A stretch of DNA of 64,000 bases from Jiella mangrovi (GTDB taxonomy: Bacteria; Pseudomonadota; Alphaproteobacteria; Rhizobiales; Rhizobiaceae): positions 1 to 64,000 of the forward strand of contig NZ_JAGJCF010000019.1 of the NCBI RefSeq assembly GCF_017815135.1, in the 5' to 3' direction. Both the position numbers and the translations under genes were made by a program. This document shows positions 1 through 64,000 of this stretch, piece after piece (within the stretch, counting starts at the first letter, position 1; every line of letters starts with the position of its first letter). The notes under the pieces are model-generated. The model had not been told where the DNA came from. It made no database searches and was given only the letters and a program-made list of their open reading frames with translations.

Positions 1-1564
1 ACGACGAGGGTGCGGCGCTCGCCGTGCGATAGCTGCCGCGCCGGCCACTGCCGGAGCCGGAGTTGAACTGCAAAGCGCCGTCGCCCCCTTCGAAGAACGA
101 CCCGATATTGACGCCGACGCCGCTCGTCTGACTGGCCCCCTCCCCGTCGATCACCAGCCAGCTTTGCAAAAGCCGTGGATTGGAATCGCCGCCCGATCCC
201 TCGACGACGGCCACATCCGTGATGGCGGCGTTGGAATAGTCCAGTCCGACATCGTCCATGAAAGGTACCGGAATGGCTTCGCGCGGATCGACCGTGAAGG
301 AATAGGTCCGGATGTCACCGTTTCGAAACAGGCTGGTGTCGGCCATCGGCGTGCCGCGAATGGCATAGACGGGCTGGCCGAGATCACCCGCGATCGACAG
401 GAGATAGGTCGTAAAGCCACCGATGCCGGAATAGGCGACGCCGGTCAGCGACTGGCCGGCAAGGCTCGCTCCGCTGGACGCCGTGATCTGGCGGGTGGTG
501 AAGCCGGCGTCGTCATAGATGGGAAGCGTCAATGTGCCCTGCTGCACCTCGCCCGTCGCCGTGGAAGCATCCGGGCGTCCCTCCAGCGCAGCGACTTCGT
601 CAAATTGCGGTGATCCGCCGAGGATGCCCGCGCTGCCGGGATCGCTCGTATTGAAAAAACTCGTATTCGGCGTCAGCACCCGGACGGGGATGGTACGAAG
701 CTCACCGCCACCGGTTCCCTCCACCACGTCCTCGCGCAGCTCGTCCTTGGAAGCGTCGGCGACGATCTCGTTTGCGGCCTCGGTCGGCGGTTCGGGGCGC
801 GGGGTCGGCGTCGGCGGGTTGTTGAAGGCCGGCGCGACGGCGGAATTGGTCTCGGCGACATTGCTCGCGACGACGATCGCGTCCGTCGGCTGGCGGGAGG
901 AGCCGCCATTGGCGCCGGGGCGCCCGGACAGGGCCAGCTGGATGGAGGAGGTGCATTCGGGCGGTGTCCTGACCACGCCCCGCGATCCGCCGCCTGTCAC
1001 GACCGAATAGCCGGGCTTGTAGACCCGCTGCGGCGCTCCGCCGCCGCCCGAGACCGTCAGTTCGTTGCCGAAGATCAGGTCGATATGTTGCGGATAGGGG
1101 CAGGTGGCGCCGCGGGTCGTCAGCGCCCCTCCCCCGCCGAGATCGAGATCGACGACCGCGCCGCGCACGCCGACCGTCCCGACCGGCGTGTTCAGGGTCA
1201 CGCCATTCGCGGTCTTCGACGTCTTGCCGCCGATGAAGCGGAAGACGCCGCGGGTCATGGTCGCGGCGATCTCAGCCGTTCCAGCCCCCGGATCGTAGAC
1301 GAACCGGTCGATGGTGATCTGCGAGCGCGGGCCGATGGTGAAGGCGGTGCCGTCCTTCAGGAGGATCTGGACGAGGCCGATCGTGTCGGTGGTGATCTGC
1401 TCGTTATAGATGACGTTGTCGCCGAGGCTGATCGTGCGCACCGGCAGCGTCCCCGTCGCCGACTGGTTGACCGCCGACGTCACGCCGACGGACTGCGCCA
1501 GGGCCGGCGCCGCGACGAAGGCCGCGAGCGGGACGGTCGTCAAAAGCGTGGAAAACAGACGCAT
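1..1564 (-). CDS. FecR-domain secreted protein (partial, 3' end beyond window)
   Basis: The reading frame opens at an ATG at 1564 and stays open to base 1, so at least 521 residues are present and the C-terminus is missing. Residues 1-24 form a clear Sec signal peptide ending in APALAQ. A FecR-like domain follows at about residues 40-130, with the family pattern of a positively charged, glycine-rich beta segment (LLKDGTAFTIGPRSQITIDR) and later TPVGTVGVRGA. The rest is low in recognisable domains and has a proline-rich linker near residue 245. FecR domains in such proteins are extracytoplasmic; here no sigma factor or TonB receptor is next to it, so iron signalling is not supported. The gene lies 11 bp downstream of the TPR/beta-barrel gene on the same strand, which suggests an operon. 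Its role is unknown. Confidence 0.8.
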   Translation of the reverse strand, partial: MRLFSTLLTTVPLAAFVAAPALAQSVGVTSAVNQSATGTLPVRTISLGDNVIYNEQITTDTIGLVQILLKDGTAFTIGPRSQITIDRFVYDPGAGTAEIAATMTRGVFRFIGGKTSKTANGVTLNTPVGTVGVRGAVVDLDLGGGGALTTRGATCPYPQHIDLIFGNELTVSGGGGAPQRVYKPGYSVVTGGGSRGVVRTPPECTSSIQLALSGRPGANGGSSRQPTDAIVVASNVAETNSAVAPAFNNPPTPTPRPEPPTEAANEIVADASKDELREDVVEGTGGGELRTIPVRVLTPNTSFFNTSDPGSAGILGGSPQFDEVAALEGRPDASTATGEVQQGTLTLPIYDDAGFTTRQITASSGASLAGQSLTGVAYSGIGGFTTYLLSIAGDLGQPVYAIRGTPMADTSLFRNGDIRTYSFTVDPREAIPVPFMDDVGLDYSNAAITDVAVVEGSGGDSNPRLLQSWLVIDGEGASQTSGVGVNIGSFFEGGDGALQFNSGSGSGRRGSYRTASAAPSS

Positions 1565-1575
1565 GGCGAACTCCC

Positions 1576-3087
1576 TCAAAAGCGCTTGGCGATGCCGAGC
1601 GAGGTGCTGACATTGTCGTAGGAATAGAGGTCGTAGTTCGAACGCACGTCGCGATAGCTCGCCGCCGCCTGGACCGACCAGTTGTCGCGGATCGGCACTT
1701 CCAGCGTGCCCTCGACGAAGCCCTCCTCGGTCTCCTGCGCGGCGCTCGTTGAGAAGACGGGGTCGGGATCGTCATAGTCGCGATGGACGTAGCCAAGGGT
1801 GATCCCAGCCGTCCACGGATCGTTCGTCGGCATTGCGATCGGGGCCGCGAAGTTCAGCCTGCCGCCGACCGAGAGGTTGACCTCGGTCACGCTGTCATAG
1901 CCGACATCGGCGTCGCGCCGGTCACCGCCGAGCGAGGCAAAGCCGATGAAGGCCGGCGAGAACTGATGCTGGATCGCGACCGAGCCGATGAAGCGGTCGC
2001 CGGTGCGGTCCGAGACCGTCGGCCGAAGGTCGGAGTCCTTGAAATTCTCGTGGCGGTATTCGCCATTGACGACGAGCCGCGTCCGCCGGTCGAGCAGCTT
2101 GACGAAATTGGACCCGACGCCGGCGGTGGCGAGATAGGGATCGCCGCCGAGCACCACCCCGCCGAGAATGCCGTAAAGCCCGAGCGAGGCCCCGTCGATC
2201 CTGAACCTTTGAAGATCGAAGACGGGACCGAGCGTCAGCTCGGCGAGACCGGTGTTGAGATCGTCCTGATCGGCGTATAGGGCGCCATAGGTCTTCAGCG
2301 TCGCTTCCAGCCGGTCGCCCTGGTTCTCGAGATCGCGAAAATAGCGGAAACTGCCCGCGACGAAGCCGTTCGTGTCAGACTTGCCGAGCGCCGAGCCATC
2401 CAGGAGGAAGTCGACGCCGTTCAGCCGGATGCGGGAATCGCCCGGCGCGGCATTGGCGTTCGACTGCCAGCGCAGGCCGGAGACGATCACGCCCGAAAAC
2501 GTGTCGATCGCCTGATTGTCGTCGATCGCCGCCAGATAGGTCTCGACCTTGGCCCGGACGGGTTCGGGGACGTTCGGTCCGGAGATGGCTCCGTCGAAAT
2601 AGGTCTTTGCGGTCTCGTAAGCGCCGAGCCGGTAGTAGAGGACGCCAAGCTCGAGCTGCAGCCGCGGCAGGCCCGGCGCGAAGATCAGCATGCGTTCCAG
2701 TGTCGCGATCGCGCCTTCCAGATCACCCGCCTGGGAGGACAGGGCGGCATATTCGAAGGCCGTGTCGAGATCGCCGGGATTGGCGAGCATCCTGGCAAAC
2801 AGGACGTCGCGCCGTGCCTGAATTTGTGCGAGCGTCGCCGGATCGGCGCGGGGCGCGACATTGGGTTCGGCCGAGGTGGTCGCGGCCGATTGCGCAAAGG
2901 CATCCGGACCAGGCGCCACTGCAAGGCTCGCGGCGAGAAGCGATCCGGCGGACAGCCGTTTCAGCGCCCGCGACCACCGCCGAAGGCCCGTCATTTGCGC
3001 GGTCGCTTCTCCGGCCGCCGCAACGGTCCGACCGCCTCCGCCTGATGAGGCCGGACCGGGCCGGATCCCTCGCTTGCATTTGCGCAT
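1576..3087 (-). CDS. TPR-containing outer-membrane beta-barrel protein (Slam-like)
   Basis: This encodes about 503 residues. The N-terminal half holds TPR-like helices (GDLDTAFEYAALSSQAGDLE, then LGVLYYRLGAYETA). The C-terminal half, from about residue 175, is rich in alternating aromatic and polar strands and ends in a terminal phenylalanine (GIAKRF), as outer-membrane barrels do. TPR followed by a barrel resembles the surface lipoprotein assembly modifier (DUF560) family, but that is a resemblance read by eye. The start at 3087 is chosen because a strong GGGGGAG ribosome site precedes it. A second ATG at 2994 gives a cleaner signal peptide (MTGLRRW... to DAFAQ) with a weaker site, so the true start may be there. 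It is the upstream partner of the FecR-domain gene. Confidence 0.72.
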   Translation of the reverse strand: MRKCKRGIRPGPASSGGGGRTVAAAGEATAQMTGLRRWSRALKRLSAGSLLAASLAVAPGPDAFAQSAATTSAEPNVAPRADPATLAQIQARRDVLFARMLANPGDLDTAFEYAALSSQAGDLEGAIATLERMLIFAPGLPRLQLELGVLYYRLGAYETAKTYFDGAISGPNVPEPVRAKVETYLAAIDDNQAIDTFSGVIVSGLRWQSNANAAPGDSRIRLNGVDFLLDGSALGKSDTNGFVAGSFRYFRDLENQGDRLEATLKTYGALYADQDDLNTGLAELTLGPVFDLQRFRIDGASLGLYGILGGVVLGGDPYLATAGVGSNFVKLLDRRTRLVVNGEYRHENFKDSDLRPTVSDRTGDRFIGSVAIQHQFSPAFIGFASLGGDRRDADVGYDSVTEVNLSVGGRLNFAAPIAMPTNDPWTAGITLGYVHRDYDDPDPVFSTSAAQETEEGFVEGTLEVPIRDNWSVQAAASYRDVRSNYDLYSYDNVSTSLGIAKRF

Positions 3088-3958
3088 GATGCGCTCCCCC
3101 TCGACATTGACGCACGAAAAAACAGTGCAGGCGCATCGCAGCTGACGCGGCGACACCGCCAAGCTGAAATCCCAAACGCCGCCGCAAACAGGCGCCGTTG
3201 CCTTGTCATGGAGCAGATGCCCTTCGGCTCCCGCGCTCCGTCTCTCGAACCGGCCCAAAGGGCATGGACGATCCGCGCGGATCATCCATCCGCGGTTTTG
3301 GATCTTCCCGGTCAATCGTCCTGCAGGGACGCAGTGAAACCTCGATCACTGCGAGTCACTTGCTTGTTGTTGCAATGGGGGAAAATTACGAATGGTCAAT
3401 CCGAGAAGTAAAGTGCCAATTCCGCCACAATTTCCGAATTCATTCAAAACGGCAGTTGCGTCACTTGGCCATGAAATCGCGAAGCGGCGGGAACTATTGG
3501 GAAATTGCTGTTCCCTCGGTGGTTCGGGGGCGAATGCTTTGCTCGCAATTAGCGCCCATTCTGATCTCTTGCTGTTCTGCTGGTCGGTGCGGTTCATTGG
3601 CCGAGCCGATCGGCCGCAATGGAGAGCGCGCGTCGTCATGCCAAGAGAAATTTCAGTTTCGCGACCATCGCGGAGGTCGCACTGAATGGCGTCCGGTCGG
3701 GTCTGATTGCGAGGGGCCGTGCTTATGGCGCAAGATCGCAAGGACGATCGCTGCGAACTGGCTTCGCGCGCGCTGTCTTTCGATGAGCAATGCCTCACCG
3801 AGGTGAAATGTAGCGACCGGTCTGATCTGCGCTTCCCGTCCGCAGGCGTTCCCGCGGCTGAAAAGCTTTGATGCGCGAGCTGTCAGGGCCCGGTCTGGAT
3901 GAGCAGACGATCCCTGCCCGTGGATTGCATCGATCATTCACGGGCGCATCTGGACCTC

Positions 3959-3974
3959 GTTGACAGCTGCCAAC
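3959..3974. promoter_or_regulatory. parS-like centromere site 1
   Basis: GTTGACAGCTGCCAAC fits the published repABC parS consensus GTTNNNNGCNNNNAAC at every fixed position. With one more base on each side it is an 18-bp palindrome with a single mismatch. It would be the binding site of the RepB protein encoded at 5428-6579. Confidence 0.72.
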
Positions 3975-4108
3975 GAGCCCATGGGCGAGCGCCCATCCTG
4001 CGCGCTCTTGGGTAACTCGGGCCTGCGCGCGGATCGGGACGATGTGCCGCGAGCCTCTCTTCGTCGCGGCGGGCGCGGTTGCGTTGCATCAGACGCGATG
4101 CTGTTGGC

Positions 4109-4124
4109 GTTGGCAGCTGTCAAC
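4109..4124. promoter_or_regulatory. parS-like centromere site 2
   Basis: GTTGGCAGCTGTCAAC is the exact reverse complement of the site at 3959-3974, and the identity extends one base on each side to CGTTGGCAGCTGTCAACG. The two copies are 150 bp apart in opposite orientation in non-coding DNA next to the replication genes, which makes chance unlikely. Confidence 0.72.
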
Positions 4125-4226
4125 GGCCGACAGGGACACGCGCCTTTCGGACAAGCGCCCTCACTCGGTTGGTCCATGACCGTCGGTTTTTGCATCAGTG
4201 CTGTGGGTCGCAGTTCCTGAGAAGCC

Positions 4227-5195
4227 TTATCCGCTTCTTTTGCCCCAAATGCCGCCCGGTCTCTCCCGGCCAAATCTATCCTGCAAGAGAGAATCTTGAT
4301 GGAATTGGTTGTTGGATGACAGAGGTGTCATACCCTGCAAACGCCGGTCCGGCGGCGTTGCTCGGGTCATGCCGGGCAGCGCTGCGTGCGATGGTGCGAG
4401 GGCGGCGGAGCGCCCGGCCCGGCTCGTCGCGGCGAAGGGCTCGAACGGGATGGTCTGGCGCTCCGGCGCCTCGGAGAGCCAGGCGGCGAGGCCGGAATGA
4501 TCGGCGAAGAAGGGAAGCACCTTGTCGGTCAGCGTGATGACGAGACCGGTGTGAAATCCCCTCGCCGTCTTGCGGATGCGCGAGGCGATGTAGCCGAAGC
4601 GTTCGAGGTCGATCAGATAACGGCGGATGGTGCGTGAGGAGCGATGCATGGTCGCCGCCAGCGTCGCCTTGGCGGCAGCCGTCACCCGGCCCTTGCCGCA
4701 GCGCGCGCGCAGGACCACGAGCAGCGCCTTGGCGCCAGGCGTCAGCCGGTCGTCGCGCATCGCGGTCGTGGCGATCGCATTGGCATATTGCCGCGAGGCC
4801 CGCGGCGCCGGACGGAGGGCTCTCGGCCGCGCGGCTGGCGGATGAGCCAGGCCTTTCGCCTTGCCTGCAACCGGCGACAATGCAGCTGCGACCGTATCGA
4901 GACCGGCACCGATCTCGCGCGAGCGCCGTTCGGCTTCGCTCAGCGAGATCGCTCCGGCATGAAATTCCCGCCAGATCGCCGCTCTGGCGGTGAAGATCGG
5001 TGAGGGTGCCTGGCACGCCGACTCTTCATCAGCAGCGCAGTCGTCCGCCGGATGCGTCGGCCCATCATAGCCGGACCCGCCGTTGCCGGTTTCGGCCGAC
5101 GCCGTCATCTGGGCATGAGTGATCGCTGGCCCGAACGCCGCTTCGCGGTCGAGCCCCCTGCGTGCGCCGGGCGCACGCCATCCTTGTTCCGTCAC
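4227..5195 (-). CDS. Plasmid replication initiator-like helix-turn-helix protein (in the repC position)
   Basis: The product is about 322 residues. The GTG at 5195 is taken as start because AAGGAAG lies six bases before it; an upstream TTG at 5219 is possible. The N-terminal 130 residues are Ala/Arg/Pro-rich and look disordered. The central part (LTPGAKALLVVLRARCGKG, then TMHRSSRTIRRYLIDLERFGY) is a winged helix-turn-helix of the type found in plasmid replication proteins, with the pattern of a gene-end DNA-binding domain. It follows repA and repB in the same direction, exactly where repC stands in repABC replicons, but I do not recognise the RepC sequence in it. The initiator role is therefore inferred from position and domain. 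The likely antisense RNA at 5287-5343 lies in its leader. An alternative is a plasmid transcriptional regulator. Confidence 0.62.
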   Translation of the reverse strand: MTEQGWRAPGARRGLDREAAFGPAITHAQMTASAETGNGGSGYDGPTHPADDCAADEESACQAPSPIFTARAAIWREFHAGAISLSEAERRSREIGAGLDTVAAALSPVAGKAKGLAHPPAARPRALRPAPRASRQYANAIATTAMRDDRLTPGAKALLVVLRARCGKGRVTAAAKATLAATMHRSSRTIRRYLIDLERFGYIASRIRKTARGFHTGLVITLTDKVLPFFADHSGLAAWLSEAPERQTIPFEPFAATSRAGRSAALAPSHAALPGMTRATPPDRRLQGMTPLSSNNQFHQDSLLQDRFGRERPGGIWGKRSG

Positions 5196-5286
5196 GTGTC
5201 GCTTCCTTGCGCGAGGCAAACCGGACCCGTGGCGGGAAACCGCAGTGATGCTTGACGAGTGAGTCGGAAGGGCCTAGATCGAAAGG

Positions 5287-5343
5287 TGTCTAGTCTTTGA
5301 GATCAGGTCCTGTTGCGGCTCCCGCTTCGGGGCCTTTTCTTTT
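5287..5343 (+). ncRNA. Candidate counter-transcribed RNA (incompatibility RNA)
   Basis: The plus strand between repB and the initiator, antisense to the rep genes, has TTGACG at 5252-5257, a 17-base spacer and TAGATC at 5275-5280. About 57 bases after the expected transcription start is a terminator: stem 5317-5323 with 5329-5334 (one bulged T), loop GCTTC, then TTTTCTTTT at 5335-5343. A short antisense RNA of this size, place and orientation is the standard negative regulator of repC in repABC plasmids. The promoter -10 box is weak, and the RNA itself is an inference. Confidence 0.55.
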
Positions 5344-5427
5344 GCCGGTTTCGCGTCTCCGTTTGCTGCCGCATCGTGCCCCGCGCGACCCTGAGGCCGC
5401 CGGGGCGGTGAAACTCGTTCGGCCGGT

Positions 5428-6579
5428 TCAGGCCGGTGGGTCGCTTTCGGCTTCGGCCTCCTGCGCCTTGAAGGCGCGGTAGAGGTCGGGCAGCCTTGCT
5501 GCGACGAAATCCGAAAAGGCGGCGCCGTCGCCGGTCTGAAAGGCGAGCGATGGGCGCGCGCGCGGGCCGGTCTTGACCAGCGCCAGCACTGCCCCGTCTT
5601 CGCTCTTCACGGTCTTTTCGCCGGCGGGCTTCCGCCCCTTGGCGCCGCGCTGCATGTGCTTGTAGAGCGCGGCAAACCGTTCGTCGGAATCTGCCAGCGA
5701 CTGGAATTCGCCGCTATGGACGAACTCCAGCGCGTGCTCCTTGCCCGGCATGTCTGCCAGCGTCTCGCCGATCTCGCCCCAACGGGGGCGCCCGGCCTTG
5801 GGCGCCGGGCCGACCGCCCGGGCAATCGCGTGGGGGATGCGCTCGGCCACCTGCAGGAGCCTCGTCAGCTCGGACTTGTCGATCCCGAGCGCCGACTGCA
5901 TCGTCTCGCGGGAGAAGCCGCGCGCTTCCAGCCCCTTGGCGAAGAACGCCCGCTCGATGAAGCTGAGATCGCGCCGCTCGGCGTTCTCCCGCCCTTGCGC
6001 CAGCACCAGTTCGTCGTCGGACAAAGGGCGGATGATCGCCCGGACCTTCAGCCCGAGATCGCGCGCCGCCCGAACCCGGCGATGGCCATAGGCGGTCTCG
6101 AACAGACCCTCTTCCGCCTTGGCCGGGTCGCAATGGGGGCGAAGCAGCACCGGCACGCTCTGGCCGTCGGCCGCGATCGAGGCTTTCAGCCCGGCAAAGC
6201 CGGGATCGAGCTCGCCGGCCCGCGACAGCCGGTCGACCACCGGCGAGGGCAGGATCATCTGCGGATCGACGAGGATCACATGGCCGCCGCTCATCGCCTC
6301 CTCACGCAGTTGCCTTGCCGCATCCGCCTGTTTCTGCAGCTCGCCCCAGGACGCCCGCATGGCGTTGATCGCGCCGGAGCGGGCGTGGTCGCGCGCCGGG
6401 GCAGGAGAGGGTGCAGGCGAGGGGTTTTGCGCAGCACCCGGCATGGCGGGCCCTGCTCCGGACGCCCCGTCCGCTTCGGTGCCGGGCAGAGCCGGGATAT
6501 CGCCGTCCTTCGCCGTGTGATCGCCGGCCTTGGCGTCCCCCGACAGAAGCGCGCGCAGCGCATCCTTGCGTTTCACCAT
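5428..6579 (-). CDS. repB: Plasmid partitioning protein RepB (ParB family)
   Basis: The product is 383 residues and is the centromere-binding partition protein. The N-terminal stretch MVKRKDALRALL is typical of RepB. The ParB/Srx fold follows at about residues 95-190, with ILVDPQMILPSPVVDR and the arginine motif YGHRRVRAA used for CTP and DNA contacts. A helix-turn-helix (SRETMQSALGIDKSELTRLLQVAERIP) and a C-terminal RepB domain follow. The ATG at 6579 is preceded by a strong AAGGAGGG site. A 226-bp gap with a terminator separates it from repA, unlike many repABC operons where the genes nearly touch. Its likely targets are the two parS-like palindromes at 3959 and 4109. Overlong N- and C-terminal tails are Ala/Glu-rich. 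Confidence 0.9.
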   Translation of the reverse strand: MVKRKDALRALLSGDAKAGDHTAKDGDIPALPGTEADGASGAGPAMPGAAQNPSPAPSPAPARDHARSGAINAMRASWGELQKQADAARQLREEAMSGGHVILVDPQMILPSPVVDRLSRAGELDPGFAGLKASIAADGQSVPVLLRPHCDPAKAEEGLFETAYGHRRVRAARDLGLKVRAIIRPLSDDELVLAQGRENAERRDLSFIERAFFAKGLEARGFSRETMQSALGIDKSELTRLLQVAERIPHAIARAVGPAPKAGRPRWGEIGETLADMPGKEHALEFVHSGEFQSLADSDERFAALYKHMQRGAKGRKPAGEKTVKSEDGAVLALVKTGPRARPSLAFQTGDGAAFSDFVAARLPDLYRAFKAQEAEAESDPPA

Positions 6580-6670
6580 TGCGAGCCCTCCTTGGCCTTG
6601 CCCGTCCGCTGCGCCGACGGCCCCATGCCGCGGCGCGCCCGGCATGATGGCCCCGGGCGAAGGGGGTGGG

Positions 6671-6804
6671 GATAAGTTTTTGCCGATCGCGCCTTTCGAC
6701 CGGCCGTTTCCGGCACCGAAAAACCGCCGCAAGCGATTGCGGCGGCTGGCGTTTTACAAGCGCCGGAGGCGAGGGAGGCGAGGCCTGCCGAAGAAAAACT
6801 TATC
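6671..6804. repeat. 11-bp inverted repeat flanking the repA-repB gap
   Basis: GATAAGTTTTT at 6671-6681 and its exact reverse complement at 6794-6804 stand 112 bp apart, one directly after the repA stop and one 91 bp before the repB start. They bracket the terminator hairpin at 6719-6746. Their function is unknown; they could be protein-binding sites or a device that pairs in the RNA. Confidence 0.5.
6719..6746 (-). terminator. Rho-independent terminator between repA and repB
   Basis: Read on the minus strand, CCGCCGCAA, loop TCGC, TTGCGGCGG form a perfect 9-bp stem (6746-6725) followed by six T (6724-6719). This would end or attenuate transcription after repA. Confidence 0.75.
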
Positions 6805-6805
6805 A

Positions 6806-8101
6806 TCATTTCTGCCGCCCCCAGGCCGCGCGAATCAGTTCCTCGACTTCGCCATTGACCGCCTGGAGCGACTCCATCGCGCGGTCGTAGGTTCCGCGGG
6901 TGAAGTTCTCGCGGCCGACCTCGTAGAGCGTCTGCTTGGTGAGGCCGGCATCGGAGATCGCCGTCGATTTCAGCATCGCGTTGGTCAGCACCCGGTCGCC
7001 GAACTGGGCGCGCAGAAAGCCGGCGATCTGGGCCTGTGGCCCGTCATGGGGCTCGTAGCGGGTGACGAGATAGCGCAGGAAGTCGAAGCCGAGTTCGGCC
7101 CCCGATTCGCGCACCACCGCCAGAAGATCGGCGGTCATGAACAGGAACTGGCTCATCGAGGCGACGTCGAGCATCTGCGGATGGACCGTGACGACGACCG
7201 AGGTCGCCGCGCAGAGCGCGCCGAGGGTGAGAAAGCCAAGCTGTGGCGGGCAGTCGATCACGACGACGTCGAAATCGGCCTCGACTTCCGCGATCACCGC
7301 GCCGATCCGCGCAAAGAAGGGCAGATCTTCGGCCGTCCCCCGCTCGGCGAGCTGGCGCGGCGTCGTGTGCTCGAATTCCTGGAGTTCCAGATTGCCGGGC
7401 ACCAGCGACAGGCCGTCGAAATAGGTCGGGCGCAGGATCTCTGCGAGCGGACGGCGCATCTCGTCGTAGCGGATCGCGCCGTAAAGCGTGTCGTTGCCCG
7501 AAAGATCGAGCTCGGGCTGATAGCCCAGAAGCGCGGAAAACGAGGCCTGCGGATCGAGATCGATGGCCAGCGTCCGGTAGCCCTCAAGCGCCAGATATTG
7601 CGCCAGATGGGCCGAGGTGGTGGTCTTGCCGGAGCCGCCCTTGAAATTGGTGACGGCCAGGATCTGCAGATGTTCGCCGGGCTCGCGCCATTTGAGATAC
7701 TGTCGCGCCTTGGGGCTGCCCTTCTCGTGCTGGGCGGCGAGATAGGCGCGAAGGGCGTTGATCGTCTCGAGGCGGTAGGAGCGCCGCCCGCCGGCGCCGG
7801 TTTCGGGCTGCGGGCCCTCGCCGGAGATCGACAGCTGGCGCAGATAGCCGTCCGAAACGCCGATCAGCTTGGCCGCTTCGCCTGAGGTGAAGGGGCGCAG
7901 CGCCTTCTTGGCCGATGGCGGAAACAGCCGCTCGCGCATCTGGGAAAGCTGCGCCGACAACAGCTCCGCGTCGCGCGCGATCGCCTCGTCGGCCGGACCG
8001 ATCGCTGCAGGAGTCGCTCCCTTTGCCGCTTTTGCCACCTTTTGCGTCTCTTCCCTCGTTCGGCCCGCCACGTCGGCGGGGCCGGTCTCGTCACTCGTCA
8101 T
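6806..8101 (-). CDS. repA: Plasmid partitioning protein RepA (ParA ATPase)
   Basis: The product is 431 residues. It is the partition ATPase that moves plasmid copies and usually represses its own operon. A MerR-like helix-turn-helix at about 70-115 (FTSGEAAKLIGVSDGYLRQL) precedes the ParA domain. The deviant Walker A motif KGGSGKTT is at about residues 154-161, with LAIDLDPQAS and VVIDCPPQLGFLTL as the A' and Walker B motifs. This is the long RepA form of repABC replicons. The ATG at 8101 has a GAGAAAGG site eight bases upstream. It is the first gene of the rep block; the terminator beyond it suggests that repB and the initiator may be expressed at a different level. Confidence 0.92.
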   Translation of the reverse strand: MTSDETGPADVAGRTREETQKVAKAAKGATPAAIGPADEAIARDAELLSAQLSQMRERLFPPSAKKALRPFTSGEAAKLIGVSDGYLRQLSISGEGPQPETGAGGRRSYRLETINALRAYLAAQHEKGSPKARQYLKWREPGEHLQILAVTNFKGGSGKTTTSAHLAQYLALEGYRTLAIDLDPQASFSALLGYQPELDLSGNDTLYGAIRYDEMRRPLAEILRPTYFDGLSLVPGNLELQEFEHTTPRQLAERGTAEDLPFFARIGAVIAEVEADFDVVVIDCPPQLGFLTLGALCAATSVVVTVHPQMLDVASMSQFLFMTADLLAVVRESGAELGFDFLRYLVTRYEPHDGPQAQIAGFLRAQFGDRVLTNAMLKSTAISDAGLTKQTLYEVGRENFTRGTYDRAMESLQAVNGEVEELIRAAWGRQK

Positions 8102-8528
8102 GGCAAGCGCCTTTCTCGTCCTCTCCCGTCGAAGCCGGCCATGGTCGGCCGGGTGGGCGGGGGCTCCATCGTCGAGCCCGGCCTCGGCGCGAGTCGCGGC
8201 AAGACGGGTGACACCCTGCCGGCGATCGCCCGGAACGACGTTCGACCAACAGAGCTGCGGGCTTCGACTTTTGTTACGCCCTGAAGATGGATCGACGCTT
8301 GTTTTCCGTAAATGGGACGATGGTCAAGCCGGTGAGTCGAGTCAAGCGGCAGGACAAGCGGCGCAATCCTCGCGCAAGCTTGTGCCGGGCGCAACTTGCT
8401 CCTGTCGGGCATCGAGCGGGTGCTGCAAGCCGGGCAGGCGAGGGCCGGGACAAGTCAGGGAAAACCGGGGTCAGCGGCAGGAGCCGGTCGCGATAACAGC
8501 TCCGCACGGCCCGCTCGCCGGCGGTGCC
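8102..8528. other. Upstream region of repA
   Basis: These 427 bases between repA and the marR gene contain no credible gene. The DNA at about 8265-8330 is less GC-rich than the rest and probably holds the repA promoter, but no convincing pair of -35 and -10 boxes was found. No parS-like palindrome is present here. Confidence 0.4.
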
Positions 8529-8996
8529 TTACCCCTCGCGCTCCGCGGGAGGGGGAGGCGGCGGGATGAACGCGGACAATTCGGCCATTGGGCCGGAGAG
8601 CTGCGCAAGCACGTCTTCGGGAAGCTTCGCGAGGATCGCCTGATAGCTTCGCAGGGTGACGGCCGGAAACTCCTCGAGCAGGGCAAACCCTTTCGGCGTC
8701 AGGGTCAAACGTTTCTGCCGGCGATCCTCCGGGTTCTCGGCCCGGTCGAGAAGGCCGGCCTTGACGAGCCGATCGACCAGACGACTTGCCGCCGTGTGGG
8801 TCAATTCCACTTCCTTGGCGATCGCAGCGACGCTTTGCGGCCCTTCGATACGAATCCTGAACATCGCCACGAGATGCTGGAAGGAAATGTCCTGGCCTTT
8901 CAGGAACCGTGCCATGTGCGGGAAAACGTGAGACATCACCGCCCCGTGCAGGTGATGAAACGCATTCACGATTTCGCAATGGCCGGGGTGTGACAT
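8529..8996 (-). CDS. MarR-family transcriptional regulator
   Basis: The product is 155 residues, the usual MarR length. The winged helix is at about 45-110: QSVAAIAKEVELTHTAASRLVDRLVKAGLLDRAENPEDRRQKRLTLT pattern, with the recognition helix THTAASRLVDRL and the wing DRRQKRL. The C-terminus ends in a run of prolines. An AAGGAAG site precedes the ATG at 8996. It is divergent from the efflux genes that start at 9094, and the gap holds two palindromes, so it is very likely the local repressor of that pump and of itself. The ligand is not predictable. Confidence 0.9.
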   Translation of the reverse strand: MSHPGHCEIVNAFHHLHGAVMSHVFPHMARFLKGQDISFQHLVAMFRIRIEGPQSVAAIAKEVELTHTAASRLVDRLVKAGLLDRAENPEDRRQKRLTLTPKGFALLEEFPAVTLRSYQAILAKLPEDVLAQLSGPMAELSAFIPPPPPPAEREG

Positions 8997-9006
8997 TCTT
9001 TCTTCC

Positions 9007-9031
9007 TTGCATGAGATGCAATGATGCATCA
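9007..9031. promoter_or_regulatory. Palindromic operator candidates for the MarR regulator
   Basis: TTGCATGAGATGCAA (9007-9021) is a perfect 6-bp inverted repeat with a three-base centre. It is followed directly by the 10-bp palindrome TGATGCATCA (9022-9031). Both share the core ATGCA and lie between the divergent marR gene and the efflux operon. The left one overlaps the marR leader. Confidence 0.6.
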
Positions 9032-9093
9032 AATGAGCGCTCGTCGTCGCCGCGTCAAGCCGGCGGCTGCAACCGCGCATGGAGAAGAGCTGC

Positions 9094-10566
9094 ATGAGAC
9101 GACCCCAGCTAGAAACGGGTGCGAAACCCGCTCCGTTTCGTCGCATTGCTCCGCTTGCCGCGCTCGTGATCGTCCTTGCAGCTTTGGGCGCCTGTTCCGA
9201 CAGCGGCGGCTCCGAAGGCTCGGGCGGCTCTGCCGCAAAGGGCGCAGGCGGCGCGCCTGGCGGACAAGCCGGGCCCACCAAGGTCGGCGTCGTCACCGTC
9301 GAGCCGCAGCCGGTGACCATCACCGCAAATGTCGCTGGACGCGTGGTCTCCTTCCAGACGGCGCAGGTGCGTCCGCAGGTCGGCGGACTGATCACCGAGC
9401 GGCTGTTCGAACAGGGCACCAAGGTCGAGAAGGGCCAGGTCCTCTACAAGCTGGACGATCGCTCCTACAAGGCCGAGGTGGATTCGGCGAAGGCGACGCT
9501 GGAAAAGAACCAGGCGGCCCTGACCACGGCGCAGCTGCAATATCAGCGCTATCAGGATCTGGGAAAGAACGACGTCATCAGCCAGTCCGACCGCGATTCC
9601 GCGCGCTCGACCTATCTTCAGGCCAAGGCCGACGTGGCGGTGGCGCAGGCTGCGCTCGAGACCGCCCAGCTCAATTTGAACTACACCTCCATCGAGGCGC
9701 CGATCACCGGACGCGTCGGCACCGATCCGACCGAGCCCGGCAATCTCGTCACCGCCGACCAGACCGACGCGCTCGCGACGATCCGCCAGATCGATCCGGT
9801 CTATGTCGATTTCACCGAATCCTCCGGCAATCTGATGAAGTTCCGCGACCAGATCCGTCGCGGCGGGGTGAAGGCGCTGGTCGGGCCCGAAAATCCGGGC
9901 AAGGCCGTCGTCAAGATCCAGTTCGCCGACGGCTCGTCCTATCCCGAGACGGGGACGATCGACGCGGCCGATCAGTATGTCTCCGAGACGACCTCGAGCT
10001 TCACGGTGCGCACGCGCTTTCCCAATCCCGAAAACGTCCTGCTGCCGGGCATGTATGTGCGCGGCACCATCCGCCTTGCGGTCGACGAGAACGGCTTCCT
10101 GCTGCCGCAGCGCGCGGTCTCGCGCAATGCCAAGGGCGAGCCGACGGCGATGTTCGTCAAGGAGGACGGCACGGTCGAGACGCGGGTGCTCGAAATCTCG
10201 ACCGACATCGGCAATCAGTGGTGGGTGACCAAGGGCGTTGAGAAGGGCGACAAGCTGATCGTCGACGGGCTGCAGAAGATCCGCGACGGCGCCAAGGTCA
10301 CGCCCGTCGCCGTGACCGTCAATGACGACGGCCTCGTCGAGCAGGCCTCGGACCAGGACCAGTCGCCGGCCTCGGCAAAGGGCGGGGCGGACGACGGCAA
10401 GGCGACGTCCGCCGAAACTGCGAAAGCGAGCGACGGCGATCAGGCGACGACGTCCCAGGCGACACAGACGAAGGCGGGGCAGGCCACCGCCGCCGAACAG
10501 AAGCCGGAAGCGGCATCCGGTGGTGGCGACAAGAGCGCAGGCACCGCCAACGGCGGCGGGGAGTAG
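9094..10566 (+). CDS. RND efflux periplasmic adaptor (membrane fusion lipoprotein)
   Basis: The product is 490 residues and links the inner-membrane RND pump to an outer-membrane channel. The start at 9094 is chosen for GGAGAAGAG just before it. The signal peptide ends in the lipobox LGAC, so the mature protein should be lipid-anchored at Cys. The barrel-sandwich hybrid (VAGRVVSFQTAQVRPQVGGLI ... EKGQVLYKLDDRSYK pattern), a helical hairpin and a beta-barrel domain follow in the AcrA/MexA order. The last 70 or so residues are a Gln/Ala/Asp/Gly-rich tail that most adaptors lack. Six bases separate it from the pump gene. No outer-membrane channel gene is nearby, so a channel from elsewhere must serve. 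Confidence 0.92.
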   Translation: MRRPQLETGAKPAPFRRIAPLAALVIVLAALGACSDSGGSEGSGGSAAKGAGGAPGGQAGPTKVGVVTVEPQPVTITANVAGRVVSFQTAQVRPQVGGLITERLFEQGTKVEKGQVLYKLDDRSYKAEVDSAKATLEKNQAALTTAQLQYQRYQDLGKNDVISQSDRDSARSTYLQAKADVAVAQAALETAQLNLNYTSIEAPITGRVGTDPTEPGNLVTADQTDALATIRQIDPVYVDFTESSGNLMKFRDQIRRGGVKALVGPENPGKAVVKIQFADGSSYPETGTIDAADQYVSETTSSFTVRTRFPNPENVLLPGMYVRGTIRLAVDENGFLLPQRAVSRNAKGEPTAMFVKEDGTVETRVLEISTDIGNQWWVTKGVEKGDKLIVDGLQKIRDGAKVTPVAVTVNDDGLVEQASDQDQSPASAKGGADDGKATSAETAKASDGDQATTSQATQTKAGQATAAEQKPEAASGGGDKSAGTANGGGE

Positions 10567-10572
10567 GCGCTG

Positions 10573-13500
10573 ATGGCCAGCTTCTTCATCCACCGCCCGG
10601 TCTTTGCCTGGGTCATCGCCATCGGCATCATGCTGTTCGGCACGCTGGCGCTCTACCAGCTGCCGATCGCCCAGTATCCGGACGTCGCGCCGCCGTCCGT
10701 GTCGATCTCCGCGACCTATCCGGGGGCGAGCGCCGAGACCGTCGAGAACTCGGTGACCAAGGTCATCGAGCAGAACATGACCGGTCTCGACAATCTGATC
10801 TACATGTCGTCCTCCTCGACCAATTCGGGCCAGGCGACGATCACGCTGACCTTTGCGACCGGGACCGACGCGGACATCGCCCAGGTGCAGGCGCAGAACA
10901 AGCTCTCGGAGGTCGAGGCCCAGCTTCCCGAGGCGGTCCAGAGCCAGGGCGTTACCGTCACCAAGTCGTCTTCGGGCATTCTCATGGTCGCGGCCCTGAC
11001 GTCGACCAACCGGAACTACACCTCGACCGACCTTGCCGACATCATCTCCACCAATCTGGAAGATCCGGTGCGCCGGGTCGAAGGCGTCGGCGATCTCAAC
11101 GTCTTCGGTTCCGGCTATGCGATGCGCATCTGGCTCGATCCGGCCAAGCTCGCCGAGTTCCAGCTGACGCCGGCGGACGTCACCAGTGCGGTCGAGGCCC
11201 AGAACACTCAGGTCTCGGTCGGCCAGCTCGGCGCGCTGCCGCAGACCTCCACCGCCCAGATGAACTTCACGGTGACGTCGCAGTCGCAGCTCGAGACGCC
11301 CGCGCAGTTCCGCTCGATCATCCTGAAGACCGAAAGCGACGGCTCGCTCGTCACTCTCGGCGACGTCGCGCGGGTCGAGATCGGCGCCGAGAGCTATAAT
11401 TCCTCGGCCCGCTACAACGGCTATCCGGCGGCCGGTTTCGGCGTCAATCTCGCCTCCGGCGCCAATGCCATCGACACCGCCGAAGGCGTGCGTGCCGCCC
11501 TCGACAACCTCAAATCGACGCTGCCTGCCGACGTTTCGATCGTCTATCCCTACGATACGACGCCCTTCGTCGAGCTCTCCATCGAGAAGGTCTATCACAC
11601 GCTGTTCGAGGCGATCGCCCTCGTCTTCGTGGTAATGCTGGTCTTCCTCCAGAACTTCCGGGCGACGCTGATCCCGATGATCGCCGTGCCCGTCGTCCTA
11701 CTCGGCACCTTCGGCGTCCTGTCCGTCGCCGGCTACTCGATCAACACGCTGACGATGTTCGCCATGGTGCTGGCCATCGGCCTCCTCGTCGATGACGCCA
11801 TCGTCGTCGTTGAGAACGTCGAGCGGGTGATGACGGAGGAGGGGCTTTCGCCGCTGGAGGCGACGGAAAAGTCGATGCAGGAGATCACTGGCGCGCTGGT
11901 CGGCATCGCGCTGGTGCTTTCGGCGGTGTTCCTGCCGATGGCGTTTTTCGGCGGTTCGGTCGGCGTGATCTACCAGCAGTTCTCGATCACCATCGTCTCG
12001 GCGATGCTGCTCTCCGTCCTGGTGGCGATCGTGCTCACCCCGGCGCTCTGCGCCACGATCCTGAAACCCACCCACGGCAAGCGCAAGAATTTCTTCTTTC
12101 GCGGCTTCAACAGCGGCTTCTCGAAGCTGACCAACGGCTATGTCGGCGGGGTCGGGACCTTCTCGCGGCGGCCGCTGCCGCTCCTCGTCGTCTTCGTCCT
12201 GATCTGCGGCGGCGCCTGGTACGTGTTTTCGAGCCTTTCGAGCTCCTTCCTGCCGGAAGAGGACCAGGGCGTCCTGATGACCATGATCCAGCTGCCGCCC
12301 GGCGCCACCAACGAGCGCACCAAGGAAGTGGTGCAGCAGGTCGAGCAATATTATCTCGACAAGGAAAAGGCCAACGTCGCCAGCGTCTTCGCCGCGCTCG
12401 GCTTCTCCTTTTCCGGCTCGGGGCAGAACAACGCCCTCGTCTTCGTCAAGCTGAAGGATTTCGACGATCGCACCGCCGCTTCCGCCGCCGCCAGCGCGAT
12501 CGCGGGCCGGGCGATGGGGGCGTTCTCGCAGATCCGCGACGCGACGGTGATCGCGCTGTCGCCGCCGGCCATTCGCGGCCTCGGCACCGCCGGGGGTTTC
12601 GACATGTATCTGAGGGATACGGGCGGGGTTGGCTACGACAAGCTCGAGGCGGCGACGGGCCAGCTGATCGCCGAGGCCAATTCCGACTCCCAGCTGTCCG
12701 CCGTGCGCCGCAGCGGCCAGTCGCAGCAGCCGCAGTTCAAGATCGACATCGACGATCGCCTCGCCGGAGCGCTTGGTGTCAGCGTTTCCGACATCAACAC
12801 GACGCTCTCGACCGCCTGGGCCGGCAGCTACGTCAACGACTTCCTCAACAAGGACCGCGTCAAGAAGGTCTATGTCCAGGCCGATGCGCCCTTCCGCATG
12901 ACGCCGAACGACATCAATCGCTGGTATGTTCGCAACGATTCCGGCGAGATGGTGCCGTTCTCGGCCTTCACCAAGACGAGCTGGACCAAAGGGGCGCCGC
13001 AGCGCCAGCGCTACAACGGCATCTCGGCGGTCGAGATTCAGGGCTCCCCGGCCGAAGGGCTGAGCTCCGGTCAGGCGATGAACCGGATGCAGGAACTCGT
13101 CTCCAAGCTCGATGGCGGCTTCACCGTCGCCTGGACCGGCCAGTCCTATCAGGAGCGGCTGTCGGGCTCGCAGTCGACGTCGCTCTACGCGATCTCGATT
13201 GTCGTCGTCTTCCTCTGCCTCGCCGCGCTCTACGAGAGCTGGTCGATCCCCTTCTCGGTCATCCTCGTCTTGCCCGTCGGCGTCTTCGGCGCGGTGCTGG
13301 CGGCCTATCTGACCGGCCAGGACAACGACATCTACTTCAAGGTCGGGCTTTTGACGACGATGGGGCTCGCGGCCAAGAACGCCATCCTGATCGTCGAATT
13401 CGCCCAGGACCTCAGGAAGGAAGGCCAGAAGCTGATCGAGGCGACGCTGCACGCCGCGCGCATGCGCCTGCGGCCGATCCTGATGACGTCCTTCGCCTTC

Positions 13501-13716
13501 ATCCTCGGCGTCACGCCGCTCGCCATCGCGACGGGCGCGGGCTCGGGCGCCCAGCGGGCGATCGGCATCGGCGTCATGGGCGGCATGATCGCGGCGACGG
13601 TGCTCGGCGTGTTCTTCGTGCCGCTGTTCTACGTCCTGGTGATGAGCGTCACCGAATGGGTCCGCAGCCGCCGCGGCAAGGGCCGGCAGCAGCATGAGGT
13701 CGCACCGGCGGAATGA
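10573..13716 (+). CDS. RND multidrug efflux transporter (HAE1 family, AcrB/MexB-like)
   Basis: The product is 1047 residues, the normal size for the drug-exporting HAE1 branch. It begins [17 protein letters not shown], a family hallmark, then has a large periplasmic loop, transmembrane block 2-7 with the proton-relay pattern [20 protein letters not shown] (two Asp), a second periplasmic loop and the last block with [14 protein letters not shown]. Two inverted structural halves are evident. It would expel hydrophobic or amphiphilic compounds using the proton gradient, together with the adaptor before it. Substrates cannot be told from sequence. Expression is probably released when the divergent MarR protein binds ligand. 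Confidence 0.95.
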
Positions 13717-13747
13717 GCGCGTGGATCTGCCGGCATGTGCCGGCGGA

Positions 13748-14335
13748 TCAGGGTGCGAGACCGACGCCGTAATGGTCGAGGAGGCCGAAGAACCAGCTCG
13801 TTTGGAGATTGGCGGTCCGTGCGGCCACCTGGACGGCATTGCTCGCTCGGTCGAACAGCGCGTAGGCGATCTGGCCGTCGTCGTGGCGGGCGCGATAGGC
13901 GATCCCGTCGAACTGTCCCGGATGGGCGTGGATCGCCGCCGACCAGGCCTGCGGCGCATCGTAGGGCAGGCCGCCATGGGTGACTTCCGCCGTCGCGCCG
14001 ATCCGGGCAAGCCCGTTGCCGTGAAGCTGCACCAGCCGCAGCTCGCGCATTATGCGCAGCCGGACATAAGCCTTGCGGGCAATGAAATCGCCGGCCAGCA
14101 GCGTGCGGCCCGGGCTGCGCAGGAAGGTTTCGGCGAAGGCGCCTTCGCGGGCCGCCGCGGCGTAGAGCACGCCATAGGAGCCGTCCGGCGCGTTCAGCCG
14201 CCCCATGAGCGAGACGTCGTAATGCACCGGGTGGTGGATGGCGGTGTAGAAGCGGTGCAGATCCGTTTCCGCCGCCAGCCGGACGACATTCGGCTCGCCG
14301 CTGGCGAAATCGGCCGGTGGCAGCGGCGGGCTCAA
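13748..14335 (-). CDS. RES-domain toxin (NAD+-degrading type)
   Basis: The product is about 195 residues. The likely start is TTG at 14335, whose last two bases are the first two of the antitoxin stop codon, so the genes are translationally coupled; no ATG fits better. The RES fold is seen in HRFYTAIHHPVHYDVSLMGR, YGVLYAAAAREGAFAETFLR and later YRARHDDGQIAYALFDRAS, which supply the conserved Arg, Glu and Ser that name the domain. Characterised RES toxins degrade NAD+ and arrest growth. The partner antitoxin is directly upstream. It faces the RND gene tail to tail, with 31 bp between them. Confidence 0.82.
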   Translation of the reverse strand: MSPPLPPADFASGEPNVVRLAAETDLHRFYTAIHHPVHYDVSLMGRLNAPDGSYGVLYAAAAREGAFAETFLRSPGRTLLAGDFIARKAYVRLRIMRELRLVQLHGNGLARIGATAEVTHGGLPYDAPQAWSAAIHAHPGQFDGIAYRARHDDGQIAYALFDRASNAVQVAARTANLQTSWFFGLLDHYGVGLAP

Positions 14336-14793
14336 GCCCCCTGTTCGCCCAACCGCCTCGCGGCCTCGACCACCTCGCCGATCCGGCCCTGCCGGAGCAG
14401 CGCGACCGGCGGCCGGTTCCCCAATCGGGCGTCCGGATTGACCAGGAAGTTCAGGACCATCCACGGATTGTCGGTCGGCAGCGCCGCCTGCACCTCGCGC
14501 AGCCCCTTCACCAGCCGGCCCTCGCCATCGAACTGGACGGTCGGATAGCGCCGGCGATTGCCGGGGCCGGGAACGGCGAGAAGCGCGCCCTCGCGCACCT
14601 TCTTGTCGACCGCCTGCCGGGAGATCGCTCCCAGAAGCTCGCAGACCTCGCCAAGATCATAGGTGCCGCCGGCGCTCTTCAGATCCTCGCGCAGCATCCG
14701 GCGCCCGCGCAAGATGGCGCGCGCCCGGGCATCCGGCGCGAAGGCGTCGGACAGATCGTCCAAGGGGAGGGGGGCGAGGGAGGCGTTGCTCAT
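14332..14793 (-). CDS. Antitoxin of the RES pair (Xre/MbcA/ParS type, DUF2384)
   Basis: The product is 153 residues. The N-terminal and middle part has a helix-turn-helix-like stretch (DLGEVCELLGAISRQAVDKKV) followed by RRYPTVQFD. The C-terminal part from about residue 110 (NPWMVLNFLVNPDARLGNRPP, then ALLRQGRIGEVVEAARRLGEQ) is the toxin-binding DUF2384 signature with its typical long-helix ending. The start codon at 14793 has no clear ribosome site. The stop overlaps the toxin start. On a plasmid such a pair would act as an addiction module; the antitoxin normally also represses the operon. Confidence 0.82.
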   Translation of the reverse strand: MSNASLAPLPLDDLSDAFAPDARARAILRGRRMLREDLKSAGGTYDLGEVCELLGAISRQAVDKKVREGALLAVPGPGNRRRYPTVQFDGEGRLVKGLREVQAALPTDNPWMVLNFLVNPDARLGNRPPVALLRQGRIGEVVEAARRLGEQGA

Positions 14794-14966
14794 GGCAGGA
14801 ATATGAGGCGGGGCGGGGAAAGTGTCAACTTCGACAATTTGGACAATCGGGCCGCTGGCTCCAAGCGTGGCTTGCAGCCGCGCTCGATGTTCGTATCTCG
14901 GACGTGGCCCACCGCAACCAAGCGCCACGACGGCGGCGGTCGGAGCGACCGCGCTCCTCACCGCTT

Positions 14967-15112
14967 CGTCATCCCGGGCTTGACCCGGGATCCATTCCAA
15001 ACCGCCGAACCCGTTGCCGCGGCGGCGGTGTGCCGACTGCCTGATTTGTCTGCACCGGAGAGGCGACGTCGATGCAGAGGAATGGGTCCCGGCTCGGGGG
15101 CCGGGATGACGA
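14967..15112. repeat. Dispersed inverted repeat (GTCATCCCGG type)
   Basis: CGTCATCCCGGGCTTGACCC begins the left arm and the right arm ends in CCGGGATGACG; the arms also share GGATCCATTCC/GGAATGGGTCC. Arms and spacer span 146 bp in the gap between the antitoxin and the dehydratase gene. Elements with these ends are scattered through intergenic DNA of many Rhizobiales. The remainder of the 14794-15218 gap shows no gene. Confidence 0.7.
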
Positions 15113-15218
15113 GGCTTTGGGGTTGGCGGCCACTCTTTCATCGCGGATCATCCGGCTCGCCCCCGGCGGTGAGGCTGGAACGTGGCGCCCGAAACGTGAC
15201 GCATGTGGCTTGCCCGCC

Positions 15219-17114
15219 TCAGCCTCGCGGCATGCCGCGCGGTCTCAGGCTGCGCTTTTGGGCTGCGATGCGGAACTGGGCGTTGGCGGCGCCGTAGCCG
15301 TCATAGCCGCCGCGTCGCTCGACGATCTCGAAGAAGAAGCCTTCGCCATAGTTCGGGCTATAGAGCTGGAAATACTCGCCGCCCTCGCCGTCGCGGTCGT
15401 AGAGGATGTTTTCCGCTCTCAGCCGGTCGGCGAAGTCGGGTTCGAGGCCGAACCGCGCTTCGAGGTCGTCATAGTAGTTCTGGCTGATCGCCAGCGGCCG
15501 GAACCCGGCCTGTTTCAGCCGCTCGGCCGTCGCGAAGATGTCGCCGGTCTGAAAGGCGATGTGCTGGACCGACGAGCCGAAGCTTTCGGCGATGAAGTGG
15601 CCGGCCAGCGTCTTGCGGTTTTCGGCCCCGTTCAGCGTGATGCGCAGCGCCCCGTCGGCGGTCTCGATCGCCTGGCTCCTGACGAGGCCGCCCGGATCGA
15701 CGATGTCGACCATGGGCGTGCGCCTCGTCTCGAAGATCGCCGTGTAGAACAGCGCCCAGGTCAGCATTTCCTCGTAATTCATCGTCTGGGCGAGATGATC
15801 GATGCGGGTGAGGCCGGCGTCTCCGCTTGCCTCGACCGGCTCCGCGGTGCGGAACTCGACGTCCCAGACGTTTCTGAGGTCGCTCGTCGCATCGAGAAAA
15901 TGCACCAGCCCGCCGCCGACGCCCCGGATCGCCGGGATCTTCAATTCGCCCGGCCCCACCGGCTGCTCGAAGGGCTCGACCTTCATCGCCCGGGCACGCG
16001 TCAGCGTCGCTTCCGCGTCCTCGACCTTCAGGCCGATGTCGCAGACGCTGGTGCCGTGGACGAGATAGGCCGAATGGGCAAAGCCCTCGCGCTCGGTGTT
16101 GACGACGAGGTTGATCTCGCCCTGGCGATAGAGGGTGACGTCCTTCGTCACGTGCTGGCCGGCTTTGGCGAAGCCCATGGCGGTGAAAAGCCCGCCGAGC
16201 TCCTCGGCCTCGGCCTCGTCTGCGGTGAACTCGACGAATTCGATGCCGCCGGCTTCGATGCGCGGCGGCATGTCAGGAATGTCGATCGCAACGCCCGGCT
16301 CGTCGCGGCGCACGCCGTCCATCAGGTTCATCAGCGAGCGGTAGCCGTCGATGGCGATCGATTTCGGCGAACCGCCACGGAACTGGTCGTTGAAGATCTC
16401 CAGCGAGACGACGCCGGTGTAGCCCGTCGCCATGACGGCGCGCATGAAGGCGGGAACGTCGAGATCGCCTTCGCCGGGCATGTTGCGGAAATGCCGGCTC
16501 CAATAGAGGAGATCCATGTCGATCTTCGGCGCGTCGGCGAGCTGGATGAAGGCGATCCTGTCGCCGGGGATGCGCCGGATCGTTTCCGGATCGATGCCCC
16601 TTGCCAGCGTGTGAAAGCTGTCGAGGACGAGGCCGACGGCGGGATGGTCGGCGCGGCGCACGATCTCCCAGGCGTCGCGATGGTCGCTGACGTGACGGCC
16701 CCAGGCGAGCGCCTCGTAGCCGACTTTCAGGCCCCGCTTTTGCGCCCGCTCGCCGAGTTCGGCGAAGTCGGCGGCGGCCCGGTCGATGCCGCCGAGCGAG
16801 ATGGGCGAGACGTTGGAGCAGACGAGCATCAGGTCGGTGCCGAGCTCCTCCATCACGTCGAACTTGCGCTCGGCCCGGTCGAACCCGCGCTGTCGCTGCG
16901 GCTCGGGCATGCCCTCGAAATCACGGAAGGGCTGGTAGAGCGAGATTTCGAGGCCGTGGTCACGCACCATCCGGCCGACCTCGCGGGGCCCGCCGTCGAA
17001 GGCGAGAAAGTCGTTCTCGAAGATCTCGATGCCGGAAAAGCCAGCCTTTGCGATGGCGGCGAGCTTTTCGGTGAAGTCGCCCGAGATCGAAACCGTCGCG
17101 ATCGCCGTTTTCAT
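15219..17114 (-). CDS. quiC: 3-dehydroshikimate dehydratase fused to an HPPD-like domain
   Basis: The product is 631 residues. Residues 1-270 form a xylose-isomerase-like TIM barrel (FSGIEIFENDFLAFDGGP, LVLDSFHTLARG, GVVSLEIFND), which in this family is a metal-dependent dehydratase turning 3-dehydroshikimate into protocatechuate. Residues about 290-620 have the fold of 4-hydroxyphenylpyruvate dioxygenase (IDHLAQTM, QHIAFQTGDIF, EGFFFEIVERRGGYDGYG). The same fusion is known from QuiC1 of Pseudomonas. AAGGAG precedes the ATG at 17114. The AroE-like dehydrogenase and TctABC transporter upstream, on the same strand, support a role in using shikimate or quinate as carbon source. Whether the second domain is catalytic is unclear. 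Confidence 0.88.
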   Translation of the reverse strand: MKTAIATVSISGDFTEKLAAIAKAGFSGIEIFENDFLAFDGGPREVGRMVRDHGLEISLYQPFRDFEGMPEPQRQRGFDRAERKFDVMEELGTDLMLVCSNVSPISLGGIDRAAADFAELGERAQKRGLKVGYEALAWGRHVSDHRDAWEIVRRADHPAVGLVLDSFHTLARGIDPETIRRIPGDRIAFIQLADAPKIDMDLLYWSRHFRNMPGEGDLDVPAFMRAVMATGYTGVVSLEIFNDQFRGGSPKSIAIDGYRSLMNLMDGVRRDEPGVAIDIPDMPPRIEAGGIEFVEFTADEAEAEELGGLFTAMGFAKAGQHVTKDVTLYRQGEINLVVNTEREGFAHSAYLVHGTSVCDIGLKVEDAEATLTRARAMKVEPFEQPVGPGELKIPAIRGVGGGLVHFLDATSDLRNVWDVEFRTAEPVEASGDAGLTRIDHLAQTMNYEEMLTWALFYTAIFETRRTPMVDIVDPGGLVRSQAIETADGALRITLNGAENRKTLAGHFIAESFGSSVQHIAFQTGDIFATAERLKQAGFRPLAISQNYYDDLEARFGLEPDFADRLRAENILYDRDGEGGEYFQLYSPNYGEGFFFEIVERRGGYDGYGAANAQFRIAAQKRSLRPRGMPRG

Positions 17115-17182
17115 GGGGTGGCTCCTTGGGTGGGGGGGTCCGTCTCAATGAGGGCGGTGTTCTTGCCTTGGATGTCGCGCAG

Positions 17183-17360
17183 CACCCCCCTCTGCCTGCC
17201 GGCATCTCCCCCACAAGGGGGGAGATCGGCAGCTGCAAATGTCGCCGCGCCGATTGCGGCGATGGCGCGAGTGTCAGCCTTCGACGTCTGGCGGGAGGGT
17301 CTGTGCGAGACTGATCTCCCCCCTTGTGGGGGAGATGTCCGGCAGGACAGAGGGGGGTGC
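17183..17360. repeat. Inverted-repeat element, copy A
   Basis: The left arm runs GCACCCCCCTCTG...ATCTCCCCCACAAG...GAGATC, and the right arm is nearly its reverse complement. Each arm contains its own smaller hairpin (ATCTCCCCC-ACAA-GGGGGAGAT). The 178-bp element lies between quiC and the shikimate dehydrogenase gene. It has no coding capacity. Confidence 0.8.
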
Positions 17361-17377
17361 CGCGCCACCCTCACCCC

Positions 17378-18250
17378 TCAAGCCCCCAGCGCCAGAAACC
17401 GCGCCATCATCCGCTCCCGGTCGGCCTCGAGCCCGGTGAAGTGCTGAAACGACCGCACCGCCTGGCCGACGGCCATGCCGGCGCCGCCCATCGCCCGGCA
17501 GCCCGCCGCCCTGGCCGCCTTTACCAATGCCGTCTCCAGCGGAAAATAGTTCACGTCGGCGACGAACATATCCCGGTTCAGCCGCTCGACGGGGTAGGGG
17601 ACGCCCGGCCGCTTGTCGGTGCCGATGGGGGTGGCGTTGACGATACCGTCATAGCTGCCCTCGACATCATGGACGAGGCGGATGCGATCCGCGCCGAAAC
17701 GCGCGGCGGCGGCGGCGACGAGGCTTTCGGCCCGCAGCCGGTCGATATCGAAGACGCAGAGTTCCTCGACGCCGTTCTCGAGAAGGGCGAAGGCGACCGC
17801 CATCCCCGCGCCGCCGGCGCCGATCTGCAGGACGCGCCGTCGCTTCGCCCCGGCCATCTCCTCGGCGAAGCTGTCGGAAAAGCCGCCGAGATCGGTGTTG
17901 TGGCCGATGCGCTTTCCGTTCTGGAACACGATCGTGTTGACAGCTCCCAACGCCTCGGCCTCGGGGCCGAGTTCGTCGAGATGCTCGGTCACGGCGATCT
18001 TGTAGGGATAGGTGATGTTGAGCCCGGCATAGCCGGTCAGCTCCATCGCCTTCAGGAGATCGGGCAGAGGCGGCGGGCTCGCCATCGTGCCGGTGTCGAA
18101 CAGCCGGTAGACGGTGCGAAAACCGTGTCCCTCGCCGGCGGCCTCCTGCATCGCCGGCGTCCGCGACAGAGCGATGCCCTGGCCGATCAGGCCGAGGGTG
18201 AGGGTTTTCGGGGTGCCGAGGGCGGAGGAGACGATAAGGTCGGAGTTCAT
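17378..18250 (-). CDS. Shikimate/quinate dehydrogenase (AroE-like, probably NAD-dependent)
   Basis: The product is 290 residues. It has the AroE catalytic Lys (NITYPYK, about K84) and Asp (GHNTDLGGF, about D120), GAVNTI, and the nucleotide motif IGAGGAGMAVA at about 143-152. The strand after it reads VFDIDRLRAE; acidic residues there, in place of the NRT motif of biosynthetic AroE, favour NAD over NADP. That is what catabolic quinate/shikimate dehydrogenases show. It would oxidise shikimate (or quinate) to the substrate of the QuiC dehydratase downstream. Repeat copy B begins only eight bases before the start codon, and no ribosome site is visible. An alternative is a second biosynthetic AroE, which the context makes less likely. 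Confidence 0.85.
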   Translation of the reverse strand: MNSDLIVSSALGTPKTLTLGLIGQGIALSRTPAMQEAAGEGHGFRTVYRLFDTGTMASPPPLPDLLKAMELTGYAGLNITYPYKIAVTEHLDELGPEAEALGAVNTIVFQNGKRIGHNTDLGGFSDSFAEEMAGAKRRRVLQIGAGGAGMAVAFALLENGVEELCVFDIDRLRAESLVAAAAARFGADRIRLVHDVEGSYDGIVNATPIGTDKRPGVPYPVERLNRDMFVADVNYFPLETALVKAARAAGCRAMGGAGMAVGQAVRSFQHFTGLEADRERMMARFLALGA

Positions 18251-18257
18251 GTTCGGC

Positions 18258-18453
18258 GACCCCCCTCTGCCCTCCTGAGCGTTTGTCGAAGGGCGGACAT
18301 CTCCCCCACAAGGGGGGAGATCGGCGGTTTTGCACACTGGTTCTCGAACCGTCTGCGCCGCGCAAGTTCAAACGTCGGAGATTGGCCGCTGCGTCCATGC
18401 AGAGTCGATCTCCCCCCCTGTGGGGGAGATGCCCGGTAGGGCAGAGGGGGGCG
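18258..18453. repeat. Inverted-repeat element, copy B
   Basis: This shares the ends CCCCCCTCTGCC and ATCTCCCCC-ACAA-GGGGGGAGATC with copies A and C, in the gap between tctA and the dehydrogenase gene. It is 196 bp long with a spacer that does not match the others. It sits against the start of the dehydrogenase gene. Confidence 0.8.
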
Positions 18454-18485
18454 AACCGCCGCCACGTTTGAGCACAATCCGCTCA

Positions 18486-20030
18486 TCAGACACTCTCCTC
18501 GCTTGCGGGCTTGGCCGGATCGATCTTCGCCCTCAGCGCCTCGCGGCGTTTGCGCCAGCGCTTCCAGGGCGGGGTCTGGGAGACGAAGATGAAGATCACT
18601 GAGAGGAAGAGCACGAGCGACAGGGGACTCGTCAGGATCCCCATGAAGAAGCCTTCCAGGCTGCCGCGTTCCGAGAGGATCGCCCGGCGCCAGTTGTCGT
18701 CGAGAAGGCGCGAGAGGATGACGCCGAGGATGATCGGGCCGAGCGGATAGCCGTAGAGCTTGAGGAAATAGCCGAAGACGCCAAAGCCCAGCATCCAGTA
18801 GACGTCGGTGATCGAGTTGTTGACCGCATAGGCGCCGACGATCGACAAGAGCATGATCAAGGGCACGAGGACGGCGCGCGGCATCTCGACGATCTTGACG
18901 AAGAGCTTGATGCCGGTCAGCCCGAAGAGCAGCATGCAGCAGTTGGCGAGCACCAGGCCGCCGACGATGAACCAGAACATGTCCGGCTGCTCGACCATCA
19001 GCATCGGGCCGGGGTTGAGCCCGTGGATGAACAGGGCGCCGATCATGATGGCGGTGACGGCGTCGCCGGGGATGCCGAGCGTCATCATCGGGATGAAGGC
19101 GCCGCCGACGGCCGCGTTGTTGGCGGTCTCGGGCGCGACGAGACCCTCGATCGCGCCGTCGCCGAATTCGCGTTCCGGATTGCGGGTGACGCGCTTGGCG
19201 TGGTCGTAGGCCATCAGCGCGGCGATGTCGCCGCCGGTGCCGGGCAGGGCGCCGATGAGGACGCCGAGGCTCGAGGTCTGCAGGGACAGCGGCAGATGCT
19301 TCCTCACCGTCGAAAGCGAAGGCACGATGCGCGAGATCTTCTGGCGCACCGCCGTCTTGTCGACATGGTGGAGCTGCGACAGGGCTTCCGACACGCCGAA
19401 CAGGCCGATCATCACCGCGATGAAGGAAATGCCCGACTGCAGCAGCGGCAGGTCGAAGGTGAAGCGCTGGGTGAAGGTGAGGGGGTCCATGCCGACGGTG
19501 CCGAGCATCAGGCCGAGGGCGCCGCAGAAGATGCCCTTGACCAGCGATTCACCCGCGAGCGAGCCCACCAGCAGCAGGCCGAGCACGGCGAGCAGCATGT
19601 AGTCGCGCGGCTGGAAGGAGAGGGCGAAATTCGAGACGAAGGGCGCGGCGGCCGCGAGAACGGCGATGCCGACGAAGCCGCCAATGAAGCTCATCACCGT
19701 GGTGATGCCGATCGCCTCGCCGGCCTGGCCGCGCTGGGCCATGGGATAGCCGTCGAGGGCGGTGGCGATGGCGGACGGGGCGCCGGGAATGTTGAGGAGG
19801 ATTGCCGTGCGCGAGCCGCCATAGACGCCGCCCATATAGATGCCGATCATCAGGGCGATGGCCGGCAGGACGTCCCAGGAGAAGGTGAAGGAGATGAGGA
19901 TCGACACGGCCATGGTGACGGAGAGGCCGGGGATCGCCCCGACATAGACGCCGGCGAAGGTGCCCAGCGCGACGAGGGCGAAGAGCTCAGGATGGGTGAA
20001 GACGGTGAAGAAGGCGAGGAAATTTTCCAT
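18486..20030 (-). CDS. tctA: Tripartite tricarboxylate transporter, large membrane subunit TctA
   Basis: The product is 514 residues with about twelve hydrophobic segments, the normal size of TctA. Family signatures include GIYMGGVYGGSRTAILLNIPG, with the conserved glycine/serine loop, and IGALPGTGGDIAALMAYDHAKR in the second half. It is the main channel of a secondary transporter that works with a periplasmic binding protein and TctB. It begins five bases after tctB on the same strand. The neighbouring dehydrogenase and dehydratase suggest the substrate is a hydroaromatic acid (shikimate, quinate or dehydroshikimate) rather than citrate, but this rests on context only. Confidence 0.93.
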   Translation of the reverse strand: MENFLAFFTVFTHPELFALVALGTFAGVYVGAIPGLSVTMAVSILISFTFSWDVLPAIALMIGIYMGGVYGGSRTAILLNIPGAPSAIATALDGYPMAQRGQAGEAIGITTVMSFIGGFVGIAVLAAAAPFVSNFALSFQPRDYMLLAVLGLLLVGSLAGESLVKGIFCGALGLMLGTVGMDPLTFTQRFTFDLPLLQSGISFIAVMIGLFGVSEALSQLHHVDKTAVRQKISRIVPSLSTVRKHLPLSLQTSSLGVLIGALPGTGGDIAALMAYDHAKRVTRNPEREFGDGAIEGLVAPETANNAAVGGAFIPMMTLGIPGDAVTAIMIGALFIHGLNPGPMLMVEQPDMFWFIVGGLVLANCCMLLFGLTGIKLFVKIVEMPRAVLVPLIMLLSIVGAYAVNNSITDVYWMLGFGVFGYFLKLYGYPLGPIILGVILSRLLDDNWRRAILSERGSLEGFFMGILTSPLSLVLFLSVIFIFVSQTPPWKRWRKRREALRAKIDPAKPASEESV

Positions 20031-20035
20031 GATGC

Positions 20036-20548
20036 TCAGAACCTCACGCCCGTGACGTTGCGGATCCAGGAGAGGATCTCGCCTTCAGGCACGATGCCCG
20101 CCGGCATCAGGACGGTGAAGACGATGCGGAAGAGGACGTAGATGAGGAACAGGCTGAGCAGCGATATGGCGCCGGCATGAAGCCAGGAGCCTTTCGACAG
20201 GAGCTTGATCGCCAGCACCAGAAAGAGAAGCGATGTGGGCAGGAAGCCGAGCGGCTCCAGAAGCACGGCATAGGCGAGAAGCATGACCGCGAAGATCGCC
20301 ACCGCCGGCGGCAGCACGTCGCGGCCGAGCTTCTCGCCCTCGGCGGCGGGCGCGCGGGCGGTCTTGAAAAGCACGATCGCGGCCGTCACGACCATGGCGA
20401 GCGTCGTCGCCATGGGAACGGCGCCGGGCGAGCTCAGGGATTCAAAGCCCGATATGCCATAGGCGGACCACAGGAGAAACAGGCTGGCGACGAGGAGAAG
20501 GGCGGTGAACACCGCCTCTCCGGGGCGGCGCGCGCGTCTGGCAGCCAT
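20036..20548 (-). CDS. tctB: Tripartite tricarboxylate transporter, small membrane subunit TctB
   Basis: The product is 170 residues with four predicted membrane helices, among them FTALLLVASLFLLWSAYGI and VLPPAVAIFAVMLLAYAVLL, as expected for the poorly conserved TctB family. GGGAGGA lies eight bases before the ATG at 20548. It stands between the binding-protein gene (350 bp upstream, with a repeat element between) and tctA. It probably stabilises the complex. The N-terminus has a cluster of arginines on the cytoplasmic side. Confidence 0.88.
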   Translation of the reverse strand: MAARRARRPGEAVFTALLLVASLFLLWSAYGISGFESLSSPGAVPMATTLAMVVTAAIVLFKTARAPAAEGEKLGRDVLPPAVAIFAVMLLAYAVLLEPLGFLPTSLLFLVLAIKLLSKGSWLHAGAISLLSLFLIYVLFRIVFTVLMPAGIVPEGEILSWIRNVTGVRF

Positions 20549-20630
20549 GGCTGAAATCCTCCCGATAATTCTGGTCGATGCGATCTGTCGCGGACGGGGG
20601 TGTGCCTCGCCGTCCGGGGCAGTGCCGAGG

Positions 20631-20806
20631 CACCCCCCTGTGCCCTGCCGGGCATCTCCCCCACAAGGGGGGAGATCGGAAACGTCTGGCGGCGCCATCC
20701 TCAAGATCGACGGTGTGCCGGCATGGACGTCACAGATGTTCGTGGGACGGCGGTGCTGCTGATCTCCCCCCTTGTGGGGGAGATGGGCGGCAGCCCAGAG
20801 GGGGGT
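20631..20806. repeat. Inverted-repeat element, copy C
   Basis: The ends CACCCCCCTGTGCC and GGGGGGTT and the inner ATCTCCCCC-ACAA-GGGGGGAGAT hairpins match copies A and B. The 176-bp element lies between tctC and tctB, inside what is probably one operon. Confidence 0.8.
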
Positions 20807-20860
20807 TCCCCGGCGCTGAGCTGACCGGAAGACGCTCCGGCCCGTCCCCCCAAACCAAAC

Positions 20861-20889
20861 GAGGGCGCGACGTTCCCCGCCGCGCCCTC
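20861..20889 (-). terminator. Hairpin after the tctC stop codon
   Basis: On the minus strand, GAGGGCGCG (20889-20881) pairs with CGCGCCCTC (20869-20861) around an 11-base loop, nine bases beyond the tctC stop. Only short T runs follow, so it may protect the upstream mRNA or attenuate rather than terminate fully. Confidence 0.55.
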
Positions 20890-20897
20890 CCGTCATG

Positions 20898-21908
20898 TCA
20901 TTCCGGCTTGGCGATGCCGAACTCTTCCGGCGACTTCTTGGTCAGGCCGGCATCCTGCAGGAGCCACGTCGTGTTCTGCTGCCACTTCGTCATGAAGTCC
21001 TCGGCCTCGGTGCCGTTGACGTTCATCAGGATGAAGCCGCGGTTTGCCATCAGCTGCTTGAACTTGTCCTCGTTGGCCGCCTGCTTGAAGGCGTCCTCGA
21101 GCTTGGCAACCGCATCCTCGGGCGTGCCCTTCGGGGCGAAGATGCCGAAGAACGGGCCCCAGGGCAGGAACTTGGCGAACTTCTCGTTGGACTCGGTGAT
21201 CGGCTTGACGTCCGGCAGCTGCTCGACCGGCTCGGTGGCGACAATCGCCAGCGGCTTCATCTTGCCGGCCTTGACGCCCTCGATGGCGGCGCCGAGCACC
21301 GCCGGCATGACGTCGATCGCCTTGCCCTGCAGCGCCGTCAGCGCCGGGCCGTCGCCGTCATAGGGAATGAAGGTGACGGGCAGCTTGCCCTCGGCGTTCT
21401 CGATCATCGCCGTGACGACGGAGGGAACGCCGCCGGGGCCGGTCGAGCCGAACTTCACCTCGTTCGGATGCTCCTTGATATAGGTCATCATCGAGGCGTA
21501 GTCGTCGAAGGGCGCGTCCGGGCGGGCGACGAGGATCGGCGTGCCGCGGGCGAGGATGTCGATCGGCACGAAGTCCGAATAGTCCTTGGTGCCGAGGCCC
21601 ATCACCTTGTAGAGCAGCGGGTTTTCCGCGCCCATCAGAAGCGTGTAGCCGTCGGCCTTGCCGCTCGCCACCTTGTTGAGCGCGATGGCGCCGACGCCGC
21701 CGGTGACGTTCTGCAAAACGATCGACTGGCCGAGAACCTCTTCCGCCTTGGGGGTGACGGCGCGCATCACCGTGTCGGTCGAGCCGCCGGCGCCCCACTG
21801 GATGATCCCCTGGATCTCCTTGGTCGGATAGTCCTGGGCAAGCGATGGCGAAACGCTGAAAGCGACGGTCGCGGCGAGCGCGGTCGCAATGAGTGCGGTC
21901 AATTTCAA
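20898..21908 (-). CDS. tctC: Tripartite tricarboxylate transporter, substrate-binding protein TctC
   Basis: The product is about 336 residues. TTG at 21908 is taken as start because GGGAGG lies six bases before it and the signal peptide (LKLTALIATALAATVAFSVSPSLAQ region) begins there. TctC-family features follow: YPTKEIQGIIQWGAGGSTDT, GAIALNKVASGKADGYTLL and GPALTALQGKAIDVMPAVLG. It binds the substrate in the periplasm and hands it to TctAB. The gap to the LysR gene upstream (21909-22032) has its only AT-rich part at about 21990-22025 and probably contains the promoter. The usual aspartate contacting carboxylates cannot be judged by eye. Confidence 0.9.
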   Translation of the reverse strand: MKLTALIATALAATVAFSVSPSLAQDYPTKEIQGIIQWGAGGSTDTVMRAVTPKAEEVLGQSIVLQNVTGGVGAIALNKVASGKADGYTLLMGAENPLLYKVMGLGTKDYSDFVPIDILARGTPILVARPDAPFDDYASMMTYIKEHPNEVKFGSTGPGGVPSVVTAMIENAEGKLPVTFIPYDGDGPALTALQGKAIDVMPAVLGAAIEGVKAGKMKPLAIVATEPVEQLPDVKPITESNEKFAKFLPWGPFFGIFAPKGTPEDAVAKLEDAFKQAANEDKFKQLMANRGFILMNVNGTEAEDFMTKWQQNTTWLLQDAGLTKKSPEEFGIAKPE

Positions 21909-22032
21909 GATTGGCCTCCCTGAAAAGTCGTCGGGTGTCCTCCAAAGCGACGCCGCCACCCGACTCGCGGCATCCTGGGCGCGCACATTTTCATCCGGCG
22001 AGCAATAACGCAAATACCAAATTGCCCCTCAG

Positions 22033-22959
22033 CTATGCCTTCGTGTTATGCGTATCGCCGGCCTGCGCGGCGGCGACGCTGGTCATCTCGCGGCCGAGAT
22101 CCTCGACGAAGCGCTGGGCGAAGGAGGACAGAACCGCGCCGGCCCGCGAGGCGACGAAGGTCTCGAAACGGGTGTTTTCGGCGATCGGCACGACGGCCAG
22201 CCGGTCACGCGGCAGGTCGGCTGCGGTGAAGACGTCGAGAACCGCGATACCAAGCCCCTGGGCGACGAGTGCCGCGACCGTCGAGCCGAAGCGCGCCTTG
22301 ATGATGACGTCGTAGGGCAGGCTCTCGCGCTCGAAGATCTCGGCCATGATCCGGCCATAAGGGTCCGTCGGCTCGATGCCGATCAGCGGATGCGCGACGA
22401 TTTCACGCGCGCTGACGCTTCGCCTTTGCGCCAGCGGATGCCCGGTCGGGGTCACGCAGACCAGATGGCCGCTCGCCAGAGGCTCGAAGCGGATCGAGGG
22501 ATGGTCGAGCCGGTAGCTCATGGCGACGCATTCGCCGCGCCCGATGAGGATGTAGTCGATCGCTTCCTCGATCTTCAGGATCTCCACATTCATCCGCAGA
22601 TCGGCATAGCGCCGGCGCAGGGCGGCGATCGCCCGCGGCATCATGCCCTGCGCGATCGAGGGGACGGAGCCGATCCGCAGCTCCACCTCCTTGCCGCGCT
22701 CCAGCCGACCGACCGCTTCCTGCAGATTGGCGACCTGCTGGTGGATTTCCTGGATCTGGGAAAAGATCGCGCCGGCCTCGGGCGCCGGCACGTAGCGCCC
22801 GGCCTCGCGGTTGAACAGGCGGATGCCGAGGGAGCCCTCGATATGCTTCATCGCCCGGCTGATGCCCGGCTGGCTGACATTGAGGAGCCGCGCCGCGCCG
22901 GCGATGGAGCCGCTGACCATCACCGCGCGGACGATCTCGATCTGCTTGAGCGTCAGCAT
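22033..22959 (-). CDS. LysR-family transcriptional regulator
   Basis: The product is 308 residues. The N-terminal winged helix reads LKQIEIVRAVMVSGSIAGAA, then RLLNVSQPGISRAMKHIE and LGIRLFNREAGRYVPAPEA, and a type 2 periplasmic-binding effector domain follows. It is transcribed in the same direction as tctCBA downstream and the CoA-transferase gene upstream, which is unusual for LysR regulators that often face away from targets. The most likely targets are the tct and dehydrogenase genes, but the glutarate pair is also possible. The effector is unknown. Confidence 0.9.
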   Translation of the reverse strand: MLTLKQIEIVRAVMVSGSIAGAARLLNVSQPGISRAMKHIEGSLGIRLFNREAGRYVPAPEAGAIFSQIQEIHQQVANLQEAVGRLERGKEVELRIGSVPSIAQGMMPRAIAALRRRYADLRMNVEILKIEEAIDYILIGRGECVAMSYRLDHPSIRFEPLASGHLVCVTPTGHPLAQRRSVSAREIVAHPLIGIEPTDPYGRIMAEIFERESLPYDVIIKARFGSTVAALVAQGLGIAVLDVFTAADLPRDRLAVVPIAENTRFETFVASRAGAVLSSFAQRFVEDLGREMTSVAAAQAGDTHNTKA

Positions 22960-22986
22960 GACCGGCGGTCGATCATCGCCCGCGCC

Positions 22987-24138
22987 TCATGCGCCGAACC
23001 GGGCGGTCTCGATGCCGCGGTCACGGTCGAGTGCGGGAGCGGGGGTGTCCGTCGCCAGCTCGCTTCTGGAAAACACGATCGGCGTCCGCAGGCCCGGCAC
23101 GCCGCCGGCCTCGATCCTCAGCCCGCGATGGGCGATCTGCGGTTCTGACAAAGCCTCGGCGACGGTGTTGATCGGCCCGCCGGGAACCCCGGCCTTTTCG
23201 AGGGCGGCGATGATCTCCGCCCGGTCCTGCCGGGCGATGGCGGGCGAAAGGAGGGCCGTCAGCCGCTCGCGGTTCGCGACCCGTGCCGGATTGGTGGCGA
23301 AGGCCGGGTCGGCGGCAAGGCCGCCCAGATCGAGCGCCCGGCAGAGCGCCCCAAACTGTCGGTCGTTGCCGCAGGCGACGATGAGGTGGCCGTCTTTGGC
23401 CGCAAACACCTGATAGGGCACGATGTTGGGATGGGCGTTGCCCATGCGTCTCGGCGAGTTGCCCGTCACCAGCGCGTTCATCGCCTGGTTGGCGAGCGCC
23501 GCGACGCCGCAGTCGAGCAGTGCCAGATCGACATGCTGGCCGAGGCCCGAGCGCTGGCGCTCGATGATCGCCGCCTGAACGGCAATGGCGCCGTAGAGCC
23601 CGGTGAGGATGTCGATCCAGGCGACGCCGATCTTCTGCGGCTCGCCCGCCGGTTCCCCTGTCAGATCCATGATCCCGCACATGCCCTGGATGAGGAAGTC
23701 GTAGCCCGGCCTTGCGGCCTCGGGACCGGTCTGGCCGAAGCCGGTGATCGAGGCATAGACGAGGCGCGAGTTGCGGGCCGAGACGCTGTCGTAATCGAGG
23801 CCGAAGCGCTTGAGCCCACCCACCTTGAAGTTTTCGACGACGATGTCGGCCTCGTCGATCAGGGCTTTCAGCGCTTCGAGCTGGACTGCGTTCCTAAAGT
23901 CGCAGACGAAGCTGCGCTTGCCCCGGTTGGCGGCGTGGAAATAGGCCGCCGTCGGCCGCTCCTCGCCCTCGCGCTCGATGAAGGGCGGCCCCCATGTACG
24001 GGTGTCGTCGCCCTCCGGCGCCTCGACCTTGATCACCTCGGCGCCGAGATCGGCCAGGGTCTGGCCGATCCAGGGTCCCGCGAGGATGCGGGCGAGCTCG
24101 ACGACCTTGAGGCCCTGGAGCGGCGCCTCCGGCATCAC
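22987..24138 (-). CDS. CaiB/BaiF-family (class III) CoA-transferase, probably glutarate-specific
   Basis: The product is 382-383 residues. GTG at 24138 and ATG at 24135 are both possible starts and overlap the stop of the acyl-CoA dehydrogenase, so the genes are coupled. Class III features are [25 protein letters not shown] pattern at the N-terminus, [25 protein letters not shown] and the segment [14 protein letters not shown], whose Asp (about 176) is the catalytic nucleophile. Next to a glutaryl-CoA dehydrogenase the natural inference is transfer of CoA from succinyl-CoA or a similar donor to glutarate, as in human SUGCT. Other dicarboxylates cannot be excluded. Confidence 0.85.
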
Positions 24139-25343
24139 ACGAAAGCCTGCAGGCCGGTGATCGCGCGGCCGAGGATCAGCGCGTGGACGTCGTGGGTGCC
24201 CTCATAGGTGTTGACGGTCTCCAGATTGATCATGTGGCGCATGACCTTGTATTCCTCGGAGATGCCGTTGCCGCCATGCATGTCGCGGGCCTGCCGGGCG
24301 ATGTCGAGGGCCTTGCCGCAATTGTTGCGCTTGACGATGGAGATCATCTCCGGCGCCGCATTCGCCTCGTCCATCAGGCGGCCGACCCGCAGCGAGGCCT
24401 GCAGACCGAGGGCGATCTCGGTCTCCATGTCTGCGAGCTTCTTCTGGAAAAGCTGGGTCTGGGCGAGCGGCTTGCCGAACTGCTTGCGATCGAGGCCGTA
24501 CTGGCGGGCTGCGTGGAAACAGGCTTCGGCGGCGCCCATCACGCCCCAGGAGATGCCGTAGCGCGCCCGATTGAGGCAGCCGAACGGGCCTTTCAGCCCC
24601 TCGACATTCGGCAACAGCGCGTCTTCCGACACCTCGACGTCCGAGAGGACGATCTCGCCGGTGACGCTGGCACGCAGGGAAAGCTTGCCGCCGATCTTCG
24701 GGGCCGACAGTCCCGCCATGCCCTTTTCGAGGACGAAGCCCTTGATCTTGCCGCCATGGGCCTCCGATTTCGCCCACACGACGAAGACGTCGGCGATCGG
24801 GGCGTTGGAGATCCAGGTCTTCGAGCCGTTGAGGACATAGCCGTTGTCGGTCTTCCGCGCGGTGGTCTTCATGCCGCCCGGATCGGAGCCCGCGTCGGGC
24901 TCGGTCAGGCCGAAACAGCCGATGAATTCGCCCGAAGCGAGCTTCGGCAGATAGCGCCGGCGCTGTTCCTCGGTGCCATAGGCATAGATCGGATACATCA
25001 CCAGCGAGGACTGCACCGACATCATCGAGCGGTAGCCCGAATCGATCCGCTCGACCTCGCGCGCGACGAGGCCGTAAGCGACGTAGGACGCGCCGATGCC
25101 GCCATATTCTTCCGGAACGGTCACCCCGAGAAGGCCCATTTCGCCCATCGCCCGGAAGATCGACGGGTCGACCAGCTCGTCGCGCGCCGCCTCCGTGACG
25201 GCCGGGGCAAGGCGGGCTTCGGCAAAATCGGCGGCCGCCTCGGCGAGCATGCGCTCGTCCTCCGAAAGCTGCGCGGACAGGCGGAACGGGTCCGCCCAGT
25301 CGAACCGGCCGAGATCCGGCGCGTCCTTGGGCTTCAGGGCCAT
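24135..25343 (-). CDS. gcdH: Glutaryl-CoA dehydrogenase
   Basis: The product is 402 residues, close to bacterial and mitochondrial GcdH. It has the acyl-CoA dehydrogenase fold with [40 protein letters not shown], and the catalytic base in [17 protein letters not shown] (about E381). The stretch [20 protein letters not shown] is typical of the glutaryl-CoA branch, which oxidises and decarboxylates glutaryl-CoA to crotonyl-CoA. ACGGAG precedes the ATG at 25343. With the CoA-transferase downstream it makes a two-gene route from free glutarate, a product of lysine or dicarboxylate breakdown, into central metabolism. Confidence 0.93.
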
Positions 25344-25802
25344 GAGAATTCTCCGTAGGAATTTTATCGGGTCGGGCGCCGTCTTAGCATCAGGGCGCCG
25401 GGCGCTTCAAACGGCTTGATGCGACGACTTTCACACAAGCGCAGCACCCGGCCGCCCCGATCCTTCGCTGGCGAGAAACGACCGGAGGTCCGTTCGGCCC
25501 GTCGCGTTCACGCAGGCCCCCGTGTGGCGGCCGTATCATGGCATTGTGATTGCTTGGCTTTGTCGGCGCGCCTTGCCTTTGCAGCCCGATTACGGCAGGT
25601 CATTTCGTAAGGTTGACCAAAGGATAGTTTCATATGTGGTGTGAACAAAGACTCCCACGATATCATCCGGGGGGAGAGCCTTTGCGCCGGCGGTCTGCCA
25701 TTTCGGACGTGACGGGGCGGTAAAAGCAGGAGCTGGCAGGCAAGGCAGGGCGAGAGTGGCGCTGCCGGCTCGAAGCCGCGCATGGTCGAGGAGACAAGTC
25801 GT
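25344..25802. other. Divergent intergenic region between gcdH and the secretion operon
   Basis: This 459-bp gap must hold the promoters of two diverging transcription units. The stretch at about 25590-25660 is AT-rich and includes TTGACC at 25613-25618 on the plus strand, but no good -10 box at the right distance. No gene or clear operator was seen. Confidence 0.4.
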
Positions 25803-27632
<1,830 letters not shown>

Positions 27633-27750
27633 CGACGGCCCGGACAGAAGCGGTGGTCGGTGCAAACGATGGCCTGCGCGATGACGCGGCGGGGGCAAGG
27701 ATTGGACCCGGCCTTGGGCAGGCGCCGGGAAGAAGGCGGAGATCGAGACG

Positions 27751-29124
27751 ATGAAAGATATGACCACGGCGGGAGGAACGCCGGCCCACCCGGCAGCAAA
27801 GCCGGGCGCTGACGGGCGCAAGCCGAGCTGGACGAAGGGCGTTCCGACCGGCACCCGGCTGATGAGCGTCGCCGGCATCGTCGTCGGGCTGACCTTCATC
27901 GGCGGCTTCGGCGCCTGGGCGGGGCTCGCACCGATCGCCGGCGCGGTGGTCGCGCCCGGTGTCGTCGCGGCCGCCGGCCAGAACCTGTCGATCCAGCATT
28001 TCGAAGGCGGCATCGTCAGGCAGATCGACGTCACCGAGGGCCAGCGCGTGACCGCCGGCGAACCGCTGATCGAGCTCGACCGGACGGCGGCACTTTCACA
28101 GCGCGACAGGCTGAACCATCAGATCATCGGGCTTCGGGCGAGGGCCGCGCGACTGGCGGCCGAGCGCGACGGCGACGAGACGCTGATCTTTCCCGCCGAC
28201 CTCGTATCGATGGCGCGAACCGCGAACGTCTCCGATCTCCTCGACGAGCAGGGACGAGAGTTTTCCGCCCGGCTCGCCCGCCATCACCAGGAACGCTCGA
28301 TCATGGTGCAGCGCGTGAAAGCCCTCAAGGAGCAGGCCGAGGGCATGAGCGCCCAAAGATCGGCGATCGAGCGCCAGATCGCGGTCGTGCGGGAGGAAAC
28401 CACCCGCAAGGGCCGGCTGCTCGACAAGGGCCTCACCAACCGCTCCGAATATACCCAGCTCGTCAGGGCCGAAGCCGATCTCGTCGGTCAGCTCGGGCAG
28501 GTCGTCTCGAGCCTGCTCGCCTCGAAGACCAACATCTCCCAGGCAGATCAGGAAGCGGCGCGGCTCGAAAGCCAGCGGGTGGAGACCGCCGTCACCCAGC
28601 TCAACGACGTGCGCTCGAAGCTGTCCGACATGAGCGAGCAGCTGCGCACCGCCGAGGACGTTCTCTCGCGGTCGACGATCCGGGCTCCCGCCGACGGCAT
28701 CATCGTCGCCAAGTCGGTCAACACCGTCGGCTCGGTGGTCCGGCCCGGCGAGACGCTGATGCAGATCCTGCCGACCGGGGCGGACCTTGTCGTCGAGGTC
28801 CGCCTCAACCCCCAGCACATCGCCCAGATCCGGCCCGGCCAGGTGGCGCGGCTGCGTTTCACCTCGCTCAACGCCCGCACGACGCCGACCGCCGACGGCA
28901 CGGTCTCCTACGTCTCGGCCGACCGTCTCGTCGATCAGCAGACGCAGGAGGGATATTACCGGGCGCGGCTGCGGCTGAACGATCCTCTTCCCGCCGGCAT
29001 CTCGGCCGACGAGATCACCCCCGGCATGCCGGTGGAGGCCTATGTGGAAACCGGCGACCGCAGCTTCATCGACTACCTCACCCAGCCGGTCACCGACAGC
29101 TTCTCGCGCGCCTTCCGGGAGTGA
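27751..29124 (+). CDS. Type I secretion membrane fusion protein (HlyD family)
   Basis: The product is 457 residues. One transmembrane helix (about 40-65: LMSVAGIVVGLTFIGGFGAW) anchors it, preceded by a cytoplasmic Pro/Lys-rich tail. The biotinyl-lipoyl-like halves (VVAAAGQNLSIQHFEGGIVRQI, and DVLSRSTIRAPADGIIVAKSVN) enclose a long coiled coil at about 120-290. The end PGMPVEAYVETGDRSFIDYLTQP is the family hallmark. A GGAGA site precedes ATG 27751. The 118-bp gap from the ATPase is GC-rich without a clear hairpin. It works in the periplasm with the ATPase and an outer-membrane TolC-like channel encoded elsewhere. Confidence 0.93.
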   Translation: MKDMTTAGGTPAHPAAKPGADGRKPSWTKGVPTGTRLMSVAGIVVGLTFIGGFGAWAGLAPIAGAVVAPGVVAAAGQNLSIQHFEGGIVRQIDVTEGQRVTAGEPLIELDRTAALSQRDRLNHQIIGLRARAARLAAERDGDETLIFPADLVSMARTANVSDLLDEQGREFSARLARHHQERSIMVQRVKALKEQAEGMSAQRSAIERQIAVVREETTRKGRLLDKGLTNRSEYTQLVRAEADLVGQLGQVVSSLLASKTNISQADQEAARLESQRVETAVTQLNDVRSKLSDMSEQLRTAEDVLSRSTIRAPADGIIVAKSVNTVGSVVRPGETLMQILPTGADLVVEVRLNPQHIAQIRPGQVARLRFTSLNARTTPTADGTVSYVSADRLVDQQTQEGYYRARLRLNDPLPAGISADEITPGMPVEAYVETGDRSFIDYLTQPVTDSFSRAFRE

Positions 29125-29154
29125 CGGCGCAGCGAGGATCTTCGAGCCGCCGGC

Positions 29155-30048
29155 TCACAGATCGACATATTTGCGCCAGTTGTGCTCTTCCCTGAAGCCG
29201 AGAACCTTGCGGATCTTGGCGTTGGACAGCGGCGCCTCGTATTCGCCGAGTTCGCGGGTCACGGGGATCTGCGGGCAGTGTTTGTTCAGGAATTCGGCCG
29301 TCGGCATCGTCGCGGTGATGGTGTCGTTGGTGGCGTTGAACACCTCGAAGCCGAGGCCGTCCCTGGCGATGGCGAGATCCACCATCTGGCCGAGATCGCG
29401 CGCGTCGATATAGCTCCAGGCATTGCGCTTGCGCGACATCGGATCGGCGACGAAGTCCTTGAACCGATCATATTCGTGCGGCTCGATGACATTGCCGATC
29501 CGGAAGGCATAGATGTCGGCGCCCGATCGCATGGCAAAGGCGCGGGCGGTCTTCTCGTTCGCCACCTTGGACAGGCCGTAGCTGTCCATCGGGTCGATGT
29601 CGTAGTCCTCCTCCAGCGGGAAGTGGTGGAAATCCTTGTCGCCCTCGGCGAAGCAGACGCCATAGGTCGTCTCCGACGAGGCGATGATGATCTTGCGGAT
29701 GCCGAGCTTCACCGCCGCCTCGATGACGTTGTAGGTGCCGATCGTGTTGATCCGGAAGGTCTCGTTGTCCGGCCTGATCAAAACCCGCGGGATCGCGGCG
29801 AAATGAACGACCGCGTCGATCGGAGCGGGGCCTTCGCCGGTGGCGAACTCGTCCGTGTTGAAATGGCAGGAGAGCGCGTTGAACATCTGGCCGCTGTCGG
29901 TGACGTCGGCGGTGAGGTTATCGACGCCCTCATGGTCGAGCGGCACGAGATCGACGTTGAGAACGCGGTGTCCCCTGTCGACGAGATAGGGGACGACGTG
30001 GCGCCCGGCCTTGCCGGTGCCGCCGGTGAAGACGATGCGTTTGCCCAT
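29155..30048 (-). CDS. NAD-dependent epimerase/dehydratase family protein (extended SDR)
   Basis: The product is 297 residues. The Rossmann motif is VFTGGTGKAGRHVVPYL at the N-terminus, the active-site Ser is in IIASSETTYG and the Tyr/Lys pair in DSYGLSKVANEK. WSYIDARDLGQMVDLAI is the usual C-terminal signature. These features make it an extended short-chain dehydrogenase acting on a sugar or sugar-like alcohol; the exact reaction is not evident. It ends 30 bp from the secretion gene, tail to tail, and is followed upstream by a fumarylpyruvate hydrolase-like gene on the same strand. Confidence 0.85.
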   Translation of the reverse strand: MGKRIVFTGGTGKAGRHVVPYLVDRGHRVLNVDLVPLDHEGVDNLTADVTDSGQMFNALSCHFNTDEFATGEGPAPIDAVVHFAAIPRVLIRPDNETFRINTIGTYNVIEAAVKLGIRKIIIASSETTYGVCFAEGDKDFHHFPLEEDYDIDPMDSYGLSKVANEKTARAFAMRSGADIYAFRIGNVIEPHEYDRFKDFVADPMSRKRNAWSYIDARDLGQMVDLAIARDGLGFEVFNATNDTITATMPTAEFLNKHCPQIPVTRELGEYEAPLSNAKIRKVLGFREEHNWRKYVDL

Positions 30049-30201
30049 TGGAAAGCCTTTCTGCTGTCGCTCGTCCCGGGCTCGGGCGGCCCGGCGACGG
30101 CGTTTGCAGCAAAGGTGTGGCGCGGGTGACGCGTGGCCACCCCCGCCGGTCTATCGGGGGCTTTCCGGACCCGGACCCGTTCCGCCCGTTCCGGCCATGC
30201 T

Positions 30202-30885
30202 TCAGGAGACCGTGACGGTCAGATCGCCGACGCCGTCGATATGGCCCTGGAGGCTGTCGCCCCTCTCCACCGGGCCAACGCCCGCCGGCGTCCCGGTCAT
30301 GATGACGTCGCCTGCGGAAAGCGTGAAGAGGCCGGAGAGATAGGAGATCGCCTCGGCGGTTTTCCAGATCATCTGGTTGAGATCGCCCTCCTGCCGGATC
30401 TCGCCATTGACCTTGAGCCAGATCGCGCCTTCGGCGGGGTGGCCGATCTTGGCGGCTGGAACCACCGCCGAGACCGGCGCGGACTTCTCGAAGGCTTTGC
30501 CGATCTCCCAGGGGCGGCCCATCTTCTTGGCGACGGACTGGAGATCGCGGCGGGTCATGTCGAGGCCGACGGCATAGCCGAAGACATGGTCGAGCGCGTT
30601 CTCAGCCGCGATGTCGGCCCCGCCGTTTCCCAGACACACGACCAGCTCGATCTCGTGATGAACGTCCGATGTCCGCCCCGGATAGGGGAAGGTGCTCTCC
30701 GTGGTCAGGTTGTCGGGGTTCTTCTGGAAGAAGAACGGCGGCTCCCGGTCCGGATCATGGCCCATCTCGATGGCATGGTCGGCATAGTTGCGCCCGACGC
30801 AATAGACCCGCCGCACCGGGAAGGTCGCGTCCGTGCCGCGCACCGCGAGGGCGGGAACGGGCGCTGGCGTGAAGACGTATGACAT
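30202..30885 (-). CDS. Fumarylacetoacetate hydrolase-family protein (fumarylpyruvate hydrolase-like)
   Basis: The product is 227 residues, the length of small FAH proteins such as NagK/FAHD1. It carries RRVYCVGRNYADHAIEMGHD, PPFFFQKNPDNL, the metal-binding HHEIELVVCLG pattern and VGLDMTRRDLQ, then GDVIMTGTPAGVGPVERGD. Such enzymes cleave C-C bonds in beta-diketo acids such as fumarylpyruvate or act as oxaloacetate decarboxylases. The window has no gentisate dioxygenase, so the substrate remains open. The gap to the epimerase-like gene is 153 bp and without clear features. Confidence 0.85.
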   Translation of the reverse strand: MSYVFTPAPVPALAVRGTDATFPVRRVYCVGRNYADHAIEMGHDPDREPPFFFQKNPDNLTTESTFPYPGRTSDVHHEIELVVCLGNGGADIAAENALDHVFGYAVGLDMTRRDLQSVAKKMGRPWEIGKAFEKSAPVSAVVPAAKIGHPAEGAIWLKVNGEIRQEGDLNQMIWKTAEAISYLSGLFTLSAGDVIMTGTPAGVGPVERGDSLQGHIDGVGDLTVTVS

Positions 30886-30999
30886 CGTGATCCTCGATCC
30901 TTTTTGCGCGGTCGGCGACGATGTCCTTTCGGCGCCTTGGCTGGCGAAGGCAAGGGCGTTTGTCGCTTCTTGCCCCCGGCCTGAGGCGAAAGGCGCCGC

Positions 31000-31749
31000 T
31001 TACGGCTCGCGATGCACCCGCAGCGGCCCCCAGCTCTGGCTGACGGGCATCAGCTCGAGCTGATTGATGTTCACATGCGGCGGCTGGCTCGCCACCCAGT
31101 GGATCGTCTCGGCGATGTCCTCCGGCTGCAGGGCGTTCGCGCCCTCGTAGAGCACGTCATAGGCCTGCTGGTTGCCGCCGGTGCGCACCATGGTGAATTC
31201 GCTCTCGCAAAGACCGGGCTCGATCGAGGTGACGCGCACGCCGGTTCCGTGGAGATCGGCGCGCAGGCCGCGGGTGAACTGCTGGACGAAGGCCTTCGTG
31301 CCGCCATAGACGTTGCCGCCCGGATAGGGCCAGTTGGAGGCGATCGAGGCGAGATTGACGATCGCGCCGCGCCGCTCGATCAGGCCGGGAAGGAGACGAT
31401 GGGTGAGCACCGTCAAGGCGGTGACGTTGGTGGCGATCATCGTCTTCCAGTCGGCGACGTCGCTTTCCTGCGCCGGCGCCGTGCCGAGGGCGAGGCCGGC
31501 ATTGTTGACGAGAAGGTCGATCTGCGAGAAGGGCGGCTGCAACCGGCCGAGGGCGTCCTCCATCGCCGCCTCGTCGGTGACGTCGAAGACCGCCGGGACG
31601 AAGGCGTCCCCGATTTCGCCGCGCAGGGCCTCGAGCCGCTCGGCCCGCCGCCCGGTGCCGACGACGCGCCAGCCGGATTTCGCAAAGCGCCTTGCGGTCG
31701 CCGCGCCGAAGCCGGAGGAGGCGCCGGTGATGAGGATCGTTGCAGTCAT
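31000..31749 (-). CDS. isfD: Sulfoacetaldehyde reductase-like SDR (IsfD-like)
   Basis: The product is 249 residues. It is a classical short-chain dehydrogenase with TGASSGFG (8-15), NNAG (82-85), Ser about 135, and the catalytic pair Y148/K152 in VYGGTKAF. The stretch IASNWPYPGGNVYGGTKAF and the C-terminus NQLELMPVSQSWGPLRVHR resemble IsfD, the NADPH enzyme reducing sulfoacetaldehyde to isethionate, as far as I remember that sequence; YdfG-like 3-hydroxy acid dehydrogenases are the other candidate. The start overlaps the stop of a TauE/SafE-type exporter by four bases, the arrangement of isfD and isfE. The taurine transporter and aminotransferase nearby support the assignment. Confidence 0.75.
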   Translation of the reverse strand: MTATILITGASSGFGAATARRFAKSGWRVVGTGRRAERLEALRGEIGDAFVPAVFDVTDEAAMEDALGRLQPPFSQIDLLVNNAGLALGTAPAQESDVADWKTMIATNVTALTVLTHRLLPGLIERRGAIVNLASIASNWPYPGGNVYGGTKAFVQQFTRGLRADLHGTGVRVTSIEPGLCESEFTMVRTGGNQQAYDVLYEGANALQPEDIAETIHWVASQPPHVNINQLELMPVSQSWGPLRVHREP

Positions 31750-32540
31750 GATGTCTCCGGGAGAATGAAGGAAGCAAGGGATGCGGCCTGCGATAGCGCG
31801 GCGGAGGCCGGCAAGGCCATGCTGGCGAGGCTGCTCAGCGCCAGAAGCATCAAAAGCCAGGCCACGGCACGCTTCCATGTCTCGGCGCTGATCCGGCCGT
31901 AGAGGCGCCTGCCGACGACGATCCCGGCTGCGACCGCCGGCAGCATCACAACGACGGCCGGAAGGCTCGAGGCGGGAAACAGGCCGAGCCCGGCGCGAAA
32001 GGCGATAGCGCCGATGTCCGTCACGGCGAAGACGACGGTCAGCAGGGCGCGGGACTGGCCGGGGCTGCGCCGGCTCGCCATCAGCCAGGCGACGATCAGC
32101 GTGCCGCCCACCGAAAAGGCGCCGATCATCGCGCCGGTGAGAAAGCCCGCTCCGGATGCCGCGCCACGGCTGTCGAGCCAGCGCCAGCTCACCTTGCGCA
32201 TGGCGGCGAGGGCCGAAACGAATACCGCGAGATTGAGGCCGACGAGGGCCGGGCCGTGGGGCAGGGCGCTGAGAAGAAAGACGCCGGCCACCGCGCCCCC
32301 GAGGGCCGAGGCCCCGAGCAGCAGCGCGTCGCCCCGCTCGAGCTCGGCAAGGATGCCGCCCTGAACGAGCATGACGGTCGCGGCGAGATCGAGGCAAAGG
32401 ACGATGCCGGTGGCAAAGTCCGGCGACCAGAACAGCGACAACAGGGGGGCGGCGACGAGCGAGAAGCCGAAACCCGTCGCGCCGCGCACCACCGCGGCGG
32501 CGACGATGATCGGCAACGCGTAGATGAGGTCGGCTGGCAA
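31746..32540 (-). CDS. isfE: TauE/SafE-family exporter (IsfE-like)
   Basis: The product is 264 residues with about eight hydrophobic segments. The N-terminus reads ALPIIVAAAVVRGATGFGFSL and the middle repeats the pattern in GAASGAGFLTGAMIGAFSVGG, the two-fold repeat of the TauE/SafE family, which exports sulfonates, sulfite or sulfoacetate. It overlaps the IsfD-like gene by four bases (ATGA), and faces away from the aminotransferase gene. In taurine-nitrogen pathways such an exporter removes isethionate. Export of sulfite is the alternative if a desulfonating enzyme exists elsewhere in the genome. The gene symbol is inferred from context. Confidence 0.75.
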   Translation of the reverse strand: MPADLIYALPIIVAAAVVRGATGFGFSLVAAPLLSLFWSPDFATGIVLCLDLAATVMLVQGGILAELERGDALLLGASALGGAVAGVFLLSALPHGPALVGLNLAVFVSALAAMRKVSWRWLDSRGAASGAGFLTGAMIGAFSVGGTLIVAWLMASRRSPGQSRALLTVVFAVTDIGAIAFRAGLGLFPASSLPAVVVMLPAVAAGIVVGRRLYGRISAETWKRAVAWLLMLLALSSLASMALPASAALSQAASLASFILPETS

Positions 32541-32595
32541 GGGGCGGCTCCGTCGAATCGGCGCATAGCATCACGCGCCGCAGCACCGTTGGACA

Positions 32596-32682
32596 GGTCC
32601 AGAGCCCGTCATCGATAGAGCCAGCGCTGGACCCATCGACATTTTTCCCTGGCTCTTTCGCTCGCCCCGGCGCCGGGTCCAG
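32596..32682. promoter_or_regulatory. Three CTGGACC boxes, candidate TauR sites
   Basis: The motif CTGGACC occurs at 32627-32633 on the plus strand and as its reverse complement GGTCCAG at 32596-32602 and 32676-32682. All lie in the 173-bp gap between the divergent exporter and aminotransferase genes. CTGGAC is the core reported for TauR sites in Rhodobacter, as far as I recall. No such box is found in the tauR-tauA gap. Confidence 0.4.
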
Positions 32683-32713
32683 CTTGGGCGAAACGAGAGC
32701 CGAGGGACCATTG

Positions 32714-34036
32714 ATGCAGCCCACACAGACGAATTTCGAAAATCACTGGATGCCCTTCACCAACAACCGGGCGTTCCGCGAGACGCCGCAGATGTTCGCG
32801 AGGGCCGAGGGCGTCCACTATTTCACCCCCGAGGGGAACGACGTTCTCGACGGGTCGTCGGGCCTGTTCTGCACCCCTGCCGGCCATGGCCGGCGCGAAA
32901 TCGCCGACGCGGTCCACGCGCAGCTGATGACGCTGGACTACACCCCGCATTTCCAAAGGGCCGCGCCCGTCTCCTTCGAGCTGGCGACGCGGCTTTCGCA
33001 GATCCTGCCCGAGGGTCTCGACCGGGTGTTCTTCGCCTCGTCCGGCTCCGAAGCCGTCGACAGCGCGATGAAGATCTGCCTCAGCTACCACCGGGCCAAA
33101 GGCGAGGGCCAGCGCAACCGCTTCGTCTCGCGCAACTGGGGCTATCACGGCGTCAATCTCGGCGGCACCTCGCTCGCCGGCATGGTCAACAACCGCCGCG
33201 AATTCGCCGGCGTCACCTGCGACGTCGTCCACATGCGCCACACCTGGCGCGAGGACCAGCGCTACACGCCGGGCCAGCCGGAGACCGGCGCCGATCTCGC
33301 CGACGATCTGGAAGAAATCTGCCGCAACTACGGGGCCGAGACGATCGCCGGCGTCTTCGTCGAGCCGATCGCCGGATCGATCGGCACCATCGTGCCGCCG
33401 AAGGGCTATCTGGAACGGCTGCGGGCGATCGCCGACAAATACGGGCTGCTGCTGATCTTCGACGAGGTCATCACCGGCTTCGGGCGCACCGGATCGGCCT
33501 TTGCCGCCGAAGAATTCGCAGTGACGCCGGATCTGATGACCATGGCCAAGGCGCTGACCAACGGGGCGGTGCCGATGAGCGCGGTCGCGACCTCCGCGGC
33601 CATTCAGGAGACGGTGTTTGCCGCCGCCGGCGACACCGACCGGCCGGAGCTCTTCCACGGCTACACCTATTCGGCCCATCCGGTCGCCTGCGCCGCCGCG
33701 CTCGCCGCCCTCGACATCTATCAGGGCGAAAAGCTCTTCGAGCGCTCGCGCGCCCTCTCGCCGGTCTTTCTCGATCTGATCTTCGGGCTGCGCAACCTCG
33801 CCCAGGTCACCGATCTTCGCGGTTACGGGATGATGGCCGGCATCCAGCTGAAACCGGCAGAAACGCCCGGCCTCAAAGGCTCACAGGTGCAGCGCGCGCT
33901 GTTCGACGCCGGCCTTCACGTCAAGGCGACCGGCGATGCGCTGATCGTCGCGCCGGCTTTCGTGTCGAGCCAGTCCGAGCTGGAGCAGATGGCCGACATC
34001 CTGCGCCGCGTTCTCGGCCGGACCGAGCTTCATTGA
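32714..34036 (+). CDS. Class III omega-aminotransferase, probably taurine (or beta-alanine):pyruvate
   Basis: The product is 440 residues; ATG 32714 is chosen for the GAGGG site before it. It follows the omega-amino acid:pyruvate aminotransferase family closely: HWMPFTNNRAF, YTPHFQRAAPVSFELA, FFASSGSEAVDSAMK, RNWGYHGVNLGGTSLAG, LLIFDEVITGFGR and the PLP lysine in MAKALTNGAVPM (about K279). Such enzymes move the amino group of beta-alanine or taurine to pyruvate. Next to tauR, tauABC and an IsfD-like reductase, taurine to sulfoacetaldehyde plus alanine is the likely reaction, so tpa would be a fitting name. It is convergent with tauR, overlapping by seven bases. Confidence 0.88.
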   Translation: MQPTQTNFENHWMPFTNNRAFRETPQMFARAEGVHYFTPEGNDVLDGSSGLFCTPAGHGRREIADAVHAQLMTLDYTPHFQRAAPVSFELATRLSQILPEGLDRVFFASSGSEAVDSAMKICLSYHRAKGEGQRNRFVSRNWGYHGVNLGGTSLAGMVNNRREFAGVTCDVVHMRHTWREDQRYTPGQPETGADLADDLEEICRNYGAETIAGVFVEPIAGSIGTIVPPKGYLERLRAIADKYGLLLIFDEVITGFGRTGSAFAAEEFAVTPDLMTMAKALTNGAVPMSAVATSAAIQETVFAAAGDTDRPELFHGYTYSAHPVACAAALAALDIYQGEKLFERSRALSPVFLDLIFGLRNLAQVTDLRGYGMMAGIQLKPAETPGLKGSQVQRALFDAGLHVKATGDALIVAPAFVSSQSELEQMADILRRVLGRTELH

Positions 34037-35589
34037 GCGTCGGGGCCGCCTCCCTGTCCGCCCGGAGCGGCTGCCGGGGACCGGCACCGGTCCCGTTCCG
34101 CAAGGCAGTGATCCAGCGCCTGGCGCAAGACGGCGATGCCGGCGGGGATCTGAGCGTTCTCGATCGGGCCGTAGCCAAGACGCAGGAAATTATGCTCGGC
34201 TCCCGGCTCGCGGAAGTGAATGTCGCCGACCTCGACGGCCGCCCCGCGGCTGGCCGCCTCGGCCTGGAATCTGGCCGCAGCGATCCCCTCCGGCAGGCGG
34301 ATCCACAGCGCCGATCCGCCGGTGGTCATCGTCACCGTGCAGTCCGGCAGCTGCCGCTCGATCTCGCTCAGCATCGTCGCCCAGCGCCTGGCGAGAAGGC
34401 CCTGCTGACGCCGGATGTGGGCATCGTAGTGCCCCTCGGACATGAACAGCGCCATGGCGCGCTGATCGAGCACGGAAGGGTGGCGGAACATCAGCCGGCG
34501 CAGGGCGCGCAGCTCGGTGATGACGTCGGGCGGAGCGACGATGAAGCCCAGTCGCAAACCCGGAAAGACGGGTTTCGACAGGCTGCCCGCATGCAGGACG
34601 CGGCCGTTCTGGTCATAGCCGCGCAGCGCGTGCTGGCGGGGGCCGACATAGTTCAGCTCGTGCTCGTAGTCGTCCTCGAGGATGAGGAAGTCGTGGCGCT
34701 CGGCCGCCTGCAGAAGCACCAGCCGCCGCTGCATCGTCATCGTGACGTTGGTCGGCGCCTGATGGCTCGGCGTCACATAGACGAGGCCGCAGCCCTCGAG
34801 CCGCGCATCGGGGCGCGCGCCGCTGGCATCGACGGGCAGATCGACGATCTCGGCGCCGTCGAGGGTGAAGATGTTGCGGGCGTCGACATAGCCGGGATTT
34901 TCAAAGCCGACCTTCACCCCGGGGCCGCAGAACAGGCGGGAGAGAAGATAGACGGCGTTCTGGGAGCCGATGGTGACGAGGATCTCGTCCTTGCCGGCGC
35001 GAAAGCCGCGGCGCGGAAGGATGCGCCGGATGATCTGTTCGATCAGGAGAGGGTCGTCGGCATCGACGAGATCGTTCATCAGCTGGCCGAGATGTTCGGC
35101 CCGTCCGGCCTGGCGGATGCAGTCGCGCCATCGGCTGATCGACACGGGATCGGCCGCCGCATGGCCGTAGATGAAGGGATAGGGGAAGCTCTGCCAGTTG
35201 TCGGGCTTGCGGATGTTGGGCTGCAGCGTCGGGCGAAGGCGCATGCGCCCCGTCCACAGGCCAGCGTCCGGCGCCTCGGCCCTTCCCGCCTCGCGCGACG
35301 CCGTGCGGGCAGCCTTTTCGTGCTGGCGCAGGAAGCGCTCGTCGATGAAGAAGCCGCGGCGGCCGACGGAGACGAGATAGCCGTCCTCGGCCATCTTCTC
35401 GTAGACGAGGGTCACGGTGTTGCGCGAGACCTGCAGCTGGCGGGCGAGAACGCGGGTCGCCGGCAGCGGTTCGTGCGAGGCGATCGCACCGCGCAGGATC
35501 GCAGCGACGATGCGCTCCTGGATCTGCCGCTGCAGCGGCTTCGACCCGTCGAGCGGCGCCGCAAGGCTGGTCTCCTCGATCTCTATCAT
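34030..35589 (-). CDS. tauR: MocR-type GntR/aminotransferase regulator, TauR-like
   Basis: The product is about 519 residues from ATG 35589. The N-terminal GntR winged helix (PLQRQIQERIVAAILRGAI, PATRVLARQLQVSRNTVTLVY) is joined to a fold-type I aminotransferase domain with VTIGSQNAVYLLSRLF, ILEDDYEHELNY and the PLP lysine in HAGSLSKPVFPGLRLGF. MocR regulators sense PLP and an amino compound. Its place between the aminotransferase and tauABC, diverging from the latter, is that of TauR, the activator of taurine genes in other alphaproteobacteria. The C-terminal Gly/Pro-rich tail is unremarkable. An alternative is PdxR, but no pyridoxal synthesis genes are near. Confidence 0.82.
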   Translation of the reverse strand: MIEIEETSLAAPLDGSKPLQRQIQERIVAAILRGAIASHEPLPATRVLARQLQVSRNTVTLVYEKMAEDGYLVSVGRRGFFIDERFLRQHEKAARTASREAGRAEAPDAGLWTGRMRLRPTLQPNIRKPDNWQSFPYPFIYGHAAADPVSISRWRDCIRQAGRAEHLGQLMNDLVDADDPLLIEQIIRRILPRRGFRAGKDEILVTIGSQNAVYLLSRLFCGPGVKVGFENPGYVDARNIFTLDGAEIVDLPVDASGARPDARLEGCGLVYVTPSHQAPTNVTMTMQRRLVLLQAAERHDFLILEDDYEHELNYVGPRQHALRGYDQNGRVLHAGSLSKPVFPGLRLGFIVAPPDVITELRALRRLMFRHPSVLDQRAMALFMSEGHYDAHIRRQQGLLARRWATMLSEIERQLPDCTVTMTTGGSALWIRLPEGIAAARFQAEAASRGAAVEVGDIHFREPGAEHNFLRLGYGPIENAQIPAGIAVLRQALDHCLAERDRCRSPAAAPGGQGGGPDAQ

Positions 35590-35932
35590 GGCTTCGACCC
35601 CGGACCGGATGACACATGCCGTCAGCCAGCACCTTAGCGACAAGCCGAGCGGATGTTCAATTCGCATACAGGCAAAGGAAGTGAGCACATCGATGCACTT
35701 CAAGGATGCATTCGGCGCGGATCGTGACCTGAAGGTTCATGGCCCGGCGAAAGAAGAGGCAGCCGCGACCGCCGTCTGATCGATCGGTCCGGCTTCATCG
35801 GGGAGGAATGACGGCATCAGTTTTTCTGGCGGCACGCGATTTGCTTGTTGCTCAGAGACTGGAACCGACGACCGCACAACAAGATCCGCCCGGCGGACAG
35901 CGCACCCATCCATTCCAGCATCGGAGATGACA
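35590..35932. other. Divergent promoter region between tauR and tauA
   Basis: The 343-bp gap separates tauR and tauA, which point away from each other. It is moderately AT-rich at about 35650-35700 and 35815-35880. No unambiguous promoter or repeated box was identified; CTGGAA near 35860 is only a partial match to the CTGGAC motif seen upstream of the aminotransferase gene. Confidence 0.4.
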
Positions 35933-36931
35933 ATGTTGAAGAAGCTTGCAGCCGTCCTTTCAGCCAGCCTAGCAATGGCCAGCCTGTCCGCAGGGGTGGC
36001 AGGGGCCCAGGAGACCGTCATCGTCGGGCATTTCGGCAATCCGACGCCCGATCAGGTTGCCGCCGCCGACAAGAAGTTCGAGGCCGCGACCGGCTGGACG
36101 ATCGACTGGCGCAAGTTCTCCGCCGGCACCGACGTGATCGCCGCCATGGCGTCGGGCGACGTCAATGTCGCCGAACTCGGCTCGTCGCCGCTGGCGATCG
36201 CCGCGACGCAGGGCGTCGACCTTCAGATGTTCATGGTCGCCGAAGTCATCGGCACGGCGGAATCGCTGATCGTGCGCAACGGCTCCGGCATCAAGACGCT
36301 GGCCGATCTGAAGGGCAAGCGTATCGGCGTGCCGATCGGCTCGACCTCGCATTTCTCGCTGATGGGCGCGCTGAAGCATGCCGGAATCGACGCCGGCGAC
36401 GTCACCATCATGAACATGTCGCCCGATCAGCTCGTCGCCGCCTGGCAGCAGGGCGCGATCGACGCCGGCTTCGTCTGGGAGCCGGCGCAGGGCAAGCTCC
36501 TGGAGGACGGCACGCGGCTGGTCGGCGCGGACCAGACGGCGGAATGGGGCTATCCGACCTTCGACGCCTGGGTGGTGAACAAGGATTTCGCCGAAAAGCA
36601 CAAGGACGCGATGATCGCCTTCACCAAGACGATGGCCGAGGCCAACGGCGCCTATCTCGCCGACCCGGCCAAATGGACGGCCGACAGCGAGCCGGTGAAG
36701 ATCATCGCCGAGCGCACGGGCGCGGCGCCCGATCAGGTGCCGGCGGTCCTGTCCGGCTACACCTTCCTGCCCCTAAAAGAGCAGATCGACAGCGGCTGGC
36801 TCGGGGAAAAGGGCGCGGCGGCGATCGCCTCGACGGCCGAGTTCCTCAAATCGGCCAACCGCATCGACACGGTGGCAAAGGACTATTCGCCCTTCGTCAC
36901 CGACGAATACGCCAAGGCCGCCGCGAAATAA
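35933..36931 (+). CDS. tauA: Taurine ABC transporter substrate-binding protein
   Basis: The product is about 332 residues; ATG 35933 is preferred over 35927 because CGGAG is then correctly spaced. A signal peptide (to SAGVAGAQE) sends it to the periplasm. TauA-type segments are VIVGHFGNPTPDQVAAADKKFE, KFSAGTDVIAAMASGDVNVAELGSS and GVPIGSTSHFSLMGALKHAGI pattern, and the family is the NMT1/SsuA-like group that binds taurine or alkylsulfonates. It is the first gene of tauABC. The hairpin at 36953 follows its stop and may raise the amount of this protein over the membrane parts. Confidence 0.9.
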   Translation: MLKKLAAVLSASLAMASLSAGVAGAQETVIVGHFGNPTPDQVAAADKKFEAATGWTIDWRKFSAGTDVIAAMASGDVNVAELGSSPLAIAATQGVDLQMFMVAEVIGTAESLIVRNGSGIKTLADLKGKRIGVPIGSTSHFSLMGALKHAGIDAGDVTIMNMSPDQLVAAWQQGAIDAGFVWEPAQGKLLEDGTRLVGADQTAEWGYPTFDAWVVNKDFAEKHKDAMIAFTKTMAEANGAYLADPAKWTADSEPVKIIAERTGAAPDQVPAVLSGYTFLPLKEQIDSGWLGEKGAAAIASTAEFLKSANRIDTVAKDYSPFVTDEYAKAAAK

Positions 36932-36952
36932 TCCACTCGACGCATCACTCTC

Positions 36953-36972
36953 CGGACCCGGCAAGGGGTCCG
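36953..36972 (+). other. Intercistronic hairpin between tauA and tauB
   Basis: CGGACCC (36953-36959) pairs with GGGTCCG (36966-36972) around a six-base loop, 21 bases after the tauA stop and before the tauB ribosome site. There is no T run, so it would stabilise the upstream message rather than terminate. Confidence 0.5.
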
Positions 36973-36995
36973 CAGACGATCGAAGGAGATTTGTC

Positions 36996-37784
36996 ATGGC
37001 ACTCCAGATCCGACAGGCATCGGTCGAGTTTCCCGCCGTCGACGGCCGGGCGCCGGTCGAGGCCCTGCGCAAGATCGAGCTGTCGATCGAGCCCGGCGAC
37101 TTCACGGTGGCGCTCGGCGCGTCGGGCTGCGGCAAGTCCACCCTTCTCAATCTCATCGCCGGCTTCCTGTCGCCGTCGTCGGGGGCGATCCTGCTCGATG
37201 GCGCGCCGGTGAACGGACCGGGGGCGGATCGCTCGGTGGTGTTCCAGAAACACGCTCTCCTTCCCTGGCTGAACGTGCGCGACAATGTCGCCTTCGGCCT
37301 CAAGCTCCAGGGATCCTCGAAGGCGGAGCGTTACGCGGTCGCCGAAAAGTTCATCGCGCTTCTCGGCCTGTCCGGCTTCGAGACCTCGCCGGTCTATTCC
37401 CTGTCCGGCGGCATGCAGCAGCGGGTCGGCATCGCCCGGGCGCTGACCTGCGATCCGAAGCTGCTTCTGATGGACGAGCCGCTCGGGGCGCTCGACGCCC
37501 TGACCCGGGAGCGGGCGCAGGAGCTGATCCTGAAGATCTGGAGCGAGACGGAAAAATCCGTCTTCTTCATCACCCACAGCGTCGAGGAGGCGCTGTTCAT
37601 GGGGACGAAGCTCGTCGTCATGTCGCCTCGTCCCGGCCGCATCGCCCACATGTTCGACCTGCCCTTCTCGCGGCGCTTCTGCGACGGGCAGTCGGCCCGG
37701 TCGATCAAGGCGTCCGGCGATTTCATCGCCCTGCGCGAGAAGGTTCTCGCGATCATCTTCGCCGACGAGGAGGAAGCCGCATGA
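36996..37784 (+). CDS. tauB: Taurine ABC transporter ATP-binding protein
   Basis: The product is 262 residues. Walker A is GASGCGKSTLLNLIAGF, the Q-loop VVFQKHALLPWLNVRDNVAFGL, the signature YSLSGGMQQRVGIARAL and Walker B LLMDEPLGALDALTR, all typical of the nitrate/sulfonate/taurine (NitT/TauT) ATPase group. It energises uptake through TauC. GAAGGAGA lies before ATG 36996, and the end overlaps tauC by four bases. Confidence 0.93.
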   Translation: MALQIRQASVEFPAVDGRAPVEALRKIELSIEPGDFTVALGASGCGKSTLLNLIAGFLSPSSGAILLDGAPVNGPGADRSVVFQKHALLPWLNVRDNVAFGLKLQGSSKAERYAVAEKFIALLGLSGFETSPVYSLSGGMQQRVGIARALTCDPKLLLMDEPLGALDALTRERAQELILKIWSETEKSVFFITHSVEEALFMGTKLVVMSPRPGRIAHMFDLPFSRRFCDGQSARSIKASGDFIALREKVLAIIFADEEEAA

Positions 37785-38695
37785 GCATCGCGCGCCCCAA
37801 CGACGCCGAGACGCAGAGCAAGGACGCACCGGCCGCCCCGACCGGCTGGCGGGCCGCCGTCGGCAGTGGCTTCCAGCAGCTCGTGCGCAGCCGTCCGACC
37901 AAGCCCGGCGAGACCTATGGCGTGCCCGGACAGGGCGAGACCATCACCCTGAGCATCCTGACCATCCTGGTCTTTCTCGCCGTGTGGTGGGCGGTCACGG
38001 CGCTCGGGCTGGTCAAGCCGCTCTTCGTGCCCTCGCCCCAGGCGATCTTCCAGAAGTTCGTCGACGTCCTCACCAACGGTTTCACCGGCACCTCGCTTCT
38101 GGAACATGCCGGCATCTCCGCCGCCCGCGTCTTCGGCGCGTTCGTCCTCGCCTGCATCGTCGGCGTGCCGCTCGGCCTCGCCATGGGCATGAGCCCGACG
38201 ATCCGCGGCATCTTCGACCCGCCGATCGAATTCTACCGGCCGATCCCGCCGCTCGCCTATCTGCCGCTGATGATCATCTGGTTCGGCATCGGCGAGACGT
38301 CGAAGGTTCTGCTGATCTTCCTGTCGGTGTTCGCGCCGGTGGCGCTCGGGGCGAAATCGGGCGTGCGCTCTGCGGCGATCGAACAGATCCATGCGGCCTA
38401 TTCCTTCGGCGCCTCGCGCTGGCAGGTGATGCGCCACGTGATCCTGCCCTCGGCCCTGCCGGAGATCCTCACGGCCATGCGCATCGGCATCGGTTTCGGC
38501 TGGACGACCCTCGTCGCCGCCGAGATGGTCGCCGCCACCAAGGGCCTCGGCTACATGGTGCTGACCGCCTCGCAGTTCCTGCAGACCGCGACGGTGATCA
38601 TGGGCATCATCGTCATCGCCGCGATCGCCTATGGCTTCGACATGGTCATGCGGGCCATCGAGCGGCGCTTCGTGCCCTGGAAGGGGCGGATGTAG
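37781..38695 (+). CDS. tauC: Taurine ABC transporter permease
   Basis: The product is 304 residues with about six membrane helices after a long polar N-terminus. The coupling-loop region EQIHAAYSFGASRWQVMRHVILPSALPEI pattern (with ASRWQ as EAA-like motif) and GIGFGWTTLVAAEMVAATKGLGYMV are typical of the NitT/TauT permease family. It starts inside the last codons of tauB (ATGA overlap). The gene ends the operon; the 166-bp gap after it contains no gene and leads to a convergent deacetylase gene. Confidence 0.92.
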   Translation: MSIARPNDAETQSKDAPAAPTGWRAAVGSGFQQLVRSRPTKPGETYGVPGQGETITLSILTILVFLAVWWAVTALGLVKPLFVPSPQAIFQKFVDVLTNGFTGTSLLEHAGISAARVFGAFVLACIVGVPLGLAMGMSPTIRGIFDPPIEFYRPIPPLAYLPLMIIWFGIGETSKVLLIFLSVFAPVALGAKSGVRSAAIEQIHAAYSFGASRWQVMRHVILPSALPEILTAMRIGIGFGWTTLVAAEMVAATKGLGYMVLTASQFLQTATVIMGIIVIAAIAYGFDMVMRAIERRFVPWKGRM

Positions 38696-38861
38696 GACCG
38701 CTCGCGCGCGACCTCGAACTCGCCGCCCGGCGCAAGACACCCCGTCCGCGCCGGGCTTGAAGACCAACGGCTCAAGAACGAGCCGGGGTATTCGCGTCGC
38801 AGGGACAACGGTGCGACACGCCGGTGTCCATCATCTCCCGGGTCAGCCGGCTCTCACCGCG

Positions 38862-40025
38862 CTAGTCTGCCGTCGCCCAGTCGACGAGATCGGCCAGAAA
38901 CGCGTCGCATCGGTCGAGCTGGGCGATCTCCAGATATTCGTCCGGCTTGTGAGCCTGGGCGATATGGCCGGGGCCGCAGATGACGGTCTCGATCCCCAGC
39001 ATGGCGTTGAACCGTCCGGCTTCGGTGCCGTAGGCGACCTTGGCATGGCCGTTGGAGCGGGCAAGGCGTTTTGCGACCGTGACGAGCGGGCCGTCGGGGG
39101 CTGTGTCGATGCCCGGAAAGGCAGCCATCATGGCGATGTCGATCGCAGCTTCCGGGGCGATGCGGCGCATCTCGGGCTCGAGTTCCTCCTCGGCATAGCG
39201 GGTGAACTCGGCGACCAGCGCGTCGGCGTCCTCGTCGGGCATGACCCGGAATTCGCAGTCGAAGCGGCAGAGATCGGGCACGATGTTCAGCGCCTGCCCG
39301 CCGTCGATCACGCCGGTATGGGCCGTGGTGTAGGGAACGTCATAGGCCGGGTCGCGAGATCCCGCCTCGGCGAGCCGGCGTCCGATTTCGCGCAGTTTCA
39401 CGATCAGCATCGCGGCGTATTCGACGGCGTTGACGCCCTGCGGCGAGAGGGAGGAATGACAGGAGCGGCCGCGAACGGTGACACGCATCGAGCGCTTCGC
39501 CTTGTGGGCGACGACGACCTCCATCCCGGTCGGTTCCCCGACGATGCAGTATTGCGGCCGCACGGCCTGCTCTCCCAGCCATTCGAGCAGCCTGATGACG
39601 CCGAGACAGCCGACCTCCTCGTCATAGGAAAAGGCGAGGTGGATCGGCCGCTTCAAGTCTGCCGCCACCATCGCCGGGACCGCCGCCAGCGCCGAGGCGA
39701 GAAAGCCTTTCATGTCGCAGGCGCCGCGGCCGATGAGCCGCCCGTCGCGCTCGATCAGGCGGAAGGGCTCGCTCGTCCAGTCCTGACCGTCGACCGGAAC
39801 CACGTCGGTGTGGCCGGACAGGACGATGCCGGGCTGATCCGCCGGTCCGATCGTCGCGAAGAGATTGGCCTTTTCGCCGGTCTCGTCGAAGATCCGCTCG
39901 CATAAAATGCCGAAGCCGGAGAGATAGTCCGCGACATGATCGATCAGCGCGAGATTGGAATTGCGGCTGGTGGTGTCGAACCCCACCAGATCGGCGAGGA
40001 TATCGCGGCTCTTGAGCGCTGGCAT
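38862..40025 (-). CDS. M20 deacetylase of the acetylornithine deacetylase (ArgE) family
   Basis: The product is 387 residues. Metal-binding and catalytic parts are visible: LSGHTDVVPVDGQDW (His, Asp), GRGACDMKGFLASAL (Asp), SYDEEVGCLG (Glu pair) and GTEAGRFNAMLGIETVICGPG (Glu); the last His is in QAHKPDEYLEI. ArgE removes the acetyl group from N-acetylornithine, but members also deacetylate other N-acyl amino acids. A clear paralogue is at 53037-54206. The gene ends a minus-strand pair with the LysR gene (two-base gap), and the peptide-type transporter diverges from it, which points to catabolism of imported N-acyl compounds rather than arginine synthesis. Confidence 0.88.
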   Translation of the reverse strand: MPALKSRDILADLVGFDTTSRNSNLALIDHVADYLSGFGILCERIFDETGEKANLFATIGPADQPGIVLSGHTDVVPVDGQDWTSEPFRLIERDGRLIGRGACDMKGFLASALAAVPAMVAADLKRPIHLAFSYDEEVGCLGVIRLLEWLGEQAVRPQYCIVGEPTGMEVVVAHKAKRSMRVTVRGRSCHSSLSPQGVNAVEYAAMLIVKLREIGRRLAEAGSRDPAYDVPYTTAHTGVIDGGQALNIVPDLCRFDCEFRVMPDEDADALVAEFTRYAEEELEPEMRRIAPEAAIDIAMMAAFPGIDTAPDGPLVTVAKRLARSNGHAKVAYGTEAGRFNAMLGIETVICGPGHIAQAHKPDEYLEIAQLDRCDAFLADLVDWATAD

Positions 40026-40026
40026 G

Positions 40027-41010
40027 TCAGTCTCCGGATGGATCGGTCTGGTGATTGCCGCCGCTCAAAGGCGTGGTGCGGCCGGTTTCGAGGCTTGCCC
40101 GCGTCGTTTCGATGAAGGCGAGCGTCGCGGGCGAGGGCGGACGGTCCGCCGGCGTGAGGAAGTTGGCGCGAAAGGGGATGCTCGGCTCGAACGGGCGGAC
40201 GACGATGCCGCGACCCAGCTGATGGGCGATCGGAAACGGGTTCATCAGCGAAACCCCGAGGCCCTCGCGGACGAATTCGGCGGCCGAGACGCTCGTCGCC
40301 GTCTCGATCACGATCTTTCGCCGAACGCCCGCCCGCTCGAAAATCCTGTCCACGGCGACGCGCGCCGAATGGCGGCGGGTGAGCGCGATGAAGGGCTCGC
40401 CCTCCAGATCCTCCGGGCGCACGACGTCGAGATCGGTCAGGCGGTGGCGGGCGGGCAGGACGCAGATGCCGGTCGTTGCCAGGAGCAGCTCGGTGCGGAT
40501 GCCTTCATGGGCCGGCTGGGCGTCGGTGAGACCGACATCGTACTGCGCCTCGGCGACGCTGCTGATCAGGCTGTCGGAGGAGATCACGTCGAAGACGATC
40601 TCGAGCTCCGGATTGTCCTTGGTGAGCGCCGCGAGGCGGCTCGGCAGGAAGCAGTGGGCGATGGTCGGCGGAGCGGCGATCCGCAACGAGCCGGTGTGCG
40701 AGCGGCGTTCGGCCTGCGAGCGGTCGGCGATGCGGGCGAGCGCCGCGAAGACCGGGCCGAGCTGTTCGTTGATCGACAAGGCTTCGGCATTGGGAACGAG
40801 GCGGCCGCCCGAGCGCTCGAACAATTGCCGTCCGAGCGTTGCTTCGAGCTGTGAGAGAGCGCGGCTGACAGCCGGTTGGGACATGCCGAGACGCTGGGCG
40901 GCGACCGTCGCCTTGCCGCTCTGGACGAGGGCCCGCAGCACCTCGAGCTCGCGCAGCGTGAAGTCGGTCCGGCCCTCTCCTTCGGCGTGCGGTGCCGCAA
41001 TTTTACGCAT
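40027..41010 (-). CDS. LysR-family transcriptional regulator
   Basis: The product is about 327 residues from ATG 41010 (GAGG just upstream); an in-frame ATG at 41019 is possible. The winged helix is TLRELEVLRALVQSGKATVAAQRL, then GMSQPAVSRALSQLEATLGRQLFERSGGRL pattern, with the effector domain following. It is divergent from the dipeptide-type transporter that starts at 41174 and co-directional with the deacetylase behind it, so it probably controls both. The inverted repeat at 41031-41060 in the shared upstream region is a candidate site. The inducer is unknown. Confidence 0.9.
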   Translation of the reverse strand: MRKIAAPHAEGEGRTDFTLRELEVLRALVQSGKATVAAQRLGMSQPAVSRALSQLEATLGRQLFERSGGRLVPNAEALSINEQLGPVFAALARIADRSQAERRSHTGSLRIAAPPTIAHCFLPSRLAALTKDNPELEIVFDVISSDSLISSVAEAQYDVGLTDAQPAHEGIRTELLLATTGICVLPARHRLTDLDVVRPEDLEGEPFIALTRRHSARVAVDRIFERAGVRRKIVIETATSVSAAEFVREGLGVSLMNPFPIAHQLGRGIVVRPFEPSIPFRANFLTPADRPPSPATLAFIETTRASLETGRTTPLSGGNHQTDPSGD

Positions 41011-41030
41011 GTGCCTCATTCGATGACTCG

Positions 41031-41060
41031 CTATGCAAATAGTATAATCATCATGCATAG
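41031..41060. promoter_or_regulatory. Inverted repeat, candidate LysR operator
   Basis: CTATGCA (41031-41037) and TGCATAG (41054-41060) form a perfect 7-bp inverted repeat with a 16-base AT-rich centre, inside the 163-bp gap between the divergent LysR and transporter genes. ATAGTAT is also repeated directly at 41039 and 41057. TTGACT at 41071-41076 could be a -35 box of the transporter operon, but a good -10 box is lacking. Confidence 0.45.
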
Positions 41061-41173
41061 TATTTTCATATTGACTTCCGATTACCGCATAATAGCGTGG
41101 AAGCCAACGCCGCACCGGCATTCGATCGCCGCGGTCCGTGGCCCCGGAATGGATGTTCAGAGAGGATATTTGA

Positions 41174-42784
41174 ATGAACGTCAGACCAGCTTTGTTGATC
41201 GCCAGCCTTGTCGCCGCCACGTCGCTGACGCCGGCAATGGCCGCCGATCTCTCGATCGGGCTGAAGTCCGAGCCGACGTCGATGGACCCGCAATTCCACA
41301 ACCTCGCGACCAATGCGCAGGTGCTGGAGAACATCTTCGAGGGTCTGACCAAGCAGGATGCGGTGCAGCGCCTGCAGCCCGGCCTCGCCTCGAAGTGGGA
41401 GGCGAGCGACGACACCACCTGGCGCTTCACTCTGCGCGACGGCGTCAAGTTCCAGAACGGCAGCCCGTTGACCGCCCGCGACGTGATCTACACGCTGTGC
41501 CGGGTGCCGCTGGTTCAGAACTCTCCGTCGCCCTTTACGATCTATACCGGCGCGATCAGCGACGTTACCGCCGAGGGCGACGATGTCGTCGTGGTCAAGA
41601 CGGCATCGGCAAACCCGCTGCTTCCGACCGACATGGCCAGCCTGCCGATCGTCTCGGCCGATGCCCTGGGCGCCGAAAAGACCGTGACCTACAAGCCGGA
41701 CGGCAAATGCAAGGGCATGGGTGACGTGCCCCAGTCGCCGGCCTTCAATTCGCCCGACATCGCCGTCGGCACCGGGCCCTACAAGCTCGACAGCTTCGTG
41801 CGCGGCAGCAAGCTGGTGCTGACCAAGTTCGACGGCTACTGGGGCGAGGCTCCGGCCTGGGACACGGTGACGATGCGGCCGATCAGCAGCGCCGGGCCGC
41901 GCGTCGCGGCGCTCCTGTCCGGCGATGTCGACATGATCGAGTCGCCGCCGATCCAGGACATCCCGCGCATCGAAGGCGCCGGCTTCAAGATCATCGACGC
42001 CCTGTCGAACCGCATCATCTACCTGCATCTTTATCAGCAGGACGAGAAGGCTCCCTCGATCACCGGCACAAACGGCAAGAACCCGCTGCTCGACAAGAGG
42101 GTGCGCGAGGCGATCTCGCTGTCGATCAACCGCAAGGCGATCGTCGACCGGATCATGGGTGGCTATGCCAAGGCCGCCGGTGAATTGCTGCCCCCGCCGA
42201 TGTTCGGCACCAATGGCCGCGAGCCCGACGGCTACGATCCGGAAAAGGCCAAGCAGCTTCTGGCCGAAGCCGGCTACCCCGATGGTTTCGGCATTACCCT
42301 CGGAACGCCGAACGACCGCTACATCAACGACGAGAAGGTGGCCCAGGCGATCGCCCAGATGCTGACCCGGATCGGCATCAAGACCAAGGTCGACGCCGTG
42401 ACGGCGAGCCAGTTCTTCTCGCGGCGCAACAAGCTGGAATTCCCAATCTATCTCGCCGGCTGGGGCGCGTCCACGGGCGAAATGTCCTCGCCGCTGAAGT
42501 CCCTCGTCGCGACCTACGACAAGGAGACCGGCATGGGGCCGACCAATGCCGGGCGCTACTCCAACCCCGCGATGGACAAGATCCTGACCGAGGCGATGTC
42601 GACCATCGACGACACCAAGCGCGAGGATCTCCTGAAGAAGGCCGAGCAGATGGTGCTCGACGACTACGGCATCATCCCGCTGCATTACGAGCAGACGGTC
42701 TGGGCGATGAAGAAGGGGCTGAGCTACGAGCCCCGCGTCGACCAGTACACCATCGCCGCCGAAGTGAAGCCCGCCTCCGAGTGA
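41174..42784 (+). CDS. Dipeptide/oligopeptide-type ABC transporter substrate-binding protein
   Basis: The product is 536 residues with a signal peptide ending at PAMAADL. It belongs to the bacterial extracellular solute-binding protein family 5: LKSEPTSMDPQFHN, LEASDDTTWRFTLRDGVKFQNG-like core (WEASDDTTWRFTLRDGVKF), GTGPYKLDSFVRGSKL and YDPEKAKQLLAEAGYPDGF are seen. Family 5 proteins bind peptides, nickel, sugars or opine-like compounds; substrate is not predictable. It is the first gene of a five-gene operon followed by an M20 amidohydrolase, so an acylated amino acid or small peptide is plausible. Confidence 0.9.
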   Translation: MNVRPALLIASLVAATSLTPAMAADLSIGLKSEPTSMDPQFHNLATNAQVLENIFEGLTKQDAVQRLQPGLASKWEASDDTTWRFTLRDGVKFQNGSPLTARDVIYTLCRVPLVQNSPSPFTIYTGAISDVTAEGDDVVVVKTASANPLLPTDMASLPIVSADALGAEKTVTYKPDGKCKGMGDVPQSPAFNSPDIAVGTGPYKLDSFVRGSKLVLTKFDGYWGEAPAWDTVTMRPISSAGPRVAALLSGDVDMIESPPIQDIPRIEGAGFKIIDALSNRIIYLHLYQQDEKAPSITGTNGKNPLLDKRVREAISLSINRKAIVDRIMGGYAKAAGELLPPPMFGTNGREPDGYDPEKAKQLLAEAGYPDGFGITLGTPNDRYINDEKVAQAIAQMLTRIGIKTKVDAVTASQFFSRRNKLEFPIYLAGWGASTGEMSSPLKSLVATYDKETGMGPTNAGRYSNPAMDKILTEAMSTIDDTKREDLLKKAEQMVLDDYGIIPLHYEQTVWAMKKGLSYEPRVDQYTIAAEVKPASE

Positions 42785-42791
42785 TGACCGT

Positions 42792-42820
42792 GCCGGCGCC
42801 CCGGTTTTCCGGGCGCCGGC
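42792..42820 (+). other. Intercistronic hairpin after the binding-protein gene
   Basis: GCCGGCGCCCCGG and CCGGGCGCCGGC pair around TTTT, with one bulged C, seven bases after the stop codon. The stem is very GC-rich and is not followed by a T run. It probably protects the upstream mRNA or attenuates read-through into the permease genes. Confidence 0.65.
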
Positions 42821-42879
42821 TCCCATGAGTTTGCAGTGCATTCGCAGACGCCGGATTGCGGCGCAGATCGGAGAGCGGG

Positions 42880-43857
42880 ATGATCGTCTATCTCGTGCGA
42901 CGCCTCGGACAGAGCCTCGTCGCCATCGCTGCGATGGCGGTGTTGGTTTTCGTCGGCGTCTATGCCATCGGCAACCCCGTCGACATCCTGATCAACCCGG
43001 AATCCACCCAGGCCCAGATCGCCGCGACCATGCAGCGGCTCGGCCTCGACCGGCCTTTGTGGGAACAGTTCGGCATCTTCGTCTGGAATGCGCTGCACGG
43101 TGATCTCGGGATCTCCTTCGTCTACGGCCGACCCGCGATGCAGATCATCCTGGAACGACTGCCGGCGACGATGGAACTGGCGCTGGTCGCCCTCGTCCTG
43201 TCGGTCTCCATCGGCATCCCCCTCGGCGTCCTCGCGGGTCTGAAGCCCAATTCGATCGGCGGGCGATCGATCATGGCGGGCTCGATCCTCGGCTTCTCTC
43301 TCCCGAACTTCTGGCAGGGCATGCTTTTGATCCTGATCTTCGCCGTTCTGCTCGGCTGGCTGCCGGCGGGCGGGCGCGGCGAGACGGTGGAGGTTCTGGG
43401 CATCCGCGTCAGCTTCCTCACCCTCGACGGCCTGAAGCACCTCATCCTGCCGGCGATGAATCTCGCCTTGTTCAAGATGTCGCTGGTCATCCGCCTCGCC
43501 CGCGCCAATACCCGGGAGGTCTGCCTGCAGGATTACGTGAAATATGCCCGGGCAAAGGGCCTCTCGTCGCGCCGGATCGTTCTCGTCCACATCCTCAAGA
43601 ACATCCTGATCCCGGTGGTGACGATCATCGGCCTGGAGCTCGGCTCGATGGTGGCGTTTGCCATCGTCACCGAAACCGTCTTCGCCTGGCCGGGCATGGG
43701 CAAGCTCCTGATCGATTCCATCAATCTTCTCGATCGGCCGGTCATCGTCGCCTATCTGATGCTGACCGTTCTGATCATCGTCACCATCAACCTCGTCGTT
43801 GATGTCATCTATTCGCTGCTCGACCCGCGGGTGCGCCTGTCGGAGGTCGACGCATGA
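42880..43857 (+). CDS. Dipeptide-type ABC transporter permease 1 (DppB-like)
   Basis: The product is 325 residues with six predicted membrane helices. The start MIVYLVRRLGQSLVAIAAMAVLVFVG is typical of DppB/OppB proteins, and the coupling motif YVKYARAKGLSSRRIVLVHILKN is present. ATG 42880 follows GGAGAGCGG. It pairs with the permease that overlaps its end by four bases. Confidence 0.93.
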   Translation: MIVYLVRRLGQSLVAIAAMAVLVFVGVYAIGNPVDILINPESTQAQIAATMQRLGLDRPLWEQFGIFVWNALHGDLGISFVYGRPAMQIILERLPATMELALVALVLSVSIGIPLGVLAGLKPNSIGGRSIMAGSILGFSLPNFWQGMLLILIFAVLLGWLPAGGRGETVEVLGIRVSFLTLDGLKHLILPAMNLALFKMSLVIRLARANTREVCLQDYVKYARAKGLSSRRIVLVHILKNILIPVVTIIGLELGSMVAFAIVTETVFAWPGMGKLLIDSINLLDRPVIVAYLMLTVLIIVTINLVVDVIYSLLDPRVRLSEVDA

Positions 43858-44813
43858 GTGACGAAGCCGCCATGGGCCTTTCTGAAAAGGCCGAGCCGCC
43901 GGTGAAGCAGCCGGCAGAAGCAAAGCGCGCGCCGGCTCTCGAGAGCCCGGCGATGCGGATCGCCCGGGAGTTCTGCGAGGACCGACTGGCGGTCCTCGGC
44001 CTGGTCCTGTTCCTCGCCATTGCCGCGATCGCAATCCTCGCCCCCTGGATCACGCCGCAGAACCCCTACGACCTCGCCCAGCTCGACATCATGGACGGCG
44101 GTCTGCCGCCCGGCTCGGAATCCTTTGCGACCGGCGGCACCTATTGGCTCGGCACCGACGAACAGGGCCGCGACATGCTTTCGGCGATCGCCTATGGCCT
44201 GAGGATCAGCCTTCTCGTCGCCACCGTGTCGCTTGCCTTCGCCATTGCCATCGGCGTCGCCGCGGGAACGACCGCCGCCTATCTCGGTGGCAAGGTCGAC
44301 ACGCTGATCATGCGCGTCGTGGATCTGCAGCTGTCCTTTCCCTCGATCCTCATCGCGCTGATCCTGCTGGCGCTTTTCGGCCGCGGCATCGACAAGGTGA
44401 TCATCGCGCTGATCATCGTGCAATGGGCCTATTACGCCCGCACCGTGCGATCCTCGGCGATCGTCGAGACGCGCAAGGACTATATCGACGCCGCCCGTTG
44501 CCTGGCGCTGTCGCACCGGCGGATCATGTTCCGCCACCTTCTGCCGAACTGCGTGCCGCCGCTCATCGTCGTCGGCACCGTGCAGATCGCCCAGGCGATC
44601 GCGCTCGAGGCGACGCTCTCCTTTCTCGGCGTCGGCGTGCCGATCACCGAGCCCTCGCTCGGCCTTCTCATCGCCAATGGCTACGACTACCTCCTTTCGG
44701 GCCGCTACTGGGTGAGCATCTTCCCCGGCATCGCCCTCGTCGCCACCATCATCGCCATCAATCTCGTGGGCGATCGGCTGCGCGACGTCCTCAATCCGAG
44801 GCTCCAGACATGA
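43854..44813 (+). CDS. Dipeptide-type ABC transporter permease 2 (DppC-like)
   Basis: The product is 319 residues. After a polar N-terminal tail it has the DppC features FGTDEQGRD-like motif (YWLGTDEQGRDMLSAIAYG) and the coupling motif YIDAARCLALSHRRIMFRHLLPN, then ATLSFLGVGVPITEPSLG. It forms the heterodimeric channel with the preceding permease. It overlaps neighbours by four bases on each side, so translation is coupled. Confidence 0.93.
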   Translation: MSDEAAMGLSEKAEPPVKQPAEAKRAPALESPAMRIAREFCEDRLAVLGLVLFLAIAAIAILAPWITPQNPYDLAQLDIMDGGLPPGSESFATGGTYWLGTDEQGRDMLSAIAYGLRISLLVATVSLAFAIAIGVAAGTTAAYLGGKVDTLIMRVVDLQLSFPSILIALILLALFGRGIDKVIIALIIVQWAYYARTVRSSAIVETRKDYIDAARCLALSHRRIMFRHLLPNCVPPLIVVGTVQIAQAIALEATLSFLGVGVPITEPSLGLLIANGYDYLLSGRYWVSIFPGIALVATIIAINLVGDRLRDVLNPRLQT

Positions 44814-45796
44814 CGCTGCTTCAGGTGGAAGATCTCGCCACCCATTTCTTCACCCGCGACGGTGTCGCCAAGGCGGTCGACGGCGTTTCCTTCTCGCTCG
44901 ATCGCGGCGAGATCCTCGGTCTCGTCGGCGAGAGCGGATCGGGCAAGTCGGTGACCGGCTTCTCGCTGCTCGGTCTCGTCGATCCGCCCGGCCGCATCGT
45001 CTCGGGAAAGATCGTCTTTGACGGCGAGGATCTGGTGAAGGGCGGCGAGCCGATGATGCGCACCCTTCGCGGCAAGCGCATCGCGATGATCTTTCAGGAT
45101 CCGATGATGACGCTCAATCCGGTTCTGCGCATCGACACCCAGATGGTCGAGACGGTGCTGGCGCATGAGCGCATTTCGCGCAAGAGCGCGCTGGAGCGGT
45201 GCCGCGAGGCGCTGGCGCGGGTCGGCATCGCCTCTCCGGACGAGAGGCTGAAGAGCTATCCGCATCAGTTTTCCGGCGGCATGCGCCAGCGCGTCGCCAT
45301 TGCAATTGCGCTGCTGCACGAGCCGGATCTGATCATCGCCGACGAGCCGACGACGGCCCTCGACGTCACCATCCAGGCGCAGATCCTTTCGGAAGTGCAG
45401 AAGCTGTGCGCCGACACCGGCCTGGCGATGATCTGGATCACCCATGACCTCGCCGTCGTCTCCGGCCTCGCCGACCAGCTGGCGGTGATGTATGCCGGCA
45501 AGATCATCGAGACCGGCGAGACCGGCAGGGTCATCGAGGCGCCGCTTCACCCCTACACCAAGGGGCTGATCGCCAGCGTGCCCCAGGGCCAGAAGCACGG
45601 CGCGTTGCTGGCGCAGATCCCCGGAACGACGCCGTCGCTGCTCAATCTCCCGGAAGGATGCAGCTTCCGTCCGCGCTGCCCGCGGGCCGACGCCGCCTGC
45701 CAGGAGGAGCCGCCGCTTGGGGCGCTTCTGCCGGGTCGCGCGGCACGGTGCTTTCATCCGCACCTCGATGAGCGACGGGAGGCGCTGGCCTCGTGA
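44810..45796 (+). CDS. Dipeptide-type ABC transporter ATPase 1 (DppD-like)
   Basis: The product is 328 residues. Walker A is [18 protein letters not shown], the signature [20 protein letters not shown] and Walker [19 protein letters not shown]. The C-terminal oligopeptide/dipeptide extension has [15 protein letters not shown], whose cysteines bind an iron-sulfur cluster in DppD proteins. It overlaps the next ATPase gene by four bases. Confidence 0.93.
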
Positions 45797-46806
45797 CCCC
45801 CATCCTTGAAATCGATGCCGTCTCGAAGCGCTTCGTCAAGGAGCTCGACGTCGCCGAGCGCACCGCGCGCTTCCTCGGCTCGAAGATCGAGCCTTTGGCG
45901 ATCCATGCCGTCGACGGCGTCAGCCTCTCGATCGGGCGTGGCGAGGTGCTCGGCCTCGTCGGCGAGTCCGGCTGCGGCAAGTCCACCCTCGGGCGCATGG
46001 TCGCCGGCCTGACGACGCCGAGCGAGGGCCACATCCGCTTCCGTGACGCGGACGTCGCGTCACTCACCGGCGCCGCGGCGCGCGAGGCGGCCTTGAAGAT
46101 CCAGATGGTGTTTCAGGACCCGATGTCCTCGCTGAACCCGCGCCTCAGGGTCGACGAGATCGTCGGCGAGGCGCCGCGCGTCCATGGCATCGTCCCGCGC
46201 AAGGAGACGGCGGCCTATGTCGACGACATCCTGTCGCGCTGCGGCCTCGATCCGAGCGTCCGGCGGCGCTACCCGCACCAGTTTTCCGGCGGTCAGCGCG
46301 CCCGCATCGGCATTGCCCGGGCGCTTGCCGTGAAACCCGACTTCATCGTCTGCGACGAGTCGGTCGCCGCCCTCGACGTCTCGATCCAGGCCCAGGTTCT
46401 CAACCTCTTCATGCGGCTGCGGGAAGAGCTCAACCTCACCTATCTCTTCATCAGCCATGATCTCGGCGTCGTCGAGCACATCTCCGACCGTATCGCCGTG
46501 ATGTATCTCGGCCGTCTCGTCGAACTCGGCACGGCCGAGGATCTGATGGCCCGGCCGAACCACCCCTATACCCAAGCGCTGGTCGCCGAGATTCCGACTT
46601 TCGAGACGAAGAAGAAGCAGTATTCGGCGATCAAGGGCGAAATTCCCTCGCCGATGAACCCGCCGCCGGGCTGTCATTTCCACCCCCGCTGCCCGCATGC
46701 TCATCCCCGCTGCAAGGCGGAGCGGCCGACGCTGCGCGAAGTCGCGCCGGGCCGCTTCTCCGCCTGTCACCTCAACGACGAGGGCGCGGCCAGCACCGCT
46801 GCCTGA
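45793..46806 (+). CDS. Dipeptide-type ABC transporter ATPase 2 (DppF-like)
   Basis: The product is 337 residues starting with GTG 45793, which overlaps the preceding stop (GTGA). Walker A is GESGCGKSTLGRMVAGL, the signature [19 protein letters not shown] and Walker B FIVCDESVAALDVSIQAQVLN. Note DES where most ATPases have DEP. The end CHFHPRCPHAHPRC is the usual cysteine-rich C-terminus. It completes the transporter of 41174-46806; the M20 gene starts 61 bp later. Confidence 0.92.
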   Translation: MTPILEIDAVSKRFVKELDVAERTARFLGSKIEPLAIHAVDGVSLSIGRGEVLGLVGESGCGKSTLGRMVAGLTTPSEGHIRFRDADVASLTGAAAREAALKIQMVFQDPMSSLNPRLRVDEIVGEAPRVHGIVPRKETAAYVDDILSRCGLDPSVRRRYPHQFSGGQRARIGIARALAVKPDFIVCDESVAALDVSIQAQVLNLFMRLREELNLTYLFISHDLGVVEHISDRIAVMYLGRLVELGTAEDLMARPNHPYTQALVAEIPTFETKKKQYSAIKGEIPSPMNPPPGCHFHPRCPHAHPRCKAERPTLREVAPGRFSACHLNDEGAASTAA

Positions 46807-46867
46807 ACCGCCCCCTTTCAAGTCGCGGGGCGAGCCTCCGCATCATCAAACCCGCAGGACATTGAGA

Positions 46868-48295
46868 ATGGCCAATTCCGAACCGATCTGGGATCACGTC
46901 GAAGCCCGCCGCGAAGCCTATGAGGCGCTGAGCGACCGTATCTGGGGCATGCCCGAAATCGCCTATACCGAATACCGCTCCTCGGCCGAGCATCTGAAGA
47001 TGCTGCAGGAGGAGGGCTTCACCGTCACCGAAGGGCCGGCGGGGATCCCGACCGCCGTCATGGGCGAGGCGGGCGAAGGCGGTCCCGTCATCGCCTTTCT
47101 CGGCGAATACGACGCGTTGCCGGGCCTTTCCCAGGAAGCCAATGTCGCAGAGTTCCGGCCGCTTCCCGGCAACGGCCAGGGCCATGGCTGCGGCCACAAC
47201 ATGCTCGGCTCGGCCGCGCTTCTCGCCGCGACCGCCTTCAAGAACTACCTGAAGGAAACCGGCCAGCCCGGCACGGTACGCTATTACGGCTGCCCTGCCG
47301 AAGAGGGCGGCGCCGCCAAGGCCTTCATGGTGCGCGCCGGCATCTTCGACGACGTCGATGCCGCGATCACCTGGCATCCGGCCTCGCTCACCCGCGTCGA
47401 CGAGGCGCTGTCGCTCGCCAACACGCGGATCGACTTCACCTTCACCGGCCGGTCGAGCCACGCCGCCGCCGCGCCGCATCTCGGGCGCTCCGCCCTCGAT
47501 GCCGTGGAGCTGATGAATGTCGGCGTCAACTACATGCGCGAGCACATGCCGTCCTCGGCGCGCATCCATTACGCGATGATCGATGCCGGCGGCATCGCGC
47601 CGAACGTCGTCCAGGGCCGGGCGAAGGTGCGCTATGCGGTCCGCGCCCTCGACATTCACGGCATGAAGGCTTTGAACGAGCGGGTGATCAAGGTCGCCAA
47701 GGGCGCGGCGATGATGACCGAGACCGAGGTCGAGGTGAAGATCCTCTCGGCGGTCTCCAACCTCCTCGGCAACACGCCGATGGAGGAGGCGATGCACGCC
47801 AACATGGAACGGCTCGGCCCGGTGGCCTTCGACGAGGCCGACCGCGAATTCGCCGCGAAGATCCAGGCGACCTTGTCGGAAGAGGACATCGTCAGCGACT
47901 ACAATCGCTGCGGCGTCGAGCCGAAAGAGAACCAGCCGCTCTGCGACTTCATCGTGCCGCTCGACCAGATCGGCGAGCCGATGATCGGCTCCACCGATGT
48001 CGGCGACGTGTCATGGAAAGTGCCAACGGTGCAGGCGCGGGTCGCGACCCACGCCATCGGCACCCCCGGCCATTCCTGGCAGATCACCGCCCAGGGCAAG
48101 GCGGGCGCTGCCTATAAGGGCCTGACCTGGGCGGCCAAGGTGATGGCCGGCACCGCCGTCGACCTGCTTCGGGACCCGGAACTCCTCGAACGGGCCCAGG
48201 CCGACCACCGGGCGCGGCTGGCGAAGAAGCCGTATATCTGCCCCATCCCGCCGGAGGTCGAGCCGCCGCTGCAGCCCCGGCCCGAGGGGCTGTGA
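46868..48295 (+). CDS. M20-family amidohydrolase (AbgB-like)
   Basis: The product is 475 residues. M20 metal ligands are visible: GEYDALPGLSQ (Asp), GHGCGHNMLG (His, His), YGCPAEEGGAAK (Glu pair) and, near the end, GTPGHSWQITAQG (His). This set matches the AbgB branch, which hydrolyses p-aminobenzoyl-glutamate and other N-acyl amino acids, often as a subunit with AbgA. No AbgA-like partner is adjacent. As the last gene of the peptide-type transporter operon it probably cleaves the imported substrate in the cytoplasm. Confidence 0.88.
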   Translation: MANSEPIWDHVEARREAYEALSDRIWGMPEIAYTEYRSSAEHLKMLQEEGFTVTEGPAGIPTAVMGEAGEGGPVIAFLGEYDALPGLSQEANVAEFRPLPGNGQGHGCGHNMLGSAALLAATAFKNYLKETGQPGTVRYYGCPAEEGGAAKAFMVRAGIFDDVDAAITWHPASLTRVDEALSLANTRIDFTFTGRSSHAAAAPHLGRSALDAVELMNVGVNYMREHMPSSARIHYAMIDAGGIAPNVVQGRAKVRYAVRALDIHGMKALNERVIKVAKGAAMMTETEVEVKILSAVSNLLGNTPMEEAMHANMERLGPVAFDEADREFAAKIQATLSEEDIVSDYNRCGVEPKENQPLCDFIVPLDQIGEPMIGSTDVGDVSWKVPTVQARVATHAIGTPGHSWQITAQGKAGAAYKGLTWAAKVMAGTAVDLLRDPELLERAQADHRARLAKKPYICPIPPEVEPPLQPRPEGL

Positions 48296-48420
48296 GGCGA
48301 GAGCGCGTCAGGACGTGTGATCGGCCTTTGCGCCGTTTGTAGCGCCTGATCGGCCACCCACGGAGCCACGACGCCAGACAGACCCCCGGCAAGCCCGACG
48401 CGAATGGCGGCGGGTCAAGA

Positions 48421-48520
48421 GCATGATCGCGAAAAGCGGGAACCGGTTTTCGGAAAAGATCATGCCCCGACAGAAGGAGAGAGCGGGAGGGTGAGTGAAG
48501 CTCATCATATCCCGCTCTAG
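48421..48520. repeat. Dispersed rhizobial-type palindrome (composite)
   Basis: GCATGATC (48421-48428) and GATCATGC (48457-48464) enclose GAAAAGCGGGAACCGGTTTT-CGGAAAA. A second inverted repeat, GAGCGGGA (48481) with TCCCGCTC (48510-48517), follows. Near-identical sequences are scattered between genes in Rhizobiales. The related element at 63720-63763 is another copy type. Confidence 0.7.
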
Positions 48521-48680
48521 CTCCGCCTGCAGATGGCTGCGGGCGGCGGATGTGTTGCGCTGCTTGTGGGCCAGATGCGCGCGCCACAGCTTAGCGCGAT
48601 CGCCTCGCGCTAAGTCTGCTTCGGGTGGCGTTCGAGGGCGCGCATCTGCTCTTCGACATGCGGGCCCGGCGGCGCTGCGG

Positions 48681-48860
48681 GTCGAGAATGCAGGCGTCAC
48701 CAACGCCCTCGGCCGCCATGGCGCAGGTTTCCGGCGAGGTCGATCAGGTCTTCTCGAACATGTCCCGGGACGAAGCCCTGGCCACCGCCAAGAGCGAGGC
48801 CCGCCGGAGCGCCGTTGCCGCGGGTGCCGCGAGCGAGAGCCTGAAGGCCCTCGAAAAGGA
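48681..48860 (+). pseudogene. Remnant of a hydantoinase A/oxoprolinase-like gene
   Basis: Read in one frame, 48681-48710 gives VENAGVTNALG; shifting frame at about 48711 gives AAMAQVSGEVDQVFSNMSRDEALATAKSEARRSAVAAGA and SESLKALEKE. Joined, this matches, as far as I remember, a stretch of the hydantoinase A family (N-A-x-G-A-A-x-A-Q-V-S-G-E-V-D). Neither end continues into a full gene, so it is a short frame-shifted fragment about 60 residues long. The assignment is by pattern memory. The rest of 48296-49074 outside this and the repeats holds no gene. Confidence 0.42.
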
Positions 48861-49074
48861 GCGCGATGGAGAGGCAAGACTGCATCAAAAACGGCCTGCA
48901 ATCTATTGCGCAAGCTCAAAATCTTGAAGGGCTGTTTTATGCGCGATCGTCCGAGTAGCCGCTCATAAACGGTCACTTATGCCCGTGGCAGTTTGAAATT
49001 GTCTGTATCTCGCGTTTTTGACATTATAACCATTCTGCCATTTTTTCTGTTTGCGATTCTGAGATAGGTTCAAA

Positions 49075-49350
49075 ATGAGCAAATCAGTCGATCTTCGAGT
49101 TGGGGCCAATGGGCGGATGGTTCTTCCGAAGGCGATACGCCAAGCTATGGGATTGTCCGGAGACACGAAAGTGATCGCGACCGTCGAAGGTGACGAACTT
49201 CGTCTGACGCCGATTCAGCACGGAGCATTGCGCGCGCAGGAGCTTTATAAGCGTTATGCCAAGTCGGAGCGGACGGTCGACGATTTCCTCGCTGAACGGC
49301 GATCCGAAGCTGCTACCGAGGAAGCGGCCAGCGGGACGAAGAACAGCTAA
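49075..49350 (+). CDS. vapB: AbrB/MazE-type antitoxin (VapB)
   Basis: The product is 91 residues. The swapped-hairpin DNA-binding domain is VDLRVGANGRMVLPKAIRQAMGL at about residues 5-27, with DELRLTPIQHG after it. The C-terminal half (ALRAQELYKRYAKSERTVDDFLAERR) is the part that wraps the toxin. The AT-rich leader at about 48990-49074 contains TTGACA at 49018 and TATAAC at 49025, and presumably the promoter and operator. The last base of its stop is the first base of the toxin ATG. Confidence 0.88.
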   Translation: MSKSVDLRVGANGRMVLPKAIRQAMGLSGDTKVIATVEGDELRLTPIQHGALRAQELYKRYAKSERTVDDFLAERRSEAATEEAASGTKNS

Positions 49351-49736
49351 TGGCAGTCGTCGTTCTCGATGCATCGGCCATCCTCGCTTTTATCCGGAAT
49401 GAGAAAGGTGCCGATCAGGTTCTGCCTCACATCGGCAATGGGGTGGTCTCTGCAGTGAACCTGCAGGAGGTGGTCAAGGAACTGGCGCTGGTCGGGATGA
49501 CCGGCGATGAAATCCACGAGATTCTCGACGATCTTCGCCTCGATGTTCGCGGTCACGACGAGGCTGCGGCTTACGCCTCCGGCATGCTTGCCCCGCGAAC
49601 AACGCAGTACGGGCGAGGTCTTGGCGATCGCAGTTGCATGGCGCTCGGTCTCAGTTTGGGCGCGACGGTTCTGACCGCAGACCGGGAATGGAAGAAGGTG
49701 AAGATCAACGGGCTCAAGCTCGAACATATCCGCTGA
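49350..49736 (+). CDS. vapC: PIN-domain ribonuclease toxin (VapC)
   Basis: The product is 128 residues, normal for VapC. The acidic metal site is complete: D7 in VLDASAILA, E40 in NLQEVVKE, D93 in GLGDRSCMALG and D111 in VLTADREW. VapC toxins cut tRNA or rRNA and are held inactive by VapB. The overlap with vapB by one base couples translation. On this replicon it would act as a maintenance or stress module. This stretch is slightly less GC-rich than its neighbours, which suits a mobile origin. Confidence 0.92.
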   Translation: MAVVVLDASAILAFIRNEKGADQVLPHIGNGVVSAVNLQEVVKELALVGMTGDEIHEILDDLRLDVRGHDEAAAYASGMLAPRTTQYGRGLGDRSCMALGLSLGATVLTADREWKKVKINGLKLEHIR

Positions 49737-49840
49737 GAAGCTTTCGCCGCAGATCGAAAATACGGTTCTTCACGCGACCTATGTCGCCTGTCGACCCTTC
49801 CAGGACGATCAGACTAGATTCGGACTTTCGTGAAAGCAGC

Positions 49841-50479
49841 CTATCGACGAGCTTCCGTTGCCATTTTGACAGCCAAGGCGGCCAACACGGTTCCCATGAC
49901 CCAACGCTGGACGACCGCGAAGGACGGACGACGTATGAGGAACACAGCGATCGACCCGGCTGAGATAGCGATCATCGCGTTGACGGACATGCTGATGACG
50001 ATCTGCGTCGCGCCGAGGACGAGCGACTGCGCCAGAACGCTTCCGCTTGCCGGATCAATGAACTGCGGCAGGAGCGACAGGTACATGACCGCGATTTTGG
50101 GGTTCAAGAGGTTGGTTAGGAAGCCTATCAGGAACAGTTTACGTGGGCTGTCCTCGGGCAGATTTTTGACCTGGAACGGCGAGCGTCCGCCAGGGCGGAC
50201 CGCCTGCCAGGCGAGCCACAGGAGGTAGAGAGCGCCCGCAAAGCGGATCGCGTCATAGGCGTAGGGCACAGCAAGCAGGAGAGCGGTGATGCCGAAAGCC
50301 GCGCAGACCATGTAGAAGACGAAGCCGAGCACGACGCCGCCGAGTGAGATCAGCCCCGCCACCTGTCCCTGGCAGATCGAGCGCGAAATCAGATAGACCA
50401 TGTTGGGTCCGGGCGTCAGGACCATGCCGAGCGAGATCAGCGCGAAACCGAGCAGGGAATGGAGTTCGGGCATTTGCAT
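49841..50479 (-). CDS. LysE/RhtB-family amino acid exporter
   Basis: The product is 212 residues with about six membrane helices. The family signature is near the start (ALISLGMVLTPGPNMVYLISRS), followed by GVVLGFVFYMVCAAFGI and FLTNLLNPKIAVMYLSLLPQF. Such carriers export lysine, arginine, homoserine or threonine. It stands convergent with vapBC, with a gap of about 100 bp. The substrate is unknown. Confidence 0.9.
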   Translation of the reverse strand: MQMPELHSLLGFALISLGMVLTPGPNMVYLISRSICQGQVAGLISLGGVVLGFVFYMVCAAFGITALLLAVPYAYDAIRFAGALYLLWLAWQAVRPGGRSPFQVKNLPEDSPRKLFLIGFLTNLLNPKIAVMYLSLLPQFIDPASGSVLAQSLVLGATQIVISMSVNAMIAISAGSIAVFLIRRPSFAVVQRWVMGTVLAALAVKMATEARR

Positions 50480-51118
50480 CCTCCAGGGGCCAGAGAATTA
50501 TGCCCAGACGCGCGGCGCGATCTGCTCGTGCTCCCCGATGGTGTTCCATCTTCAGCGTCAGTCACGCGAGCCGAGATCGGAATATCAAAGGAAACTGCTG
50601 TGGGGCAAGGGCGGACTGAACGTCAGCAATCTGCCATCTCCATTCGCAAGCGGACAGTCCGCAAACCACCCTTAGCTGCCGAAGGCGCGCCCGCTTGGGG
50701 CTTAGAAGCGATTCATTCGCTTTGGAGCGTCGCAGTCAGAAAAGTACCATTTATCCCCCCTGAAGCTTGCGAAACTGTCTTCAGCGAAGATTCGAAATGA
50801 GCCGGGTGCGCTTAGCGGTCCCCGCGTTTGGATCGCCGTCGATCCGGTGGTGGGCTCCTCCCACCGACAATCCAACGCCATCAGGATCGTGACCGGCTCG
50901 CCGGGTTCTCACGGTTTTGCGCCGCAGGGAAAGAGCCGGCCTCGACGCTTCCCCGATGACGCGCCGTTTGCGGTCATGCAACGAGCATATCGCCCTTCCG
51001 TATCCCCGCGGCGTCGCTCCTCGCGCAAAGCATCCATCACGGCCCCGAACAAGCAAGGCGATCGGCCTCGCTCCGACAGGGGGGATAAAGACCGCATGGG
51101 GCGACGTCTGACGCTTTG
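50480..51118. other. Gap without a recognisable gene
   Basis: These 639 bases between the exporter and the Lrp-type regulator contain only short frames on both strands that lack domains and ribosome sites. Base composition is more even around 50700-50800. No repeat, hairpin or terminator stands out. Confidence 0.45.
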
Positions 51119-51580
51119 CTAAAATGCCAGAGGGTGGGAATCCTTGACGACCTTCATGACGAAGAACGTCCGGGTCTGCCGCACCCCCGGCAGGGCGATC
51201 AGCGTATTGCCGTGCAGCCTGTTGAAGTCGGCCATGTCGCGGACCCTTATCTTCAGGAGATAGTCGAAGTCGCCGGCCACGAGATGGCAGTCGAGGACGA
51301 CGGACAGTTCCCCGATCGCGGCCTCGAATGCCGCGAAGCTTTCAGGCGTCGATCGGTCGAGAACGACGCCGACCATCACCACAGCGCCGAGTCCGACGCG
51401 TTCGGGATCGACCTCGGCGCGCACGGAGGCGATCCAGCCCTCTTCGAACAATCGCTGGGTCCGGCGGTGGCAGGTTGCCGGGCTGACATTCACCCGCGCC
51501 GCCAGATCGGCGTTCGAAAGGCGCCCGTCGGCCTGCAGGGCCCGCAGGATGTTCAGATCGATGCGGTCGATGGCGTCCAT
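51119..51580 (-). CDS. acdR: Lrp/AsnC-family regulator of ACC deaminase (AcdR-like)
   Basis: The product is 153 residues. The N-terminal helix-turn-helix (IDLNILRALQADGRLSNADLAARV, SPATCHRRTQRLFEEGWI) and the C-terminal RAM domain (VMVGVVLDRSTPESFAAFEAAI, DYLLKIRVRDMADFNRL) are complete. It is divergent from acdS, the arrangement of acdR in other bacteria, where it activates acdS when ACC is present and often represses itself. The palindrome at 51581-51593 lies immediately before its start codon and occupies the usual ribosome-site position, suggesting autoregulation. Confidence 0.88.
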   Translation of the reverse strand: MDAIDRIDLNILRALQADGRLSNADLAARVNVSPATCHRRTQRLFEEGWIASVRAEVDPERVGLGAVVMVGVVLDRSTPESFAAFEAAIGELSVVLDCHLVAGDFDYLLKIRVRDMADFNRLHGNTLIALPGVRQTRTFFVMKVVKDSHPLAF

Positions 51581-51593
51581 GAAAGATTCTTTC
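51581..51593. promoter_or_regulatory. GAAAG-N3-CTTTC palindrome at the acdR start
   Basis: GAAAGATTCTTTC is a perfect 5-bp inverted repeat with three central bases. It abuts the acdR start codon. A second copy with the same arms is at 51675-51687, 94 bp away, close to nine helical turns. Confidence 0.55.
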
Positions 51594-51674
51594 TTAACGG
51601 GACGGCGAGTGCGAGGATGTTGATGAATTACAGCCGGATCAGGCGCTGATTATGACAATATCACGCGCAAATAC

Positions 51675-51687
51675 GAAAGCACCTTTC
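51675..51687. promoter_or_regulatory. GAAAG-N3-CTTTC palindrome upstream of acdS
   Basis: GAAAGCACCTTTC has the same arms as the site at 51581 and extends by one more pair to CGAAAGCACCTTTCG (51674-51688). It lies 57 bases before the acdS start, where an activator or a roadblock repressor could act. Confidence 0.55.
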
Positions 51688-51743
51688 GGGCCGGTAATGC
51701 TAGCCTCCGGGGATCGTTCTCCCGCAATCCGAAAGACGCTGCC

Positions 51744-52757
51744 ATGCTGGAAAAATTCGAGCGCTATCCCCTGACATTCGGGCCGAGCCCGATCGAGCAT
51801 CTGCCGCGCCTCAGCCAGGCGATCGGCGGCAAGATCGACGTCTATGCCAAGCGCGACGACTGCAATTCCGGCCTTGCCTTTGGCGGCAACAAGCTGCGCA
51901 AGCTCGAATACATCGTGCCCGACATTCTCGCCTCGGGGGCCGACACGCTGGTTTCCATCGGTGGCGTCCAGTCCAACCACACGCGCATGGTCGCGGCGAC
52001 GGCGGCCAAGCTCGGGCTGAAATGTGTGGTCGTCCAGGAAAAATGGGTCCCCCATTACGACGCCGTCTACGACCGGGTCGGCAATATCCTGCTGACGCGC
52101 CTGATGGGCGCGGACTCCCGCCTCGTCGAAGACGAGTTCGACATCGGCATCCGGCAAAGCTGGGAAAACGCGCTGCAATCGGTTCGCGATGCCGGCGGCA
52201 AGCCCTATGGCATTCCAGCCGGCGCCTCCGTCCACAAATATGGCGGTCTCGGCTATGTCGGCTTTGCCGAGGAAGTGCGCGCCCAGGAAGCCGAGCTCGG
52301 CTTCAAGTTCGACTATGTGGTCGTCTGCGTCGTCACCGGCTCGACCTTCGGCGGCATGGTCGTGGGCTTTGCCGCAGATGGTCGCGCCGACAAGGTGATC
52401 GGCATCGACGCGTCGGGAACGCCCCATCAGACCCGTGCGCAGGTGCGCCAGATCGTCGACAACACCGCCGAGCTGGTCGAACTCGGCCGCAAGGTCGAGG
52501 ACGCCGAGATCGTCATCAATCCCGATTACGCCTATCCCGCCTATGGCGTGCCCAGCGAAGAGACCAACGACGCAATCCGCCTTGCCGCCCGCACCGAGGC
52601 GATGATGACCGATCCGGTCTATGAGGGAAAATCCATGCAGGGCATGATCGACCTGGCGAGGAAGGGCTTCTTTCCCGAGGGCTCGAAGGTCCTCTATGCC
52701 CATCTCGGCGGCGCCCCGGCGCTCAACGGCTACAGCTATTACTACAAGGACGGTTGA
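51744..52757 (+). CDS. acdS: 1-aminocyclopropane-1-carboxylate (ACC) deaminase
   Basis: The product is 337 residues, the normal length. It converts ACC, the plant ethylene precursor, to 2-oxobutyrate and ammonia with PLP. The PLP lysine is in [10 protein letters not shown] (about K50), and [16 protein letters not shown] is the conserved loop. The residues that separate true ACC deaminase from D-cysteine desulfhydrase are present: Glu in [10 protein letters not shown] (about 294) and Leu in [17 protein letters not shown] (about 321). The gene is divergent from acdR. It points to life with plants, where the enzyme lowers plant ethylene and supplies nitrogen. No terminator is evident; the next gene starts 280 bp on. 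Confidence 0.95.
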
Positions 52758-52930
52758 GCCCTCGCCGGCAAGCCGGAAAACCCCGGCTCGCCCGCTGCAT
52801 CCGGCAGCGGCGGGGCCCGTTCGAGCGCGGCGAACGCCTTCACCGCGCCGCCGCCTGCCTTGCCAAGCGAATGCCGCTGGGGAATGCCTTCAAGGAAGGC
52901 AGATTTAATGTTGGCACACCAATGAGGCAG

Positions 52931-52960
52931 TTGACATCGCAGCGCTTCGACGCAACCATA
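52931..52960 (+). promoter_or_regulatory. Possible promoter of the second ArgE-like gene
   Basis: TTGACA at 52931-52936 is a perfect -35 box in an AT-richer stretch (52900-52980) of the 279-bp gap after acdS. The best -10 candidates, CCATAT or CATATC at about 52956-52962, are poor and spaced 19-20 bases away. Confidence 0.3.
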
Positions 52961-53036
52961 TCAGTCTCTTACGGACGGTTTGCGCCGTTATGCGCGTTCG
53001 CGTGATGGCGGCGCCTTGCCAGGGAGGCACGACCGC

Positions 53037-54206
53037 TTGACGACGGCACCGCCGACACAATCCCATCTGGAAAGGCTGGTCGGCTTCGCTTCGGTCTCCG
53101 AGGCCAGCAATCTCGATCTCATCGCCTATGTCGAGGAGACGCTTTCGGGGTCCGGCATCGCTGCGACCCGGGTTGCCTCCGCCGACGGCCGGAAGGCCAG
53201 CCTGTTCGCCACGATCGGGCCGAAGGTGCCGGGCGGCGTCGTCCTGTCCGGACATACGGATGTGGTTCCGGCGGCCGGGCAGAGCTGGACATACGATCCC
53301 TTTTGTCTGACGCACCGGGGCGAGCGGCTCTACGGCCGCGGCACGACCGACATGAAGAGCTTTCTCGCCATCGCGCTCGGCCTCGTTCCCGACATGCTGG
53401 CGGCGGATCTGAAACGGCCGATCCATCTCGCTCTGTCATATGACGAAGAGATCGGCTGTCTCGGCGCGCCGGCGCTGATCGCGGCCATGGGCGAGGCGAT
53501 CCCCGAACCTTCCGCCGTCATCGTCGGCGAGCCGACCAAGATGGCGGTCTGCAACGCCCATAAGGGGGTTCTGGCGCTGACGACGCGGGTCACCGGCCTG
53601 CCGGTCCATTCCAGCGTCGTTCACAAGGGCGTTTCGGCCACCGCCTATGCGGCGCGGCTCGCCGTCTGGCTGGACGAGCGGATGGCCACGCTTGCCGCCG
53701 GCCAGGGCGCGAGCGACCCGCGCTTCGACCCGCCCTACACGACGCTGCATTCCGGCATCCTCAAGGGCGGAACCGCCCTCAACATCACGGCAGGCGAGGC
53801 CATGCTGCGCTCGGACATCCGCGCCCTGCCGGGGGACGATCCCCGTACTCATCTCGCGGCCTTCCGCGCCGAGGCCGAACGTCTTTCGCAGCTGATGCGG
53901 GCCGTCGATCCGACCTGCGGCATCGAGATCACCGTCGATGCCGACGTGCCGCCCTGCCGCGGCGAGGAGAACGGCGCCGCCGAGGCGCTGGCGCACCGGC
54001 TGACCGAGGCCACAGACACCGAGACCGCCGAAGTCGTCGCCTTCGGCACCGAAGCAGGGCAGTTTCAGGCGGCCGGTCTTTCCACCATCGTCTGCGGCCC
54101 CGGCGACATGGCGCAGGGGCACACGCCCGACGAATTCATCGAAATCTCGCAATTGCGCGCGGGCGAGGCGTTCCAGCGCCGCCTGATCGCCGAACTCTCG
54201 CGCTAG
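53037..54206 (+). CDS. M20 deacetylase of the acetylornithine deacetylase (ArgE) family, paralogue
   Basis: The product is about 389 residues. TTG 53037 is taken as start because AGGGAGG stands nine bases before it and no ATG fits. Metal-site parts are LSGHTDVVPAAGQSW, GRGTTDMKSFLAIAL, SYDEEIGCLG and GTEAGQFQAAGLSTIVCGPG, with QGHTPDEFIEI near the end. It matches the gene at 38862-40025 in length and over long stretches, so they are duplicates or old paralogues. It lies 14 bp before another M20 amidohydrolase, and the two probably share an operon with the transporter downstream. Confidence 0.87.
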   Translation: MTTAPPTQSHLERLVGFASVSEASNLDLIAYVEETLSGSGIAATRVASADGRKASLFATIGPKVPGGVVLSGHTDVVPAAGQSWTYDPFCLTHRGERLYGRGTTDMKSFLAIALGLVPDMLAADLKRPIHLALSYDEEIGCLGAPALIAAMGEAIPEPSAVIVGEPTKMAVCNAHKGVLALTTRVTGLPVHSSVVHKGVSATAYAARLAVWLDERMATLAAGQGASDPRFDPPYTTLHSGILKGGTALNITAGEAMLRSDIRALPGDDPRTHLAAFRAEAERLSQLMRAVDPTCGIEITVDADVPPCRGEENGAAEALAHRLTEATDTETAEVVAFGTEAGQFQAAGLSTIVCGPGDMAQGHTPDEFIEISQLRAGEAFQRRLIAELSR

Positions 54207-54220
54207 AACAGGGACCTTGC

Positions 54221-55393
54221 ATGCCGATCGTAAACCGGATCGCCGATTTCACCGACGAGATCGCCGCCTGGCGGCGCGACATTCACGAGCATCCCGAGCT
54301 GCAATATGAGGTGCATCGCACCGCCGCCCTCGTCGCCGAAAAGCTGGCGGAGTTTGGCTGCGACGAGGTGGTGACGGGCGTCGGGCGGACCGGCGTCGTC
54401 GCCGTGGTGAACGGGCGCGAGACGGGCTCCGGCCGCGTCGTCGGCCTGCGCGCCGACATGGACGCCCTGCCGATCCACGAGACCACGGGCCTGCCCCACG
54501 CCTCGAAGACGGACGGCGCCATGCATGCCTGCGGCCATGACGGCCATACGGCGATGCTGCTCGGCGCGGCGAAATATCTGACCGAGACCCGCAATTTCGA
54601 CGGCAAGGTCGCCCTCATCTTCCAGCCCGCGGAAGAGGGCGGCGCCGGCGGCAAGGCGATGGTCGATGACGGCATGATGGAGCGTTTCGGCATCCAGGAG
54701 GTCTATGGCCTCCACAACCAGCCCGGCATGGCACTCGGCACCTTCGAGATCCGCCATGGCGCGATGATGGCCTCGGCCGACGAGTTCGAGATCACCGTGG
54801 AGGGTTTCGGCGGCCATGCCGCGAAGCCGCACAAGGCGGTGGACGCCACCCTCGTCGCCGCGCAGATCATGGTGATGCTGCAGACGGTCGTCGCGCGCAA
54901 TGTCGATCCGGTGGAATCGGCGGTCCTGTCCGTCACCACCATGCATGCCGGCAAGGCGTTCAACGTCATCCCCCAGACCGCCACCCTCGGCGGCACCGTG
55001 CGCACTTTGAAGCCCGCGATCCGCGATCTCATGGAAAAGCGCGTCACCGAGGTCGCCGAAATGACGGCTGCAGCCCTCGGCGCGAAGGCGAAGGTCAATT
55101 ATCAGCGCCATTATCCCGTGGTGGTCAATCACCCGGCCGAGACCGATTTCGCTGCCGAGATCGCCGGCGAAATCGTCTCGCCGGCCAATGTGAAGCGCGA
55201 TACGCCGCCGGTGATGGGCGGCGAGGACTTCGCCTTCATGCTGGAGGCCCGCCCTGGCGCCTTCATCTTCGCCGGACAGGGCGACACGGCCCCCGTCCAT
55301 CATCCCGACTACGACTTCAACGACGCGCTCATTCCCATCGGCTGCTCCTACTGGGCGAGACTCGTCGAGACCGCCATGCCGATCGCGCGCTGA
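54221..55393 (+). CDS. M20D amidohydrolase (hippurate hydrolase/IAA-amino acid hydrolase type)
   Basis: The product is 390 residues. The M20D metal site is seen in ACGHDGHTAMLLGAAKYL (Cys, His), FQPAEEGGAGGKAMVDDG (Glu pair), YGLHNQPGMALG (His) and MGGEDFAFM. The family hydrolyses N-acyl amino acids such as hippurate and plant hormone conjugates such as indoleacetyl-amino acids. On a replicon with acdS a plant-derived conjugate is an attractive but unproven substrate. It precedes the second peptide-type transporter by 143 bp. Confidence 0.9.
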   Translation: MPIVNRIADFTDEIAAWRRDIHEHPELQYEVHRTAALVAEKLAEFGCDEVVTGVGRTGVVAVVNGRETGSGRVVGLRADMDALPIHETTGLPHASKTDGAMHACGHDGHTAMLLGAAKYLTETRNFDGKVALIFQPAEEGGAGGKAMVDDGMMERFGIQEVYGLHNQPGMALGTFEIRHGAMMASADEFEITVEGFGGHAAKPHKAVDATLVAAQIMVMLQTVVARNVDPVESAVLSVTTMHAGKAFNVIPQTATLGGTVRTLKPAIRDLMEKRVTEVAEMTAAALGAKAKVNYQRHYPVVVNHPAETDFAAEIAGEIVSPANVKRDTPPVMGGEDFAFMLEARPGAFIFAGQGDTAPVHHPDYDFNDALIPIGCSYWARLVETAMPIAR

Positions 55394-55536
55394 CGCGCCG
55401 CCCCCTGCTTCCGAACAGGGATCGCACACGGGATTCCCGAACCGATGTCCGAAGGAAAATGCCCCTGACGAAGGCCCCGCAAACGGGCCCGACTGGACGA
55501 CCTGACACCGACCCCTTGAAGCAACGGAGATTGCCG

Positions 55537-57141
55537 ATGAAGACCCTGTTCCTCCTGGCCGGAACCGCAGCTCTCGCTCTTGCCGCCTCAGGCGCGGCGC
55601 GGGCCGAGCCGTTCCATTACGCCTTCCAGGGCGACGTCCAGTCCCTCGACCCGATGGGCCTCAACGAGACCTTCACCATCGGCTATCTCGGCAATATCTA
55701 CGAGGGCCTCACCCATTACGACAAGGACATGAAGATCGAGCCGGGCCTTGCGACCGACTGGAAGCAGACCGGGCCGGACACCTGGCGCTTCAACCTGCGC
55801 AAGAACGTCAAGTTTCACGGCGGCCAGGACTTCACGGCCGAGGACGTGGTGTTTTCCTGGAAGCGCTCGCTGACGGAAGGCTCGGACTTCAAGGGCTACG
55901 GCCAGAAGATCAAGGACATCAAGGTCATCGACGACCACACGATCGACATCACCACGCCCGAACCGAACCCGATCTTCCCGCGCGAGGTCGTCTATCTCTA
56001 CATCATGGACAAGGGTTGGGCCGAGGAGCACAACGCCACCAAGGCGACGAGCCCCAAGGCCGGCGACGACAACTCCACCTACGCCGCCCAGCACGCCAAC
56101 GGCACGGGCCCGTTCGAGCTCGTCTCGCGCCAGCCGGACGTGAAATCGACGCTGAAACGCTTCGACGGCTATTGGGACAAGGACATTCCGACCAACGTCA
56201 CCGACGTCACCTTCACGCCGATCAGCCAGGACGCCACGCGCACCGCGGCGCTGATCTCGGGTGAACTCGACATGGCCTGGCCGATCCCGCTTCAGGACTG
56301 GAACCGGCTCGAAAACGCCAAGGGCGTGAAGATCCTGCACGCGCCGGACGCGCGCACCATCTTCCTCGGCATGGATCAGTTCCGCGACGAGCTCCTGTAT
56401 TCCAGCGTCAAGGGCAAGAACCCGCTCAAGGACAAGAAGGTGCGCGAGGCGATGGCCCACGCGATCGATCTCAAAGTCATCGACCAGAAGATCATGCGCG
56501 GCGCCGCCGAGCCGGCGGGCGAACTCATCGGCCCGCAGATCAACGGTTTCGTCAAATCGCTCAACACGCCCTACGAATACGATCCGGAAAAGTCCAAGAA
56601 GCTGCTTGAGGAAGCCGGCTATCCGGACGGTTTCGAGCTCGGCATGGACTGCCCGAACAACCGCTATGTCAACGACGCGCTGATCTGTCAGGCAGTCGCC
56701 GGGCTGCTCGCCCGCGTCGGCATCAGGATCGATCTCAACGCCCAGCCGAAATCGAAGTATTTCGCCAAGGTCTCGCCCCAGAGCGGCAACGACACCTCCT
56801 TCTACCTGCTAGGCTGGACGCCCTCGACCTTCGACGCGCACAATGCGCTGTTCAATCTGGTCGCCACCTTCGACACGGAAAAGAACCAGGGCCAGTTCAA
56901 TTACGGCCACTATTCCAATCCGAAGATCGACGAACTGACCGACAAGATCGTCTCGGAGACCGACCAGGCCAAGCGCCAGGAGATGATCACCGAGGCGATG
57001 ACGCTTCTGAAGGACGATGTCGGCTATCTGCCGATCCACCAGCAGCCTTTGTCCTGGGGCGTGCGTGACGGGGTGAGCGTCGCCCAGCGCGCCGACGACG
57101 TCATCGATCTGCGCGACGTGGTGATCGAAAAGGCCAAGTGA
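55537..57141 (+). CDS. Peptide-type ABC transporter substrate-binding protein
   Basis: The product is 534 residues from ATG 55537 (CGGAGA upstream), with a signal peptide to SGAARAEP. Family 5 features are FQGDVQSLDPMGLNETFTIG, WKQTGPDTWRFNLRKNVKFHGG, GTGPFELVSRQPDVKS and YDPEKSKKLLEEAGYPDGFEL. It resembles the binding protein at 41174 in length and overall layout and is the first gene of the second peptide-type operon. The two M20 genes just upstream suggest that the imported substrate is an N-acyl amino acid or small peptide. Confidence 0.9.
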   Translation: MKTLFLLAGTAALALAASGAARAEPFHYAFQGDVQSLDPMGLNETFTIGYLGNIYEGLTHYDKDMKIEPGLATDWKQTGPDTWRFNLRKNVKFHGGQDFTAEDVVFSWKRSLTEGSDFKGYGQKIKDIKVIDDHTIDITTPEPNPIFPREVVYLYIMDKGWAEEHNATKATSPKAGDDNSTYAAQHANGTGPFELVSRQPDVKSTLKRFDGYWDKDIPTNVTDVTFTPISQDATRTAALISGELDMAWPIPLQDWNRLENAKGVKILHAPDARTIFLGMDQFRDELLYSSVKGKNPLKDKKVREAMAHAIDLKVIDQKIMRGAAEPAGELIGPQINGFVKSLNTPYEYDPEKSKKLLEEAGYPDGFELGMDCPNNRYVNDALICQAVAGLLARVGIRIDLNAQPKSKYFAKVSPQSGNDTSFYLLGWTPSTFDAHNALFNLVATFDTEKNQGQFNYGHYSNPKIDELTDKIVSETDQAKRQEMITEAMTLLKDDVGYLPIHQQPLSWGVRDGVSVAQRADDVIDLRDVVIEKAK

Positions 57142-57150
57142 GCGTCCGGT

Positions 57151-57172
57151 CGGCTCGCCGCAAGGTGAGCCG
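57151..57172 (+). other. Intercistronic hairpin with a GCAA loop
   Basis: CGGCTCGCC pairs with GGTGAGCCG (one G-T pair) around a GCAA tetraloop, nine bases after the stop codon of the binding-protein gene. TTTTT follows at 57181, so partial termination is possible. It resembles the hairpin at 42792 in position. Confidence 0.6.
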
Positions 57173-57320
57173 GCCCCGCCTTTTTCCCGGCCCCGCCGCT
57201 TTTCCCGGGACGATCACCCGGCCGCATTCCGGGTGCCCGGCCGGGTGCGAGGCTTTCGGCCGATCCTGCCCCATGGCCCGCAGCTTTTTGCGCGGGCGCC
57301 CCGTTGCTTGAGATGACGCC

Positions 57321-58292
57321 ATGATCCTTTTCATCGCGAAGCGCGCCGCGCAGGCCGTCCTGGTGATGCTCGTCGTCGCCCTGATCGCCTTCGCCCTGTT
57401 TCGCTATGTCGGCGATCCGATCAACAACATGGTCGGCCAGGACACCACCTTCGAGCAGCGCCAGGAGCTGCGCCAGACGCTCGGGCTGAACGATCCCTTC
57501 TTCGTGCAGTTCGCCCGCTTCGTCGGCCATGCGGTGCAGGGCGATTTCGGCCAGTCCTACCAGCTGCGCCAGCCGGTCTCGGAGCTCATCGCCCAGCGCT
57601 TTCCCGCCACCTTCGAGCTTTCCATGGTCTCGGCGCTGATGGCGCTCGTCATCGGCATTCCCATGGGGGTCTATACCGCGCTGAACCGTAAGAGCATTTC
57701 CTCGCGCCTGTTCATGACCCTGTCGCTCGTCGGCATCTCGCTGCCGACCTTCCTGATCGGCATCCTGCTGATCCTGTTCTTCGGCGTCATCCTGCGCTGG
57801 CTGCCGACCTTCGGGCGGGGCGAGGTGGTGCAGATCGGCTGGTGGTCGACCGGGCTCTTGACCAAGAGCGGGCTGGAATCGCTGATCATGCCGGCGATCA
57901 CGCTGGCGATCTTCCAGATGACGCTGATCGTGCGGCTGGTGCGGGCCGAAATGCTGGAAGTGCTGCGCACCGATTACGTGAAATTCGCCCGGGCCCGCGG
58001 CCTGAAACCGCGCACGGTCAACTTCACCATCGCTTTGAAGAACACCCTCGTGCCGGTGATGACCATCATCGGCCTGCAGGTCGGCTCGATCATCGCCTTT
58101 GCGATCATCACCGAAAGCGTCTTCCAGTGGCCCGGCATGGGGCTGCTGTTCATCCAGGCGATCCACCAGGTCGATATCCCGATCATGGCGGCCTATCTCA
58201 TGCTGATCGCCCTGATCTTCGTCATCATCAATCTCATCGTCGACATTCTCTATGTCGTCGTCGATCCCAGACTGAGAGTGAGCGGCAAATGA
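57321..58292 (+). CDS. Peptide-type ABC transporter permease 1 (DppB-like)
   Basis: The product is 323 residues with six membrane helices. It starts MILFIAKRAAQAVLVMLVVA and has the coupling motif YVKFARARGLKPRTVNFTIALKN. The 179-bp gap before it holds the hairpin above and is otherwise Gly/Cys-rich DNA without a gene. It overlaps the next permease by four bases. Confidence 0.93.
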   Translation: MILFIAKRAAQAVLVMLVVALIAFALFRYVGDPINNMVGQDTTFEQRQELRQTLGLNDPFFVQFARFVGHAVQGDFGQSYQLRQPVSELIAQRFPATFELSMVSALMALVIGIPMGVYTALNRKSISSRLFMTLSLVGISLPTFLIGILLILFFGVILRWLPTFGRGEVVQIGWWSTGLLTKSGLESLIMPAITLAIFQMTLIVRLVRAEMLEVLRTDYVKFARARGLKPRTVNFTIALKNTLVPVMTIIGLQVGSIIAFAIITESVFQWPGMGLLFIQAIHQVDIPIMAAYLMLIALIFVIINLIVDILYVVVDPRLRVSGK

Positions 58293-59236
58293 GCGAGGTC
58301 GAAGGCGTCGTCGAGGGCGAAACCATCGGCGTTTGGGGCCGCATGGTCCAGAGCGATCTGTGGTATTCATTCACCCATTCGCCGCTGGCGATGATCTCGG
58401 CGCTGTTCGCGCTGGTCTTCATTCTCGCCTGCCTCTTCGCCGGCTTCGTCGCGCCGCATGATCCGTTCAATCTCGCATCGGTCAGCCTGTTCGATTCCCT
58501 TTTGCCGCCCGCCTGGCAGGACGGCGGCAACATCTCCTATCTTCTGGGAACGGACGATCAGGGCCGCGACGTCTTCTCGACCATTCTTTATGGCGGGCGC
58601 ATCTCGCTTCTCGTCGGCTTCCTGTCGGTCGCCTTCGCGGCCGTTCTCGGCATCGCCGTCGGGCTCGTCGCGGGTTATGCCGGCGGCATCACCGATGCCA
58701 TTTTTATGCGGATCGCCGATATCCAGCTGTCCTTCCCGGCGATCCTGATCGCGCTTTTGATCGACGGCGTGTTTCGCGGGCTCTTGCCGCGCGGCCTGCA
58801 TGACGAGGTGGCGGTCTATGTGCTGGTCCTGTCGATCGGCCTGTCCTTCTGGGTGCAATATGCCCGCACCGTGCGCTCCTCGGTGATGATCGAGCGGACC
58901 AAGGAATATGTTCAGGCCGGCCAGGTCATCGGCCTGCCCCCCGGCACCATCCTGTTCCGCCACATCCTGCCCAACGTCCTCGGCCCGGTGCTGGTGATCG
59001 CGACGATCCAGCTGGCGCTCGCCATCATCACCGAGGCGACGCTCTCCTTCCTCGGCGTCGGCGTGCCGCCGACCCAGCCCTCGCTCGGCACGCTGATCCG
59101 CATCGGCAACGACTATCTGTTCTCCGGCGAATGGTGGATCACGATCTTTCCGGGCATCGCGCTCGTCCTGCTGGTCCTGTCCATCAACCTGCTCGGCGAC
59201 TGGCTGCGCGATGCGCTCAACCCGAAACTGCGCTGA
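58289..59236 (+). CDS. Peptide-type ABC transporter permease 2 (DppC-like)
   Basis: The product is 315 residues. It has YLLGTDDQGRDVFSTILYGGR, the periplasmic DppC hallmark, and the coupling motif YVQAGQVIGLPPGTILFRHILPN, then ATLSFLGVGVPPTQPSLG. An insertion in the third loop (FRGLLPRGLHDEVAV) is typical of one DppC subgroup. The ATG overlaps the preceding stop (ATGA). Confidence 0.93.
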   Translation: MSEVEGVVEGETIGVWGRMVQSDLWYSFTHSPLAMISALFALVFILACLFAGFVAPHDPFNLASVSLFDSLLPPAWQDGGNISYLLGTDDQGRDVFSTILYGGRISLLVGFLSVAFAAVLGIAVGLVAGYAGGITDAIFMRIADIQLSFPAILIALLIDGVFRGLLPRGLHDEVAVYVLVLSIGLSFWVQYARTVRSSVMIERTKEYVQAGQVIGLPPGTILFRHILPNVLGPVLVIATIQLALAIITEATLSFLGVGVPPTQPSLGTLIRIGNDYLFSGEWWITIFPGIALVLLVLSINLLGDWLRDALNPKLR

Positions 59237-59247
59237 GGAAACCGGCA

Positions 59248-60948
<1,701 letters not shown>

Positions 60949-61178
60949 ACCGTCAGCTTTGCCCTCGAGGGCATCGTTTGACGGCCGCTTCGGCTTGCCC
61001 GCGACGCCGCTCAAGATCGGCACGCGGCGCTTTGCCGGGCAGAACGAGACAATCGCTGGTCACAGTTTCAATCACCGCGTGATTTGCGAAAACCCGTCGC
61101 CTCGGGATAAATCCCTTCCGATCGCGGGGGAGGCGGGTTGCCTGACGGTCCCGCCGAACCCGGCAGGAGAGGCGGCGC

Positions 61179-61940
61179 ATGGACGCTCCCATCGAAAAGC
61201 AGGACACCCTGTTCGTCGCCTCCCTCGAAAAGGGGATGCGCATCCTCGAGGCCTTCGGCGAGGATCGCACCGAAATGGGCCTGCAGGAGCTTTCGGCGGC
61301 CTGCGGCCTCGACAAGAGCGCCGTCCAGCGTTTCACCAACACCCTCTGGCGCCTCGGCTATCTCGCCAAGGACCCGAAAACGCGTCGCTTCAGCCTGACG
61401 ATCAAGTGCCTCGGCATCGCCAACGCCTATCTGTGGACCGAGGAGATCGTCCGGCGCGCCTTGCCGAAGATGATCGACCTTCGCAGCCAGGTCGGGGAGA
61501 CGATCACCCTTGCCGTTCTCGACGGCGAGGACATCGTCTATGCCGCCCGCATGCCCAACGCGCGCACCAGCTACGCCGCCTCCATCATCGGACGCCGGGC
61601 GCCGGCGCTGAACACCTCCGGAGGGCGGGTGATCGTCTCGACGATGGCCGAAGCGGACCGCCGGCGCTGCGCCAACGAATGGCATCTGCGCCGCTTCACG
61701 GCGAACACCACCATGGAGCGGGACGCGATCCTTGCCGAAATCGAGACGGCGGCCGAACGCGGCTACAGCCTGTCGCGGGACGAGCTGATCATGAACGAGG
61801 TTGGCGTCGCTGCCCCGATAAGGGTCGACGGGCGCTACCGCGTTGCGGTGCACTGTTCCGTCTCGACGCTCAAGTGGAAGCCGCACGACGTCGAGGAGGC
61901 GATCGTGCCCGCGCTTCTCGACATGGCCAACTCGTTCTGA
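61179..61940 (+). CDS. IclR-family transcriptional regulator
   Basis: The product is 253 residues. The N-terminal winged helix (LEKGMRILEAFGEDRTEMGLQ, ACGLDKSAVQRFTNTLWRLGYL) and the GAF-like effector domain (ETITLAVLDGEDIVYAARMPN, GRRAPALNTSGGRVIVS, ELIMNEVGVAAPI) are complete. The 230-bp gap before it (60949-61178) holds no gene and has AT-poor DNA. It lies upstream of a third peptide-type transporter, and the inverted repeat at 62088-62120 between them is a candidate binding site. The effector is not predictable. Confidence 0.9.
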   Translation: MDAPIEKQDTLFVASLEKGMRILEAFGEDRTEMGLQELSAACGLDKSAVQRFTNTLWRLGYLAKDPKTRRFSLTIKCLGIANAYLWTEEIVRRALPKMIDLRSQVGETITLAVLDGEDIVYAARMPNARTSYAASIIGRRAPALNTSGGRVIVSTMAEADRRRCANEWHLRRFTANTTMERDAILAEIETAAERGYSLSRDELIMNEVGVAAPIRVDGRYRVAVHCSVSTLKWKPHDVEEAIVPALLDMANSF

Positions 61941-62056
61941 TCGCTCGGGTGTTTCCGTCCCTAGCACGAGCGATCGCGCCGGCGCGGAGCCCTCGGCGCA
62001 ACAGGCTGACAGGGCCAGCCTCACCGCATTGCACAAAAAATGTTCGCCAAAAGCGC

Positions 62057-62120
62057 TTGACTGAAAAGCCATCACCTTTCTAAGCTGATCATAATACGAA
62101 CGACGATATCGCATTATGAT
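62057..62120 (+). promoter_or_regulatory. Promoter and inverted repeat before the third transporter
   Basis: TTGACT (62057-62062), an 18-base spacer and TAAGCT (62081-62086) could be a promoter. Right after it ATCATAAT (62088-62095) and ATTATGAT (62113-62120) form a perfect 8-bp inverted repeat around CGATATCG, itself a palindrome (62104-62111). The AT-rich block stands out in GC-rich DNA and lies where a repressor would block transcription. Confidence 0.6.
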
Positions 62121-62147
62121 ACAACAGCCCGCTTTCAGGAGATCTCG

Positions 62148-63656
62148 GTGAAATCCGTTCTGACCAGCAGTGCCGCGCTTCTGGCGCTCGTCCTCACGAC
62201 GCCGCTCGCTTACGCCGACAAGGCGAACGATACGCTCGACGTCGCCTTCACCAAAGAACTCGAGAATGTCGACAGCTACTTCAACTCCTCGCGCGAAGGC
62301 GTCGTCCTGCAGCGGGCGGTCTGGGACGGGCTGATCTATCGCGACCCGAAAACCGGTGATTATGTCGGCAATCTCGCGACCGAGTGGAAGTGGATCGACG
62401 ACAAGACGCTGGAGCTCAAGCTGCGCAAGGGCGTCAAGTTCCACAACGGTGCCGACTTCACCGCCGACGACGTGGTCGCGACCGTCAATTTCGTCTCCGA
62501 CATCAAGAACGGCGTGAAGACCCAGCGCAACGTCGACTGGATGAAGGGCGCCGAGAAGGTCGACGATTACACCGTCCGGATCATGCTGAAGGCGCCCTTC
62601 CCGGCGGCGATCGAATATCTGGCCGGACCGGTCTCGATCTACCCGAAGGAATACTACGAAAAGGTCGGCCCCTCGGGCATGGGGCTGAAGCCGGTCGGCA
62701 CCGGCCCCTACAAGGTCGAATCGGTCGATCCCGGCAAGCATTTCGTCCTGGTCAAGAACGAGGACTATTTCGACGGGCCCAAGGGCAAGGCGAAGATCGG
62801 CAAGATCGACATCCGCACGATCCCCGACGTCAACACCCAGCTCGCCGACCTTTTCAGCGGCACGCTGGACTTCCTCTGGCAGGTGCCCGCCGACCAGGCC
62901 GAACAGATGGCGCAGATGGGGCAGTTCACCGTCGCCAACGAGAGCACCATGCGGATCGGCTATCTGACGCTCGATTCGGCGGGCCGCACGAAATCGCCGC
63001 TGACCGACCTCAAGGTCCGTCAGGCCATCGCCTACGCGATCGACCGCAAGGCGATCGTCGACACGCTCTTGAAGGGCAAGTCCAAGGTCCTGCACTCGAC
63101 CTGCTTCCCCTCGCAGTTCGGCTGCACCGAGGACGTGCCGCAATATTCCTACGACCCGGAAAAGGCCAAGGAGCTCCTGAAGGAGGCGGGCTATCCGGAC
63201 GGCTTTTCCATCGAGTTCACCGGCTATCGCGACCGGCTCTATGCCGAGGCGATCGCGAGCTACCTGCAGGCCGTCGGCATCGACGCCAAGCTGAACATGC
63301 TGCAATATTCGGCGCTCAGGGAAGCCAACATGAAGGGCGAGGAGCCCTTCACCTTCCAGACCTGGGGCTCCTATTCGATCAGCGACGCCTCGGCCTCGGT
63401 CAGCCAGTTCTTCAAGTTCGGCTCCCTCGACGACAACCGCGACGAAAAAGTGCGCGACTGGCTCGACATCGCCGACACCTCGATCGATCCGGAAAAGCGC
63501 AAGGAATACTACAAGAAGGCGCTGACGCGGATCGCCGAACAGGTCTATTGGGTTCCGCTGTTCACCTACAACACGAACTACGTCTTCACCAAGGACGTCG
63601 CCTACGAACCGACACCGGACGAGGTGCTGCGTTTCGTCGACATGTCGTGGAAATAG
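62148..63656 (+). CDS. Peptide-type ABC transporter substrate-binding protein
   Basis: The product is 502 residues. It starts with GTG 62148, with AGGAG seven bases before, and a signal peptide to LAYADKA. Family 5 parts are FTKELENVDSYFNSSREG, WKWIDDKTLELKLRKGVKFHNG, GTGPYKVESVDPGKHFVL and YDPEKAKELLKEAGYPDGFSI. It is less like the other two binding proteins than they are to each other, judged by the N-terminal region. The permease gene at 63784 follows after a hairpin and repeat. The IclR gene upstream probably regulates it. Confidence 0.9.
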   Translation: MKSVLTSSAALLALVLTTPLAYADKANDTLDVAFTKELENVDSYFNSSREGVVLQRAVWDGLIYRDPKTGDYVGNLATEWKWIDDKTLELKLRKGVKFHNGADFTADDVVATVNFVSDIKNGVKTQRNVDWMKGAEKVDDYTVRIMLKAPFPAAIEYLAGPVSIYPKEYYEKVGPSGMGLKPVGTGPYKVESVDPGKHFVLVKNEDYFDGPKGKAKIGKIDIRTIPDVNTQLADLFSGTLDFLWQVPADQAEQMAQMGQFTVANESTMRIGYLTLDSAGRTKSPLTDLKVRQAIAYAIDRKAIVDTLLKGKSKVLHSTCFPSQFGCTEDVPQYSYDPEKAKELLKEAGYPDGFSIEFTGYRDRLYAEAIASYLQAVGIDAKLNMLQYSALREANMKGEEPFTFQTWGSYSISDASASVSQFFKFGSLDDNRDEKVRDWLDIADTSIDPEKRKEYYKKALTRIAEQVYWVPLFTYNTNYVFTKDVAYEPTPDEVLRFVDMSWK

Positions 63657-63663
63657 ACGCAAA

Positions 63664-63707
63664 CTGGAGCATGAGGCCCGGTTTCGAAATCCGGCCTCAT
63701 GCTCCAG
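63664..63707 (+). other. Strong hairpin after the binding-protein gene
   Basis: CTGGAGCATGAGGCC (63664-63678) is exactly complementary to GGCCTCATGCTCCAG (63693-63707), a 15-bp perfect stem with a short loop, seven bases after the stop codon. There is no T run directly after it. Confidence 0.7.
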
Positions 63708-63719
63708 CCTCTTGTTTTC

Positions 63720-63763
63720 GCATCGGATGATCCGAAAACCTGATCCACTTTTCGGTCCGATGC
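63720..63763. repeat. Dispersed rhizobial-type palindrome
   Basis: GCATCGGA (63720-63727) and TCCGATGC (63756-63763) flank CCGAAAACCTGATCCACTTT, and CGAAAA/TTTTCGG give an inner pair. Together with the neighbouring hairpin it forms a composite element related in layout to the one at 48421. Copies with these ends are common in intergenic DNA of Rhizobiales. Confidence 0.7.
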
Positions 63764-63783
63764 TCTAGCGGCGGGTTCCCGCG

Positions 63784-64000
63784 ATGCTTTCCTTCATTGC
63801 CAGGCGGCTTGGCCTTGCGGCGCTGGTTGCGCTCACGGTCTCGGCCTTGAGCTTCGGCCTCCTGTTCCTCTCCGGCGATCCGGCCTCGGCCATCGCCGGC
63901 GAGGGCGCGAACGACGCCGACATCGCGGCGATCCGCTCGTTCTACGGCTTCGACCGGCCGGTCATCGTGCAATATGGCGACTGGCTGTGGAGCGCGCTGC
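63784..64000 (+). CDS. Peptide-type ABC transporter permease (DppB-like, partial)
   Basis: Only the first 72 residues are in the window. They start MLSFIARRLGLAALVALTVSAL, the same opening pattern as the other DppB-like permeases here, followed by LLFLSGDPASAIAGEGANDADI and FYGFDRPVIVQYGDWLW. It is the second gene of the third peptide-type transporter operon. Confidence 0.85.
   Translation, partial: MLSFIARRLGLAALVALTVSALSFGLLFLSGDPASAIAGEGANDADIAAIRSFYGFDRPVIVQYGDWLWSAL

Follow-up and report, generated by a model that had tools for sequence, protein, structure and literature searches.

Some 4 kb into the 64,000-nucleotide stretch of Jiella mangrovi DNA analysed here (the window), two near-palindromic sequences (sites A and B) lie downstream of a set of replication genes (Table 1). 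A sequence-only reading had taken them for the parS sites of a repABC-like replicon. Which protein do these sites serve, and what kind of replicon do they belong to? The positions given in that reading were right, and both sites match all eight fixed positions of the consensus GTTNNNNGCNNNNAAC. They likewise conform to a stricter consensus, GTTNNCNGCNGNNAAC, cited in PMC9040568, and to that paper's rule for repABC parS, namely a GTTNNNNGCNNNNAAC match with at most one palindrome break. Each is one base off the perfect palindrome GTTGACAGCTGTCAAC, and neither is itself perfect. The 18-nt arms are 100% complementary, confirming that the sites are exact reverse complements over 18 bp; the reported distance of 150 bp holds between the starts of the 16-mers, with 132 nt separating the arms. 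Site B lies 102 bp downstream of the stop codon of the nearest gene. The interval between the sites had been called non-coding and probably is, given that the downstream DNA outside the site is poorly conserved in relatives, although chance ORFs cross it.

Table 1. Coordinates of features of the replication region and of further parS consensus matches in the window
Feature	Position	Strand	Remarks
parS-like site A	3959-3974	+	GTTGACAGCTGCCAAC; one palindrome break; 18-nt arm 3958-3975
parS-like site B	4109-4124	+	GTTGGCAGCTGTCAAC; reverse complement of site A; 18-nt arm 4108-4125
Candidate replication initiator, winged-helix (HTH_36-like)	4227-5219	-	330 aa; repC position; not RepC by the models tried
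Candidate antisense RNA, ctRNA-like	5252-5345	+	repB-initiator gap, strand opposite the gene
-35-like TTGACG	5252-5257	+	followed by a 17-nt spacer and 5275-5280; hexamers read by eye
ctRNA_p42d (RF00489) model match	5300-5345	+	23 bits; gathering score 50
Terminator-like hairpin	5317-5334	+	GGCTCCCGCTTCGGGGCC
repB, ParB-type centromere-binding protein of repABC type	5428-6732	-	TIGR03454, 319 bits (cut-off 201.5)
repA, ParA-type partition ATPase of repABC type	6806-8101	-	TIGR03453, 622.9 bits (cut-off 348.45)
Possible third, degenerate parS	17936-17951	+	GTTGACAGCTCCCAAC; strict match; two palindrome breaks; uncertain
Fourth strict consensus match	29326-29341		four palindrome breaks

The description of the replicon as repABC-like was borne out for two genes and failed for the third. 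RepA and RepB score far above the curated repABC equivalog cut-offs, and repA, repB, the gene for a 330-aa protein, site B and site A follow one another leftward on the minus strand. The 330-aa protein, however, is not RepC. At E 0.001 it matches nothing in NCBIfam, and no RepC model recognises it. PF03428 found RepC nowhere in the genome; in a control search it was positive in all six genomes with RepC loci and negative in all three with the new gene, the window's included. Likewise, NF040974 matched 7 of 7 RepC proteins but none of 26 members of the 330-aa winged-helix family, and hhalign of this family against a RepC alignment gave a probability of 8% over 27 columns. None of the models tried assigned the third gene to RepC. 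As judged from its sequence, the gene in the repC position encodes a winged-helix protein that is either unrelated to RepC or diverged from it beyond recognition, and the replicon is best described as repAB plus a non-RepC initiator candidate rather than as repABC. Two initiator families were sought elsewhere in the genome, PF01051 and PF10134; they occur on contigs C24 and C20 only, and neither on C9, the contig that holds the window. The C20 gene is of the RPA type (PF10134) and the C24 gene of the Rep_3 type (PF01051).

The 330-aa protein belongs to an uncharacterised family, annotated only as "helix-turn-helix domain-containing protein". Its single Pfam match, HTH_36, is below threshold. 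The phage family phrog_270 (replication initiation protein) gave a weak match in nine of the ten family members scanned (best E 5e-7), and a sequence search of the PDB with the candidate returned nothing significant (best E 0.28). An AF2 model (mean pLDDT 65) shows a confident winged helix with low-confidence ends; fold searches with this model retrieved generic winged helices only, mostly MarR-like. Since the N-terminal domain of RepC is also MarR-like (PMC6090056), the two winged helices may be very remotely related. On the sequence evidence, replication is most likely started by this protein, not by RepC.

A contig scan found the candidate at 43 loci, of which 37 are in Aureimonas, Jiella, Fulvimarina and Aurantimonas, all genera of the Aurantimonadaceae; the remaining six are distant (Maritalea and metagenome-assembled Hyphomicrobiaceae and Bradyrhizobiaceae). 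In 20 of the 43 the fetched DNA includes repB: 11 of these show the order repA-repB-initiator, whereas in the other nine, four of them nearly identical, the initiator gene diverges from repA. A single RepC query detected no RepC in the 20 repB-bearing loci. The gene thus occurs with repAB, in tandem or divergently, or without it. RepA and RepB are found beside it on pAU20b and pAU20c of Aureimonas sp. AU20 and on Jiella pelagia unnamed2. The plasmid pAU20g (complete, 28 kb) has the gene beside a ParA-like/ribbon-helix-helix pair, with neither repAB nor another initiator annotated; it also carries a primase/polymerase. Among 121 genomes drawn from the family, four have the initiator gene and 79 have RepB relatives, some of them weak.

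The closest loci to that of the window are in Jiella avicenniae (L060), J. pacifica (L061) and J. sonneratiae (L062). All three have the same gene order, and the window's RepB is at best 70% identical to theirs (L061). Each has a perfect GTTGACAGCTGTCAAC downstream of the initiator stop codon, at a distance of 142 bp in L060, 147 bp in L061 and 139 bp in L062, and a second copy 0.5 to 2.2 kb further on; the second copy in L061 has one change and begins with ATT. The DNA around these elements is poorly conserved: in global alignment, the 300 nt downstream of the gene are only 53-61% identical among the four loci. When L062 is compared with L060 or L061, the palindrome and its flanks form the longest run of identical bases (19 bp). 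The longest stretches shared by the window with L060 or L061 are 12-bp half-sites (plus one other 12-mer in L061), and with L062 a half-site of 14 bp. Perfect 18-bp inverted arms 132 nt apart could also be the ends of a small insert, and the pair might on this account be an unrelated inverted repeat (mobile-element ends, a recombination site or a product of chance) that happens to fit the consensus. This is extremely unlikely, as the relatives have the same palindrome with other distances to the second site and other surrounding DNA, and the chance model described below speaks against it too.

Contig C9 is 87,474 bp long and its ends overlap exactly by 127 bp, so that it most simply represents a closed circle of 87,347 bp; no terminal overlap was found for C10 and C17, the two other contigs with repAB loci. 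The circle was subjected to 400 dinucleotide shuffles, in which consensus sites with at most one palindrome break were counted. The shuffled sequences had a mean of 0.07 such sites; 28 of the 400 had at least one and none had two. In the real circle, sites A and B are the sole sites of that quality, both within 270 bp of the operon end, and the scatter of equal sites that would have spoken against the sequence-only reading is not seen. In the whole 4.93-Mb genome the consensus is matched at 48 places, only four of them with at most one palindrome break: sites A and B, one on C8 and one on C41. Sequences within two mismatches of GTTGACAGCTGTCAAC occur at four places genome-wide, three on C9 and one on C6. 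The window contains four strict matches, where chance would give 0.44 on average. The match at 17936 is one base off site A and lies inside a shikimate-dehydrogenase-like ORF (17378-18337, minus strand); it may be a weaker third site or have arisen by chance. Degenerate extra sites 15-20 kb from repC are described for Allorhizobium vitis and relatives (PMC9040568). The match at 29326 looks like background. The circle shows a strong cumulative GC skew, with a range exceeding that of 200 out of 200 block shuffles; as an origin marker it was rejected, the minimum (71,033) and the maximum (40,931) both lying far from the rep genes.

The position and number of the sites also bear on what RepB would do there. 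The parS sites of repABC replicons are known to take part in operon repression, and a specialisation of individual sites has been argued (PMC9040568, PMC6090056); sites A and B could therefore be operator-like RepB targets, acting mainly in transcription or incompatibility with little part in partition. They lie downstream of the last gene, however, where they are unlikely to repress the operon promoter. The circle has no other good sites, which leaves no further centromere candidate of this type, the weak 17936 site aside. We regard a predominantly regulatory role as improbable.

Could the palindromes be bound by the winged-helix protein rather than by RepB? Palindromes are often bound by winged-helix proteins, and in the window and its three Jiella relatives they lie just downstream of the initiator gene, where they might form part of an origin or serve autoregulation. 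The distribution of the sites argues otherwise. Loci were compared for sites within 4 kb of the initiator candidate, repB-less loci being admitted only if 4 kb had been read on both sides; repeats of the same contigs were left out of the 19 repB-less loci, and pAU20c was counted with repB. By a wide rule, fixed partly after sites had been seen, 16 of 22 loci with repB have sites near the initiator, as against none of 19 without (Fisher p 7e-7). Restricted to the published rule, the comparison gives 7 of 22 loci with repB and 0 of 19 without it (Fisher p 0.0098); both p values are too small, because several loci are near-duplicates. Eight further repB-less loci, with less than 4 kb read around the gene, also have none, and no such site is present on the whole of pAU20g. 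Among loci with repB that the wide rule misses, L008, L078 and L082 have a site with an altered centre base and L070 a site in which both halves differ at two outer bases; in L063 and L079 no site was found within 4 kb of the initiator. On pAU20c, repAB spans the start of the circular record and CTTGGCAGCTGCCAAG occurs at 2281, inside repB, and at 2560, just after it; these copies were sought only after repAB had been found there.

Further evidence comes from loci fetched by RepB similarity. An identical GTTGACAGCTGTCAAC is present in nine of 29 such family loci (RepC itself was seen in six of the 29, the fetched stretches being short), and the initiator candidate has no match in the genomes of these nine, which ties the palindrome to repB. 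In three divergent loci (C17, L005 and L077) the sites are on the side of repB that faces away from the initiator. Moreover, RepB of the Paracoccus plasmid pAMI4 binds GTTGACAGCTGTCAAC in gel shifts (PMC9040568). Together these observations make it very unlikely that the palindromes are the initiator's own sites, and RepB remains their expected ligand.

The type of site also varies with RepB. Besides C9, the genome of J. mangrovi has repAB loci on C10 and C17, and each of the three loci has its own pair of distinct palindromes. The C17 pair consists of GGTGGCAGCTGCCACC at 30872 (one mismatch) and 30898, the C10 pair of CTTGTCAGCTGACAAG at 51954 and, with one mismatch, at 52240. No site type was found within one mismatch on the other two repAB contigs (for C10, 40 to 60 kb was scanned). 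The strict parS consensus would miss both the C10 and the C17 type. Elsewhere, CTTGGCAGCTGCCAAG is present in two copies in L077 and three in L089, GTTGTCAGCTGACAAC represents a further type, and ATTGTCAGCTGACAAT palindromes, which do not fit the published GTT...AAC consensus, accompany the rep operon of the RepC-type loci L037, L038 and L040. Several site types depart from that consensus at its fixed outer bases. On a RepB tree of 52 rows, 36 of them hand-labelled with nine site types, the types need nine changes (the minimum being eight), whereas 300 shuffles of the labels needed 20.6 on average and never fewer than 17. Site types track the RepB clades. Differences in type between coexisting replicons were seen in the window's genome, in J. 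pacifica, in two A. ureilytica strains and in F. endophytica; these are all of the genomes with two or more that were compared, too few to exclude chance. On the same tree, monophyly of the RepBs that accompany the new initiator was not rejected (AU p 0.119; two-state minimum two changes), so repeated swapping is hypothetical.

The recurrence of the palindrome and its place in relatives, its association with repB rather than the initiator, and the agreement of site type with RepB clade all favour the proposal that sites A and B are the centromere of this replicon. On this sequence-based evidence, they are very likely parS.

The gap between repB and the initiator gene contains a candidate antisense element with a conserved layout: a TTGACG hexamer, a spacer (17 nt in the window), a variable hairpin and the terminator GGCTCCCGCTTCGGGGCC. 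The window's match to ctRNA_p42d, below the gathering score, has an E value of 0.15 when 5.7 kb is searched and 0.0062 when the gap is searched. The model scores 31.7 bits on pAU20b (E 2.4e-5) and 20.8 bits on the RepC plasmid pAU20a, both likewise under the gathering score of 50. A promoter scan of positions 3300-9000 found no promoter, and terminator-like sites are no commoner in this interval than in shuffled sequences (six as against a mean of 4.9), so that the case for the element rests on conservation. Of the 56 listed initiator or RepC genes (repeats included), 32 are preceded by an exact copy of a 17-base core. Since the gene of pAU20g, on which no repAB is annotated, is among them, the ctRNA-like element appears to travel with the initiator. 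RNAalifold, applied to 23 of 34 distinct fragments, detected no covarying pairs in the ctRNA stem and recovered only the near-invariant terminator; single-sequence folds of the 5' part gave z < -1 in 19 of 34, a modest signal obtained with mononucleotide shuffles.

Taken as a whole, the data make it highly probable that sites A and B are the parS pair of an 87.3-kb low-copy plasmid with RepAB partition, a winged-helix initiator and antisense-limited expression; RepB binding, partition function, low copy number, initiator function and antisense control are parts of this account that we infer. RepB dimers would bind each 16-bp near-palindrome and, together with the RepA ATPase, move sister plasmids apart, with the two sites acting as the centromere. 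Initiation would most likely fall to the winged-helix protein whose gene separates repB from the sites, and a small antisense RNA from the repB-initiator gap probably limits its expression. A broader proposal appears somewhat more probable than its converse: that the Aurantimonadaceae have an undescribed class of replicons combining RepAB-parS with a non-RepC winged-helix initiator that keeps ctRNA-like control, that the initiator-ctRNA unit has been swapped between partition modules, and that the replicons coexist by virtue of their own palindrome types, some of them outside the consensus (GGTGGCAGCTGCCACC, CTTGTCAGCTGACAAG, CTTGGCAGCTGCCAAG).

The nearest described counterpart of the sites is in pAMI4, a repABC megaplasmid of Paracoccus aminophilus, whose parS_BC is GTTGACAGCTGTCAAC and which has several sites and RepA/RepB partition (PMC9040568). 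Unlike the window, where RepC was not found and both sites come after the initiator candidate, pAMI4 encodes RepC, with one site in the repB-repC interval and the 3parS locus at a distance (PMC9040568). RepA and RepB of the repABC models and the parS consensus are features shared with the repABC replicons of Rhizobiales and Rhodobacterales, and the candidate ctRNA-like element before the third gene may be another; the window differs from them in that no RepC was found. In the window and its three Jiella relatives the sites follow the last gene, which is the arrangement that PMC9040568 gives for Rhodobacterales, here in a family of another order. Other plasmids with the new initiator are arranged differently: pAU20b has GTTGTCATCTGACAAC inside repB, pAU20c has a divergent gene order with its sites in and after repB, and Jiella pelagia unnamed2, also divergent, has GGTGGCAGCTGCCACC beyond repB.

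As to the initiator, RepQ, RepY and RepW of the Rhodobacterales provide a precedent for new replicase types beside the RepABC class (PMC9025767). These are set apart by their description: they are on small plasmids, and in the portion of PMC9025767 available none is paired with RepAB of repABC. Some replicons in the account of PMC9040568 lack repC, so that repAB without RepC has been seen before. Full-text searches of PMC, which leaves out most subscription literature, turned up no account of repAB paired with this winged-helix initiator. The sites add a new instance to a familiar class of site, and the replicon is an apparently undescribed variant.

That the sites should be parS is ordinary; what is unusual for this partition system is the gene that likely copies the plasmid. 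A much-studied family of alphaproteobacterial plasmids appears able to change its initiator while keeping its partition genes, centromere and antisense layout. If so, such replicons escape plasmid typing based on RepC, and several of their centromeres escape the strict GTT...AAC rule. With three repAB loci, each with a site type of its own, a single genome offers a natural test of how divergence of RepB and parS avoids incompatibility. On the far side of repA, the replication genes are adjoined by genes for an HlyD-type membrane-fusion protein and an AcrB-type RND transporter (8529-13716), and the ORF at 8529-9422 beside them appears MarR-like by eye.
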